From NCBI GenBank assembly GCA_022824265.1, contig JAJEAG010000073.1, positions 1-41,401 on the forward strand: a DNA stretch of 41,401 bases, read 5' to 3'. Position numbers and translations under genes: made by a program. This DNA is from Candidatus Poribacteria bacterium. GTDB lineage: Bacteria; Poribacteria; WGA-4E; WGA-3G. Position 1 is the first letter of the stretch. The number at the start of each line of letters is the position of its first letter. Below, one piece after another: positions 1-41,401 of the stretch. The notes under the pieces are model-generated. The model worked only from the letters and a program-made list of their open reading frames with translations. It was not told the origin of the DNA and searched no databases.

Positions 1-6
1 GTCCCA

Positions 7-40
7 AAACCGTCCCAAAAGACGAAAACTGGGACGGTTT
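7..40. terminator. Inverted repeat, probable terminator of an upstream gene
   Basis: Perfect 11-bp inverted repeat: AAACCGTCCCA at 7-17 pairs with TGGGACGGTTT at 30-40 around a 12-base loop. It lies at the window edge before any gene. No clear T-run follows on the + strand, so terminator function is an inference. Confidence 0.45.
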
Positions 41-187
41 GAAGGAAACAAAATTCAGAGAATTGGAGATAAAAAACGAGGTATATAACAGTATCTTACA
101 GTGACAATTGAATGCCTCTGAGACATTGACATTATCATCTGCTTGTGATAAACTATCATATTTATATTTACATAATGACAACGAGCA

Positions 188-925
188 ATGCAATTACGTC
201 CATCTATATTCCACCAAACAATTGAAACAGCTATCTCATTCATCTATCCTGCACAATGTAGAGTCTGTGAGAATTTCATTGGTATTGAAACGATTCCTTA
301 TGTCTGTGATACCTGTTGGGATAATATTGATGTTATAGTTCCACCATGGTGTAAAATTTGCGGAATTCCAAATGCCGAAGGTATGTGTGCTGATTGTGCT
401 ACCAAACCGCCGCAGTATGGAAAACTTCGTACAATCGGTATTTACCATGGAACGCTTCAACACCTTATCCACCTATATAAATTTGAAAAACGAACTAATC
501 TTGTAAAACACCTTGGACAACTGATAATAGCAAATCTACCTAACGATCTTTCCTTTGATGAATATGATTATATTTTACCAATCCCAATTCACAAAAAACG
601 TTTGCGTGAAAGAGGTTTTAATCAAACCATGTTACTTGCTAACCACATTAGTAAAATGAGTAACAACCCGATTCTTATGGACGCACTAATTCGGGAAAAG
701 CATACATCTCCACAGAGTAGTTTGGATAGAGAAGCACGCCAAACGAATATAATAGGGGCATTCGCACTACGAAGGAGTGAAGTCATCCGAAATAAGAAAT
801 TACTTGTTCTTGATGATGTATATACCACAGGTGCTACAGTTCGTGAGGCAGTAAAAGTACTATGGAATGCAGACCCAATGGAAATAGATGTACTTACATT
901 GGCAAGAGCATTAAATCCTGTATGA
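188..925 (+). CDS. comF: ComF family phosphoribosyltransferase-like protein
   Basis: 245-residue protein of normal ComF length. The N-terminal third carries a double zinc-ribbon of Cys pairs (C24-x2-C27, C40-x2-C43, then a CKIC...CADC set). The C-terminal half is a type I PRTase fold with the PRPP-binding motif LDDVYTTGAT at about residues 208-217. The family is linked to DNA uptake in competent bacteria, but in most genomes its exact reaction is unproven. The ATG at 188 fits the family's N-terminus although the upstream Shine-Dalgarno is weak. The gene lies 87 bp upstream of smc on the same strand and may be co-transcribed with it. Confidence 0.88.
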   Translation: MQLRPSIFHQTIETAISFIYPAQCRVCENFIGIETIPYVCDTCWDNIDVIVPPWCKICGIPNAEGMCADCATKPPQYGKLRTIGIYHGTLQHLIHLYKFEKRTNLVKHLGQLIIANLPNDLSFDEYDYILPIPIHKKRLRERGFNQTMLLANHISKMSNNPILMDALIREKHTSPQSSLDREARQTNIIGAFALRRSEVIRNKKLLVLDDVYTTGATVREAVKVLWNADPMEIDVLTLARALNPV

Positions 926-1012
926 AACCAATAAGGTGTCTTTTTCGTATTAACAATTAGATTAACTAACTGATAACAAACTTGACGAAATGCAATTGGT
1001 AGGAGGCTAACT

Positions 1013-4000
1013 TTGCACTTAAATAGCATCAAAGTAAGTGGTTTCAAAAGTTTTGCCGAAGAGGTGGAACTGATTCTTGAACCCGGTATAACTACAATTG
1101 TTGGACCTAACGGATGCGGTAAGAGTAATGTTTCTGATGCAATTCGGTGGGTACTTGGGGAAAAAAGCGCACGTGCACTCAGGTGTACAAACATGCGCGA
1201 CCTCCTATTCAATGGTGGTTCAAAATTCAACCCAGCTCAGAAGGCAAGTGTTTCACTTTCCTTTACAAATATTTCAAACAATCTGTCTGTTGAATCACCA
1301 GATGTTGAAGTAGGCAGGCAACTTACACGTGATGGCGAGAGCAGTTATCTAATTAACAATACACCATGTAGACTTCGGGATATAAGCGAACTTTTTATGG
1401 ATACAGGAATAGGTGTTGATGCCTATTCTGTAATGGAGCAAAGTAAAATTGATTTGATACTCAACGTTCGTCCTGAAGAACGACGATTTTTATTTGATGA
1501 AGTCGCGGGTATCACAAAATACAAACATAACAGAAAAATTACACTTCGTGAATTAGAGGCAACAAAACAGAATTTAGTTAGAATTAATGATGTCATTCAG
1601 GGATTGGAAAGTGATACTGAATCCTTGAAGAAACAAGCTGAACAAGCCCAACACTATCAATCATTACATGAAAAACTCCAACACTTAGAATTAAGTCTTG
1701 CATATAAAAAACATGAAAAACTTGTGGTTGAGTACCGCGAGAAACAAGAGCAATTAGATGTTATCTTGAATGAAGTTAGCGATGTTAACGATTTAATTCA
1801 GGAATCAGAAGATAGAATTGATAGTGCCACAGTCAGGAAAACTGAGTTGGATACTGTCATAACAGAATCACAAATTAAAATTAAAGACATTTCAGCTAAT
1901 GCAGAAAAAATAGAACGTCAAATTGTAGTTCATAAAGAGAATCAACTTAATATAGGTCAACAACGACAAAGAGCATTAGAAACACTTGAAGCTTTAGATA
2001 TTCAGAAGTCTCAACTACAAACACGTAAACGGGAACGCACGCAAGAAAAGAAAAAACTTGAATCAGCACATAAAATTGAAGAAAGTCGTTTATCTGGGCG
2101 CAAGACAGTCTTAGAAGATTCCAACTCACGTATAAATAGAGCGAAGGAAACTGTACAAGATGCAAAGTCTACACTACAACAAATTAACACTGACCTTGCA
2201 ATCCGAGAAAACAGACTTATATCAATTAAAGAAGCTGTAACAAGTTCACAAGACAATCTCAATAAAATTCAAGAAAATACTGATTCCTTAAAAGCAGAAT
2301 ATCAATCCGCCACAGAGAACTTTGAAAAAATTCAACAATCTACTACGCTAATTGAATCAGACATTGTTCAAATAGAGACTGAAAAAAACAAGGTAGAATC
2401 AACATATAATGAGGCGCAGAACTCACTTCGTCAGATTGAATCAAAAATAAACGGTTTACAAGAGTCTTTGGGTGGTAGTGTCACACAGTATAATACTTTA
2501 AAGCAGATGCAATCTTCCTATAGGGGATACTATTCTGGAGTAAGTGCAATTATGCAGGCAAAATCTCAATATCCCGATCAGTTTAGCGGGATATGTGGTG
2601 TAGTTGCTGAACTTATTCAAACAGATAACGAATTTGAAATTGCTATAGAAATTGCTCTTGGTAGTGCAATCCAAAATGTTATTGTTGAAACTGCAGAAGA
2701 TGCAGATGCTGGTATCAAATTCCTCAAGAGAAACCAAGCAGGAAGGGTGACATTTATACCACTTGATATAATCCGTAGGAGAACTTTCTCTGACCATACG
2801 CTTCTTGAAGAACCAGGAGTCATCGGTATTGCTGAAGAATTGGTGGATTATGATTACAAATACCAGAGTGCAGTGCAACATCTATTAGGTAACACCCTCA
2901 TTGTTGAAAAATTGGATGACGCAATTGGACTTAGACGGCGATTCGGACCTAACGCTCGTATGGTTACCTTGGACGGTGAATTAATCAACACTTCTGGCTC
3001 TATTACCGGGGGTTATACAGAACAAAGGAAAACTGGACTTCTAAGCCGTGTAAATGAATTGGATGTGTTAAAAAGTAAAATTGAGGATCTTACCAGAATT
3101 AAAACGCAAAATCTTGAAAAACGTAAACGTTACGCATCAACAATTGCGGAGACACAGCAAACTAAACAAAAACTTGTAACTCAACTTCAAGACAAACAGA
3201 TTGAAAAAGCCGCGATATTGAAAGATAAGGATCTCGCAGAACAGAACATATCTCGACTTGAAACATTAATTGCTGATATAGAGATTGAAAATAAACAACA
3301 CCAAGAGAAGATAGAAATTTCTCGTGATGAAAAAATAAACCTTGATGCTGAAATAGAAGAACTTTCAAAAAAACAGAAACAAACACAAAATAAGATCCAA
3401 AGAATGACTGAAGGAATTGATAGTGATACGATTAAAAGAGATGAACTTGTTGAAGAAATACAGAAAAGAGAGGTATTCTTAGCAGGACAACAAGGTAAAA
3501 TCAACGGCATGCAAAGTGAATTGGAAGGCTTTGACCAATCACAGCTTCATATTGAACAAGAGATAATAAAACAGCAAGAGACCATTAACAATGATGAACA
3601 AAATAAACAGGAAATTGCAAATCAGATTGAAGGAGCAGAACGTAAATTCCTACAGATTGAAGGAGATAGAGCTGAAACGGAAGCTGAATGCGATGAATTG
3701 ATACAAGAACGTGACGGACTTGTCAATCAAATTGAAACGTTACAAAAAGAGATACGGAACACCCGGCGGCAACATGAAAAACAGAATCGCTTACATCAAC
3801 AACTTGAAGTCAAGACCACACAGCTGGAGATGCAGCTTAAATCAAATTCTAATCGTATTCTTGATAAATATGGAGTTTCAATTGATGAATTTCCAAAACC
3901 CATGATCCAAACTGTTGATACAGAAAACGAAACAGAATCCACCGAACTTGACGAAATTGACTTGTTAGATAACATAGAAAAATTGAAAGCAGATATAGCA

Positions 4001-4603
4001 GCTATTGGTGATGTCAATCTCAAGGCGATAAAGACTTATCAAGAATACAAAAAACGTTTAGACTTTCAGATTACACAGCGGGATGATATTCAAAATTCAA
4101 TTAAATCTGCATATCAAGCAATACAGAAAATTAATGAAACCTCTCGTAATGAGTTTCTGAAGACATTCGAAAAGGTAAAAGCTAACTTTCAAGAAGTATT
4201 TACACAGCTTTTTGGTGGTGGAGAAACAGAATTGAGACTTACTGATGAGTCAGAAATCTTAGAGTCAGGTATTGATATTATCGCGCGACCACCCGGAAAA
4301 CGACCGCAAAGCATTACTCAACTTTCCGGTGGTGAACGTTCTCTCGTGGCTATAGGGCTTCTCTTCGCTGTCTTTAAAATCAAACCAAGTCCTTTCTGTG
4401 TGCTTGATGAGGTTGATGCATCACTTGACGAAGCAAATGTTCTACGTTTTACAAATCTTATCCGCGCCTATTCTGACAACACTCAATTTGTTATTATCAC
4501 ACATAATAGACGCACTATGGAAATAGCGGATGTAATGTATGGTGTGACAATGGAACAAGCAGGGATGTCTAAAATAGTCTCAAGAAAATTTGAACGTAGA
4601 TAA
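1013..4603 (+). CDS. smc: Chromosome segregation protein SMC
   Basis: 1196-residue SMC ATPase, full length for the family. The N-terminal ATPase lobe has Walker A GPNGCGKS at residues 31-38. Two long Q/E/K-rich coiled coils flank a hinge near residues 500-680, which includes the GSITGGY-type hinge segment. The C-terminal lobe carries the ABC signature LSGGER (about 1104) and Walker B FCVLDEVDA (about 1130). With ScpA/ScpB it forms bacterial condensin, which compacts and segregates origins. The start is a TTG: AGGAGG at 1001-1006 sits 6 bases upstream, and the protein then begins MHLNSIKVSGFKSFAE as expected. Confidence 0.97.
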   Translation: MHLNSIKVSGFKSFAEEVELILEPGITTIVGPNGCGKSNVSDAIRWVLGEKSARALRCTNMRDLLFNGGSKFNPAQKASVSLSFTNISNNLSVESPDVEVGRQLTRDGESSYLINNTPCRLRDISELFMDTGIGVDAYSVMEQSKIDLILNVRPEERRFLFDEVAGITKYKHNRKITLRELEATKQNLVRINDVIQGLESDTESLKKQAEQAQHYQSLHEKLQHLELSLAYKKHEKLVVEYREKQEQLDVILNEVSDVNDLIQESEDRIDSATVRKTELDTVITESQIKIKDISANAEKIERQIVVHKENQLNIGQQRQRALETLEALDIQKSQLQTRKRERTQEKKKLESAHKIEESRLSGRKTVLEDSNSRINRAKETVQDAKSTLQQINTDLAIRENRLISIKEAVTSSQDNLNKIQENTDSLKAEYQSATENFEKIQQSTTLIESDIVQIETEKNKVESTYNEAQNSLRQIESKINGLQESLGGSVTQYNTLKQMQSSYRGYYSGVSAIMQAKSQYPDQFSGICGVVAELIQTDNEFEIAIEIALGSAIQNVIVETAEDADAGIKFLKRNQAGRVTFIPLDIIRRRTFSDHTLLEEPGVIGIAEELVDYDYKYQSAVQHLLGNTLIVEKLDDAIGLRRRFGPNARMVTLDGELINTSGSITGGYTEQRKTGLLSRVNELDVLKSKIEDLTRIKTQNLEKRKRYASTIAETQQTKQKLVTQLQDKQIEKAAILKDKDLAEQNISRLETLIADIEIENKQHQEKIEISRDEKINLDAEIEELSKKQKQTQNKIQRMTEGIDSDTIKRDELVEEIQKREVFLAGQQGKINGMQSELEGFDQSQLHIEQEIIKQQETINNDEQNKQEIANQIEGAERKFLQIEGDRAETEAECDELIQERDGLVNQIETLQKEIRNTRRQHEKQNRLHQQLEVKTTQLEMQLKSNSNRILDKYGVSIDEFPKPMIQTVDTENETESTELDEIDLLDNIEKLKADIAAIGDVNLKAIKTYQEYKKRLDFQITQRDDIQNSIKSAYQAIQKINETSRNEFLKTFEKVKANFQEVFTQLFGGGETELRLTDESEILESGIDIIARPPGKRPQSITQLSGGERSLVAIGLLFAVFKIKPSPFCVLDEVDASLDEANVLRFTNLIRAYSDNTQFVIITHNRRTMEIADVMYGVTMEQAGMSKIVSRKFERR

Positions 4604-4636
4604 TGTTGTCTACAGTTGTTATACAATCATAGATTG

Positions 4637-5605
4637 ATGTCATACCTTGATCGTTCCCACCTAAAAGTCTTGTCCCTCTCTGAACGTCAGCACAAAATGA
4701 CGGTAGTTGACATCTATCCTTTAGATGCCGAAATACCACCTTATAAAAATGAACGTCTAAATATAGTTGCAGAACGCATTACACAAGCATTTCAAAACGG
4801 TAAACAAGTGATTTGGATGATGGGTGCACATGTGATGCGTAGGGGGAACTCTCGGTATATCATAGACTTGATGGAACGCGGTGTGATTACACACATCGCG
4901 ACTAACGGTGCGTGTGCAATACATGATTTTGAAATAGCACATATTGGTGCAACTCTTGAAGATGTGGAGTTATACATAAAGGATGGAAAGTTTGGTAATT
5001 GGGAAGAAACTGGACGTTACCTGAACAAAGCAATCATTAGAGGTTACCAAGATAAAATAGGTTTTGGTGAAGCAATTGGTAGGTTAATAGAGAAAGGTGA
5101 CAAAGGGGTATCATTTCCACATCGTGATGTGAGTATATTTGCGGCAGCATATCGGTTAGGTGTACCAATTACTGTGCACAAAGGTATCGGATACGATATT
5201 ACCGACCAACATCCTGCTGCAGATTATGCTGCTATCGGTTGGACATCTGGAGAAGACTTTCTACGGTTTGCTCATTCTGTTTCACTGTTGGAAGGTGGCG
5301 TCTTCTTGAACTTAGGCTCTGCGGTGATGGGACCCGAGGTATATCTCAAAAGTCTTTCTATGGCGCGAAACATAGCATCGCAACGCGGTGAAGAAATACG
5401 ACATTTTACCACTGCCAATTTTGATTTGATTGACTTTCCAGATTTTCAGGAGGAGGGGAACCCTACCGATGTACACTATTACCACCGTCCCAAGAAAACT
5501 ATCCTCATTCGCACTGTCAAGGATGGTGGAGAAAGTTACCATATCTCCGGAGATTTTTCTGCCACTGTACCACAATTATATCGCCTTGTAGTTAACGAGA
5601 TATAG
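4637..5605 (+). CDS. Deoxyhypusine-synthase-like conserved protein
   Basis: About 322 residues. The segment GVITHIATNGACAIHDFEIA (near residues 85-105), followed by GATLEDV and GRYLN, resembles the NAD-binding core of deoxyhypusine synthase-type proteins. The HPAADYAAIGWTSGEDFLRF segment is also well ordered. Bacterial members of this superfamily have mixed or unknown roles (homospermidine synthase-like, or uncharacterised), so no reaction is assigned. The start is uncertain: ATG 4637 is chosen, but TTG 4616 is in frame and neither has a good Shine-Dalgarno. It follows smc by 33 bp and converges on recG with only 3 bp between the stop codons. Confidence 0.65.
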   Translation: MSYLDRSHLKVLSLSERQHKMTVVDIYPLDAEIPPYKNERLNIVAERITQAFQNGKQVIWMMGAHVMRRGNSRYIIDLMERGVITHIATNGACAIHDFEIAHIGATLEDVELYIKDGKFGNWEETGRYLNKAIIRGYQDKIGFGEAIGRLIEKGDKGVSFPHRDVSIFAAAYRLGVPITVHKGIGYDITDQHPAADYAAIGWTSGEDFLRFAHSVSLLEGGVFLNLGSAVMGPEVYLKSLSMARNIASQRGEEIRHFTTANFDLIDFPDFQEEGNPTDVHYYHRPKKTILIRTVKDGGESYHISGDFSATVPQLYRLVVNEI

Positions 5606-5608
5606 TAT

Positions 5609-8374
5609 CTATCCAACGGATGCAATTTCCAAATGTCCCTTCCAATGCGCATTTAACATCCGTTTCATTAGTTGATGTTCTGGTTGATTAAGTTTCGGAT
5701 CCTTTTTTATCAACAATTCTGCCTCTTTCTTAGCAGATTCTAATAATGAAGCATCACTGATGATATTTGCTATCTTAAATGTTGGAATACCTGACTGACG
5801 TGTGCCAAAGAATTCACCTGGACCGCGTATATTCAGATCTTCTTCGGCAATATCAAATCCATTGTTAGACCGAATCATCACTTGTATTCGTCTGTATGAA
5901 TCATCTGTTCTTGGGGTTGCAACGAGGTAACAAAAAGACTTATCGCTTCCCCTACCGACTCTTCCACGCAACTGATGCAGCTGTGCTAAACCGAACCGTT
6001 CAGCGTTTTCGATCACCATCAGTGTAGCGTTTGGCACATCAATACCCACCTCAATCACTGTTGTCGCGACTAAAATATCAAGTTCCCGTGCATTGAACTT
6101 GGTCATTATCTCCTGTTTTTCTATTGATTTCATCTGTCCGTGTAATAGTCCAACACGTAGTTGTGGAAAGACATCTTTTTGGATATGTTCCGCCATACTT
6201 GTTGCTGCTTTTAACTCCTCAAGTTTTTCAGATTCTTCCACAAGTGGATAGACAATATAAGCCTGTTTTCCTTGACGAATTTCGCGCTCAATTTTGGTGT
6301 ATAAATCTGCACGGTCTTTCTCCTTCACCCAACGAGTCTCTATTTTCTGTCTACCCGGTGGAAGTTCATCAATTACGGATATGTTTAGATCTCCGTAAAT
6401 AGTGAGAGAGAGAGTTCTTGGAATCGGTGTTGCTGTCATTACCAGGACATCAGGTGATATTTGCAATTCATTGTCCTTACTATTCTCATCAGATGATGAT
6501 TTTGCTTTGCTCCTTAGTGTTGCCCGTTGCATCACACCAAACCTATGTTGTTCATCAATGATGACGAGTCCGAGTTTATGAAAATCAACACCTTCCTGTA
6601 TCAATGCTTGTGTACCAACGATTAAGTTTGCCGAACCATCAGATATTGCTGCCAATGCATCTTCTCTATCTGACTTTGATAGATCGCTCTTAAGAAGGAC
6701 AACCTTTACTTCAAGTGATGATAGCATTGCTGATAGATTTTGATGATGTTGTTCCGCAAGGATTTCTGTTGGAACCATTATCGCACCTTGATATCCATTC
6801 TGAATTGCAGTCAATAATGCCATTGCAGCAACAACGGTTTTACCCGATCCGACATCACCTTGTATCAATCTATTCATCACACGTTTGCTCTGCATATCTT
6901 CTTTGATTTCAGCAAAGACGCGTTTTTGGGCATTTGTCAAATTAAAGGGTAGGGTATTGGTAAATCTTTGTAGTAAAGAACTACTGTCTTGTGTATTTGT
7001 ATCAATCTGAAATTGTATTCCGTTTTGTGAGGTTCTGGTATCCTTACGCATCTCCATACCAAGACTCAGTAAGAAGAATTCATCAAACGCAAGTCGTCTT
7101 TGTGCTGCTCTACGATGGTTTTCTGATGATGGAAAATGTATCTCGTTGATAGCCTTTTGCCTGTCAATTAACTGATTATTATGACGCAGTTGGAGTGGGA
7201 GTATTTCAGGCACTTTACTTCCATATTCATCTAATGTGTTACTAACAGCAGTCCGTAGCATTTTTGCTGTGAGTTTCTTTGTTAGCGGATATTTCGGGAC
7301 GATTCGTTTTGTATGAATCAGGTTATCTTCATCAAAAATCTCGAATTCATAGTCAGTTGTTTGTATTTCGTTGTAACGTCTTGTGAATTTACCACTAATG
7401 ACAACTTCTGTATCTATTGGAAGGATTGAATTAATATACCCTATACGTCTTCCAAAATTGACTAAAATTGCAACCCCAGTACCATCATAAATTGATACCT
7501 TACCGATACTTTTGCGACCCTTAGCAACTGGTGGTGTTGTCACATGATTTACCACTCTACCTTGTATAGTCTCTGGTTCGTCATCTTCGGTACGACCCAC
7601 ATTGTATATTTCAATAAATTTTGATCTATCAATGTAATCGCGAGGGTAGTATTCCAGCAATCCACCTACTGTACCGATTTTGATCTCTTTCTCCAATATT
7701 TCAGACCGACGAGGACCAATCCCTTTAACGTATTGTAGCGGATTGTTGAAAATCTCAAGCGATTCGACATCTGTTGTGACAGGTGTATCTCCAAGTGTAA
7801 TAGGTGCGTCCTCATCATTTTCAACGTGTTCAGTTTGGGTTTTAGGAATAACTTCAAACGGAAGGATAGATGATTTTGGAGTGTTTTTAGTGATAACTGG
7901 TTCTGAGTTTGATTGGGAACTAATATCTTCTGAAGTACTCGTTGGTTGAGGTACACTTGCGTTTTGAAATAGCGGCAAATTATCAAATTGATTTGAAATG
8001 GTAGATGATGGTTTATCATTCTCTACTATTTGTTCCGACGTCTTCTGTGCAGTCTCTTGTGTATTAGAATTCTGTGTTGAAGGTAGATTTGTTATTTCCT
8101 TACCTGCAAGTAATATATTGATCTGTTCGGTTGTATTTTCAAGCACACTTTTGCGTTCCGCAGGAGAGATGTTGGTATAGTTTTTAAACCGATCTGCAAT
8201 ATGATTGATAAGTTGTTTTTCTTCATTAGTTAGATCAAGTTTTCTTGCCTGACCAATCCAAAGCTCAACATAAGCAGCCATTCCGTTTATAACGACATTA
8301 TCTTGACATCCCATACGCAATTCTTGCTGGAATGGACGCGATATAGTTGAGATAATCTGTTTAAATTCGTTCAT
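5609..8374 (-). CDS. recG: ATP-dependent DNA helicase RecG
   Basis: RecG remodels stalled replication forks and Holliday junctions. Visible in order are the wedge/OB segment (starting with VKGIGPRRSEIL near residue 220), Walker A GDVGSGKT (about 507), DEQH (about 605), TATPIPRT (about 646) and motif VI QLRGRVGRG (about 800). At about 921 residues it is some 220 longer than typical RecG (about 690). The extra part is an N-terminal region with a helical start followed by a Ser/Thr/Gln-rich, low-complexity linker. ATG 8374 is preceded by AAAGGTAAGA. An in-frame ATG at 8392 lacks a Shine-Dalgarno. Confidence 0.95.
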   Translation of the reverse strand: MNEFKQIISTISRPFQQELRMGCQDNVVINGMAAYVELWIGQARKLDLTNEEKQLINHIADRFKNYTNISPAERKSVLENTTEQINILLAGKEITNLPSTQNSNTQETAQKTSEQIVENDKPSSTISNQFDNLPLFQNASVPQPTSTSEDISSQSNSEPVITKNTPKSSILPFEVIPKTQTEHVENDEDAPITLGDTPVTTDVESLEIFNNPLQYVKGIGPRRSEILEKEIKIGTVGGLLEYYPRDYIDRSKFIEIYNVGRTEDDEPETIQGRVVNHVTTPPVAKGRKSIGKVSIYDGTGVAILVNFGRRIGYINSILPIDTEVVISGKFTRRYNEIQTTDYEFEIFDEDNLIHTKRIVPKYPLTKKLTAKMLRTAVSNTLDEYGSKVPEILPLQLRHNNQLIDRQKAINEIHFPSSENHRRAAQRRLAFDEFFLLSLGMEMRKDTRTSQNGIQFQIDTNTQDSSSLLQRFTNTLPFNLTNAQKRVFAEIKEDMQSKRVMNRLIQGDVGSGKTVVAAMALLTAIQNGYQGAIMVPTEILAEQHHQNLSAMLSSLEVKVVLLKSDLSKSDREDALAAISDGSANLIVGTQALIQEGVDFHKLGLVIIDEQHRFGVMQRATLRSKAKSSSDENSKDNELQISPDVLVMTATPIPRTLSLTIYGDLNISVIDELPPGRQKIETRWVKEKDRADLYTKIEREIRQGKQAYIVYPLVEESEKLEELKAATSMAEHIQKDVFPQLRVGLLHGQMKSIEKQEIMTKFNARELDILVATTVIEVGIDVPNATLMVIENAERFGLAQLHQLRGRVGRGSDKSFCYLVATPRTDDSYRRIQVMIRSNNGFDIAEEDLNIRGPGEFFGTRQSGIPTFKIANIISDASLLESAKKEAELLIKKDPKLNQPEHQLMKRMLNAHWKGHLEIASVG

Positions 8375-8538
8375 TCTTACCTTTAAAGACATTTTGATAT
8401 TGAAAAGGATAAATGTAAATCCTTAATCAACATAATATTGCACCTGAAGATATAAAATAAGGGTATTTGTATATACAACGTATCTGAATTGATTTTTGCT
8501 ACATAGGTTGGGTAGAGATCTCAAAAGCAAACTAAAGG

Positions 8539-9945
8539 TTAAAACCGTTTCAGAAAAATATCACCACTATCACGTTGACTATTACTCCATATAACACACA
8601 AATTTTCTTTACCATCGGATATAACATACGGAGGAAAATGTTCTCCATCATGTGTTGATATAGCCATACCATCTTCTTCCCACATAAGATTACCATCGAT
8701 ATCAATTTGCTGACAGTATAATGCATCCACGCTCTTCTCACCGAAATCTCCTCTGTAATCTAACCAAGCGATAAAGAATTTGTCATCTTCGTCAGCGACA
8801 ATAAAGGGTCTATCTTGATGTCCCCCTACAGTACAGATAGGGATTCCGTCTTTTTCCCAGAGCAAAGTACCTGTTGCATTGATACGTTGGGCATATATAT
8901 CAGAGTAAATATCACGTTCGTCTCTCCAACCGACTATAATTCCTCCATTTCCATCAGATACAACCGCTGCATTTTTCTGTATGCCATCTGCTGTGCAAAT
9001 AGGAACACCTGTTTCCTTCCACATTTTGTTGCCTTCTGGTGAAATCCGCTGAGCATACAGTTGGTCATTGATGAAATTTTCATAGATTTGCCAAACGACA
9101 ATCAAACCACCATTCTGATCAGAGACAACTCGATGATCTCCTTGCGTTCCTTCTGATGGAGAGACTAATATAGGTTCATTCCACAATTTGACACCTTCAT
9201 GACTTAGTTTATGTGCCATAATGTGCCATTGTTCATGTCCAACAACATCCCACCAAACAACATAAAAATCTGTTTCTCCACCTGCGATAAGAATTGGATT
9301 GCTTTGTAGTGTTTCAGATAGATGGACAGGTATACCATCATCTTCCCATAAGGTTTCTCCAGTTGAATTAACACGTTGGATATAGAGATCTTGAAATTCT
9401 GCACTGTTACGTTCATCCTCCCAAACAAAGATTGCCCCACCTTGACCATCGCTGAGAATTGCTTGTGTGGATTGATCAGCAGTATTTGTACATATCGGGA
9501 TTCCGTCTTTTTCCCAGCGTATTTCACCTTCCAGATTTATGGCTTGTGCATAGATATCCCAACTACTTCTACCACGTCTGTCATTCCATACAACGATGAT
9601 ATGTGTATCGTGTCCAATTATTCGTAATCGGCGTTGGTTTCTATCTGCAACAGAGATCGGTAGACCGTTCGGTTCCCACAGCAAATTGTTTGTGTTGTCT
9701 ATCCTTTGTCCATATATATCCCAGTGTTTCCTTGTTCGGTAATCTTCCCATATTATGATTGCCCCATCTTGACCATCGGATACACCTTGTGGAAACAGTT
9801 GTCCGTCTTGTGCTGTGGATATAGATACAATATCAGACGCGTTGGCAGGAATTATCGAAAAAATAAATAAGACACATACCAGAAAAGATGTAATGCAGTA
9901 GACTGATGTAATGCTTAGTCTACAAATAGAGTTTTGGGTGTCCAT
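8539..9945 (-). CDS. Secreted eight-repeat (beta-propeller-like) protein
   Basis: 468 residues. The N-terminus is a signal peptide with a hydrophobic core (about residues 17-34) ending in ANAS. The rest is eight tandem repeats of about 52 residues with the pattern [V/I]SDGxGGxIIVWxDxR...IYAQRINxxGxxLWExDGIPIC. The regular period and the short final repeat suggest a closed beta-propeller exported to the envelope or outside. Function is unknown. Its first 31 bases overlap the 3' end of sixA, so the two are translationally linked at the end of the - strand cluster. Confidence 0.75.
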   Translation of the reverse strand: MDTQNSICRLSITSVYCITSFLVCVLFIFSIIPANASDIVSISTAQDGQLFPQGVSDGQDGAIIIWEDYRTRKHWDIYGQRIDNTNNLLWEPNGLPISVADRNQRRLRIIGHDTHIIVVWNDRRGRSSWDIYAQAINLEGEIRWEKDGIPICTNTADQSTQAILSDGQGGAIFVWEDERNSAEFQDLYIQRVNSTGETLWEDDGIPVHLSETLQSNPILIAGGETDFYVVWWDVVGHEQWHIMAHKLSHEGVKLWNEPILVSPSEGTQGDHRVVSDQNGGLIVVWQIYENFINDQLYAQRISPEGNKMWKETGVPICTADGIQKNAAVVSDGNGGIIVGWRDERDIYSDIYAQRINATGTLLWEKDGIPICTVGGHQDRPFIVADEDDKFFIAWLDYRGDFGEKSVDALYCQQIDIDGNLMWEEDGMAISTHDGEHFPPYVISDGKENLCVIWSNSQRDSGDIFLKRF

Positions 9946-10412
9946 AGATTAAGCAATTTTCCCTTTGTATATATATCCAGTTTTTTCCAATGTTCTATGG
10001 GGAGTGCTATATGTGCAAGTGCTGTAGTAGGCATCGTTACCGTTTGTCCGGTCAGGTTTGCTACAAGCTGTTCCATTGTTGGGTTATGACCAACGACCAT
10101 TACAATTTCATATTTATTAGGTAAATCCTGTATCTTTTCGTAGTATACTCCTGGAGGGGCATGATAGAAACTATCAGTTTTCTTTATTTTTTCAGTATAT
10201 CCGCATGCTTTAGCGACCTTTGTTGCAGTTTTTCTTGCACGTTTTGCAGATGATGATAGTATACAATCTGGAACTAATCCCTGTTCTTGAATATGGTTTC
10301 CCATACGTGGGGCATCACGTTTTCCTCGTTTATTTAGTGGGCGATCATAATCGGCAAGGGAAGTATCTTTCCAACTCGATTTTGCATGTCTTAGTATAAG
10401 TAATGTTTTCAT
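9915..10412 (-). CDS. sixA: SixA-type phosphohistidine phosphatase
   Basis: 165 residues, a small histidine-phosphatase fold. It opens MKTLLILRHAKSSW with the catalytic R8-H9 of the RHG-type motif, continues with DRPLNKRGKRDAP, and has the second catalytic His in MVVGHNPTMEQL. SixA enzymes remove phosphate from phospho-His in HPt/PTS proteins. The start at 10412 is chosen because the catalytic beta strand begins there; a longer in-frame TTG start exists at 10457. It overlaps the downstream secreted-repeat gene by 31 bp and follows the dehydrogenase gene by 29 bp. Confidence 0.9.
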   Translation of the reverse strand: MKTLLILRHAKSSWKDTSLADYDRPLNKRGKRDAPRMGNHIQEQGLVPDCILSSSAKRARKTATKVAKACGYTEKIKKTDSFYHAPPGVYYEKIQDLPNKYEIVMVVGHNPTMEQLVANLTGQTVTMPTTALAHIALPIEHWKKLDIYTKGKLLNLWTPKTLFVD

Positions 10413-10441
10413 TGTAGATATTGTATATATATTTGGAGGTA

Positions 10442-11452
10442 TTATATCTGTGTCCAATCCATGATGACACCCAAGTATTCGTTTTTGCTATCAGTTAAAC
10501 CGTCATAAGCGGATTGCGCATCTTCTGGATTAATAACGTGAGTTAGTAATTCCTCTACCTTAAATTTTCCTTCTTTAATCAGTGAGTAGACTATTTGCGA
10601 ATTTCGTTCAAGTGAATGTTTAGATTCACCGGTGTGCATTGTCGGAAATACCCATTCATGAGCACTGCGCAACGTGATTGCTCCGCGACCTATCAGATGC
10701 GTATAATTGAGTATGTCCGTAACATTTGTGATATACTCGCCGCGTGGAGATCCAAGTAGGATTACCTCCCCCTTTGTTCGAGTCAACTGATATGCTAATT
10801 CAACCAGACGAGGGTTCCCAATTGCTTCAACAGTTACATCTGCTTTCTGTCCACCTGTAATAGAATTGACACGTTCATGAACATCTTCTTCGTCAGGATT
10901 TATTAGGTGTTGGATACCACACTTCCGTGCTATCTCTATCCGTTCTGGAACACGTTCAACACTAATCACCTTCATTCCAGCCAAATTGAAGAGTTGAGAT
11001 GCGGAATTACCGACTAACCCCAAACCAATTACGATTGCTGTATCACCAAACTCCACAGAGGATACGCGTAATGATGTCATTGCGACCGTTGCCATTCGGA
11101 CAAACGGTATCAGTTTAGCATCTATCTCTAAGGGAGGTTTGAATGCCAACATCACAGAAGCAGTTTTGACAATGGATGCATGTGAACTATAGCAGAATGC
11201 AAAATCTCCAACTTCACACTTGGTTACATTCTCACCTACTTTCAGGACTTCTCCAATTGCAGTGTAACCCGATCCGTGTGGAAACCGAGTGCCGCTTTCT
11301 AATCCAGTGAAACCTGCACCTTCTGTACCAGGACTGATTAAACTATAATGAGTTTTAATCAGAATCTGGTTGGGTGCAAGTGTCTCATCAAGATCAAAAT
11401 CCTCTAAGGTTGCAGTACGTTTCGCTGGCATGATGATCTGTTTGCCTATCAT
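10442..11452 (-). CDS. MDR-family (alcohol dehydrogenase-like) oxidoreductase
   Basis: 336 residues. An N-terminal GroES-like domain (LISPGTEGAGFTGLES, then HGSGYTAIGEVLKVGENV) precedes a Rossmann domain with VIGLGLVGNSASQL. The usual catalytic zinc-binding Cys of zinc ADHs is not evident, so it resembles the non-canonical MDR/bi-domain dehydrogenase group; the substrate cannot be read. Start 11452 (MIGKQIIMPAKRT) is supported by GAGGG about 7 bases upstream, whereas an upstream in-frame ATG at 11524 has none. It sits 159 bp downstream of the sarcosine-oxidase-like gene, on the same strand. Confidence 0.8.
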   Translation of the reverse strand: MIGKQIIMPAKRTATLEDFDLDETLAPNQILIKTHYSLISPGTEGAGFTGLESGTRFPHGSGYTAIGEVLKVGENVTKCEVGDFAFCYSSHASIVKTASVMLAFKPPLEIDAKLIPFVRMATVAMTSLRVSSVEFGDTAIVIGLGLVGNSASQLFNLAGMKVISVERVPERIEIARKCGIQHLINPDEEDVHERVNSITGGQKADVTVEAIGNPRLVELAYQLTRTKGEVILLGSPRGEYITNVTDILNYTHLIGRGAITLRSAHEWVFPTMHTGESKHSLERNSQIVYSLIKEGKFKVEELLTHVINPEDAQSAYDGLTDSKNEYLGVIMDWTQI

Positions 11453-11611
11453 GAATTTTCCCTCATTAAATATGCTGTTTTGTGTTTTTGAGTATAATCT
11501 ATAATAACAGGAGTATGTGTGCAAGTCAAATTATATTAGTATACAGGATTAATTATTTCAGGTTTGCTTTCAAAGGTGTTGCGTTCTGTGTCTTCAGCGA
11601 TTTAGACAATA

Positions 11612-12736
11612 TTAGTACCTGTCAATACGGAATGGACTAATGTCAAATTCGGTTTCACCAGATAATGCTAACTCACTCATGATGCGTCCAACAAGTGAAC
11701 AGAACTTAAAGCCGTGTCCAGAAAAACCAGCAGCAATTAGTAAATTTGGACATTCTGGATGTTGGTCAATGATAAAATCTTCATCAGGTGTTTCGGTATA
11801 TAAGCATACTTCACTATAAACTGTTTTACCAAGTTCAGGTATACGATTTCGCACATAAGAGTCTATACGGTTGATATAGTCTTTTTCAGGTGTGCGATTA
11901 CAAGTATCTGGTGAGACAGAATCTCCCATCCCGTGACGAGCCACCTTTGCTCCATTAGCACCAAAATACGGCATACCGTATATGAATTCTCCTTCGGTAG
12001 TTATCTCTGTAAATACTGGAAAATGGTCTGGTTGAAATTGTATAGATTCTGTTGGTTTATAATAACAGACCTGCTGTTTTGTAACTGTGAGTGGAAGGTT
12101 GATTTCTGTCAGGAGAGTAGTTGTCCATGCACCTGCTGTTATAACGATTTTTCTACCTCGGAATTTACCATTTTCAGTGTAAACGGTCGGTACTTCTGTC
12201 TGCAAATCTACATCAGTGACCAGTGTATTTTCTCGGATTTCTGATCCGTACTGTTCTGCTAACTTTAGGTGAGTTAAGACACATTCTGATGCATACAGAA
12301 AACCTGTATCCTTCTGCCAGAGTATATCCATGTCGTTTGACACTCTAAATTGTGGGAACTGTTTCACAAATTGGTCAACACCCCACCACTCAGATTCCAC
12401 TCCAGCAGCATCCAGACTTTTCCGCACATCCGATACATAACGATTTCCACTTTCTCCAAGACTTACACTTCCTGTAATGAACAGCAATTGTTTACCAGAT
12501 TCTGCTTCCAGATTACGCCATTCTGCATAAGCGGTTTTCATCAATTCTGTATAGAATGGTTTGTCATAGAAGAACCTGATGATGCGCGTTTCACCGTGTG
12601 AACTTCCATAAGTATGACCACGTTGGAATTGTTCTAAAACAAGTACATCCGCATCTGATTTTGCAAGGTGGTAAGCAGTAGCACTTCCCATGCCACCTGC
12701 TCCAATTAGAATTGTATCGTAGATATGTGAAGGCAT
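11612..12736 (-). CDS. Monomeric sarcosine oxidase / N-methyltryptophan oxidase family flavoenzyme
   Basis: 374 residues, normal length for the MSOX/SolA group of the DAO family. The FAD dinucleotide site is LIGAGGMGSATA (residues 10-21). RGHTYGSSHGETRIIR matches the MSOX substrate/flavin segment. Cys311 in the CLYTETPDEDFIIDQHPE motif lies at the position of the covalent-FAD cysteine (Cys315 of Bacillus MSOX), and AAGFSGHGFKFCS follows. The family oxidatively demethylates secondary amines such as sarcosine, giving glycine, formaldehyde and H2O2. The gene is 17 bp downstream of the PhyH gene, and a creatininase homolog lies just beyond, which makes an N-methyl-amine substrate plausible. Confidence 0.85.
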   Translation of the reverse strand: MPSHIYDTILIGAGGMGSATAYHLAKSDADVLVLEQFQRGHTYGSSHGETRIIRFFYDKPFYTELMKTAYAEWRNLEAESGKQLLFITGSVSLGESGNRYVSDVRKSLDAAGVESEWWGVDQFVKQFPQFRVSNDMDILWQKDTGFLYASECVLTHLKLAEQYGSEIRENTLVTDVDLQTEVPTVYTENGKFRGRKIVITAGAWTTTLLTEINLPLTVTKQQVCYYKPTESIQFQPDHFPVFTEITTEGEFIYGMPYFGANGAKVARHGMGDSVSPDTCNRTPEKDYINRIDSYVRNRIPELGKTVYSEVCLYTETPDEDFIIDQHPECPNLLIAAGFSGHGFKFCSLVGRIMSELALSGETEFDISPFRIDRY

Positions 12737-12753
12737 TTTATGAGTAGAAAGGT

Positions 12754-13515
12754 TTATTGTGTAACCGGGAACGGATTTGAGACAGTGGTAAAATGTTCGA
12801 AACGATCTTCACCGCGTAATAAAATCGGTTTCCAAGGACGTTTCAATGAATTATCCTCTGCTTGTTTAACTGAAGGTGCGATGTATCGGATTGTTAAGCC
12901 ACATCTTCTCCGCTTAGAATGGTTTGGCAAACTACCATGAATTATCATGCCGTGATGAATGGACATCTCACCTGCTTTTAGGATAAGGTCAACAGCACTC
13001 TCTGCTTGTGATTTAGATACGGGTACTTCCTGATTGATGCTCAAAAGATTTCCTTCTTGTTCAGATTTACCATGTTCTTTCACACCTTGATGATGACTGC
13101 CGGGAATTACCTGCATACATCCGTTACCTATGTCGCTATCATCAATAGCATACCAAGCGGTGACAGCATCGGGTGGTTCCAGTCCCCAATATGTTACATC
13201 TTGATGCCAAGCAACGAATTTTTCGCGAGGACCATATTTACAGAAGAAGTGTGTCGCCAAAAGCATAACATCAGGACCAATAAGTGCTTCAATGACATCC
13301 ACAATCTTGGGATGTATAGCGAGTTTCCATATAAATTCATAGTCAAAATGCCAATCAATCAGTCCGATTTCACATTTTTCTTTACCGACTTCTGTCTCTA
13401 ATGCATCATATTCATCACGGTATTGTGATGCTTCAGTTTCTTCTGCTATGTGTATTCCAGTCAAGTAACCATCTTTCTGATATGCAGTTAAGAGTTGTCC
13501 ATTTGTAGATTCCAT
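12754..13515 (-). CDS. Phytanoyl-CoA dioxygenase (PhyH) family protein
   Basis: 253 residues, Fe(II)/2-oxoglutarate dioxygenase fold. The iron ligands are visible as HxD in FVAWHQDVTYWG and a distal His in MIIHGSLPNHSKRRR, with the 2-OG-binding Arg in the SKRRRCGLTIRY stretch. Members hydroxylate varied lipids and small molecules; the substrate here is unknown. Start 13515 (MESTNGQL) has AGAGGAAAACAC immediately upstream and is preferred over an in-frame ATG at 13563 inside the upstream gene. It is the second gene of the tightly spaced - strand cluster (14 bp after the creatininase homolog, 17 bp before the flavoenzyme). Confidence 0.87.
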   Translation of the reverse strand: MESTNGQLLTAYQKDGYLTGIHIAEETEASQYRDEYDALETEVGKEKCEIGLIDWHFDYEFIWKLAIHPKIVDVIEALIGPDVMLLATHFFCKYGPREKFVAWHQDVTYWGLEPPDAVTAWYAIDDSDIGNGCMQVIPGSHHQGVKEHGKSEQEGNLLSINQEVPVSKSQAESAVDLILKAGEMSIHHGMIIHGSLPNHSKRRRCGLTIRYIAPSVKQAEDNSLKRPWKPILLRGEDRFEHFTTVSNPFPVTQ

Positions 13516-13529
13516 GTGTTTTCCTCTAA

Positions 13530-14414
13530 TTATAGATCCGGAAGTTTCCACTGTTTGTACCATTGTGAGTCTTCTGGTGGTGGTTCGCCAGTATTTTGCA
13601 TTGTCTTAAAGGATTTCAATGCTGGTATCACTTGTTCTGTCCATATCTTTTCCAGCTCATTGAAAGTAACTGGTTCACGTTCCCTTATATTTTGTTTGGT
13701 ATAGTCATCAAGCAGTTCTTGCATTTTGTTACCGAGCCAAGCGACTTCATCGTTCACCATTCGTTCACCGACGCGTTGATCAGAATCGTAAGCATTTCCA
13801 CCCATAGCGAAGTGTGGACCAGGATCGTCTTTATCTGGCATTCGAGACATGTCAACACAGTCCGGTTCTAAAGCCCATAAAAGAGAAGTTTCAACTCGCC
13901 CCGCATGGTCTCCGCCATCGCCTTGTCCACTAAAACCGATGTGGTTTGCCTCAAAATCTGGAAGTCCATACAGACGCATTGTAAAGTTAGATTGTACTAT
14001 CTCAAGAAGTGTTTTCAAGTCTTGCCAATTTGGACCGTAATGTCCCGTGAGGAAAATAGCAGCGTGGAATCCAAGGGCATCTGCAGCGCGTATATGATAG
14101 CAGACGTTTTTGAAGTGTTGCCATGCTGGCATAGCCGACATCCAACTCCGCACTTCACCTACATTCTGCTGTGCCCAATTCGCATACATACCGTGTTCAT
14201 GGATATGCCAATAATCTGGAGGAGCGACAATGCCACCGTGCGTTTGAGCTGCTCTACATGCGATTGCGTGTGCCTTGAGTGCATCAAGTCCGACTGCGTT
14301 TTGTGGACCGTGTGGTTCGCAGAGACCGTAAGTAAAATAGACTGCAGGATACTTGTCAAAAGCTGCTTCTAATTCATCTGGAAACATCCGTTCCCATCGC
14401 ACTTCATTTCGCAT
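13530..14414 (-). CDS. Creatininase family amidohydrolase
   Basis: 294 residues. Metal ligands typical of the creatininase fold are visible: Glu and His in LCEPHGPQ, Asp in GLDALKA, His in FLTGHYGPNW and Glu in HAGRVETSLL. The family includes creatininase, FAPy deformylases and the mycofactocin peptidase MftE, so the exact substrate is open. Start 14414 (MRNEVRWERMFP) is supported by AGAGAGG about 9 bases upstream; an ATG at 14465 has no Shine-Dalgarno. It is the first gene of the - strand cluster with PhyH and the sarcosine-oxidase-like enzyme, which suggests a small catabolic pathway for N-methylated compounds. Confidence 0.85.
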   Translation of the reverse strand: MRNEVRWERMFPDELEAAFDKYPAVYFTYGLCEPHGPQNAVGLDALKAHAIACRAAQTHGGIVAPPDYWHIHEHGMYANWAQQNVGEVRSWMSAMPAWQHFKNVCYHIRAADALGFHAAIFLTGHYGPNWQDLKTLLEIVQSNFTMRLYGLPDFEANHIGFSGQGDGGDHAGRVETSLLWALEPDCVDMSRMPDKDDPGPHFAMGGNAYDSDQRVGERMVNDEVAWLGNKMQELLDDYTKQNIREREPVTFNELEKIWTEQVIPALKSFKTMQNTGEPPPEDSQWYKQWKLPDL

Positions 14415-14607
14415 GATCAATTTCCTCTCTAATTTATAGTGAACTTTAGAATTAATGGAACACATAGAGATGTAAGAGGGAACGCCGTTTCCCGACTATC
14501 AGTCTGTTTCGTCGCGATTCGAAGATCGCTCCTACAGAAGATAAGTCCCTTTATTTACAAAGTTCACCATATATAGTATTTCCTGCTGGGTTTCGCCCTC
14601 AACCTAC

Positions 14608-14651
14608 TTTTAGTTGTTTTAGTTGTTTTAGTTGTTTTTTAGTTGTTTTTT
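14608..14651. repeat. Short tandem repeat of TTTTAGTTG units
   Basis: Four consecutive units of (T)TTTAGTTG, the last with a longer T-run. The same TTTAGTTG word forms one arm of the terminator 75 bp further on, so the array may derive from terminator duplication or slippage. Confidence 0.8.
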
Positions 14652-14725
14652 TCTAAATTTTGCTTAGGTGTTCTCGATCCTGTAGTAGTAAAGGTTTAAG
14701 CCTGTTTTTTTGTTGACGGAAATTA

Positions 14726-14766
14726 AAAAAAAACAACTAAAAGCATACCGTTTAGTTGTTTTTTTT
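14726..14766. terminator. Strong bidirectional intrinsic terminator
   Basis: A run of A then CAACTAAA (to 14741), nine loop bases, then TTTAGTTG and eight T (14751-14766). The perfect arms end in T-runs on both strands. It lies in the spacer downstream of the type III R-M operon (- strand) and upstream of the creatininase gene, about 310 bp from its start. Confidence 0.75.
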
Positions 14767-15125
14767 CGGTTTTTGTGTTTTGGTATGTTATCATCGCATT
14801 GCATAGGTTTTGTGTGATTTATTTGAGTATTTCGTTTTTGGAGTTGGTTGATTGTCATTGTGTTCCCCTATTTTGTAAGTTGTGTGTTGGATGTTGGGTT
14901 ATATTATACTTGAGGGTCGTTTGGTTTTGTAGAGTTATTGCGTTTGATAACAATATATATCCAATATGTTTGATATGCATTTCAGTTTTCGTTGTCTGAA
15001 CAAGAGTTTGAAATCAACGGTATGAATGCCTTGGCAGAATACGCGTATGGTATTCTGCGTGATTCCCCGGAGTGTGCCTGCTACCATGTCGGAGGTCGTT
15101 CCTACAGACATGTGTCTCTTTAATT

Positions 15126-17372
15126 TCAATGTTTACTATAGATGTTCACTTCAACAATCGTCATCGTATCGTTGCCAAAAATGTCTACAACCTTCACAGC
15201 AATTTTGCGAGGTCCGGGTGTGCATTCGTGTGCAATACTCGTTAATTCCAAAGAACGATCCTTTTTTGTGCGGAAGCTTTGCCACTCATTTTCAAAGATA
15301 AAATCACCTGACCACTGTTCTTCCCATTCTTCTGTGTCTGGATTCTGCACACGGATTATCTCGCGTTTGCTCTCAAAGTCAAAATCGACTGACCAATAGT
15401 CAATCCAGTCTGTCCATTCATTCGTCAATATTTCCCGTGAAGTTACACCCTCAGTATCTTTACTAACTTTTACAACTTGACCTTTCTCAACTACGATTTT
15501 ATTACCTTTATTTTTTAGGGTCTGTTCTGCTTGTGAGATGGAATCTTGTGAATAGAATACAGAGAAATCTGTGAGTTCAACAGATACCGATGCAGGCTTG
15601 TTTCCTACTGCTTCCGTTATATAAGGTTTAACTTCAATAAATGCGACATCATGAAATACAACTTGTTCCTGCTCTACGGCACGTTTGTCGAATACTTCGG
15701 CAGGAATGTATTTTGGTGCAAGGTCAATACCTTTGTTCTTCGCTTCCTCTAATAGGTTAGGGAACAGTCCCATCTCAAACTCAAAACCGAGAACGTCAAC
15801 GCGAGTTATCTGATGCTTACGACATTCAAGGATAATCTCCTCTATGAATAGCCGCGTCACAGGTAAATTGACGGGACCGACTGCAATGAGTCTTCCCGCT
15901 TTTTTCCCTTGAAAACTGGTAAAACCATCGGTCTTTTCAGCAGCATAAGCACGCAGGATTAGGTCATTAAACGCCCTTTCCTTTTCTTCTAATTGTTTCT
16001 GCTGTTCCACTTCACGTAGACTTGGATTGATGCCAACATAGTGTTGACGTTCATACTTGCCGAGGTTGAGGATTTCAAAGGCGCGGTAGTCTTCACCGTC
16101 CGCTTTGAGTTGACGTTGTACCCCGATCATCCGTTTGCGTGTTGTGTGGATTGCAAACTTGCCAAGGTCTGTAACGATCCACTTACGTCCCAGTTTTTCA
16201 GCAACAGCGGCAGTAGTACCAGAACCACAGAAGAAATCAGCAACGAGGTCCCCATCGTTGGATGATGCTTTGATGATGCGTTCTAACAATGCTTCTGGCT
16301 TTTGAGTTGGATATTTCATATATTCTGCACCTTGAGTAGCTCTGATATCTATCCAAACATCACGACACCTGACACCTTCACTCATATATAATTTGCGCCT
16401 TGGCACCTTACCTTTCTCAACAACTAATTCACCACTCTCAATCCAACGAAGAGCTGTTTCAAGTGGCATTCCGTATCCCCTTGTTGGTGTTTTCTCTCCA
16501 TATCCAAGGTCGTATATATTTCCTCCTCCTCCTGGATTATCAACAGGTCCCATTTGATATAATCCTTTTTCGTCACTGAAACGATAAAGTTTTTTACTGG
16601 CTTCACTATATTCCTGAAATACATCGTTCCAAAATTGTCCATCTTTGCGGTAGAAAAAGAGCGTTTCATGAGATTTGATAAATTTCTTGTTTTTAGACGA
16701 AGTATCTCCTATTGCACCTTGCCATATAATTTCGTTTTGAAAATGATCTTTGCCAAAAACTTCATCAAGAACAAGTCTTAAAAAACCGGAAACCCGCCAA
16801 TCACAATGAACATAAATACTACCATCTATTGCCAATAAATCCCGCATCAAATTTAATCGTTCATAGATCATGGCAAGAAAGGAATCAGAGCCTTTTCCCC
16901 ATGTGTCTCGGTAGGCAATCTCTTCAAGGATGTTGGGCTTTTTAGTCAAGGTTTCCTCACCGATTTCAACATTCATCGAAAAATCCGCACCTACGTCAAA
17001 GGGTGGGTCAATATAGATAAGTTTGAGTCCACCTTGTGCCTCAATTTCCTCGCGCAGCGGTCCGTTTTTGAGTGATGACAAAATCAACTTGTTATCACCC
17101 CAAATTAGCTTGTTTGTCCATCCTTTTTGCTGTCTTCCACGCGTATCAAATAAACCAAGTTGTTCATTGGATTCTGCACGAGGTTCGTCTACATGTTCAA
17201 TTGTCTGAAATGGTAAGACGATGTTACAAACTTCGTTGGTCTTTCCATTCCAAACGAGTTCTACTTCACGCTTGTCTTCAAACAGGAGGAAGCGGTACTT
17301 TTCGGGTAGTGGTTTGTCTGCTTCTAAATAGCGGATGATTTCTTGTTGTTCTTGTTCTGTGAGTCTTGGCAT
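15126..17372 (-). CDS. mod: Type III restriction-modification DNA methyltransferase (Mod)
   Basis: 748 residues, beta-class amino-methyltransferase: the catalytic motif IV (IYIDPPFD, about residue 119) comes before the SAM-binding motif I (FFCGSGTTAAVAEKLG, about 379). This Mod subunit of a type III system methylates adenine on one strand of the site and carries the target-recognition region between the motifs. The N-terminus MPRLTEQEQQEIIRYLEADK fits the family, so 17372 is used; an in-frame TTG at 17417 also exists. It is the last gene of an operon that begins with res at 21714; three small genes separate the two subunits. The C-terminal 250 residues, beyond the methyltransferase core, are of unknown role. 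Confidence 0.92.
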   Translation of the reverse strand: MPRLTEQEQQEIIRYLEADKPLPEKYRFLLFEDKREVELVWNGKTNEVCNIVLPFQTIEHVDEPRAESNEQLGLFDTRGRQQKGWTNKLIWGDNKLILSSLKNGPLREEIEAQGGLKLIYIDPPFDVGADFSMNVEIGEETLTKKPNILEEIAYRDTWGKGSDSFLAMIYERLNLMRDLLAIDGSIYVHCDWRVSGFLRLVLDEVFGKDHFQNEIIWQGAIGDTSSKNKKFIKSHETLFFYRKDGQFWNDVFQEYSEASKKLYRFSDEKGLYQMGPVDNPGGGGNIYDLGYGEKTPTRGYGMPLETALRWIESGELVVEKGKVPRRKLYMSEGVRCRDVWIDIRATQGAEYMKYPTQKPEALLERIIKASSNDGDLVADFFCGSGTTAAVAEKLGRKWIVTDLGKFAIHTTRKRMIGVQRQLKADGEDYRAFEILNLGKYERQHYVGINPSLREVEQQKQLEEKERAFNDLILRAYAAEKTDGFTSFQGKKAGRLIAVGPVNLPVTRLFIEEIILECRKHQITRVDVLGFEFEMGLFPNLLEEAKNKGIDLAPKYIPAEVFDKRAVEQEQVVFHDVAFIEVKPYITEAVGNKPASVSVELTDFSVFYSQDSISQAEQTLKNKGNKIVVEKGQVVKVSKDTEGVTSREILTNEWTDWIDYWSVDFDFESKREIIRVQNPDTEEWEEQWSGDFIFENEWQSFRTKKDRSLELTSIAHECTPGPRKIAVKVVDIFGNDTMTIVEVNIYSKH

Positions 17373-17444
17373 AGGTGTATCTTCTATAATTCCCAATAAG
17401 AGATTCAAATTCCGCAATTCTTTTAGAATCCTCTTAATGTTATC

Positions 17445-17786
17445 TTATTTTTCCTTACTAGATTGAACGACAACTTCTCCAACTCTGACCAATGCTCTAC
17501 CAGAAGATAGTAGAGATGTAGTGAGTACACCAGACTTCTCTGGTATAATCTGTTTTTCAGTTGCAAATGCCACAGATAATTTTTCTTGAACTTCAAAAAC
17601 CTCAAATGAAATTCTTGGACGTGTAATCTTACCCAATACTTTAGAAGTATCTGGGTCTTTTATCTGTATAGTATCTAATATATCAAAAGTCATACCGACA
17701 GTCACACCATCTGAAGTGCCGATATTGAATACGAGTTCTATATCGTCAAGCACTTGTGCAACCTTTCCACGAATTGGTTCATTCAT
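17445..17786 (-). CDS. Small beta-rich protein in type III R-M operon
   Basis: 113 residues, no signal peptide and no membrane segment. The segment FNIGTSDGVTVGMTFDIL resembles the NxGSxDGVxxGxxFxV motif of FlgT-C/OB-like beta-barrel domains. It starts at 17786 with GGAGGAGTAGG just upstream and overlaps the preceding gene by 8 bp, so the two are translationally coupled. It lies between the membrane-protein genes and mod in the R-M operon. No established role in type III systems is known to me; co-location suggests an accessory function. Confidence 0.6.
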   Translation of the reverse strand: MNEPIRGKVAQVLDDIELVFNIGTSDGVTVGMTFDILDTIQIKDPDTSKVLGKITRPRISFEVFEVQEKLSVAFATEKQIIPEKSGVLTTSLLSSGRALVRVGEVVVQSSKEK

Positions 17787-18234
17787 TACCTACTCCTCCC
17801 TGTATTTCAGATGAAAGTCTACGCTCTAATTCTTCAACATCCTCCGGTAGAATATCTTTCCAGTCCTCTAACGCATTATCCGCTGTCATCAATTGACTCG
17901 TTATGGTAGCATCAACTCGGGCAAGAATCACCTGAGTGTTCTCAGGTGATTCGGAACTACGTGCAGTTTTTATCTCCGTTGATGCCAAACGAAGGCTTTG
18001 GTAAAGTGAGAGAAGATTCCGGAAAGCAGACCGAGCATGTAACTTATTGATTCTTGCTGATTGTTGCCCGAAAATAAATGAACCAGCGAGTCCTGCAGCT
18101 AGAACAAAGATTTGCCAAAGCGTACCCTCTATAGTGGTCAAAGTTCTCTTGGTTGTTGTGTACACGACAAAAACTGATATCCCTATAGCAACCAAGATGA
18201 GCAGGACTGCTAGTACCCAATATAAGTTTTTCAT
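17779..18234 (-). CDS. Two-TM protein in type III R-M operon
   Basis: 151 residues. It has two N-terminal hydrophobic segments (about residues 4-26, WVLAVLLILVAIGISVFVV, and about 40-56, LWQIFVLAAGLAGSFIFG), then a soluble helical tail of about 90 residues. The topology resembles a small membrane sensor or anchor. ATG 18234 begins the first membrane segment; a TTG 18 bases upstream is possible. It overlaps the downstream small beta-rich gene by 8 bp. Family not recognised. Confidence 0.6.
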   Translation of the reverse strand: MKNLYWVLAVLLILVAIGISVFVVYTTTKRTLTTIEGTLWQIFVLAAGLAGSFIFGQQSARINKLHARSAFRNLLSLYQSLRLASTEIKTARSSESPENTQVILARVDATITSQLMTADNALEDWKDILPEDVEELERRLSSEIQGGVGNE

Positions 18235-18267
18235 AATTAACCATTGTATCAAAAAATATAGTGTTTG

Positions 18268-19017
18268 TCAAAAATTGCTCATGATGATCGGAACAACAAG
18301 ACTAGCAGCAAAAGAAACCAAAAAACTGATAATTACAACCCACCGAACTTTTTCATGATGCTCAAATCTAGATTTTCCCTGACCGATAGTGAAAACTGCC
18401 TTTGGGAAATAAGATTTGAGAATCTTATTTGAGAAGACAGCAATTACGAAAAAAATAACCTGAGGAATAAGCAACACAGATCGGATCGCCCTCAAACGGA
18501 TCATCAGATCCTTCCTATTACCTTCTGGCACAGCAGGTATCCATCCAAAGCCAATCATTAAAATAGAAAAAGAGAATAATAATCCGGCAACAAGAAGAAT
18601 TCCTAATACAATCCAAATTGGATTTAGGAAATTGATGCGGTACATCATACCATACCATGGACGTATTCCTGCAATAATATCCAATGTCTCTTCTCTTAAT
18701 CGAGAAACAGTATTTTCCGGTCCTTTATAGTCAATTAAGATTCCTGACCAAGTCGAATTAACAAAGGTAATTCCAGCAGTTTTTGAATTATCATCGGAAA
18801 AGGCAGTTAGATAAATCCGTAGAATCTCTTTTGACTTCGGATTTTTATAATCGATGAGTCTTTCCACATTATCAAAATCTCGGGAAACATCATCTGAGCA
18901 TTTAGCACGAATATAGACCTCACCTACATGTTCTTCAAGTAATACAACAACTTCTTTTAATTCCGAGTCTCCAATAACAAATGTTTGTTGTAGTTCTGTA
19001 GAGTAGTGAACATTCAT
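18268..19017 (-). CDS. Multi-TM protein in type III R-M operon
   Basis: 249 residues. An N-terminal soluble domain of about 120 residues is followed by a membrane part with segments near 130-155 (IWIVLGILLVAGLLFSFSIL), 180-200 (VLLIPQVIFFVIAVF) and 225-245 (WVVIISFLVSFAASLVVPII). AAGGAG lies about 10 bases before ATG 19017, and the start is 9 bp after the res stop, so it is clearly co-transcribed with res. The family is not recognised. A membrane-anchored partner is unusual for type III restriction. Confidence 0.6.
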   Translation of the reverse strand: MNVHYSTELQQTFVIGDSELKEVVVLLEEHVGEVYIRAKCSDDVSRDFDNVERLIDYKNPKSKEILRIYLTAFSDDNSKTAGITFVNSTWSGILIDYKGPENTVSRLREETLDIIAGIRPWYGMMYRINFLNPIWIVLGILLVAGLLFSFSILMIGFGWIPAVPEGNRKDLMIRLRAIRSVLLIPQVIFFVIAVFSNKILKSYFPKAVFTIGQGKSRFEHHEKVRWVVIISFLVSFAASLVVPIIMSNF

Positions 19018-19026
19018 ATCAACTCC

Positions 19027-21714
19027 TTACATTTTGTATTCAGTAAACCCATCAAGAATCTGTTGGAATGTTATCGGTTGATATGTCCTAAAACTCGCCT
19101 CATCAACAAATATGAAGTCATAAGTAACATCTGATGAGATATTGTTAACATCCTCACACCATTGCGACAGACGTTCCATCTTAAGCGGTACGTCTAAATC
19201 TTCTAATCCCTTCGTTTCGACTATAACTACACTTTCATCAGCCAGTTTAACAATAAAATCAGGATAATAGTTTGAGATGTCCCCATCTGCATTGATATAA
19301 TCAAGCTTGAAATGCACTCCATAGTAATTTTTAGCATAAGACACTACATCGGGACAATCTTCAAGAAACTTAGCAAATTCTAATTCGAGATGGCTATCGC
19401 CAGTGATGATATTGAACACAGATTTTGTTGGTACCAAATGTTCTTGATCTTTGACCATGAAAGGTCTTGTGCTGCTTATCTTATTGGTTTCGTTGAGTTG
19501 GGCATCGCCTTTGTCCTGTATTGTGAGATCGTTAATAGCATGCTTAAAGGTTTCTATGATAGTTTTTGTAGCAGGGAGTTCAGCGAGATTTCGCAATGTA
19601 TTAGGATCGTCTAATGCTACTGTTTGACCAAATAGATGATGCTGTACAAATTCTTTCACTTTGGCATACAGTACATCATAACCCCCGACAAGTCTCAGTT
19701 CTTTCATGAGTGTCTGTGCAAAATATCCAAGGACGTTTCGGTAATCTTCAATCCCTGGACTTTCCAAGACTGTTGTATGTGAAGTCTCACTTGTTGTCAT
19801 ATATCGGAATTCAATCTCGCGAATCTCGTCTACACCAAACTGCTGATATGTTACAGACGTAAAATTGAGGCGATTTACATCCAAATCAACAAGATTCTTG
19901 TATTCTCGATAAATACGACGAGTCAGTATCGGAATTTCAATATCAAGCGACCCAATATCTTTGTTGACATTCTCTTTGTCTACCTCAATCACAAGGAATG
20001 GGGGTGGACCAACTCCATCTCCCATTTCTTTACGTTCTAATTCAACCCCTTCCTCTTTTATCTGTTCAACAAAGTCCATAAATGCATCGGTTCCAATTAC
20101 ACTAACTGACTCATCTACCAAGTTATTATACATTCGTCTGAGTCCACGTCCAAGCGTCTGTTCTGGAAGAATGTTGCTTTTTGAAGAATATGCACGTAGA
20201 CCAACAATGGTAGTTACATTCTTTACATCCCATCCCTCTTTTAGCATTAATACCGAGACAATCGCTTTATATGGGTTTTGATCTTCTGGTAAATCAATCG
20301 CATTTGCTTGTTCACGGAGTTTTTTAAGTTCCTCTTTATTTTTACTTGATGTCGCCTCGGAGATTTCTCCATTATTCTTAGTGTGAATTACTAACACTGA
20401 ATCTCTTAAATCTTGGTAAAGGTTTTCAAGATATTCTGCGACCTCGTCACAGTTTTTTGTGTCATCTGTCATGACAAACAGAATTGCTTTCTTACCTAAT
20501 TTCTTGTGCCGTTCATAATCTTTTCTCCACTCAACTACACCAAGGTGGAGATAATCTGCATATTTCTCTGTGAACTTTACACTCTGATGCTCTTTTAGTT
20601 TTAATCGACTATCTTCATCCGGTAGAATAGGGTGTTTAACAACGTTTTGTGTAATTGCCTCTACAAGCGGATAATCTGTAACTGTCTGCACAAAGATGGC
20701 TCCGTTGTCATGCTTTGGAGTAGCGGTTACGTCAACTTGTAGTGATAATTTGCTTTCCTTTTGAACAAGTTGATTGTGAATATCTTCAATTGACTTAAAC
20801 CATGCCATGTTAGGGTTATGGATATGATGTGCTTCATCGTTAAGTACCATCAGTTCGTCAATATCACGTACGATGTCCCCAAGGTCAACTTTGGAATCTG
20901 TGGTGGCACCGGTAGGTTTTTTACCCAAAAAGTAATCCATACTATTGTCGTCATCTGGTGAAGGAGGTGTCTGATCACTGGAATAGACACGATGGATATT
21001 AGTAAGAAATATGTTACCTGTAGGTCGGATAGTTCGTACTTCATCTTGAACGTGTAGGGTGAGTTGAAAATCATTCCGCCAATTTTGTCCTTCAAAACCA
21101 TTTTCAGGGAGCACGGGATCGTCAAAGAAGATTTGTAATCCTTGAAAATCGTGATAAAGTCTATCAAGCACGATGATATTCGGTGCAATGACAAGGAAAT
21201 TTCGAGAGAGTTCTGAATCGGGTTCATACAGTTTGTGAAAGAAACTCCAAGCGATTGCAAGACTCATTACTTTTGTTTTACCTGTGCCAGTTGCCATTTT
21301 AATTACAAACCGTTTCCATTCTTCGTCAAACATTCCTGTAGAAACGATACCAGAACTATCGAATCTTATCAGATCAACTTTATCTCTTATTTTAAAGACA
21401 TCATACAAATATATGATGGTTTCAAGTGCTTCACGTTGTGCAAAGTAATATTGAAACTCTGTCATCGTGCCATCAGACTGTTCCCGTAGATGCGGTGTCT
21501 TAAACCACCAATTGAGAAGTGCCTTGCTTGTATCGGACGCATCTTTATAGTTGTCATCACGCCATGTTTTGACTGCTTCACGGATCTTCTGGACAAGTGG
21601 CGGAAGTAACAATCCACTATCAAATAATTGTAATTGCGCTGCATCTGGTGTCCAGCGTTCTGAAGGGTCAATAATTGCATGTGGAGACTTAGGAAAATTT
21701 GGTGGTAATGGCAT
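19027..21714 (-). CDS. res: Type III restriction enzyme Res subunit (helicase-endonuclease)
   Basis: 895 residues. SF2 helicase core with Walker A ATGTGKT (about residue 143), DEAH in MVLNDEAHHIHNPNM (about 291) and motif VI-type LPEQTLGRGLRRM (about 520). A C-terminal PD-(D/E)xK nuclease follows: YYPDFIVK (about 815) and VIVETKG (about 833). Type III Res translocates or slides on DNA with Mod and cleaves after two head-to-head sites meet. It is the first gene of the - strand operon res - TM gene - TM gene - small gene - mod. Usual type III loci are mod-res without spacer genes. Confidence 0.93.
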   Translation of the reverse strand: MPLPPNFPKSPHAIIDPSERWTPDAAQLQLFDSGLLLPPLVQKIREAVKTWRDDNYKDASDTSKALLNWWFKTPHLREQSDGTMTEFQYYFAQREALETIIYLYDVFKIRDKVDLIRFDSSGIVSTGMFDEEWKRFVIKMATGTGKTKVMSLAIAWSFFHKLYEPDSELSRNFLVIAPNIIVLDRLYHDFQGLQIFFDDPVLPENGFEGQNWRNDFQLTLHVQDEVRTIRPTGNIFLTNIHRVYSSDQTPPSPDDDNSMDYFLGKKPTGATTDSKVDLGDIVRDIDELMVLNDEAHHIHNPNMAWFKSIEDIHNQLVQKESKLSLQVDVTATPKHDNGAIFVQTVTDYPLVEAITQNVVKHPILPDEDSRLKLKEHQSVKFTEKYADYLHLGVVEWRKDYERHKKLGKKAILFVMTDDTKNCDEVAEYLENLYQDLRDSVLVIHTKNNGEISEATSSKNKEELKKLREQANAIDLPEDQNPYKAIVSVLMLKEGWDVKNVTTIVGLRAYSSKSNILPEQTLGRGLRRMYNNLVDESVSVIGTDAFMDFVEQIKEEGVELERKEMGDGVGPPPFLVIEVDKENVNKDIGSLDIEIPILTRRIYREYKNLVDLDVNRLNFTSVTYQQFGVDEIREIEFRYMTTSETSHTTVLESPGIEDYRNVLGYFAQTLMKELRLVGGYDVLYAKVKEFVQHHLFGQTVALDDPNTLRNLAELPATKTIIETFKHAINDLTIQDKGDAQLNETNKISSTRPFMVKDQEHLVPTKSVFNIITGDSHLELEFAKFLEDCPDVVSYAKNYYGVHFKLDYINADGDISNYYPDFIVKLADESVVIVETKGLEDLDVPLKMERLSQWCEDVNNISSDVTYDFIFVDEASFRTYQPITFQQILDGFTEYKM

Positions 21715-21791
21715 AATTTTCTCTCAGTTTTTAATCTGTGTTAGTATATGATTTATAGAATTACGATTAGCATGTTTTTTTGTAATAGTAT

Positions 21792-21950
21792 TCACTCTTT
21801 CCATTCCTTGAACACAACACCGCATCTTGGACATTGTGTTGACAAACCCATTTGCCGCTGTCCACAGTTCGGACACCACGTTTTGATTCCATGTTTTTGC
21901 CGATACATCGTTAATAAAATCATCCAATCTGCTATAAGTATGAATGCCAA
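21792..21950 (-). CDS. Mini-protein: membrane helix plus zinc ribbon
   Basis: Short frame of about 52 residues. A hydrophobic stretch (FILIADWMILLTMY) is followed by WCPNCGQRQMGL and CPRCGVVFKEWKE: two CxxC knuckles 15 residues apart, a typical zinc ribbon. The frame is open back to 21980, but there is no ATG before the membrane helix. TTG 21950 is a guess, and ATG 21923 would shorten the helix. No good Shine-Dalgarno is seen, so it may depend on translation of the J-domain gene just upstream or be a decayed gene. Membrane-anchored zinc ribbons are common but functionally unassigned. Confidence 0.5.
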   Translation of the reverse strand: MAFILIADWMILLTMYRQKHGIKTWCPNCGQRQMGLSTQCPRCGVVFKEWKE

Positions 21951-22009
21951 TAGGACAAATGCAATTTCACTATACGTTTTTTATTTATATACCATCCAAC
22001 AGTTTGATC

Positions 22010-22903
22010 TCATTTCTGAGTTACTGAACACTGATTGATCAGGTTCAAAGTCTTACAGATTTTTTTAGCACCAGCAAGATTTGGCTGCAATTCAAACGCC
22101 ATGATCAAAACCTGACGCGCATGTGGAAACAGGTCAATTTCAACATAGAATTCAGCGATTTTCTTGTACATCCAGGCTGTTTCACGTTTTGACAGTTCTA
22201 AATCCTGTATCTTGGAAAGCGGAATATGAACCATCTGCTGATATCCCTCAGCACTGAAATGATACAGATATATTCGTTTGAGTCGATCTTTCACCTCTTT
22301 AATGAAGTGCTTGAAACATGGTCGTTTCACTTCCGCAGACAGTAAAGATTCGTAGATGTGCATTGCCAACTCTAATTTTCTATGTCGTTCAGACACTGAA
22401 CTATTTCCATTAGAAAACCCCAGATTCTGATATGCTTCAGCAATAAGAAATTCGCAGTCCCGACTATCTTCGTAGTTGAAGAAATCGTCAATGCACCATT
22501 TCGATCCTCTCTTATCACATCTTGTGCACAGTTGCTCATACATAGAAATTCCTATTTCGTAGTTCTGATGTAACAGTGCTTGAAACAGTATTTCCAATGT
22601 GGAATAGTTTTGACTGATCCCATCATGTCTATCATAATATGTTCGTTTGGTTTGTTGGTTTCGTTCTATGTTCTGCAATATCCGATCATATTCGGCTTTA
22701 CGTTGTACATCATGCAGAATATGGTAAGCATTACACACCTCACGAAACATCTGTGTCGCATTCTCAATCTGTTCGTGATTATAGTTGATGTCTACTTTGT
22801 CAGGATGGTATTTTTTAGCAAGTTTACGGAATGCTTGTTTAATTTCAGAATCGGATGCATTACGACCTATATTTAAGATTTGATAATAGTTTGTTATTTG
22901 CAT
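22010..22903 (-). CDS. J-domain (DnaJ-like) protein
   Basis: 297 residues. The N-terminal J domain (residues 1-70) carries the HPD motif at 33-35 (KKYHPDK), which stimulates the ATPase of a DnaK partner. There is no Gly/Phe region and no Cys-rich zinc centre, so it is not canonical DnaJ. The remaining 220 residues are helical with TPR-like character, including YEQLCTRCDKRGSKW and PHARQVLIMAFELQPNLAG, and may bind clients. It lies upstream of, and on the same strand as, the zinc-ribbon mini-gene. Confidence 0.85.
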   Translation of the reverse strand: MQITNYYQILNIGRNASDSEIKQAFRKLAKKYHPDKVDINYNHEQIENATQMFREVCNAYHILHDVQRKAEYDRILQNIERNQQTKRTYYDRHDGISQNYSTLEILFQALLHQNYEIGISMYEQLCTRCDKRGSKWCIDDFFNYEDSRDCEFLIAEAYQNLGFSNGNSSVSERHRKLELAMHIYESLLSAEVKRPCFKHFIKEVKDRLKRIYLYHFSAEGYQQMVHIPLSKIQDLELSKRETAWMYKKIAEFYVEIDLFPHARQVLIMAFELQPNLAGAKKICKTLNLINQCSVTQK

Positions 22904-23004
22904 GGGTAAATTGTTTGAAAGAAAATTTGGTATTATAATTTCATGTATTTATGGTTTTGTCAAGTGGAATTTGGGAGGGAATGGTACAAGCAATTGGTGT
23001 GTAA

Positions 23005-24198
23005 CTAAACCCATCCTGCTAAGATAAGGTGACGCAGTTCAAGTAGTAAACTTGGTTGATGTCTTAAAAGAGTTTGGAATATTTTTGATAAGGTCATCTC
23101 TTCACCCGGTACTTTAGAGAGCACTTCAGCATATTCGTCGTACATTTCATCACTGTATTTGAGCACACAATCTCTGATGCGACAAATTCGTTTAAAATTT
23201 TTGCCTTTCTCACGATCCCATTTATCAGCATAGGAACTGAGGACCTTCTCCGATACATCACCTTTATTGATTCCCTCAATAGCAGCTTCGGCAGCATATT
23301 TACCAGAAAACATAGCATTGGGTATACCCCCACCAGAGCAAGGGTCACTGTGATGTGCTGCATCGCCTATTAGCAAGATACCATCACCTACAATTTGTGG
23401 TAAACCGTATCCCACTGGCACTGCCCCACAAACCAATCCTAATATTTTTCCTTCTGGAAATTTCCTTTTTACAAATTCGTTGAGGTAATCTATTGCAAGT
23501 TTGTTTCCTTTTCCAGAGATACTTCCTCTGATACCGATACCAACATTTGCAATATCGTCACCTTTAGGAAACACCCATAAGTATCCACGCGGTGCTTTTT
23601 CGTGCCCTACATAGAAGTCCAAATATTCTGGTATAAGTTCAATGTTTGAGATAAGGTATTGAGCACAAATTGCGACATCACGGAGTTGGTGTGTTGTGTC
23701 AATACCTGCCCAACGACCAACCTGTGATTCTACACCATCGGCTGCGATAACTACTTTCGTTTTACAAGTATACTCTCGACCAGAATAACGAAATGTCACC
23801 CCATTCACAATATTTTCCGCAGAGGAAGTTACACCCGTGACACGAGCTTTTACCATTATTTCTGCACCAGCATCTGCTGCCAATTCTGTTAGTCTTCTAT
23901 CAAAAACTTTCCGTTCAATTACATATCCTGCGTCTTGTTGATGAATTGTAACAGGCGTTTCATTTGGTGAAAAGATTCGCGCGCCATGTATCTGTTGCGA
24001 TACCCATGCAGGATCAGGATCAATAAACTCACACAGTTCCACTGTGCTGATACCCTCCGCTCAGCGGACAGGTGTACCGATTTCTTGCCTTTTCTCTAAT
24101 ATTAGAACACGTAATCCGTTTTCAGCAGCAACTTTTGCAGCAATGGAGCCACCCGGTCCAGCACCGACAACAATGACATCATAATCTGAATGAAACAT
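23005..24198 (-). CDS. Geranylgeranyl-reductase-family flavoprotein, candidate selenoprotein (TGA = Sec46)
   Basis: 397 codons from ATG 24198 (AGAGGAAAG directly upstream) to 23005, with one in-frame TGA at 24061-24063, codon 46. Before it lie the FAD site [12 protein letters not shown] (residues 10-21) and [14 protein letters not shown]; after it AEGIS and the rest of the protein, including [19 protein letters not shown]. The family motif here is PVRCAEG, with a conserved Cys (Cys47 in the Thermoplasma reductase), so TGA replaces exactly that Cys. A SECIS-like hairpin lies 20 bases downstream. Read from the next start (24042), the protein would lack its FAD-binding fold. The family reduces isoprenoid double bonds of prenyl lipids or quinones. 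A nonsense mutation or base error is the alternative. Confidence 0.8.
24031..24047 (-). promoter_or_regulatory. Candidate bacterial SECIS element
   Basis: On the - strand, CACAGT pairs perfectly with ACTGTG around a three-base GGA loop; a G-U pair extends the stem. The loop begins 21 bases after the TGA. Bacterial SECIS rules (established) ask for a short stem, an apical loop of 3-14 bases with G in the first two positions, and about 16-37 bases from the UGA; all are met. It lies inside the coding sequence, as expected in bacteria. Confidence 0.75.
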
Positions 24199-24253
24199 CT
24201 TTCCTCTTTAGGTAAACACCAAATATTAGGTAGTTATATAATTACGCAATGAG

Positions 24254-24277
24254 TAGTATTGGACATTTATATAATGT
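24254..24277. promoter_or_regulatory. Operator-like repeat, copy 1
   Basis: TAGTATTGG followed by the palindrome ACATT-N5-AATGT. It lies about 60 bp before the small + strand gene at 24336. Two other copies occur at 24822 and 25161. Confidence 0.5.
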
Positions 24278-24335
24278 TATATTTCAATTATGTATATGTT
24301 AATTATTGTGTGTGGTTGGTGTAGGTGGAAAATCC

Positions 24336-24539
24336 ATGTATGATGTGAACAATGTGAAAGATTATATAGGTTATAATAAAGATGACATTGAGTATCTTAT
24401 AGGTGAACTTGTACTTGCTATTGGTCATGTAGAATTAATTGCCGAAGACAAAGGTATTCGGGATTCTTTTGGTAAAAAGTTTTTCGACGGATATAAAACC
24501 CGAGTTGAATTTTTGAAAAGAAAATTTTTGGTAGATTAG
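24336..24539 (+). CDS. Small hypothetical protein
   Basis: 67 residues, MYDVNNVKDYIGYNKDDI..., charged and helical, no membrane segment. AGGTGG sits 7 bases before ATG 24336, so that start is preferred over a TTG 30 bases upstream. It is the first gene of the A+T-rich island, preceded by an operator-like repeat and converging on the next gene with 5 bp between stops. Not recognised. Confidence 0.55.
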   Translation: MYDVNNVKDYIGYNKDDIEYLIGELVLAIGHVELIAEDKGIRDSFGKKFFDGYKTRVEFLKRKFLVD

Positions 24540-24544
24540 GTATA

Positions 24545-24739
24545 TTAATAATCTTTGAGATTTTCAATTTTGGTTCGATGTCTTTTAAGTCTTTTAATAT
24601 GTTTTTCAATAGTTGATATAAATTCATTTAGGGATTCGATGTTTTTGGGATATAGTATTCTATGTTCATTTATGTAATGAGACAAATCTCTTATTTCTGG
24701 ATCTATATGTTTTTCGCAGTATTGTTGAACAAAATTCAT
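24545..24739 (-). CDS. Small hypothetical protein
   Basis: 64 residues, strongly basic and helical (KHIKRLKRHRTKIENLKDY at the C-terminus). The start is backed by GAGGTGAAAC right before the ATG and by a TGGACA-N17-TATAAT promoter 34 bp further up. The C-terminal basic helix could bind nucleic acid, which is inference only. Confidence 0.6.
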   Translation of the reverse strand: MNFVQQYCEKHIDPEIRDLSHYINEHRILYPKNIESLNEFISTIEKHIKRLKRHRTKIENLKDY

Positions 24740-24772
24740 GTTTCACCTCATGGACTAGTATTTATACGATGA

Positions 24773-24801
24773 ATTATACTACATAATGGATATATTGTCC
24801 A
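24773..24801 (-). promoter_or_regulatory. Sigma-70-type promoter for the 24545-24739 gene
   Basis: On the - strand, TGGACA at 24801-24796, a 17-base spacer, then TATAAT at 24778-24773, with the ORF start 34 bp downstream. Confidence 0.65.
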
Positions 24802-24821
24802 GCATATTTGAGATCAATGGA

Positions 24822-24845
24822 TAGTATTGGACATTTTCACAATGT
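24822..24845. promoter_or_regulatory. Operator-like repeat, copy 2
   Basis: TAGTATTGG followed by ACATT-TTCAC-AATGT. The five central bases differ from copies 1 and 3 while the palindromic arms are kept. It lies 20 bp upstream of the - strand promoter at 24773-24801. Confidence 0.5.
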
Positions 24846-24914
24846 GAAATTTGATTATATAATTCGTTGATTTGTGATAGGGCAAACATCAATTTACCCT
24901 ATCTATTGGTGAAA

Positions 24915-25079
24915 TTAAATGTTTAGTTTACGAATTTTGTCAGCATGCCGATATATTTCGACTACTGCTAACATAGGTCTATTGAAAGACCTGTGTAAAC
25001 TACTTAATGAAGAACGGATTTTACGTTCTTCGGCATTAAGATTTTTAACAATTAATTCCACCTTGGAAGTAAACTTCAT
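24915..25079 (-). CDS. 54-residue basic helical protein
   Basis: Starts MKFTSKVELIVKNLNAEERK and ends EIYRHADKIRKLNI. An excellent AAGGAGGTAAACAA precedes ATG 25079, which decides strand and start. A + strand frame over the same bases has only a weak site and is rejected. The high Lys/Arg content and size suit a small DNA-binding or regulatory protein, but no family is recognised. The leader carries a two-tier hairpin. Confidence 0.65.
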   Translation of the reverse strand: MKFTSKVELIVKNLNAEERKIRSSLSSLHRSFNRPMLAVVEIYRHADKIRKLNI

Positions 25080-25098
25080 TTGTTTACCTCCTTTCTTC

Positions 25099-25142
25099 TA
25101 GCAAGGTAAATTGGTGATGTTTAATAGCATCACCACTTGCTA
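25099..25142 (-). promoter_or_regulatory. Hairpin in leader of the 54-residue gene
   Basis: Outer pair TAGCAAG (25099-25105) / CTTGCTA (25136-25142) and inner pair TGGTGATG / CATCACCA, loop of 8. It ends 20 bases upstream of the ATG, immediately before the Shine-Dalgarno. Confidence 0.55.
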
Positions 25143-25160
25143 CAAGTCTGTAAGATTTGA

Positions 25161-25184
25161 TAGTATTGGACATTTATATAATGT
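25161..25184. promoter_or_regulatory. Operator-like repeat, copy 3
   Basis: Nearly identical to copy 1 (TAGTATTGG, then ACATT-TATAT-AATGT). It lies between the 54-residue - strand gene and the short + strand frame starting at 25244. Confidence 0.5.
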
Positions 25185-25243
25185 TATACTTGAATTAACA
25201 ATACAATAATTTGTGATGCGGTTGAAGGTATACTACTATTATT

Positions 25244-25411
25244 ATGAAAAATCAAAATTCAAAACAATTAGTCAAAGAAAAATCAGTCAAAGAACTCCGT
25301 CCGACTACTGAAGAGTCCAATCAACTTATTGAGGGACTCAAGCTTGTCGTTGAACTCTTCGATACTGTCAATAGTAAACCCAAGAGAAAGAGCAATGTCA
25401 AAAACAGATGA
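25244..25411 (+). CDS. Possible 55-residue protein overlapping the 3' end of an opposing gene
   Basis: Reads MKNQNSKQLVKEKSVKELRP..., basic with a central hydrophobic helix (IEGLKLVVELF). Only a weak AAGGT lies upstream. Its last 129 bases overlap antisense with the C-terminal part of the TPR-like gene at 25283-25648, with codon boundaries in register. The same arrangement recurs at 27455-27871, which raises the chance that it is real. A shadow of the opposing gene remains possible. Confidence 0.4.
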   Translation: MKNQNSKQLVKEKSVKELRPTTEESNQLIEGLKLVVELFDTVNSKPKRKSNVKNR

Positions 25412-25648
25412 ATCTATTTTAGCCATTCCTCTGTTATGATACACAGTCTTTATATATACATCTGATTCACTGTTAGATGAATCAATTGCTTGGTTAAATA
25501 GCGAGATAGCATTAGTGTAATTGTTTTCAGATACTTTCTTTAAGGCCTTATTATTTAAGGATGCGGGTGTATCGGTGTTAGTAGATTCTGAATAATATTC
25601 TTTACTAATATATTTGTATTCACCGATAAATCCTTTGACTTTACCCAT
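25283..25648 (-). CDS. TPR-like small protein, copy 1
   Basis: 121 residues starting MGKVKGFIGEYKY (AAGGAG before ATG 25648). Residues about 30-75, LNNKALKKVSENNYTNAI then SLFNQAIDSSN and YHNRGMAKI, form a TPR-type helix pair. The C-terminal LSLGFTIDSIEEFNDKL is shared with the gene at 27518-27871, a paralog. Function unknown; TPRs bind proteins. A TGGACA-N18-TATAAT promoter lies at 25773-25802. Confidence 0.65.
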   Translation of the reverse strand: MGKVKGFIGEYKYISKEYYSESTNTDTPASLNNKALKKVSENNYTNAISLFNQAIDSSNSESDVYIKTVYHNRGMAKIDSSVFDIALSLGFTIDSIEEFNDKLESLNKLIGLFSSRTEFFD

Positions 25649-25772
25649 TGTTATTCTCCTTTGTTTATATATATACGTATAGTAACATGGTTTTATTCTC
25701 ATAATAATATTCATTTAATGTTAGGCACATTCAAACCTGGGTTTTGTTAATTCAGAACGATAGTAAAGTATT

Positions 25773-25802
25773 ATTATACAATATTTGCAAATGTATTGTC
25801 CA
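25773..25802 (-). promoter_or_regulatory. Promoter for TPR-like gene copy 1
   Basis: - strand TGGACA, 18 bases, TATAAT. Just downstream is TTCAGAACGA (+ strand, 25751-25760), which recurs beside the promoter at 29169. Confidence 0.6.
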
Positions 25803-25825
25803 TAATATTTGTGAGGTAATAAATA

Positions 25826-26266
25826 ATGTCAAAATCTGTATATTATAAAGTGTTGTTATCTGGTATAGATATCTCTGAATATTTACAAGATATAATCGGA
25901 ATTAATATGGATTCTGGTGAACCATGTTTATCAAATGATCATGAAATTACTATTGAATTAGATAATAGAGATTTGAATTTCTGTGCATTAAACGATGACA
26001 ATTTCTTTGTTCATAACAGGAATAATATCCAGGGCACTTTTCATAAATCAGGGTATGGCGCACCAATCGAAGTAATTGTATATGGTGATAATGAATATAC
26101 TAAAAAAGAATTATTTAAAGGTGTAGTAGTAAATAACCAAACTCGGATAGTTGATCAAATTACGCGTTTAGAATGTGTTAATTTCTTGTATAACATTAGT
26201 GTTGATCAACTTGAAAATATACTTACGAATTCAAACAAAAACGTAAGTAATCAAAGTTGTGAATAG
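25826..26266 (+). CDS. Hypothetical beta-rich protein
   Basis: 146 residues, GAGG 9 bases before ATG 25826. The pattern YKVLLSGIDISEYLQDIIG, then ITIELDNRDLNF and GAPIEVIVYGDNEY...LFKGVVVNN, is beta-rich. It loosely resembles N-terminal domains of phage late-control/baseplate (gpD-like) proteins, but no other tail gene is near, so this is weak. Its last 44 bases overlap the opposing gene at 26223-26591. Confidence 0.6.
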   Translation: MSKSVYYKVLLSGIDISEYLQDIIGINMDSGEPCLSNDHEITIELDNRDLNFCALNDDNFFVHNRNNIQGTFHKSGYGAPIEVIVYGDNEYTKKELFKGVVVNNQTRIVDQITRLECVNFLYNISVDQLENILTNSNKNVSNQSCE

Positions 26267-26591
26267 TTTTTCGTATTTCGATGAACTTTTTTCTTAATTC
26301 CGAATTGTTATTCTCCAATTCTAAAAATGTTGTTGGAACTTCATTATAGATGTTTTTCCTTAATCTGTAAAATTCTAAACCTAAGTCCAAAAATTGGTCA
26401 TATTGAATTATCACACTGTTTCTAAGATTTATTAAATCGGAAACAATGGTAAAAGAAGTATAATCATCATTAATCATTCTTTTGTATTTAACTATTTCGG
26501 GATTAGAAAGTGCCATTTTAGCGATTTGTTGTTTCATATCTTCCATGATAGATGGAATGTGTAAATCAATGATTCTAAGATCTTTGCTCAT
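26223..26591 (-). CDS. Hypothetical helical protein
   Basis: 122 residues from ATG 26591 (MSKDLRIIDLHIPSIMEDMK), with AGGAGGT 7 bases upstream. An in-frame upstream ATG would read through the structured leader and is rejected. All-alpha, charged, no motif recognised. Convergent 44-bp overlap with the gene ending at 26266. Confidence 0.65.
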   Translation of the reverse strand: MSKDLRIIDLHIPSIMEDMKQQIAKMALSNPEIVKYKRMINDDYTSFTIVSDLINLRNSVIIQYDQFLDLGLEFYRLRKNIYNEVPTTFLELENNNSELRKKFIEIRKTIHNFDYLRFCLNS

Positions 26592-26616
26592 TTGGGATAC
26601 CTCCTGTGAGCATTGC

Positions 26617-26699
26617 CAGGGTTTCGACCCTGTGGTGTATATTGTTCGGCACACTATACAACTACAGGATTTAGGTCGTTCTGTAGTTGTTGTGCCGAA
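26617..26699 (-). promoter_or_regulatory. Two-hairpin structured leader
   Basis: Upstream of the 26591 start. Hairpin 1: TTCGGCACA (26645-26653) / TGTGCCGAA (26691-26699), enclosing CAACTACAG (26659-26667) / CTGTAGTTG (26681-26689). Hairpin 2: CAGGGT (26617-26622) / ACCCTG (26627-26632) around a four-base loop (TTCG on +, CGAA on -). It ends 25 bases before the start codon. Confidence 0.55.
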
Positions 26700-26820
26700 T
26701 ATACCATATTTACTTGATGACGATAATTGTATCATATCAAAAATTAGACTTGATTAAATATTATCAGATATTGGGTTATATATCCAGTATATTTATATTT
26801 CACAAAAAGGAAATACAATT

Positions 26821-27348
26821 ATGAAAGAAAAAGGTTTTACGCAGGAAGATATAATTGGTGTCCCCAGATGCATAATTTACAAGTCTTCCGATAAAGGTTG
26901 GTTACATTTGACTGAAGAAGAACGTGAACGATTAGCTAGTATACAGACAAAAACAACAATTGGAATTTTGGATGGTGGTAATATTGCGTGGTGTATGGAA
27001 TCTGCGATTATATTATTAGCGTTGAATTTAAAACGTGCTATCAAAATATTTCATTATGGATCTGAAGTTGCCTATAAGACAAGTTTACCAGCACCGAATA
27101 CTCTTATGACTGTTTCTAAAATAGATGAAAATACGGATGAAATATTTGAGACTTATTGGTATGACATGATGTTGGATCAAGATATGCATGTTGTATCAAA
27201 GCAATATTTTCAAAGTTATATATCAAAGTTGAATAAAAATGATCTGGATACTGATACGATATCGACGAAGCATGTATCAAGTGGCGGATTTATGGATAAT
27301 GCACTTGAGCATGATATTGATATGTATAATATGAGTATGCGGAGGTAA
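26821..27348 (+). CDS. Hypothetical protein
   Basis: 175 residues, MKEKGFTQEDIIGVPRCIIY..., AAGGA 9 bases before the ATG. Mixed alpha/beta with a hydrophobic patch AIILLALNLKRAIKIF (about residues 60-76) and acidic C-terminus. No motif recognised. Its last 24 bases are the start of an 87-bp direct repeat, and originally it probably preceded the gene now at 27992 directly (the copied junction is retained on both sides). Confidence 0.65.
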   Translation: MKEKGFTQEDIIGVPRCIIYKSSDKGWLHLTEEERERLASIQTKTTIGILDGGNIAWCMESAIILLALNLKRAIKIFHYGSEVAYKTSLPAPNTLMTVSKIDENTDEIFETYWYDMMLDQDMHVVSKQYFQSYISKLNKNDLDTDTISTKHVSSGGFMDNALEHDIDMYNMSMRR

Positions 27349-27411
27349 TATGAAATATAATATGTCTTTTGGTGATATGAAGTATAAAAAGGTTTTTCTA
27401 AAAATTTTGAA
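27325..27411 (+). repeat. 87-bp direct repeat, left copy
   Basis: 87 bases that recur at 27967-28053 with two differences. It contains the end of the upstream gene, its downstream GGAGG, and the first 20 codons of the following gene. Confidence 0.9.
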
Positions 27412-27415
27412 GTAG
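27350..27415 (+). pseudogene. Truncated 5' copy of the gene at 27992
   Basis: Encodes MKYNMSFGDMKYKKVFLKIL then K and stop. The full gene at 27992 begins MKYSMSFGDMKYKKVFLKIL and continues. The break at 27411/27412 is the edge of the inserted segment. Confidence 0.8.
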
Positions 27416-27454
27416 TTTATTATATATTTAATGTATACTTACGGAGGTATTATT

Positions 27455-27670
27455 ATGGCTCGCAAGTTGGTTTATGAGGAAGATGGTGTTAAGAAGGTCG
27501 CATTAGACCTTGATAGGTTAGACAGTCTTACTGATGAAGATCTTGATCGCGCTCGCAGCTTTATCGCAGCGGCTGGCAAATTCGGTAAGATCCTTCGTGA
27601 TAGTAGGGTTTTCTTCGAATCCAATAGATCTAATGTAGTCGATCAAAGCGGATCTGAACTTACAGATTGA
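27455..27670 (+). CDS. 71-residue helical protein in convergent overlapping module
   Basis: Starts MARKLVYEEDGVKKVALDLD, with GGAGG 7 bases before ATG 27455 (strong). A helical central part (LTDEDLDRARSFIAAAGKFG) is followed by a polar tail. The last 153 bases lie antisense to the 3' part of the TPR-like gene 27518-27871, codon boundaries in register. It resembles the 25244-25411 frame in layout (TxEx..helix..F.. then polar tail). Function unknown. Confidence 0.6.
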   Translation: MARKLVYEEDGVKKVALDLDRLDSLTDEDLDRARSFIAAAGKFGKILRDSRVFFESNRSNVVDQSGSELTD

Positions 27671-27871
27671 TCTATTGTAGTATAGATCTAATGTATCTTT
27701 AGATTGTTTTATTGCTTGATTGAGTAGTTCTATTGCCTCATCGAATTTACCTTCTTCAGCGTATGTAATGGCTTGTTTGTTACATTCTTTGACAGAGTCT
27801 GTCGATTTTATATCTTTTATATATTCTTGATTGAGTATATCACGGATGGTTGGTTCTATATTATTATTCAT
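27518..27871 (-). CDS. TPR-like small protein, copy 2
   Basis: 117 residues. One clear TPR: NKQAITYAEEGKFDEAIELL then NQAIKQSKDTLDLYYNRSIC (about residues 31-72). The C-terminal RSIGFEENPTITKDL matches copy 1. AAGGA lies 9 bases before the ATG, and a TGGACA-N17-TATAAT promoter at 27909-27937 fits. The gene lies inside the 555-bp segment between the 87-bp direct repeats, together with the opposing 71-residue gene. Confidence 0.65.
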   Translation of the reverse strand: MNNNIEPTIRDILNQEYIKDIKSTDSVKECNKQAITYAEEGKFDEAIELLNQAIKQSKDTLDLYYNRSICKFRSALIDYIRSIGFEENPTITKDLTEFASRCDKAASAIKIFISKTV

Positions 27872-27908
27872 TTATTTGTTCCTTATTAGTTATTGTTTAT
27901 GATATAGT

Positions 27909-27937
27909 ATTATACTATATATAGGTTTGAATGTCCA
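27909..27937 (-). promoter_or_regulatory. Promoter for TPR-like gene copy 2
   Basis: - strand TGGACA, 17-base spacer containing CCTATATATAG, TATAAT. The -10 region is inside the inverted repeat ATATAGTA/TACTATAT. Confidence 0.65.
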
Positions 27938-27966
27938 GTAAATAGTTATTATTATATATATGAAAT

Positions 27967-28053
27967 TATAATATGAGTATGCGGAGGTAATATGAAATAC
28001 AGTATGTCTTTTGGTGATATGAAGTATAAAAAGGTTTTTCTAAAAATTTTGAA
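27967..28053 (+). repeat. 87-bp direct repeat, right copy
   Basis: Copy of 27325-27411. Here the reading frame of the downstream gene continues intact, so this is the functional junction. Confidence 0.9.
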
Positions 28054-28597
28054 AGAACATTCAAGTATGATGTCATATACGGACTTATCGTCAGTAGATG
28101 TAGAGTGGTGTTCTTATGAAAAATTGTTGTCAACTGACAAGTCCCCGTTACCAAATAAAAAAACAGTAAAATTGTATGTTTTGATGTTACCGATGGGAGT
28201 TGAAAATTTTGACGAATGGTTTCGAAGTCATGATTTAACATATTCTATTTTTTATAAAACTAATATCAGTTTAAGAGAAGATTCAATTATACAGATGGTT
28301 CGTGGTAGAGCATCTGTAAAAGAAATTGCCTCAAAGTTAAATAGTATTTTTGAATATTATGCAGAAGGTCATGTTATTAAAGATTGTGTTATTCAATATG
28401 AGAATATACCTAATCAATTATATGGTAAATTGGTTGGTGTTATAGAAACGTGTCGTAATGTAGACGGTAATTTTGATTTGTTTGAGGTTGCACAGGTTGC
28501 TCAAGAACTTAAATCATTTACCAATTCCGACTTAGATTATATAAGTAAGTTGCCACATCCAGATGAATGTGAATCTGAACCTATGAAACTTGATTGA
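27992..28597 (+). CDS. Hypothetical protein
   Basis: 201 residues, GGAGG 5 bases before ATG 27992. Mixed alpha/beta; VDVEWCSYEKLLSTDK and LPHPDECESEPMKLD at the end, no recognised motif or membrane segment. It is followed at 25 bp by the winged-helix-like gene at 28622, probably in the same transcript. Confidence 0.65.
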   Translation: MKYSMSFGDMKYKKVFLKILKEHSSMMSYTDLSSVDVEWCSYEKLLSTDKSPLPNKKTVKLYVLMLPMGVENFDEWFRSHDLTYSIFYKTNISLREDSIIQMVRGRASVKEIASKLNSIFEYYAEGHVIKDCVIQYENIPNQLYGKLVGVIETCRNVDGNFDLFEVAQVAQELKSFTNSDLDYISKLPHPDECESEPMKLD

Positions 28598-28621
28598 TAC
28601 AATTTTATTAAGGAGTATATT

Positions 28622-28864
28622 ATGGATCTAAAATTATTCGTGTTAGAAGAACTGGAAGGATTGAATGGTGAATGGTGTGATTTGAATTATTTATTGAGAA
28701 AAATCGGGCCTTCATTCACACCCAGTTTAAGTTTGTCGGATATAGGTGAATGTTTGGACGAACTTATAGATGAAGGTAAATGTATGCGTGATGAATTACA
28801 TATTGGGCTTCGTAGTAAAGTGTTCATTTTTCGGCTACGAAATACATTGACATCGATAAAATGA
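28622..28864 (+). CDS. Winged-helix-like small protein, copy 1
   Basis: 80 residues: MDLKLFVLEELEGLNGEWCD, LLRKIG, then LSDIGECLDELIDEGKC and KVFIFRL. Three helices then a beta hairpin, the layout of a small winged-helix DNA-binding domain (inference from pattern). AAGGAG precedes the ATG. A close paralog with the same leader lies at 29233. Confidence 0.65.
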   Translation: MDLKLFVLEELEGLNGEWCDLNYLLRKIGPSFTPSLSLSDIGECLDELIDEGKCMRDELHIGLRSKVFIFRLRNTLTSIK

Positions 28865-28886
28865 GTAAAAATAGAGGTAAAATAAT

Positions 28887-29090
28887 ATGCATTATGAAAT
28901 ACAGATTTCAGATATAGATTCACAAGTTTTCTTGGCAAAAAGAGGTGTAGATGATAATGGCAATTCAGTCGAGCTTAGCAGTGACGAGCTTGATAATATT
29001 GTTCATGGCTTGGAGGCTCTTTGTAGACTCCTGAAAATGCCTGGCATTAAGATTGTTGTTGATAGAGATGAGATTATCAAACATCGCTGA
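28887..29090 (+). CDS. Small hypothetical protein
   Basis: 67 residues: MHYEIQISDIDSQVFLAKRG, a Ser/Glu-rich helix, then a beta strand PGIKIVVDRDEIIKHR. GAGGT before ATG 28887. Base composition is a little less A+T-rich than its neighbours. Not recognised. A hairpin terminator follows 15 bp after the stop. Confidence 0.6.
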   Translation: MHYEIQISDIDSQVFLAKRGVDDNGNSVELSSDELDNIVHGLEALCRLLKMPGIKIVVDRDEIIKHR

Positions 29091-29099
29091 TTCTCATAT

Positions 29100-29162
29100 G
29101 AAATAACCGAGGGCAGGTATTGTCCGTCTACCCTCGGTTTGGCTAGTTCAGAACGACAATAC
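29100..29162 (-). ncRNA. Possible small RNA of about 60 nt
   Basis: The - strand promoter at 29169-29197 has no gene downstream. About 25 bases after its predicted start lies the 9-bp hairpin AACCGAGGG/CCCTCGGTT, followed by TTATTTC. A short hairpin-terminated RNA is the simplest reading. The same hairpin also suits a + strand terminator for the 28887 gene. Confidence 0.35.
29105..29139. terminator. Intrinsic terminator
   Basis: AACCGAGGG (29105-29113) and CCCTCGGTT (29131-29139) around a 17-base loop, followed by T on the + strand. It closes the + strand run 26821-29090. Confidence 0.6.
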
Positions 29163-29168
29163 AGTATT

Positions 29169-29197
29169 ATTATACTGTATGTGATATTTCATGTCCA
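29169..29197 (-). promoter_or_regulatory. Promoter without an obvious gene
   Basis: - strand TGGACA, exactly 17 bases, TATAAT. The -10 lies within the inverted repeat ATACAGTA/TACTGTAT. It shares TTCAGAACGA with the promoter at 25773. Confidence 0.6.
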
Positions 29198-29232
29198 GTA
29201 AATTGTAGTATCTAATTTTATTGGAGTATATT

Positions 29233-29457
29233 ATGGATCTAAAATTATTCGTGTTAGAAGAACTGGAAGGATTGAATGGTAAATGGTGTGATTTGGAGTA
29301 TTTATTGGGTAAAATCGCGCCTTCATTCACGCCCAGTTTACGTTTGTCAGATATAGGTGAATGTTTGGATGATTTTATTGACGAAGGTAAAGTTGAGAGG
29401 GGTGAAGTATATAGACGATTAAGGACTAATTTGTATATATTTCGGATTGTTTCATAA
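29233..29457 (+). CDS. Winged-helix-like small protein, copy 2
   Basis: 74 residues: MDLKLFVLEELEGLNGKWCD, LEYLLGKIA, RLSDIGECLDDFIDEGKV, LYIFRIV. A paralog of 28622-28864; the duplication includes the Shine-Dalgarno and about 20 bases of leader. The C-terminal strand region has diverged most. Confidence 0.65.
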   Translation: MDLKLFVLEELEGLNGKWCDLEYLLGKIAPSFTPSLRLSDIGECLDDFIDEGKVERGEVYRRLRTNLYIFRIVS

Positions 29458-29477
29458 ATTTGGTAAAGGGTGGTAAT

Positions 29478-29741
29478 ATGCCTTATTTTTTCAAACACAT
29501 AAATACAAAGAAAATGAGGTCAAGATACGATAAATACAAAGAAATAATTTATAATATAGATAAATTTCGAGAAATACACAGAATTAATAATATCATATCA
29601 GCCGTCCGTATCTGTGATGATGAAACCATAAAAATCGCTATATGTAAAACGGATTCAGGTGCAAGATATTTGATGGAATGTATTTTGTGTCAAAAAGAAG
29701 TGGATTATAAAGAATTAATTTACCGGGAAAGAAGTATATAG
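29478..29741 (+). CDS. Small hypothetical protein
   Basis: 87 residues from MPYFFKHINTKKMRSRYDKY (GGTGG a few bases upstream). Basic N-terminus, then IISAVRICDDETIKIAIC and a Cys pair in MECILCQKE. The lone CxxC-like pair is not enough to call a zinc site. It follows the winged-helix gene by 20 bp. Confidence 0.55.
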   Translation: MPYFFKHINTKKMRSRYDKYKEIIYNIDKFREIHRINNIISAVRICDDETIKIAICKTDSGARYLMECILCQKEVDYKELIYRERSI

Positions 29742-29785
29742 TTATTGGATAGTTTGTATGTCTTATAGCAAGTGTTATATTTGCT

Positions 29786-30010
29786 ATAAAAATAAGGCTC
29801 TAAATTGAATATTGTATGATACAACACTGCAATTCAGAGCCTGTGGCTTGACTTGGTTTGATCTGATCTATATTGGTTTGGTCTGACTTGACTTGACTTG
29901 ACTTGACTTGGTTTGGTCTGACTTGACTTGATCCGATTGGGCACATATAGGTCCGTATCGTCATGTTACCAAGGCTTGTAATTATTGTATTCTGGTAAAT
30001 TTACCAGAAT
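29786..30010 (-). ncRNA. Putative structured ncRNA with AAGTC pentamer repeats
   Basis: It has its own promoter (30017-30045) and a strong terminator at 29795-29842: AGGCTCT/AGAGCCT with AATTG/CAATT and TGTTGTAT/ATACAATA inside, then TTATTTTT. The 5' end is a long hairpin from a 42-bp palindrome. The middle (- strand) has about twelve AAGTC-type pentamers mixed with CAGACCAAACC. A 55-codon frame runs through it but lacks a good ribosome site, and its product is simple-sequence Gln/Ser. Confidence 0.55.
29861..29932. repeat. Pentamer tandem repeat (CTTGA on +)
   Basis: Runs of ACTTG/CTTGA units, interrupted twice by GGTTTGGTCTG. It lies inside the putative ncRNA. Confidence 0.85.
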
Positions 30011-30020
30011 ACAATAATTA
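29979..30020. repeat. 42-bp perfect palindrome
   Basis: Arms of 21 bases with no loop, centred at 29999/30000 (centre GGTAAATTTACC). It overlaps the -10 box and start region of the ncRNA promoter, so it could be an operator as well as the 5' hairpin of the RNA. Confidence 0.9.
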
Positions 30021-30045
30021 TACCACATAGAATATGAATTGTCCA
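30017..30045 (-). promoter_or_regulatory. Promoter for putative ncRNA
   Basis: - strand TGGACA, 17 bases, TATAAT. It begins 2 bp beyond the stop codon of the 57-residue gene at 30048-30221. Confidence 0.65.
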
Positions 30046-30047
30046 AT

Positions 30048-30221
30048 TTATTGTGAAATTAACTCCAGTTCTGATTCAAGTTTTTGTTTTTCGCGTATCA
30101 ATCGCTTTTTTTCAGCTTTCTTTAACGCAAGTTGTCTTTGGTTAGATTTTAAATCAACCGCATTTTGAGATTTTTGCTTTTGCATTTGATCTCTTGATAA
30201 TGAACGATGTTTTTTTGACAT
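30048..30221 (-). CDS. 57-residue basic coiled-coil protein
   Basis: MSKKHRSLSRDQMQKQKSQN..., then LALKKAEKKRLIREKQKL and ESELELISQ. It is very Lys/Gln/Arg-rich with a helical heptad-like C-terminal half. CGGAGG stands 7 bases before ATG 30221, which makes this a convincing gene despite its size. It probably binds nucleic acid (inference from charge). The leader has two hairpins and a promoter. Confidence 0.65.
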   Translation of the reverse strand: MSKKHRSLSRDQMQKQKSQNAVDLKSNQRQLALKKAEKKRLIREKQKLESELELISQ

Positions 30222-30283
30222 TGTAATGCCTCCGATTTAGAGTTCAGATAATTTGTATTTAAACGCTATAGATGGCTGAAAAT

Positions 30284-30346
30284 TGATGGCAGTATGTAAC
30301 GGTGCTGCCATCAGGTTTCGGAAGGGTTATTGCAACCCTTCCGAAA
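30284..30346 (-). promoter_or_regulatory. Two-hairpin leader of the 57-residue gene
   Basis: A 13-bp perfect hairpin (TTTCGGAAGGGTT 30316-30328 / AACCCTTCCGAAA 30334-30346) right after the -10 box, then GATGGCAG/CTGCCATC about 15 bases later. Position and strength suit an attenuator or RNA-protecting leader. Confidence 0.6.
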
Positions 30347-30374
30347 TTATACACTATATATAGGAAATTGTCTA
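30346..30374 (-). promoter_or_regulatory. Promoter of the 57-residue gene
   Basis: - strand TAGACA, 17-base spacer containing CCTATATATAG (shared with the promoter at 27909), TATAAT. Confidence 0.6.
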
Positions 30375-30405
30375 ATTTATTTTTCATATATTTTGGAGTC
30401 GGTTT

Positions 30406-30762
30406 ATGTATTTTTGTTTTATATTGAGGCATAATGAAGTTATTGGATATTCCAGGTTGAGGCAAAAAACTCCGAATGGTTGTAAGATTTTCATAACACG
30501 CAAATTAAGAGAACTGAAATATTTAGGTTGTTCTTCATGGTATTTTGTTAGAGATAATCCATATTGGGCTTTGCGGAGCAGAATAATTAAAAAGTTCTGT
30601 CTAGTTAGTGTTGAAGATCTTGATATGATCGATATTGATATTCGTGATAGGGATATGATAGAGGTTTATTTAGTGCCAGATTTTGGTTATGAAGATCCAA
30701 TTGATCAGCAAGGTTTAATAGAACTAATTAATGTATCTAAAAATGAAATAATTTTAAGTTGA
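30406..30762 (+). CDS. Hypothetical protein
   Basis: 118 residues: MYFCFILRHNEVIGYSRLRQ, a basic middle, and an acidic C-terminal half (VEDLDMIDIDIRDRDMIEVY). GGAG 8 bases before the ATG. No motif recognised. It lies 31 bp before the methyltransferase gene and may be its operon leader gene, possibly a control protein, though no HTH is evident. Confidence 0.55.
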   Translation: MYFCFILRHNEVIGYSRLRQKTPNGCKIFITRKLRELKYLGCSSWYFVRDNPYWALRSRIIKKFCLVSVEDLDMIDIDIRDRDMIEVYLVPDFGYEDPIDQQGLIELINVSKNEIILS

Positions 30763-30793
30763 AAATGAATGAAGTTATATGAGGATAAATTAT

Positions 30794-31648
30794 ATGCATC
30801 ATGTTTGGAGAAAAAACACAGTAAATAGTGGTGGATCATTAGATAAATTCTATACAAAAACAGAAACTGTTACAAAATGCTTAAATGAGCTAAATAATAT
30901 GCCATATAATTATGATTGTGTTATCGAACCTTCTGCGGGAAATGGTGCATTCTATCATCAAATTAAACATTCTAATAAAATAGGTATTGATATAGATCCT
31001 GGACATGAAGATATTATAAAGGCGGATTGGTTGACTTATAGAATTAGTGCTGACCATAAGTGTGTATTAATTGTTGGGAATCCGCCTTTCGGCAAATATC
31101 ATAGTATGTCATCACAATTTATATGTCGTTCATTTTTGTTCAATAATGTTCAAACAATCGCTTTTATTTTACCGAATGTTTATAGAAAGCATACCAGACA
31201 AAAAATATTACCTATAAATTGGAGGATTTTGTCTATAATGGAATTAGGCAAAAACTGTTTTTATGTGGATAATAAACCTTATCATATACCATCAAGTTTC
31301 TTTATATTTGATAAATCAACGGGTACAGACTTAAGGGAGGATACCAGTAAATATAAAGATTCTGATGATTTTACATTTTCCGACAGAGAAGATTTTGATA
31401 TATTTGTGTTTGGATCTTCACCGACTAAGATTACTAAGAATCCTAAACCAAATAATAGGGGTTATTTTTTGAAATCAAATATACCTATAGACGATCTGAT
31501 TAATAAAATCAAATCTATTGATTGGGTTGGGAACTCTTGTGCTAGTGGTGGTGTTTATTGGTTGACAAAGTATGAATTTTTAAAACAGTATATGGATCAT
31601 CATGAATCAAATAAGTCTGTGGGCAACACTGGATTATATTTTGGATAA
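30794..31648 (+). CDS. N6-adenine-type DNA methyltransferase (NPPF motif)
   Basis: 284 residues. SAM-binding motif I VIEPSAGNGAF (about 43-53), acidic strand end IGIDIDPG (63-70) and catalytic motif IV GNPPFG (95-100). Order I-then-IV with NPPF places it in the gamma-like class of adenine methyltransferases. The N-terminal SLDKFYTKTETVTKCL resembles viral and phage-type enzymes. Start 30794 has GAGGA 8 bases upstream. It overlaps the next frame by 47 bases, a common arrangement in type II R-M pairs; the C-terminal GNSCASGGVYWLTK segment may contact the target. Confidence 0.75.
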   Translation: MHHVWRKNTVNSGGSLDKFYTKTETVTKCLNELNNMPYNYDCVIEPSAGNGAFYHQIKHSNKIGIDIDPGHEDIIKADWLTYRISADHKCVLIVGNPPFGKYHSMSSQFICRSFLFNNVQTIAFILPNVYRKHTRQKILPINWRILSIMELGKNCFYVDNKPYHIPSSFFIFDKSTGTDLREDTSKYKDSDDFTFSDREDFDIFVFGSSPTKITKNPKPNNRGYFLKSNIPIDDLINKIKSIDWVGNSCASGGVYWLTKYEFLKQYMDHHESNKSVGNTGLYFG

Positions 31649-32186
31649 TATTGATATTGTCTATAATGTGAAAATACTCGTTGAATCTATAAAAAATGAA
31701 TTAATTGATTTAGTATTTGACCATTCTATATCTGAGTCAGAATTTTATAAAATCAGTAGCATACTAACACCACAGTGTAGAAGCCCATTATGGGAGAATT
31801 ATTTCATCAGAAAATATGGTTGTGAAAAAATTAGCAAGGATTTGAATAACGGTGATTTTAAGAAAGATGGGAAATACTATGAGTACAAATGTTCTGGTTA
31901 TAATCAAACTAATACATTAAATATAATTCAGATTAGACCGTGGCAAAATTGTGATTATATTATTCAATTTATCTATAATGATGAGCCTATTACATTTATA
32001 CTGACACATGACGAAATGATATTAGAAATGGACATAATGAAAGCATCGTGTGCCCATGGCACACCAGATGCAATAAAAAATAACGATAATGTGGAATATA
32101 AAATAACATTGAAAAAAGATTCAATAGACTGGTATAGATGGATTGATAAATATAATAAGTTATTAGAATTTTTAGTTATACAATAA
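31602..32186 (+). CDS. Probable restriction endonuclease partner (D-ExK protein)
   Basis: 194 residues. Motif candidates: Asp85, then Glu94-Tyr-Lys96 in GDFKKDGKYYEYKCSG, a D-x8-ExK spacing compatible with a PD-(D/E)xK nuclease active site. It is followed by NIIQIRPWQNCDYIIQFIYN, an alternating beta core. The gene overlaps the methyltransferase by 47 bases, the classic context for a type II endonuclease. The fold assignment is inference. The start is uncertain: ATG 31602 lacks a Shine-Dalgarno, and GTG 31668 is an alternative that keeps the motif. Confidence 0.55.
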   Translation: MNQISLWATLDYILDNIDIVYNVKILVESIKNELIDLVFDHSISESEFYKISSILTPQCRSPLWENYFIRKYGCEKISKDLNNGDFKKDGKYYEYKCSGYNQTNTLNIIQIRPWQNCDYIIQFIYNDEPITFILTHDEMILEMDIMKASCAHGTPDAIKNNDNVEYKITLKKDSIDWYRWIDKYNKLLEFLVIQ

Positions 32187-32208
32187 ATTGTGCTTTGGGG
32201 GTGGTCGT

Positions 32209-32451
32209 ATGACTTCTAAATTGACACTTTTACTTGAAAAGCAACCCGAAGGTGGTTTTACGATACAATGTCGGGAGTTGCCTGAATTGCTTACAGAATG
32301 TGATTCTCTGGACGATATGATGGATAATGTCATCGATGCTCTTAATGCGGTGATTGATGTATATAAACGTAAAAGACGAGAGTTGCCTAAATTAATGAAT
32401 GAAGATGGTGAGATAGAATTTCAAATAATGTTTAGGCATTTATGGGTTTAA
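32209..32451 (+). CDS. HicB-like antitoxin-family protein
   Basis: 80 residues: MTSKLTLLLEKQPEGGFTIQ, then CRELPELLTECDSLDDMMDN and VIDALNAVIDVYK. This is the partial-RNase-H-like HicB fold (beta hairpin with EGGF, then the ELPExxTeGdSLddaxxN helix). HicB normally neutralises a HicA mRNA-interferase encoded next to it. I see no HicA here, so it is a solo member or part of a different pair. GGGGGTGG precedes ATG 32209. The second half lacks an obvious HTH or RHH. Confidence 0.7.
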   Translation: MTSKLTLLLEKQPEGGFTIQCRELPELLTECDSLDDMMDNVIDALNAVIDVYKRKRRELPKLMNEDGEIEFQIMFRHLWV

Positions 32452-32483
32452 AATTTTGTATCAGTTAAATAAAAACAGAATAA

Positions 32484-33026
32484 ATGAATATTGAACAGGC
32501 ATATAACATACTAGGCATAGATAGTAATACGATTTATGATTATGCTCGCAGCAGGTTTAGGGATCTTGCTAAACAATATCATCCAGACAAGGGCGGTTCT
32601 AAACATGCATTTCAACAGATAAATAATGCATGGTCTCTAGTGAAAGACTTACTCCCGGACAAAGATGTATTAGGTAATCCACACATTTATAAATCTTATA
32701 ATGCAGATTTACCGTTTGTTGTTCTAAAAAAATCTGACTTAGGTTATCACCGATGGGCTTCAGTGATACACAATTATGAAAATGCACCTGATTTTGAAGG
32801 TAACTGGCTGCGATACAATAAGATACGGGGCGGAGAATTTCATTTGGAATGCACTTATAACATACTTCGATATTATAATTTTCAAGACGAAGATTACTGT
32901 TTGATTCATGGCAGGAATTGTGTCATAGATATTGTATCTCAACGAGAATTCAATATGAGGTATGCTGGCAAAAACATGTGGAAGGTTCAGTCAAATATAA
33001 ATTATAATTATGATAGTGAAATATGA
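32484..33026 (+). CDS. J-domain protein (island copy)
   Basis: 180 residues. J domain at 1-60 with HPD at 33-35 (AKQYHPDKGG) and FQQINNAWSLV; the rest (120 residues, Trp/Tyr-rich) is unknown. J domains recruit DnaK to clients; viral and plasmid J proteins often help replication or assembly. The Shine-Dalgarno is weak. It is unlike the chromosomal J-domain gene at 22010 outside the J domain. Confidence 0.8.
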   Translation: MNIEQAYNILGIDSNTIYDYARSRFRDLAKQYHPDKGGSKHAFQQINNAWSLVKDLLPDKDVLGNPHIYKSYNADLPFVVLKKSDLGYHRWASVIHNYENAPDFEGNWLRYNKIRGGEFHLECTYNILRYYNFQDEDYCLIHGRNCVIDIVSQREFNMRYAGKNMWKVQSNINYNYDSEI

Positions 33027-33037
33027 GGTATGTAATT

Positions 33038-33436
33038 ATGGAAAATTTTAGGTATGAAAACTTGGTGGGTAAAATACAACAACTTAACAGTAAAATTGAT
33101 ATATTACCAAATTCAGGTAAATCAAAATATTTGAGACAAATTGCGGATGACTTATATGATGTATTAGGTGGGAATGTTACGGCATCGGGTTTATATGTAA
33201 CGGATATTTTCCTAAAATTACATAAGATTGCTGATAAATTTGACAAAGTTACAGAGTTAGAAGTTTTGCCAGATACAACAAGACGCATCAACTCAGAAAT
33301 TGTGAAAGCCAATAATGAATTGTTGTTAGCAATTGAAAAGGACAAAGATTTATTTACAATTCCTGAACACCTTAGAAAAAACAAACCGAACAGACTTATT
33401 CTAAAATTGATCCAAAAGCAAGGCTTAAGATTATAA
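33038..33436 (+). CDS. Hypothetical helical protein
   Basis: 132 residues, start MENFRYENLVGKIQQLNSKI (GAGGT 8 bases before ATG 33038). All-alpha and charged; no motif recognised. The stop lies inside the opposing gene at 33396-33620 (41-bp convergent overlap). Confidence 0.6.
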   Translation: MENFRYENLVGKIQQLNSKIDILPNSGKSKYLRQIADDLYDVLGGNVTASGLYVTDIFLKLHKIADKFDKVTELEVLPDTTRRINSEIVKANNELLLAIEKDKDLFTIPEHLRKNKPNRLILKLIQKQGLRL

Positions 33437-33620
33437 AATCGGTTTCATTAGGGTCGTATCCAGCATTTTGAAGTCGTTTTAAATCTTTTTTATATTTGTC
33501 CATATGTTCTTTCATAGGTTGATTGTCGATGTTAGTTAATTTGACGGTTTGTTTTACGAGTGTTGAAAGTTCTTTTAGATCTCGGTTCATCCGAGCGTCA
33601 AAATAATTCAAATTAATCAT
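33396..33620 (-). CDS. Small helical protein (MINLNYF family)
   Basis: 74 residues: MINLNYFDARMNRDLKELST, then KQTVKLTNIDNQPMKEHMDK. GGAG before ATG 33620. A truncated relative with the same promoter-hairpin leader sits at 33988-34050. Function unknown. Confidence 0.6.
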   Translation of the reverse strand: MINLNYFDARMNRDLKELSTLVKQTVKLTNIDNQPMKEHMDKYKKDLKRLQNAGYDPNETDFIILSLAFGSILE

Positions 33621-33657
33621 TGTTATCTCCATTGTTGAATGAGAATTGTTTTGATGT

Positions 33658-33690
33658 TGCTGACAGGATACCTGATATATCCTGTCAGCA
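33658..33690 (-). promoter_or_regulatory. Leader hairpin
   Basis: 13-bp perfect stem TGCTGACAGGATA (33658-33670) / TATCCTGTCAGCA (33678-33690), loop of 7, between the promoter and the start of the 33396-33620 gene. Confidence 0.6.
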
Positions 33691-33701
33691 TCGACATTAA
33701 T

Positions 33702-33730
33702 ATTATACTATATTGATATAGCATTTTCCA
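33702..33730 (-). promoter_or_regulatory. Promoter of the 33396-33620 gene
   Basis: - strand TGGAAA, 17 bases, TATAAT; the spacer contains CTATATTGATATAG. Confidence 0.5.
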
Positions 33731-33778
33731 CTTTATTTTTAATGGTGTCATATATGACAAAAGATTATAATTTTAAAT

Positions 33779-33991
33779 TTGGTTTCAAAACGTAAAAAAG
33801 GCGTAACAGAATTTGCGATGCTTAGCGATATAGTTGTAGATGGAAAAGCATATACCGATCTAAATGATGTCATAGATTATGATGTAACGAAATATTGTCT
33901 TTCAAGCATGTTAGAAGAACTAATATCTGAAAAACATATTATATTTATTTTGGATAACAAAACAAAAAAGTATTTTAAAAGAAAAAACTAA
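33779..33991 (+). CDS. Winged-helix-like small protein, possibly frameshifted at the 5' end
   Basis: 70 residues from a TTG with no Shine-Dalgarno: KRKKGVTEFAMLSDIVVDGK, YCLSSMLEELISEKHIIFIL. The helix-helix-strand pattern is like 28622 and 29233. A different frame offers ATG 33754 (MTKDYNFKFGFK) that stops at 33791-33795, so a one-base frameshift near 33790 may have split a longer gene. Confidence 0.4.
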   Translation: MVSKRKKGVTEFAMLSDIVVDGKAYTDLNDVIDYDVTKYCLSSMLEELISEKHIIFILDNKTKKYFKRKN

Positions 33992-34050
33992 TTATAAAAT
34001 TCTTTTAGATCTCGGTTTATCCGAGCGTTGAAATAATTAAGTATTATCAT
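33988..34050 (-). pseudogene. Truncated copy of the MINLNYF gene
   Basis: Encodes MIILNYFNARINRDLKEFYN and stop; the full gene at 33396-33620 starts MINLNYFDARMNRDLKELST. The leader hairpin and promoter are also present, so transcription may persist. Confidence 0.7.
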
Positions 34051-34091
34051 TGGTTTATACTCCAATATAAATGGAAAATTATTTTAGCGAT

Positions 34092-34122
34092 GCTGACAGG
34101 GTATTTTGGGTACTCTGTCAGC
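34092..34122 (-). promoter_or_regulatory. Leader hairpin of truncated copy
   Basis: GCTGACAG (34092-34099) / CTGTCAGC (34115-34122) with partly paired interior. Same outer stem as at 33658-33690. Confidence 0.55.
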
Positions 34123-34199
34123 TTTAATAATAACATGATACCATATATTTTTGGTTTTTCCCAATTTTTATGCGATATTATATTTTGTTTGATATATGT

Positions 34200-34229
34200 T
34201 TGACATATAGTTGATAATTGTGTTATCAT
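34200..34229 (+). promoter_or_regulatory. Promoter of the lipoprotein gene
   Basis: TTGACA at 34200-34205, 18 bases, TATCAT at 34224-34229, 39 bp before the start codon. Confidence 0.6.
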
Positions 34230-34268
34230 GTATGTGATTATGATGCATGTTTTATTAGGGGGTAAACA

Positions 34269-35024
34269 TTGAAATTAGGTTGTTTATTATTGATTATTGT
34301 TGTTATAATGGTTATGCTTACAGGTTGCACATCTTGGCAAGATGTAATAACAGACACACAAAAACCTGAAAGTATTATGTCGGATGATATTTCAGTTAAA
34401 ATAATATATTTGTCTGACTATCCGGAAGTAGAAGATGGAAGGGAAGTATATCTTAAATGGGTAGTATCAGTTGCAGATGATTTGCGAGCACCTGAAGAAA
34501 TCAAACGTATTAGATCATACGATAATATGAATCAAAACATGAATCCTTATCGTCTTATTGAGTTTGAATTTGATAGTTTTGTTGATGCGTATACGTATAT
34601 GAATCGTCCAGAAATTGCTAAAATTCTAAGTCAAGTGCCGAGTTGGACGAGTAATGCTAGATCACATACATTTATTCAACGTTCAGATCATTCTAGATAT
34701 GAGCAAGGTAAGTGGGATATTATGGATGTGTTGTTTATTAATTACCCGCTTGGCGTGAAAGGTAAGCAATCGTATTTGGATTGGGTTGAACATATTTCAA
34801 TGACATCAGTGACACCTTCTCAGGTTAAGATATTTAATTCTTATGATAATTATTTTGGTGAGTCACCGCATCGTATGGTTCAACTTGAATTTGCTAATCA
34901 GAGTGATTTAGATGATTATCATTCTTTGGAACACATTAAAGATATTAGAAGTGAAATTATGAATCGTTCAAGTAGTTACTCCAGTCATACATTTAAATTA
35001 CGTTCAGAATATGTGAAAGAGTAG
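34269..35024 (+). CDS. Lipoprotein with two internal repeats
   Basis: 251 residues from TTG 34269 (GGGGG 7 bases upstream). Signal peptide with hydrophobic core LLLIIVVIMVM and lipobox LTGC, acylated Cys at residue 20. Two homologous domains of about 95 residues follow: each starts with a YP..GRE/KQ-x-YLxWV segment, then S-Y-D-N and an HTF end (SHTFIQRSD, SHTFKLRSE). The pattern suits a duplicated ferredoxin-like domain, but no family is recognised. It is anchored in the envelope. Confidence 0.7.
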   Translation: MKLGCLLLIIVVIMVMLTGCTSWQDVITDTQKPESIMSDDISVKIIYLSDYPEVEDGREVYLKWVVSVADDLRAPEEIKRIRSYDNMNQNMNPYRLIEFEFDSFVDAYTYMNRPEIAKILSQVPSWTSNARSHTFIQRSDHSRYEQGKWDIMDVLFINYPLGVKGKQSYLDWVEHISMTSVTPSQVKIFNSYDNYFGESPHRMVQLEFANQSDLDDYHSLEHIKDIRSEIMNRSSSYSSHTFKLRSEYVKE

Positions 35025-35032
35025 TTGTTAAA

Positions 35033-35062
35033 TTGACAAATAATTATATTTTATGATATTCT
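35033..35062 (+). promoter_or_regulatory. Promoter pointing into the tRNA-like pair (antisense)
   Basis: TTGACA, 18 bases, TATTCT. Nothing is encoded on the + strand downstream until the transposase, so it would transcribe antisense to the two - strand tRNA-like genes. Confidence 0.4.
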
Positions 35063-35096
35063 TACATTGTTCAGGATAATGTGACTAATATATTAT

Positions 35097-35169
35097 TGGA
35101 GCGGTGGGGACTTGAATCCCAATTTACCGAGTGCTAACCACGGTGTTTTACCAATTAAACTACCGCCCC
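35097..35169 (-). tRNA. tRNA-like gene, anticodon position TAG
   Basis: 73 bases with exact cloverleaf spacing (7/2/4/8/4/1/5/7/5/5/5/7/5/7/1). Acceptor GGGGCGG/CCGCTCC; D-arm GTTT/AAAC with loop AATTGGTA; T-loop TTCAAGT. The anticodon stem CCGTG/CTCGG has a T-T mismatch and the T-stem an A-C mismatch at the usually invariant G53-C61. Loop GTTAGCA gives TAG at 34-36. No encoded CCA. It may be degenerate. Confidence 0.6.
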
Positions 35170-35182
35170 ATGTATATATTAT

Positions 35183-35255
35183 TGGAGCGGTGGGGAATCG
35201 AACCCCAAACTCCCAGGTGTCAAAACTGGTGTTTTACCAATTAAACTACCGCCCC
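35183..35255 (-). tRNA. tRNA-like gene, anticodon position TGA (TTG if shifted by one)
   Basis: 73 bases with the same exact cloverleaf spacing and the same first 29 bases as its neighbour 13 bp away. The T-arm TGGGG-TTCGATT-CCCCA is perfect. The anticodon stem CCAGT/CCTGG has one T-C mismatch; loop TTTGACA gives TGA at 34-36, whereas the TTTTGAC context resembles tRNA-Gln(TTG). There is no long variable arm, so not a normal tRNA-Ser. Confidence 0.65.
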
Positions 35256-35273
35256 ATGTATATTAGTCATCAT

Positions 35274-35317
35274 ACAAAAGAATATTTGTATACACAAATA
35301 TATAGATATTCTTTTGT
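35274..35317. repeat. 12-bp inverted repeat
   Basis: ACAAAAGAATAT (35274-35285) / ATATTCTTTTGT (35306-35317) around a 20-base A+T loop, between the tRNA-like pair and the transposase. Could be a terminator or leader hairpin; not assignable to an IS end. Confidence 0.6.
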
Positions 35318-35475
35318 ACTTATTATATGTTTGTGTTGGGTAAATTGGGAGGCGGCAACCCCCCAATAAAATGAAAAATCTAATCTAAGTTGTACTTTTT
35401 CTGATTTTTCACGTGGTTTTACAATTATACTTGAATTCATCAGAAAAAGCAAATAATTTTTTTGAAGGAGATCTG

Positions 35476-36363
35476 ATGGATTTATTGTCAGTTATGGAAC
35501 GCTTTCCGGATCAAGAATCGTGTATATCTCATTTGGAGAATGTCAGATGGGGTAATGATCCGCAATGTCCGCATTGTGATAGTTTTGAAGTATATAATAG
35601 AGGTGATACGAACTTAGGTCGTATCGGTAGATGGAATTGTCAAAGTTGTAGTGCTACTTTCAAAGTTACGGCTGGCACGATATTTCATGGAACCAAAATT
35701 GCTTTACAGAAATGGTTTCTGGCAATTTCGCTTGTATTGAATGCTAAGAAAGGATTATCCAGTCATCAATTGTCTCGTGATCTCAAATTAAATCAGAGAA
35801 CAGCGTGGCGTATGGTGACTTGTATTCGTGCTGAAATGGCACGTAAAGGCAGTGTTTTATTGAGAGGTATTATCGAGGCAGATGAAACTTATATCGGTGG
35901 TAAACCTCGCAGATCTAATAATAAGGTTGACAACGAACCCGCAAAACGTGGTCGTGGAACAAACAAAGATGCGATTATCGGAGTTGTTGAACGTGGTGGC
36001 AAAGTCGCTGCGGAGTTGGCTACGGATCTTTCGGGTAAATCACTTTTAGAATTTATCAGTCGTTATGTAGATATAGATGAATCTGAATTAATGACAGATG
36101 AATTCAGGTCATATCAACGTGTTGGGAAGGAAATGAAACACAGTATTATCAATCATCAGGTGCAGTATGTGGATGGTAATATTCATACGAACACGATAGA
36201 GGGGTTCTGGAGTTTATTGAAACGTGCTTGGTATGGTTCACATCATCATTATCAGACGACATATACGCCATTGTATGTAGCGGAGGCGTGTTATAAATAC
36301 AACTACCGTGATATAGATGAGGTGTTTGATAAATTTCTCAATGAGAGTATGATTTTGAATTGA
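35476..36363 (+). CDS. IS1595-family (ISXO2-like) transposase
   Basis: 295 residues, full length. N-terminal zinc ribbon C31-P-H-C34 ... C55-Q-S-C58, then the DDE-type catalytic core: D136 in ADETYIGG, D208 in LMTDEFRSY, and the HTNTIEGFW block with N239 and E242. GAAGGAG stands before ATG 35476; an in-frame earlier start is not needed. Flanking terminal inverted repeats could not be defined by eye. The last codons (DKFLNESMILN) recur as a remnant at 36675. Confidence 0.9.
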   Translation: MDLLSVMERFPDQESCISHLENVRWGNDPQCPHCDSFEVYNRGDTNLGRIGRWNCQSCSATFKVTAGTIFHGTKIALQKWFLAISLVLNAKKGLSSHQLSRDLKLNQRTAWRMVTCIRAEMARKGSVLLRGIIEADETYIGGKPRRSNNKVDNEPAKRGRGTNKDAIIGVVERGGKVAAELATDLSGKSLLEFISRYVDIDESELMTDEFRSYQRVGKEMKHSIINHQVQYVDGNIHTNTIEGFWSLLKRAWYGSHHHYQTTYTPLYVAEACYKYNYRDIDEVFDKFLNESMILN

Positions 36364-36383
36364 TTGATTTGCGGTTATGTTGT

Positions 36384-36623
36384 TTAACCCAAAAATAGTT
36401 TTATCATACTAATTAGTCCTGTTATTGCTCCAGTAGTAGCACCTATAGCAATAACCCATGATCTTACATTGGATATACTGTCAATTTTCTCGCAGAGATG
36501 TAATATATCTTTTTTTATTTCTGTTATTTCAATTTTCATTTCTGTTATTTCAATTTTGATTTGGTTTGTAACTTCCAGAAACTCTTCTCGAGAAACAGGA
36601 TTGTTTACGATTTGGGTGCTCAT
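36384..36623 (-). CDS. Small coiled-coil membrane protein
   Basis: 79 residues. IKIEITEMKIEITEIKKDIL (about 23-42) is a near-perfect internal repeat and a coiled coil; VIAIGATTGAITGLISMIKL (about 57-76) is a membrane helix. The layout is like holin/XhlA-type small phage membrane proteins, which is a weak analogy. AAGGA 8 bases before the ATG; promoter and operator-like palindrome upstream. Confidence 0.6.
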   Translation of the reverse strand: MSTQIVNNPVSREEFLEVTNQIKIEITEMKIEITEIKKDILHLCEKIDSISNVRSWVIAIGATTGAITGLISMIKLFLG

Positions 36624-36634
36624 TTTTTATATCC

Positions 36635-36688
36635 TTATGGTATAATATGTTGTAATCGTATTATACCATAAGTTGATAAATTTATCAA
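36635..36688 (-). promoter_or_regulatory. Promoter with overlapping 12-bp palindrome
   Basis: - strand TTGATA (36688-36683), 17 bases, TATAAT (36665-36660). The perfect inverted repeat TTATGGTATAAT (36635-36646) / ATTATACCATAA (36660-36671) spans the -10 and reaches the Shine-Dalgarno. Suggests an operator or a leader hairpin. Confidence 0.6.
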
Positions 36689-36719
36689 TGAAAGCAATGA
36701 AAGCATGATTTTGAATTGA
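36675..36719 (+). pseudogene. Remnant of transposase C-terminus
   Basis: Encodes DKFINESNESMILN and stop, against DKFLNESMILN at the end of the 35476-36363 transposase. About 310 bp containing an opposing gene separates the two. Confidence 0.7.
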
Positions 36720-36735
36720 TTAATCGGAGGTAATT

Positions 36736-36957
36736 ATGAAAGTCATTAGAACGTATATGCCAGAGGGAAATGCATATGCCATAATAGGAATTGTTAATGA
36801 TATGCTTAGGCAAATTCATGGTGATAAATCTGCTGAGAAAATAAAAGCATATACTGAACAAGCAACGTCTGGTAATTATGAAAATCTTAAGCAGGTTAGT
36901 ATGGATTTTGTTCCAGGTCTTATAGAATTTGTTGATTCAAGTGAAGTAGACATTTAA
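36736..36957 (+). CDS. Small hypothetical protein
   Basis: 73 residues: MKVIRTYMPEGNAYAIIGIV, NDMLRQIHGDKSAEKIKAYT, acidic end. CGGAGG 7 bases before the ATG. Compact alpha/beta; family not recognised. Confidence 0.6.
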   Translation: MKVIRTYMPEGNAYAIIGIVNDMLRQIHGDKSAEKIKAYTEQATSGNYENLKQVSMDFVPGLIEFVDSSEVDI

Positions 36958-37085
36958 ATTGAATATGATTAACATCATTGATTTTAAATAGTTCATCTGT
37001 CGACCTGTGATTTTATGATGGTTTTAACAATATAAAATCGTGAATATTTAGTGAATATTGTGTATTAACTCAGTCGTGGTATATT

Positions 37086-37129
37086 GCCGTCGACCTCCCA
37101 TAGAATTTGCATGATTGGAGGTCGACGGC
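37086..37129. terminator. Strong hairpin before the CRISPR leader
   Basis: 13-bp G+C-rich perfect stem GCCGTCGACCTCC (37086-37098) / GGAGGTCGACGGC (37117-37129), loop 18, with A+T pairs extending outward. It isolates the CRISPR promoter from upstream transcription, but lacks a T-run. Confidence 0.5.
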
Positions 37130-37144
37130 AAATATCATTTAAAT

Positions 37145-37173
37145 TTGACATATTTTTGAATTAAGTGTATAAT
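37145..37173 (+). promoter_or_regulatory. Consensus promoter in the CRISPR leader
   Basis: TTGACA (37145-37150), exactly 17 bases, TATAAT (37168-37173): a perfect sigma-70 match, 45 bp before the first repeat. Confidence 0.8.
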
Positions 37174-37217
37174 ACCAGTAAAGGTTTATGACGATGTTAT
37201 TGACATTATTTTAGACC

Positions 37218-37645
37218 CTTCTAATCGAACCAATTTGGAATAGAAACAACAAAACTGTCATTGCGAACATGATCCCGACTGCACTTCTAATCGAACCAAT
37301 TTGGAATAGAAACGTTTACTGATAGCAGATAACGCAACGCGACTGAAACCTTCTAATCGAACCAATTTGGAATAGAAACTCTGCAGCAATTCAACCGTCT
37401 GATGATATTCAACCCTTCTAATCGAACCAATTTGGAATAGAAACTGACGATCCATCTCAAAAGCATATTGCAACTGTATCTTCTAATCGAACCAATTTTG
37501 AATAGAAACTTAAATACATTTACATCATCAACAAGTGTTGCTTTAACTTCTAATCGAACCAATTTGGAATAGAAACCCTTACATAATCGCCACCGCCTTT
37601 ATTGCCAGATACAACCTTCTAATCGCACCAATTTGCAATTAATAT
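37218..37645 (+). CRISPR. CRISPR array, 7 repeats, 6 spacers, no cas genes in view
   Basis: 30-base repeat, beginning CTTCTAATCGAACC and ending GGAATAGAAAC. Repeats start at 37218, 37284, 37350, 37415, 37480, 37547 and 37616; spacers are 36, 36, 35, 35, 37 and 39 bases. Repeat 5 has one change, and the last repeat is degenerate from its 11th base. The decayed end on the right and the promoter on the left both place the leader on the left, giving + strand transcription. The GAAAC 3' end resembles type I/III repeats. No cas gene lies in the 41 kb. Confidence 0.97.
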
Positions 37646-37689
37646 AAAAAACCTATCACATACTATATTATAGATGTGATAGGTTTTTT
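37646..37689 (+). terminator. Terminator of the CRISPR transcript
   Basis: AAAAACCTATCACAT / ATGTGATAGGTTTTT with a short A+T loop and terminal T-run, starting one base after the last repeat. Confidence 0.8.
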
Positions 37690-37774
37690 ACGTTGTTATA
37701 GATGAATTGTGTTGTAATTGAAGTTGTCAAAGAAAAGTCAAAGAAAATACAATGAGAATCAAGTACATGTCAAT

Positions 37775-37803
37775 TTGTAATTTATTTTCGTATATTCTAT
37801 AAT
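37775..37803 (+). promoter_or_regulatory. Promoter of the tRNA-like array
   Basis: TTGTAA (37775-37780), 17 bases, TATAAT (37798-37803), 27 bp before the first unit. Confidence 0.6.
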
Positions 37804-37829
37804 TGAAGAATCGTTAAACACGATGCTAT

Positions 37830-37900
37830 GGGGGTGTCGGCTGGTGCCGACCAAGGACCTATCATTCTTTTGGTTTCGGGTTCGATTCCCGACACCTCCA
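37830..37900 (+). tRNA. tRNA-like unit A1
   Basis: Acceptor GGGGGTG/CACCTCC, T-arm TCGGG-TTCGATT-CCCGA. In place of a D-arm is a tight TCGGC-TGGT-GCCGA hairpin. Possible anticodon arm AAGGA-CCTATCA-TTCTT (C at 33). Probably non-canonical. Confidence 0.5.
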
Positions 37901-37935
37901 CACCGTGTTTATCGATAATCAAACACCTAAAATAC

Positions 37936-38001
37936 GGGGCAGTAGTGGACTATAATTTTGGGTTAGGGCCAAATGATGGGGTTAGATTCCCCACTGCTCT
38001 A
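37936..38001 (+). tRNA. tRNA-like unit B1
   Basis: 66 bases. Acceptor GGGGCAG/CTGCTCT, T-arm TGGGG-TTAGATT-CCCCA, anticodon arm TTTGG-GTTAGGG-CCAAA (anticodon position TAG). D-arm reduced to TAGT-GG-ACTA. Confidence 0.5.
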
Positions 38002-38044
38002 TATCAGTATTTGATAGATTTGTAATCGATAAACACGGCATTAT

Positions 38045-38114
38045 GGGGGTGTCGGCTGGTGCCGAGCAAGAGCTTCTCATTCTTAGCTTTCGGGTTGGAT
38101 TCCCGACACCTCCA
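38045..38114 (+). tRNA. tRNA-like unit A2
   Basis: 70 bases. As A1 but with anticodon arm AAGAG-CTTCTCA-TTCTT: U33 present, anticodon TCT (Arg-type). T-loop TTGGATT departs from the usual TTCGATT. Confidence 0.5.
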
Positions 38115-38157
38115 CACCGTGTTTAACGATTTACTAATCATCAAACACCTAAAATAC

Positions 38158-38230
38158 GGGGCAGTAGTTTAACAAGCAAAATATTCAGGGTCGCCACCTA
38201 AAGTTTAGGGTGCAAGTCCCTACTGCTCCA
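38158..38230 (+). tRNA. tRNA-like unit B2
   Basis: 73 bases, the only array unit with a full D-arm (GTTT-AACAAGCA-AAAT, lacking the GG of the D-loop). Loop GTCGCCA suggests anticodon CGC. T-arm TAGGG-TGCAAGT-CCCTA has G at position 55. Its 5' half resembles the two tRNA-like genes at 35.1 kb. Confidence 0.55.
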
Positions 38231-38272
38231 TAAGAGTGTTTGACTATTTACAACCGTAAAACACGGCATTAT

Positions 38273-38342
38273 GGGGGTGTCGGCTGGTGCCGAGCAAGAG
38301 CTTCTCATTCTTAGCTTTCGGGTTGGATTCCCGACACCTCCA
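38273..38342 (+). tRNA. tRNA-like unit A3
   Basis: Identical to A2 over all 70 bases although the surrounding arms differ. The outer helix is the longest, 11 bp. Confidence 0.5.
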
Positions 38343-38377
38343 TGCCGTGTTTATCGATAATCAAACACGTAAAATAC

Positions 38378-38443
38378 GGGGCAGCAGTGGACTATAAGTC
38401 TGAATTAGCACCAGATGATGGTGTTCGATTCCCCACTGCTCCA
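38378..38443 (+). tRNA. tRNA-like unit B3
   Basis: 66 bases like B1. Anticodon arm TCTGA-ATTAGCA-CCAGA with one mismatch, anticodon position TAG again. The T-stem has one T-C mismatch. Confidence 0.45.
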
Positions 38444-38486
38444 TATCAGTATTTGATAGATTTATAATCATCAAATACGGTGTCAT

Positions 38487-38555
38487 GGAGGTGACAGGTT
38501 TGTGATAATTGGGCTTACCATTCTAATATATCGGGTTCGATTCCCGACACCTCCA
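38487..38555 (+). tRNA. tRNA-like unit A4
   Basis: 69 bases. Perfect acceptor GGAGGTG/CACCTCC and perfect T-arm TCGGG-TTCGATT-CCCGA; the central region is divergent and no clean anticodon arm is seen. Confidence 0.45.
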
Positions 38556-38591
38556 CACCATGATTGATGATTTTTATTCACAACAATATAT

Positions 38592-38620
38592 ATTATACGC
38601 TATGTAATTATAGTTGTCAA
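38592..38620 (-). promoter_or_regulatory. Consensus promoter directed antisense into the tRNA-like array
   Basis: - strand TTGACA (38620-38615), exactly 17 bases, TATAAT (38597-38592). Downstream on this strand is only the reverse of the array. Confidence 0.6.
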
Positions 38621-38644
38621 TTATGGATATAGTGTTATTTTTGT

Positions 38645-39907
38645 TTATGGCTGTGTAAATCTGTTAGCAACTTGCGTTAAATCTAATATATCAACCCTAC
38701 CATCTTGATTTACATCTGCTTCAGATGTGGTTCTACCTAAATCATTTGCTATGATTACCAAGTCAAGTATATTTACTGTACCGTCTTGGTTTATATCTTC
38801 AATAAGACTGAGAAATTTTGGGTTTGGCATCAGTATTCCATTGTGAATTTCGTCCCACTGAAAGAAATCTTTGTTATCAACTTTATAGATAATCACGTGA
38901 TTATATTGGTCAATAAGTGTCTGAGGTGCGTGATTGTCGATCATATATTGATGTAGGTCGTAATGTATACGATAATCAGTACGTGTTTTGTTATAGAATT
39001 CTATGAACATAGTTTTGAATTTGCCGAATGCGTTACAGTCGTATAGGTAGTTGGCTTGCATGACTTTGTTTGTTATCATATAATTCCGTGAATATTCATA
39101 GGCTTTTCTTCTTAGATTTATTCGGTTTATGAGTACGTCTTTAATATTTTCATTATTGGCAAATAGGTTATGATATTGATGTTCAGGGTCAACTTCTGCA
39201 TATTTTTCGTATGTGAAATCATCCATTTCAAAACCGCCATTAGGTATATCTGATGCGATATAGTATCTTGCGTATTTGTGGAAGTTATCAAGGTCTGAAA
39301 ATCCGCCTTTAGTGCAAGGTCCGCCCATATCAATTACACCTAATGGTTTATGTATGGATTCAGTCCAGAATTTTAGAAAATCATTTGCGTGTTTTCTATT
39401 TAGTTGAAATTCAATTAATGCGCCGCCTTCGGTGCCATGTCCATTATACATAAAATGATGTTCGGAATCAGGGTGTTTGTTTGAGAGGTATGCTGATATG
39501 TCCATAAAAGACGATTTTAAGAATTTACTTCTTTCATTTTTTAGTTCTTTTGATGGCATATTTGTATATTTTCGTATTGCATATTGTTCTCTGTATGCAA
39601 TTTTATCAGCATCGCTTATATTATGTATATATCCGTATGCTGGGTTATAGTCGTTTGGGAATTCGTATAGTTGGACAGATTTTGTTTCTTCCCATATAGC
39701 AACTTCATAAAACTTTAAAAACGGAGTTTCTTTTATAGGTACAGCTTGTGTCCATCCACCAGTAGATGTAAATGGCATCCATTCTGTCGTAACACGGACT
39801 GCACGTAACATTATATTGTGATTTTTGGATGCTAGGGATAATTGTTTGATTCCGAATGTTATCATAATCAATAAAATTAGTATAAAATATATCTTACGAT
39901 TCATCAT
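38645..39907 (-). CDS. Secreted clan-CD-like cysteine peptidase with C-terminal dockerin
   Basis: 420 residues. Signal peptide (IYFILILLIMITFGI, residues 6-20). The catalytic-like dyad of the clostripain/caspase clan is suggested by His157 in MYNGHGTEGG and Cys198 in VIDMGGPCTKGG, each after a hydrophobic strand. The last 60 residues are a type I dockerin with two calcium loops, DINQDGTVNILDL and DVNQDGRVDILDL. The protein is probably exported and attached to a cohesin partner. The peptidase call rests on the two motifs only. In Poribacteria such dockerin tails are common (established impression, not checked). Confidence 0.65.
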   Translation of the reverse strand: MMNRKIYFILILLIMITFGIKQLSLASKNHNIMLRAVRVTTEWMPFTSTGGWTQAVPIKETPFLKFYEVAIWEETKSVQLYEFPNDYNPAYGYIHNISDADKIAYREQYAIRKYTNMPSKELKNERSKFLKSSFMDISAYLSNKHPDSEHHFMYNGHGTEGGALIEFQLNRKHANDFLKFWTESIHKPLGVIDMGGPCTKGGFSDLDNFHKYARYYIASDIPNGGFEMDDFTYEKYAEVDPEHQYHNLFANNENIKDVLINRINLRRKAYEYSRNYMITNKVMQANYLYDCNAFGKFKTMFIEFYNKTRTDYRIHYDLHQYMIDNHAPQTLIDQYNHVIIYKVDNKDFFQWDEIHNGILMPNPKFLSLIEDINQDGTVNILDLVIIANDLGRTTSEADVNQDGRVDILDLTQVANRFTQP

Positions 39908-39986
39908 ATATCTCCATTAAGACATTATAGATAGAATTATAGCATCAATTACTTGTAAATTGGTTGTCGTAATGTTTCAAGTAAAT

Positions 39987-40027
39987 AATGCATACATTGT
40001 ATGCATTGTGTTTTGCTATTATAGCAA
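39987..40027. terminator. Two small hairpins at the end of the 40052-40249 gene
   Basis: AATGCATAC/GTATGCATT (39987-40007) and TTGCTAT/ATAGCAA (40013-40027), 25 bp beyond the stop of the - strand gene. Terminator role is likely but no long T-run is seen. Confidence 0.45.
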
Positions 40028-40051
40028 TTGATATAAATTTTTCAATAATAT

Positions 40052-40249
40052 TTAATCCTCCCTAATCATAATTCTAAGTTTTACATTGGATAGTATAGCC
40101 ATTTCAATCAATGCATCTTTCATAGGATTTAGATCATGCGGTTCAGAGTTTTTGATCTTTTTCAATATTTTCTCTGCTTCATGAATATATGAAACTTTGA
40201 ATTCTGGTATGTCTATGTCTATGTTGTATAGGCTGTTTTGGTTATTCAT
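40052..40249 (-). CDS. Small hypothetical protein
   Basis: 65 residues: MNNQNSLYNIDIDIPEFKVS, helical middle YIHEAEKILKKIKNSEP, IEMAILSNVKLRIMIRED. The Shine-Dalgarno is weak. Not recognised. Confidence 0.45.
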   Translation of the reverse strand: MNNQNSLYNIDIDIPEFKVSYIHEAEKILKKIKNSEPHDLNPMKDALIEMAILSNVKLRIMIRED

Positions 40250-40294
40250 AATTTGGTTACTCGGTTTACGATATGCATGAATTGGATTATATAT

Positions 40295-40347
40295 ATTATA
40301 TCATATTGCTAATTTAGATTTACAAAATATTAGCAATATGATATAAT
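40295..40347. repeat. 19-bp perfect inverted repeat
   Basis: Arms 40295-40313 and 40329-40347 (ATTATATCATATTGCTAAT and its complement), loop 15, between two - strand genes. It contains a TATAAT-like box in the right position for the 40249 start, so leader or operator role is possible. Confidence 0.7.
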
Positions 40348-40360
40348 TTAGGTTGTGTAG

Positions 40361-40627
40361 TTATTGATAGAATTGTTGTGTGATAATATATGGTTCGTGA
40401 TTGTGTATGAATTGATGCCTCTGGGCTAATATGATGTGGTTCTCTTCGTTATTATTCGGAGGATGCACGTAAATAGACCATCCGCAATTTTCACAGTGAG
40501 CACTGTGTTCGGTAATAACTATACGGTCAGGCCTTTGGTGGTTTTCTTGATTTAGCATTTTAATGATCCAATTAATATGTGAGTTAGAAGTTTTGAAAGC
40601 TGCCAAATGCACAGGGTGAGCTGTCAC
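40361..40627 (-). CDS. Hypothetical protein with CxxC and His residues
   Basis: 88 residues. SAHCENCGWSIYVHPP with later His (QRHQFIHNHEPY) could form a zinc site (C2H2-like spacing, inference). AGGATG lies just before ATG 40627, but the start codon is inside an 11-bp hairpin (40610-40637), so a later start at MLNQENHQ is possible. Confidence 0.45.
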   Translation of the reverse strand: MTAHPVHLAAFKTSNSHINWIIKMLNQENHQRPDRIVITEHSAHCENCGWSIYVHPPNNNEENHIILAQRHQFIHNHEPYIITQQFYQ

Positions 40628-40637
40628 TCATCCTGTG
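40610..40637. terminator. Hairpin at the start of the 40361-40627 gene
   Basis: CACAGGGTGAG (40610-40620) / CTCATCCTGTG (40627-40637), one G-T pair, followed on + by CTGTTTTGTTAT. Terminator-like on the + strand, or a translation-control hairpin on the - strand. Confidence 0.4.
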
Positions 40638-40749
40638 CTGTTTTGTTATAATACTATTAAAGATATAATCTGTCAATAAAATATTCAGGGTTATTTAGTT
40701 TTAGGTATTTTAGTCATTTTTTATTACAATCGTTAATATTTGTGAATAT

Positions 40750-40783
40750 GCAGATATAGCGTGATTTTTCGCGCTATATCTGC
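40750..40783. terminator. Hairpin upstream of the ISAs1-type transposase
   Basis: GCAGATATAGCG / CGCTATATCTGC, 12-bp stem. It may insulate the transposase from outside transcription or be part of the IS end; the IS terminal repeat could not be defined. Confidence 0.5.
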
Positions 40784-40822
40784 TATATTTCACCTTAAAA
40801 AATACGCCATTTGAGGTGAAAA

Positions 40823-41401
40823 ATGACAAGAAAACCATCTTGCCACTTGATAGATATGTTAGCAGAAGTGCCAGACCCCCGCAACAATAAAGGAAAACGA
40901 CATCCATTGAAGTCAATCCTCGCACTGATCGTTATCGGTTTTATGTGTGGACATAAAGGATACACATCCATCGCAACTTGGGCACGATCCCAACCCGAAC
41001 TCGCAAAAGCACTCGGTTGGACACATAAGAAAACACCTTGTGCTGCAACACTTCACAATCTTTTGAAAAAGTTAGACACCACTGCCGTAGAAAAAACATT
41101 GACAGAATGGGTAAATCGTGTTGTTCAAAGCCGTCCTGACTTGACAGGATGTTTTGACGCAGTTGCTATAGACGGTAAAACAATGCGTGCTTCCCAAAAA
41201 TGTGGTGCAGCAATAAGCCGTTTACTCTCCGTTGTTTCTCAGGAGTTAGGGGTTACACTTACACAACAAGCTGTCAGCGACAAAACCAATGAAATACCGA
41301 TTTCAACAGAGATCCTCGAAAACTTTGATGTGAGTGATAAAGTCATCACAACAGACGCACTTTTGACACAGAAAACTTTCTGCCAAGCAATCATAGAACG
41401 T
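40823..41401 (+). CDS. ISAs1-family transposase, cut by the window edge
   Basis: 193 codons, open to the last base. GAGGTG 4 bases before ATG 40823. Family signature EVPDPRNNKGKRHPLKSILA, then IGFMCGHKGYTSIATWAR, CFDAVAIDGKTMRAS (first catalytic Asp region) and SDKTNEIPISTEILENFDV with ITTDALLTQ (second Asp). This is the H-repeat/ISAs1 DDE transposase, normally about 370 residues, so roughly half is visible. Confidence 0.92.
   Translation, partial: MTRKPSCHLIDMLAEVPDPRNNKGKRHPLKSILALIVIGFMCGHKGYTSIATWARSQPELAKALGWTHKKTPCAATLHNLLKKLDTTAVEKTLTEWVNRVVQSRPDLTGCFDAVAIDGKTMRASQKCGAAISRLLSVVSQELGVTLTQQAVSDKTNEIPISTEILENFDVSDKVITTDALLTQKTFCQAIIER

Follow-up and report, generated by a model that had tools for sequence, protein, structure and literature searches.

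The window analysed here, the whole 41,401-nucleotide stretch of a Candidatus Poribacteria contig, carries an array of seven alternating tRNA-like units (A1 B1 A2 B2 A3 B3 A4), whose bodies lie at 37830-38555 and are separated by gaps of approximately 35-45 nt (Table 1). The A units have the acceptor GGGGGTG/CACCTCC and the B units GGGGCAG/CTGCTCC, and the strict alternation described in an earlier sequence-only reading is borne out, apart from the variant acceptor of A4, which alone starts GGAGGTG. That reading was also right that the acceptor and T stems are kept; as for the D-arms, which it called abnormal, they are indeed short, but most retain a GG loop (TAGT-GG-ACTA, TCGGC-TGGT-GCCGA, ACA-GGTT-TGT) and that of B2 is near normal. 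ARAGORN calls four of the seven units, and only B2 passes the gathering score of the Rfam tRNA model (RF00005). Promoter elements precede A1, a T-run follows A4 and there are no internal T-runs, so that the array appears to form a single transcript. Some damage is evident: C56 is changed in B1, A2 and A3, and G3 is lost in A4. Units A2 and A3, reported earlier to have identical bodies within different outer arms, do so and are recent copies.

Table 1. Coordinates of the array, its putative signals and two related tRNA genes in the window
Feature	Position	Strand	Description	Evidence
Related tRNA gene	35097-35169	-	GGGGCGG/CCGCTCC, G3:U70, anticodon UAG	R3 match 35082-35182, E 4e-10
Related tRNA gene	35183-35255	-	GGGGCGG/CCGCTCC, G3:U70, anticodon UGA, full D-arm	
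Putative array promoter	37774-37803	+	TTTGTAATT upstream element and TATAAT -10 (37798-37803)	Same spacing before 5' arm in several singles; conserved between orthologous sites
Outer-helix arms around every unit	37809-38574	+	Every spacer contains a unit's 3' arm followed by the 5' arm of its neighbour	Inverted repeats I1 and I2; folding; arm table
Unit A1	37830-37900	+	GGGGGTG...CACCTCC A; anticodon UAU (C33), G3:U70, A73	R3 match 37805-37924, E 2e-12
Unit B1	37936-38001	+	D-arm TAGT-GG-ACTA; anticodon UAG, G3:U70, A73; T-loop C56 to A	R3 match 37910-38023
Unit A2	38045-38114	+	Anticodon UCU, G3:U70, A73; C56 to G	R3 E 5e-13
Unit B2	38158-38230	+	D-arm near-normal; anticodon CGC (Ala), G3:U70, A73	ARAGORN; Rfam tRNA above gathering score; R3 match 38135-38252
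Unit A3	38273-38342	+	Body as A2, outer arms differ	R3 E 8e-11
Unit B3	38378-38443	+	Anticodon UAG, G3:U70, A73	R3 match 38357-38468
Unit A4	38487-38555	+	Anticodon UAC; A3:U70, the sole modelled unit without G3:U70	R3 E 4e-13
Candidate array terminator	38562-38579	+	3' arm of last unit into T-run	Sequence; same arrangement in most single-copy relatives

A CRISPR array with at least six copies of the repeat CTTCTAATCGAACCAATTTGGAATAGAAAC occupies positions 37218-37640 and ends approximately 170 bp short of the first tRNA-like unit's array; among the window proteins examined, none was recognised as Cas. Coupling of the units to CRISPR was considered and dropped, there being none at the single-copy loci described below, and a search for a phage or plasmid origin of the array gave no match. 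Directly downstream, a protein with a C-terminal dockerin type I domain is encoded on the minus strand (38645-39907). Further upstream, the region 25800-33400 contains mostly unmatched open reading frames together with genes for a DnaJ-domain protein and a phage-type DNA methyltransferase (phrog_5172), and may be a mobile element.

A dispersed family of single-copy cassettes

A covariance model built from the array and five relatives (R1) gives strong matches to single copies within the same genus (five in G007, three in G014, two in G016 and one in G013), and also finds one single copy in G028, which belongs to a neighbouring genus, as well as a diverged copy in G004. The family has 12 single copies at unrelated sites in five Poribacteria genomes, and the genes adjoining them are unrelated from site to site. 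The usual cassette consists of TTTGTAATT...TATAATT, a few bases, the 5' arm (typically AACCGTCAAACAC or AACCGCTGAACATC), the tRNA body and the 3' arm, which mostly runs into a T-run; several of these relatives have TTTGTAATT at -31 to -33, and in them TATAATT is as far from the 5' arm as in the array. At one locus (L003, about 1195-1236) a second copy of the promoter (TTTGGTGTTTTATTTCTAATTCGGTGGGTATAATCGTATAAC) is present approximately 250 nt upstream of the unit, with no obvious unit behind it.

A second model (R3), made from the 12 singles alone and without window sequence, finds A1-A4 in the window with E values of 8e-11 to 4e-13, and B1-B3 at about 1e-12 when each stretch is searched alone, the B units being hidden in a whole-window search because of their overlapping arms. 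The scores of B1-B3 (54-58 bits) overlap those of ordinary tRNAs of other phyla, which reach 55.6 bits; the assignment of the B units therefore rests on array context and arms as well as on score, and B3 and the two tRNA genes near 35 kb are indistinguishable from tRNAs by score alone. Matches of at least 58 bits are confined to genus g1 and G028 among the 387 genomes searched, and neither these genomes nor an exact-pattern scan of genome contigs yielded a family member beyond the lineage. We are highly confident of the family, of its structure and of the selection on its single copies.

The two tRNA genes near 35 kb are enclosed together by a single 11-bp outer helix (35259-35269 with 35082-35092). 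Within 35096-36363, this UGA/UAG pair with G3:U70 adjoins an IS1595-type transposase, and in G004:C41 (L132) a transposase of this type likewise has a unit on either side, one of the two with a Gly GCC anticodon (893-999, minus strand). Mobility by IS1595 was set aside, as no terminal repeats were recognised that clearly enclose transposase and tRNAs at the 35.1-kb pair or at the G004 units.

Folding predicts an outer helix around all seven units of the array, in agreement with the claim that spacer arms pair across every unit. The further claim, that the arms change together and the helix is selected, fails on the array alone and holds for the family. The array arms are so alike that own arms pair hardly better than swapped ones (10.6 against 10.1 of 13), with 864 of 5040 permutations as good, and the array by itself thus cannot show covariation. 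Among the singles, in contrast, permuted arms match the pairing of the own arms in 0 of 100000 trials, two-sided changes occur in nine of the 16 outer pairs, and the covariation score is reached in 0 of 500 shuffles and lies above that of all slid versions; with all 19 modelled units, ten of the 16 pairs have two-sided changes. Conservation of the outer pairing in relatives, whose absence was to have refuted the sequence-only reading, is thus found.

One site, flanked by two sulfotransferase-like genes, is shared by two species (G007:C152 and G014:C185). Their 74-nt bodies are 100% identical, in a neighbourhood with an identity of 78% across 3.8 kb, or of 86% across 2.2 kb; if rate variation is ignored, 74 bases would stay unchanged against such a background with a probability of approximately 1e-8 to 1e-5. 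The promoter and terminator are conserved, and the outer helix shows one compensatory change, with G-C in the first or second species replaced by A-U in its counterpart. The singles are shown, at the level of sequence comparison, to be under purifying selection. In six relatives (G001, G003, G004, G005, G010 and G017) the matched ends of these sulfotransferase-like genes are only about 40 nt apart, so that the simplest history is a gain of the cassette and its later retention.

These observations bear on the possibility that the units are a dispersed repeat or pseudogene family, in which decaying tRNA-Ala copies spread with their flanks and the outer helix is a by-product. The empty syntenic sites, which imply a gain of approximately 480 bp, the degenerate array units, the patchy distribution and the similarity of downstream flanks between unrelated loci are all compatible with it. 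The identical orthologous body, the conserved promoter and terminator, the compensatory change and the strong covariation across singles count against it, and already make it unlikely for the singles; we consider it unlikely overall. The window array may nevertheless be an amplified, partly decaying branch, with the singles as the best-preserved members.

Anticodon arm and probable alanine identity

The units do not lack an anticodon: all bodies have a 5-bp anticodon stem and a 7-nt loop, N-U-U-N-N-C-A, and the stem covaries, with two-sided changes in all five pairs across 19 units. The sequence-only reading had overlooked this arm, as well as the G3:U70 pair with A73 and the loop's pattern of variation, in which U33, U34 and C37 are conserved and changes fall chiefly at positions 35-36; these two features point to tRNAs with alanine identity whose anticodons have been re-programmed. 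In 21 units, U33 and U34 are each present in 20, C37 in 19 and A38 in 17. The anticodons, in a tally that counts the orthologous pair twice, are UGA (six aligned units and one 35-kb gene), UAG (three and one 35-kb gene), UCU and UGU (two each), and UGG, UAU, UAC, UCA, UGC and CGC (once each). Nineteen of the 21 are non-alanine anticodons, the alanine ones being those of B2 (CGC) and L052 (UGC). A register shifted by +1 would give a purine at position 37 in all units, but was rejected because the stem pairing does not support it (slide +2).

The acceptors tell a different story from the anticodons. Of the 19 modelled units, 18 have G3:U70, including all 12 singles, the exception being A4, and the discriminator is A73 throughout the 19 aligned units; the acceptor pairs at 5:68 and 6:67, unlike G3:U70, swap freely. 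Among 34 ordinary host tRNAs, just the two alanine tRNAs have G3:U70, and other matches to the G3:U70 pattern in 85 Poribacteria genomes are tRNA-Ala, bar two odd tRNAs and one chance match. One odd tRNA (L057; G024:C1:4847567-4847637) has a 3-nt D-loop (GCTCC-GGG-GGAGC) and the Ile anticodon GAU, without the outer helix of the family, and another tRNA-like match (L156; G034:C70:24347-24415) has an unusual anticodon loop. The B acceptor is that of the ordinary tRNA-Ala(CGC) of the lineage, GGGGCAG/CTGCTCC. Loss of the normal tRNA-Ala(CGC) from the host genome was considered and rejected: an assembly gap is the likely reason for its absence, since relatives have it in a Ser tRNA cluster that was not found here either.

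Alanyl-tRNA synthetase (AlaRS) recognises G3:U70 and ignores the anticodon (PMC11415595, PMC7609411), so that a copy of tRNA-Ala can exchange its anticodon and stay chargeable, and repeated anticodon change of tRNA-Ala copies is what the units look like. In the eight genomes examined, a single canonical AlaRS is encoded per genome. Neither AlaX nor a second AlaRS was found in these genomes, where the shared editing-domain family, with members assigned by length, is carried only by AlaRS and ThrRS genes and no free-standing AlaX is therefore seen. Alanine identity in vivo is probable.

The conserved G3:U70 also weighs on a reading of the units as decoys or sponges, in line with the decoys suggested in the sequence-only reading: abundant stable tRNA mimics that would sequester anticodon nucleases, toxins or further proteins that bind tRNA. 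Such a role would be suited by a shared scaffold with differing anticodon loops, by protected ends, by amplification into an array and by the CRISPR array directly upstream in the window, and tRNA-targeting nucleases and their evasion by phage tRNAs are established (PMC10264068, PMC11555353). A decoy, however, would not need G3:U70, which is kept while most other variable positions drift; moreover, no CRISPR array is present at the singles loci examined, no nuclease or toxin gene is repeatedly linked, and phage or plasmid copies were not found. We regard this role as distinctly unlikely.

Position 37 is almost always a purine in host tRNAs, in contrast to the C37 of most units, and this departure could mean poor or no decoding. 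Ordinary tRNAs exist in the host for most codons of the family anticodons, so the units are not needed for decoding. An ordinary tRNA cluster, odd only through weakness of annotation, would explain why ARAGORN and Rfam accept some of the array, but it is hard to reconcile with non-alanine anticodons on G3:U70 acceptors, the selected outer helix, C37 and the redundancy with the normal tRNA set, and is highly improbable. The putative dedicated promoter and terminator, the selected outer helix and the conserved relatives likewise support the earlier statement that this is not an ordinary tRNA cluster, and its suggestion that the region could produce processed tRNA-like RNAs.

A proposed model for alanine delivery to other codons

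The explanation we favour, to which we give about an even chance, is a clade-specific family derived from tRNA-Ala, charged by AlaRS and delivering alanine inefficiently to non-alanine codons, with both charging and decoding inferred from the features above. An origin from tRNA-Ala would account for the retention of the AlaRS marks (G3:U70 and A73) while positions 35-36 changed to many non-alanine values and U34 stayed almost invariant; the near-invariant U34 with varied 35-36 looks like a fit to decoding of different, mostly four-codon boxes. A single cassette would be transcribed from its own promoter, and its outer helix would close the RNA ends and, with the T-run, act as the stem of an intrinsic terminator, which would leave the tRNA within its own terminator loop. 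The window has seven such cassettes in tandem, served by a single putative promoter and a single candidate terminator. The bodies would be freed by RNase P together with 3' processing and would receive CCA, and the sole canonical AlaRS would charge them with alanine.

The codons read by the charged bodies would be chiefly those for Ser, Thr, Pro, Leu, Val, Arg and Ile, and decoding would probably be weak, given a pyrimidine at position 37 and a small D-arm. G33 has been suggested to weaken decoding in a known mistranslating tRNA (PMC11415595), and by analogy the non-standard position 37 would do so here. Any benefit would come from low-level alanine substitution, and the cassette family may let the cell insert alanine at non-alanine codons; that decoding is the main role appears, on these features, an evenly balanced proposition. 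Weakened decoding features (C37, small D-arm) with alanine identity kept would also fit non-ribosomal alanine donors for aminoacyl-tRNA-dependent ligases, or regulators or titrators of AlaRS, and enzymes that use aminoacyl-tRNAs outside translation are known (PMC12945691). Such roles leave the covarying anticodon stem, the conserved U33 and U34 and the spread of anticodons unexplained, however, and the genes adjoining singles differ between sites; they seem quite improbable.

In its strongest form, alanine delivery would amount to a genome-encoded, multi-codon substitution system of duplicated and dispersed autonomous cassettes. Through the normal AlaRS it would place alanine, at a controlled low level, at codons for Ser, Thr, Pro, Leu, Val, Arg and Ile and even at UGA, with the outer helix gating maturation, which we put forward tentatively and as somewhat less than an even proposition. 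If true, the anticodon blindness of AlaRS, exploited to sample many codon boxes, would give a simple means of programming mistranslation or reassigning codons, and the placing of a tRNA inside its own terminator an unusual RNA gene architecture.

Comparison with known systems

The A units share the acceptor GGGGGTG/CACCTCC with the tmRNA (RF00023) of the lineage and have nearly the same T-arm, and alanine identity is common to both. However, the units have an anticodon arm, no mRNA-like domain or pseudoknots, bodies of 66-74 nt and scores below the RF00023 cut-off, and a tmRNA or permuted tmRNA was rejected, the weak Rfam matches being due to the shared acceptor and T-arm. The real tmRNA of the genome is at G000:C42:51168-51521. 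Elsewhere in the same genome an 88-nt mini-tmRNA (G000:C17:31114-31201, minus strand; L121, L131) passes the RF00023 cut-off without an mRNA-like domain. Matches to plant microRNA families (MIR9555 and others) are far below cut-off and caused by long inverted repeats, and tRNA-Sec gives a weak match only, the real tRNA-Sec lying beside selB in G000:C34.

Allo-tRNAs and their like have 8/4 or 9/3 acceptor branches and other identities, whereas most Poribacteria units are 7/5. Allo-tRNAs and other non-canonical tRNAs resemble the units in their non-standard cloverleaf and in being found in uncultured bacteria (PMC7609411). Most singles end like an intrinsic terminator, with a stem and a T-run, but here the 'loop' is a tRNA of approximately 70 nt with its linkers.

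Few families of identity-swapped tRNAs are known in bacteria, and the best studied is tRNA-ProX, which is co-encoded with a special synthetase. The tRNA-ProX types of Streptomyces and Kitasatospora (tRNA-ProA, -ProN and -ProT) also combine a mismatch of identity and anticodon with accessory genes, and have proline identity, A34 anticodons (AGC, AUU and AGU) and a dedicated co-encoded ProRSx (PMC11415595). The Poribacteria family, in contrast, has alanine identity, U34 anticodons for many boxes and an outer helix with putative promoter and terminator, and no partner synthetase was seen beside the units when neighbouring open reading frames were scanned by eye. Each has an odd base by the anticodon, A33 in tRNA-ProX (PMC11415595) and C37 in the Poribacteria family. 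Parallels in identity are the mitochondrial tRNA-Ala(UAG) of A. gossypii (PMC7609411) and the yeast CUG-Ala tRNA (PMC11415595), which are G3:U70 alanine tRNAs whose anticodons could change because AlaRS does not read them, and UAG is also an anticodon of the Poribacteria family. In those systems one codon family has been reassigned, whereas in the host ordinary tRNAs for most such codons remain.
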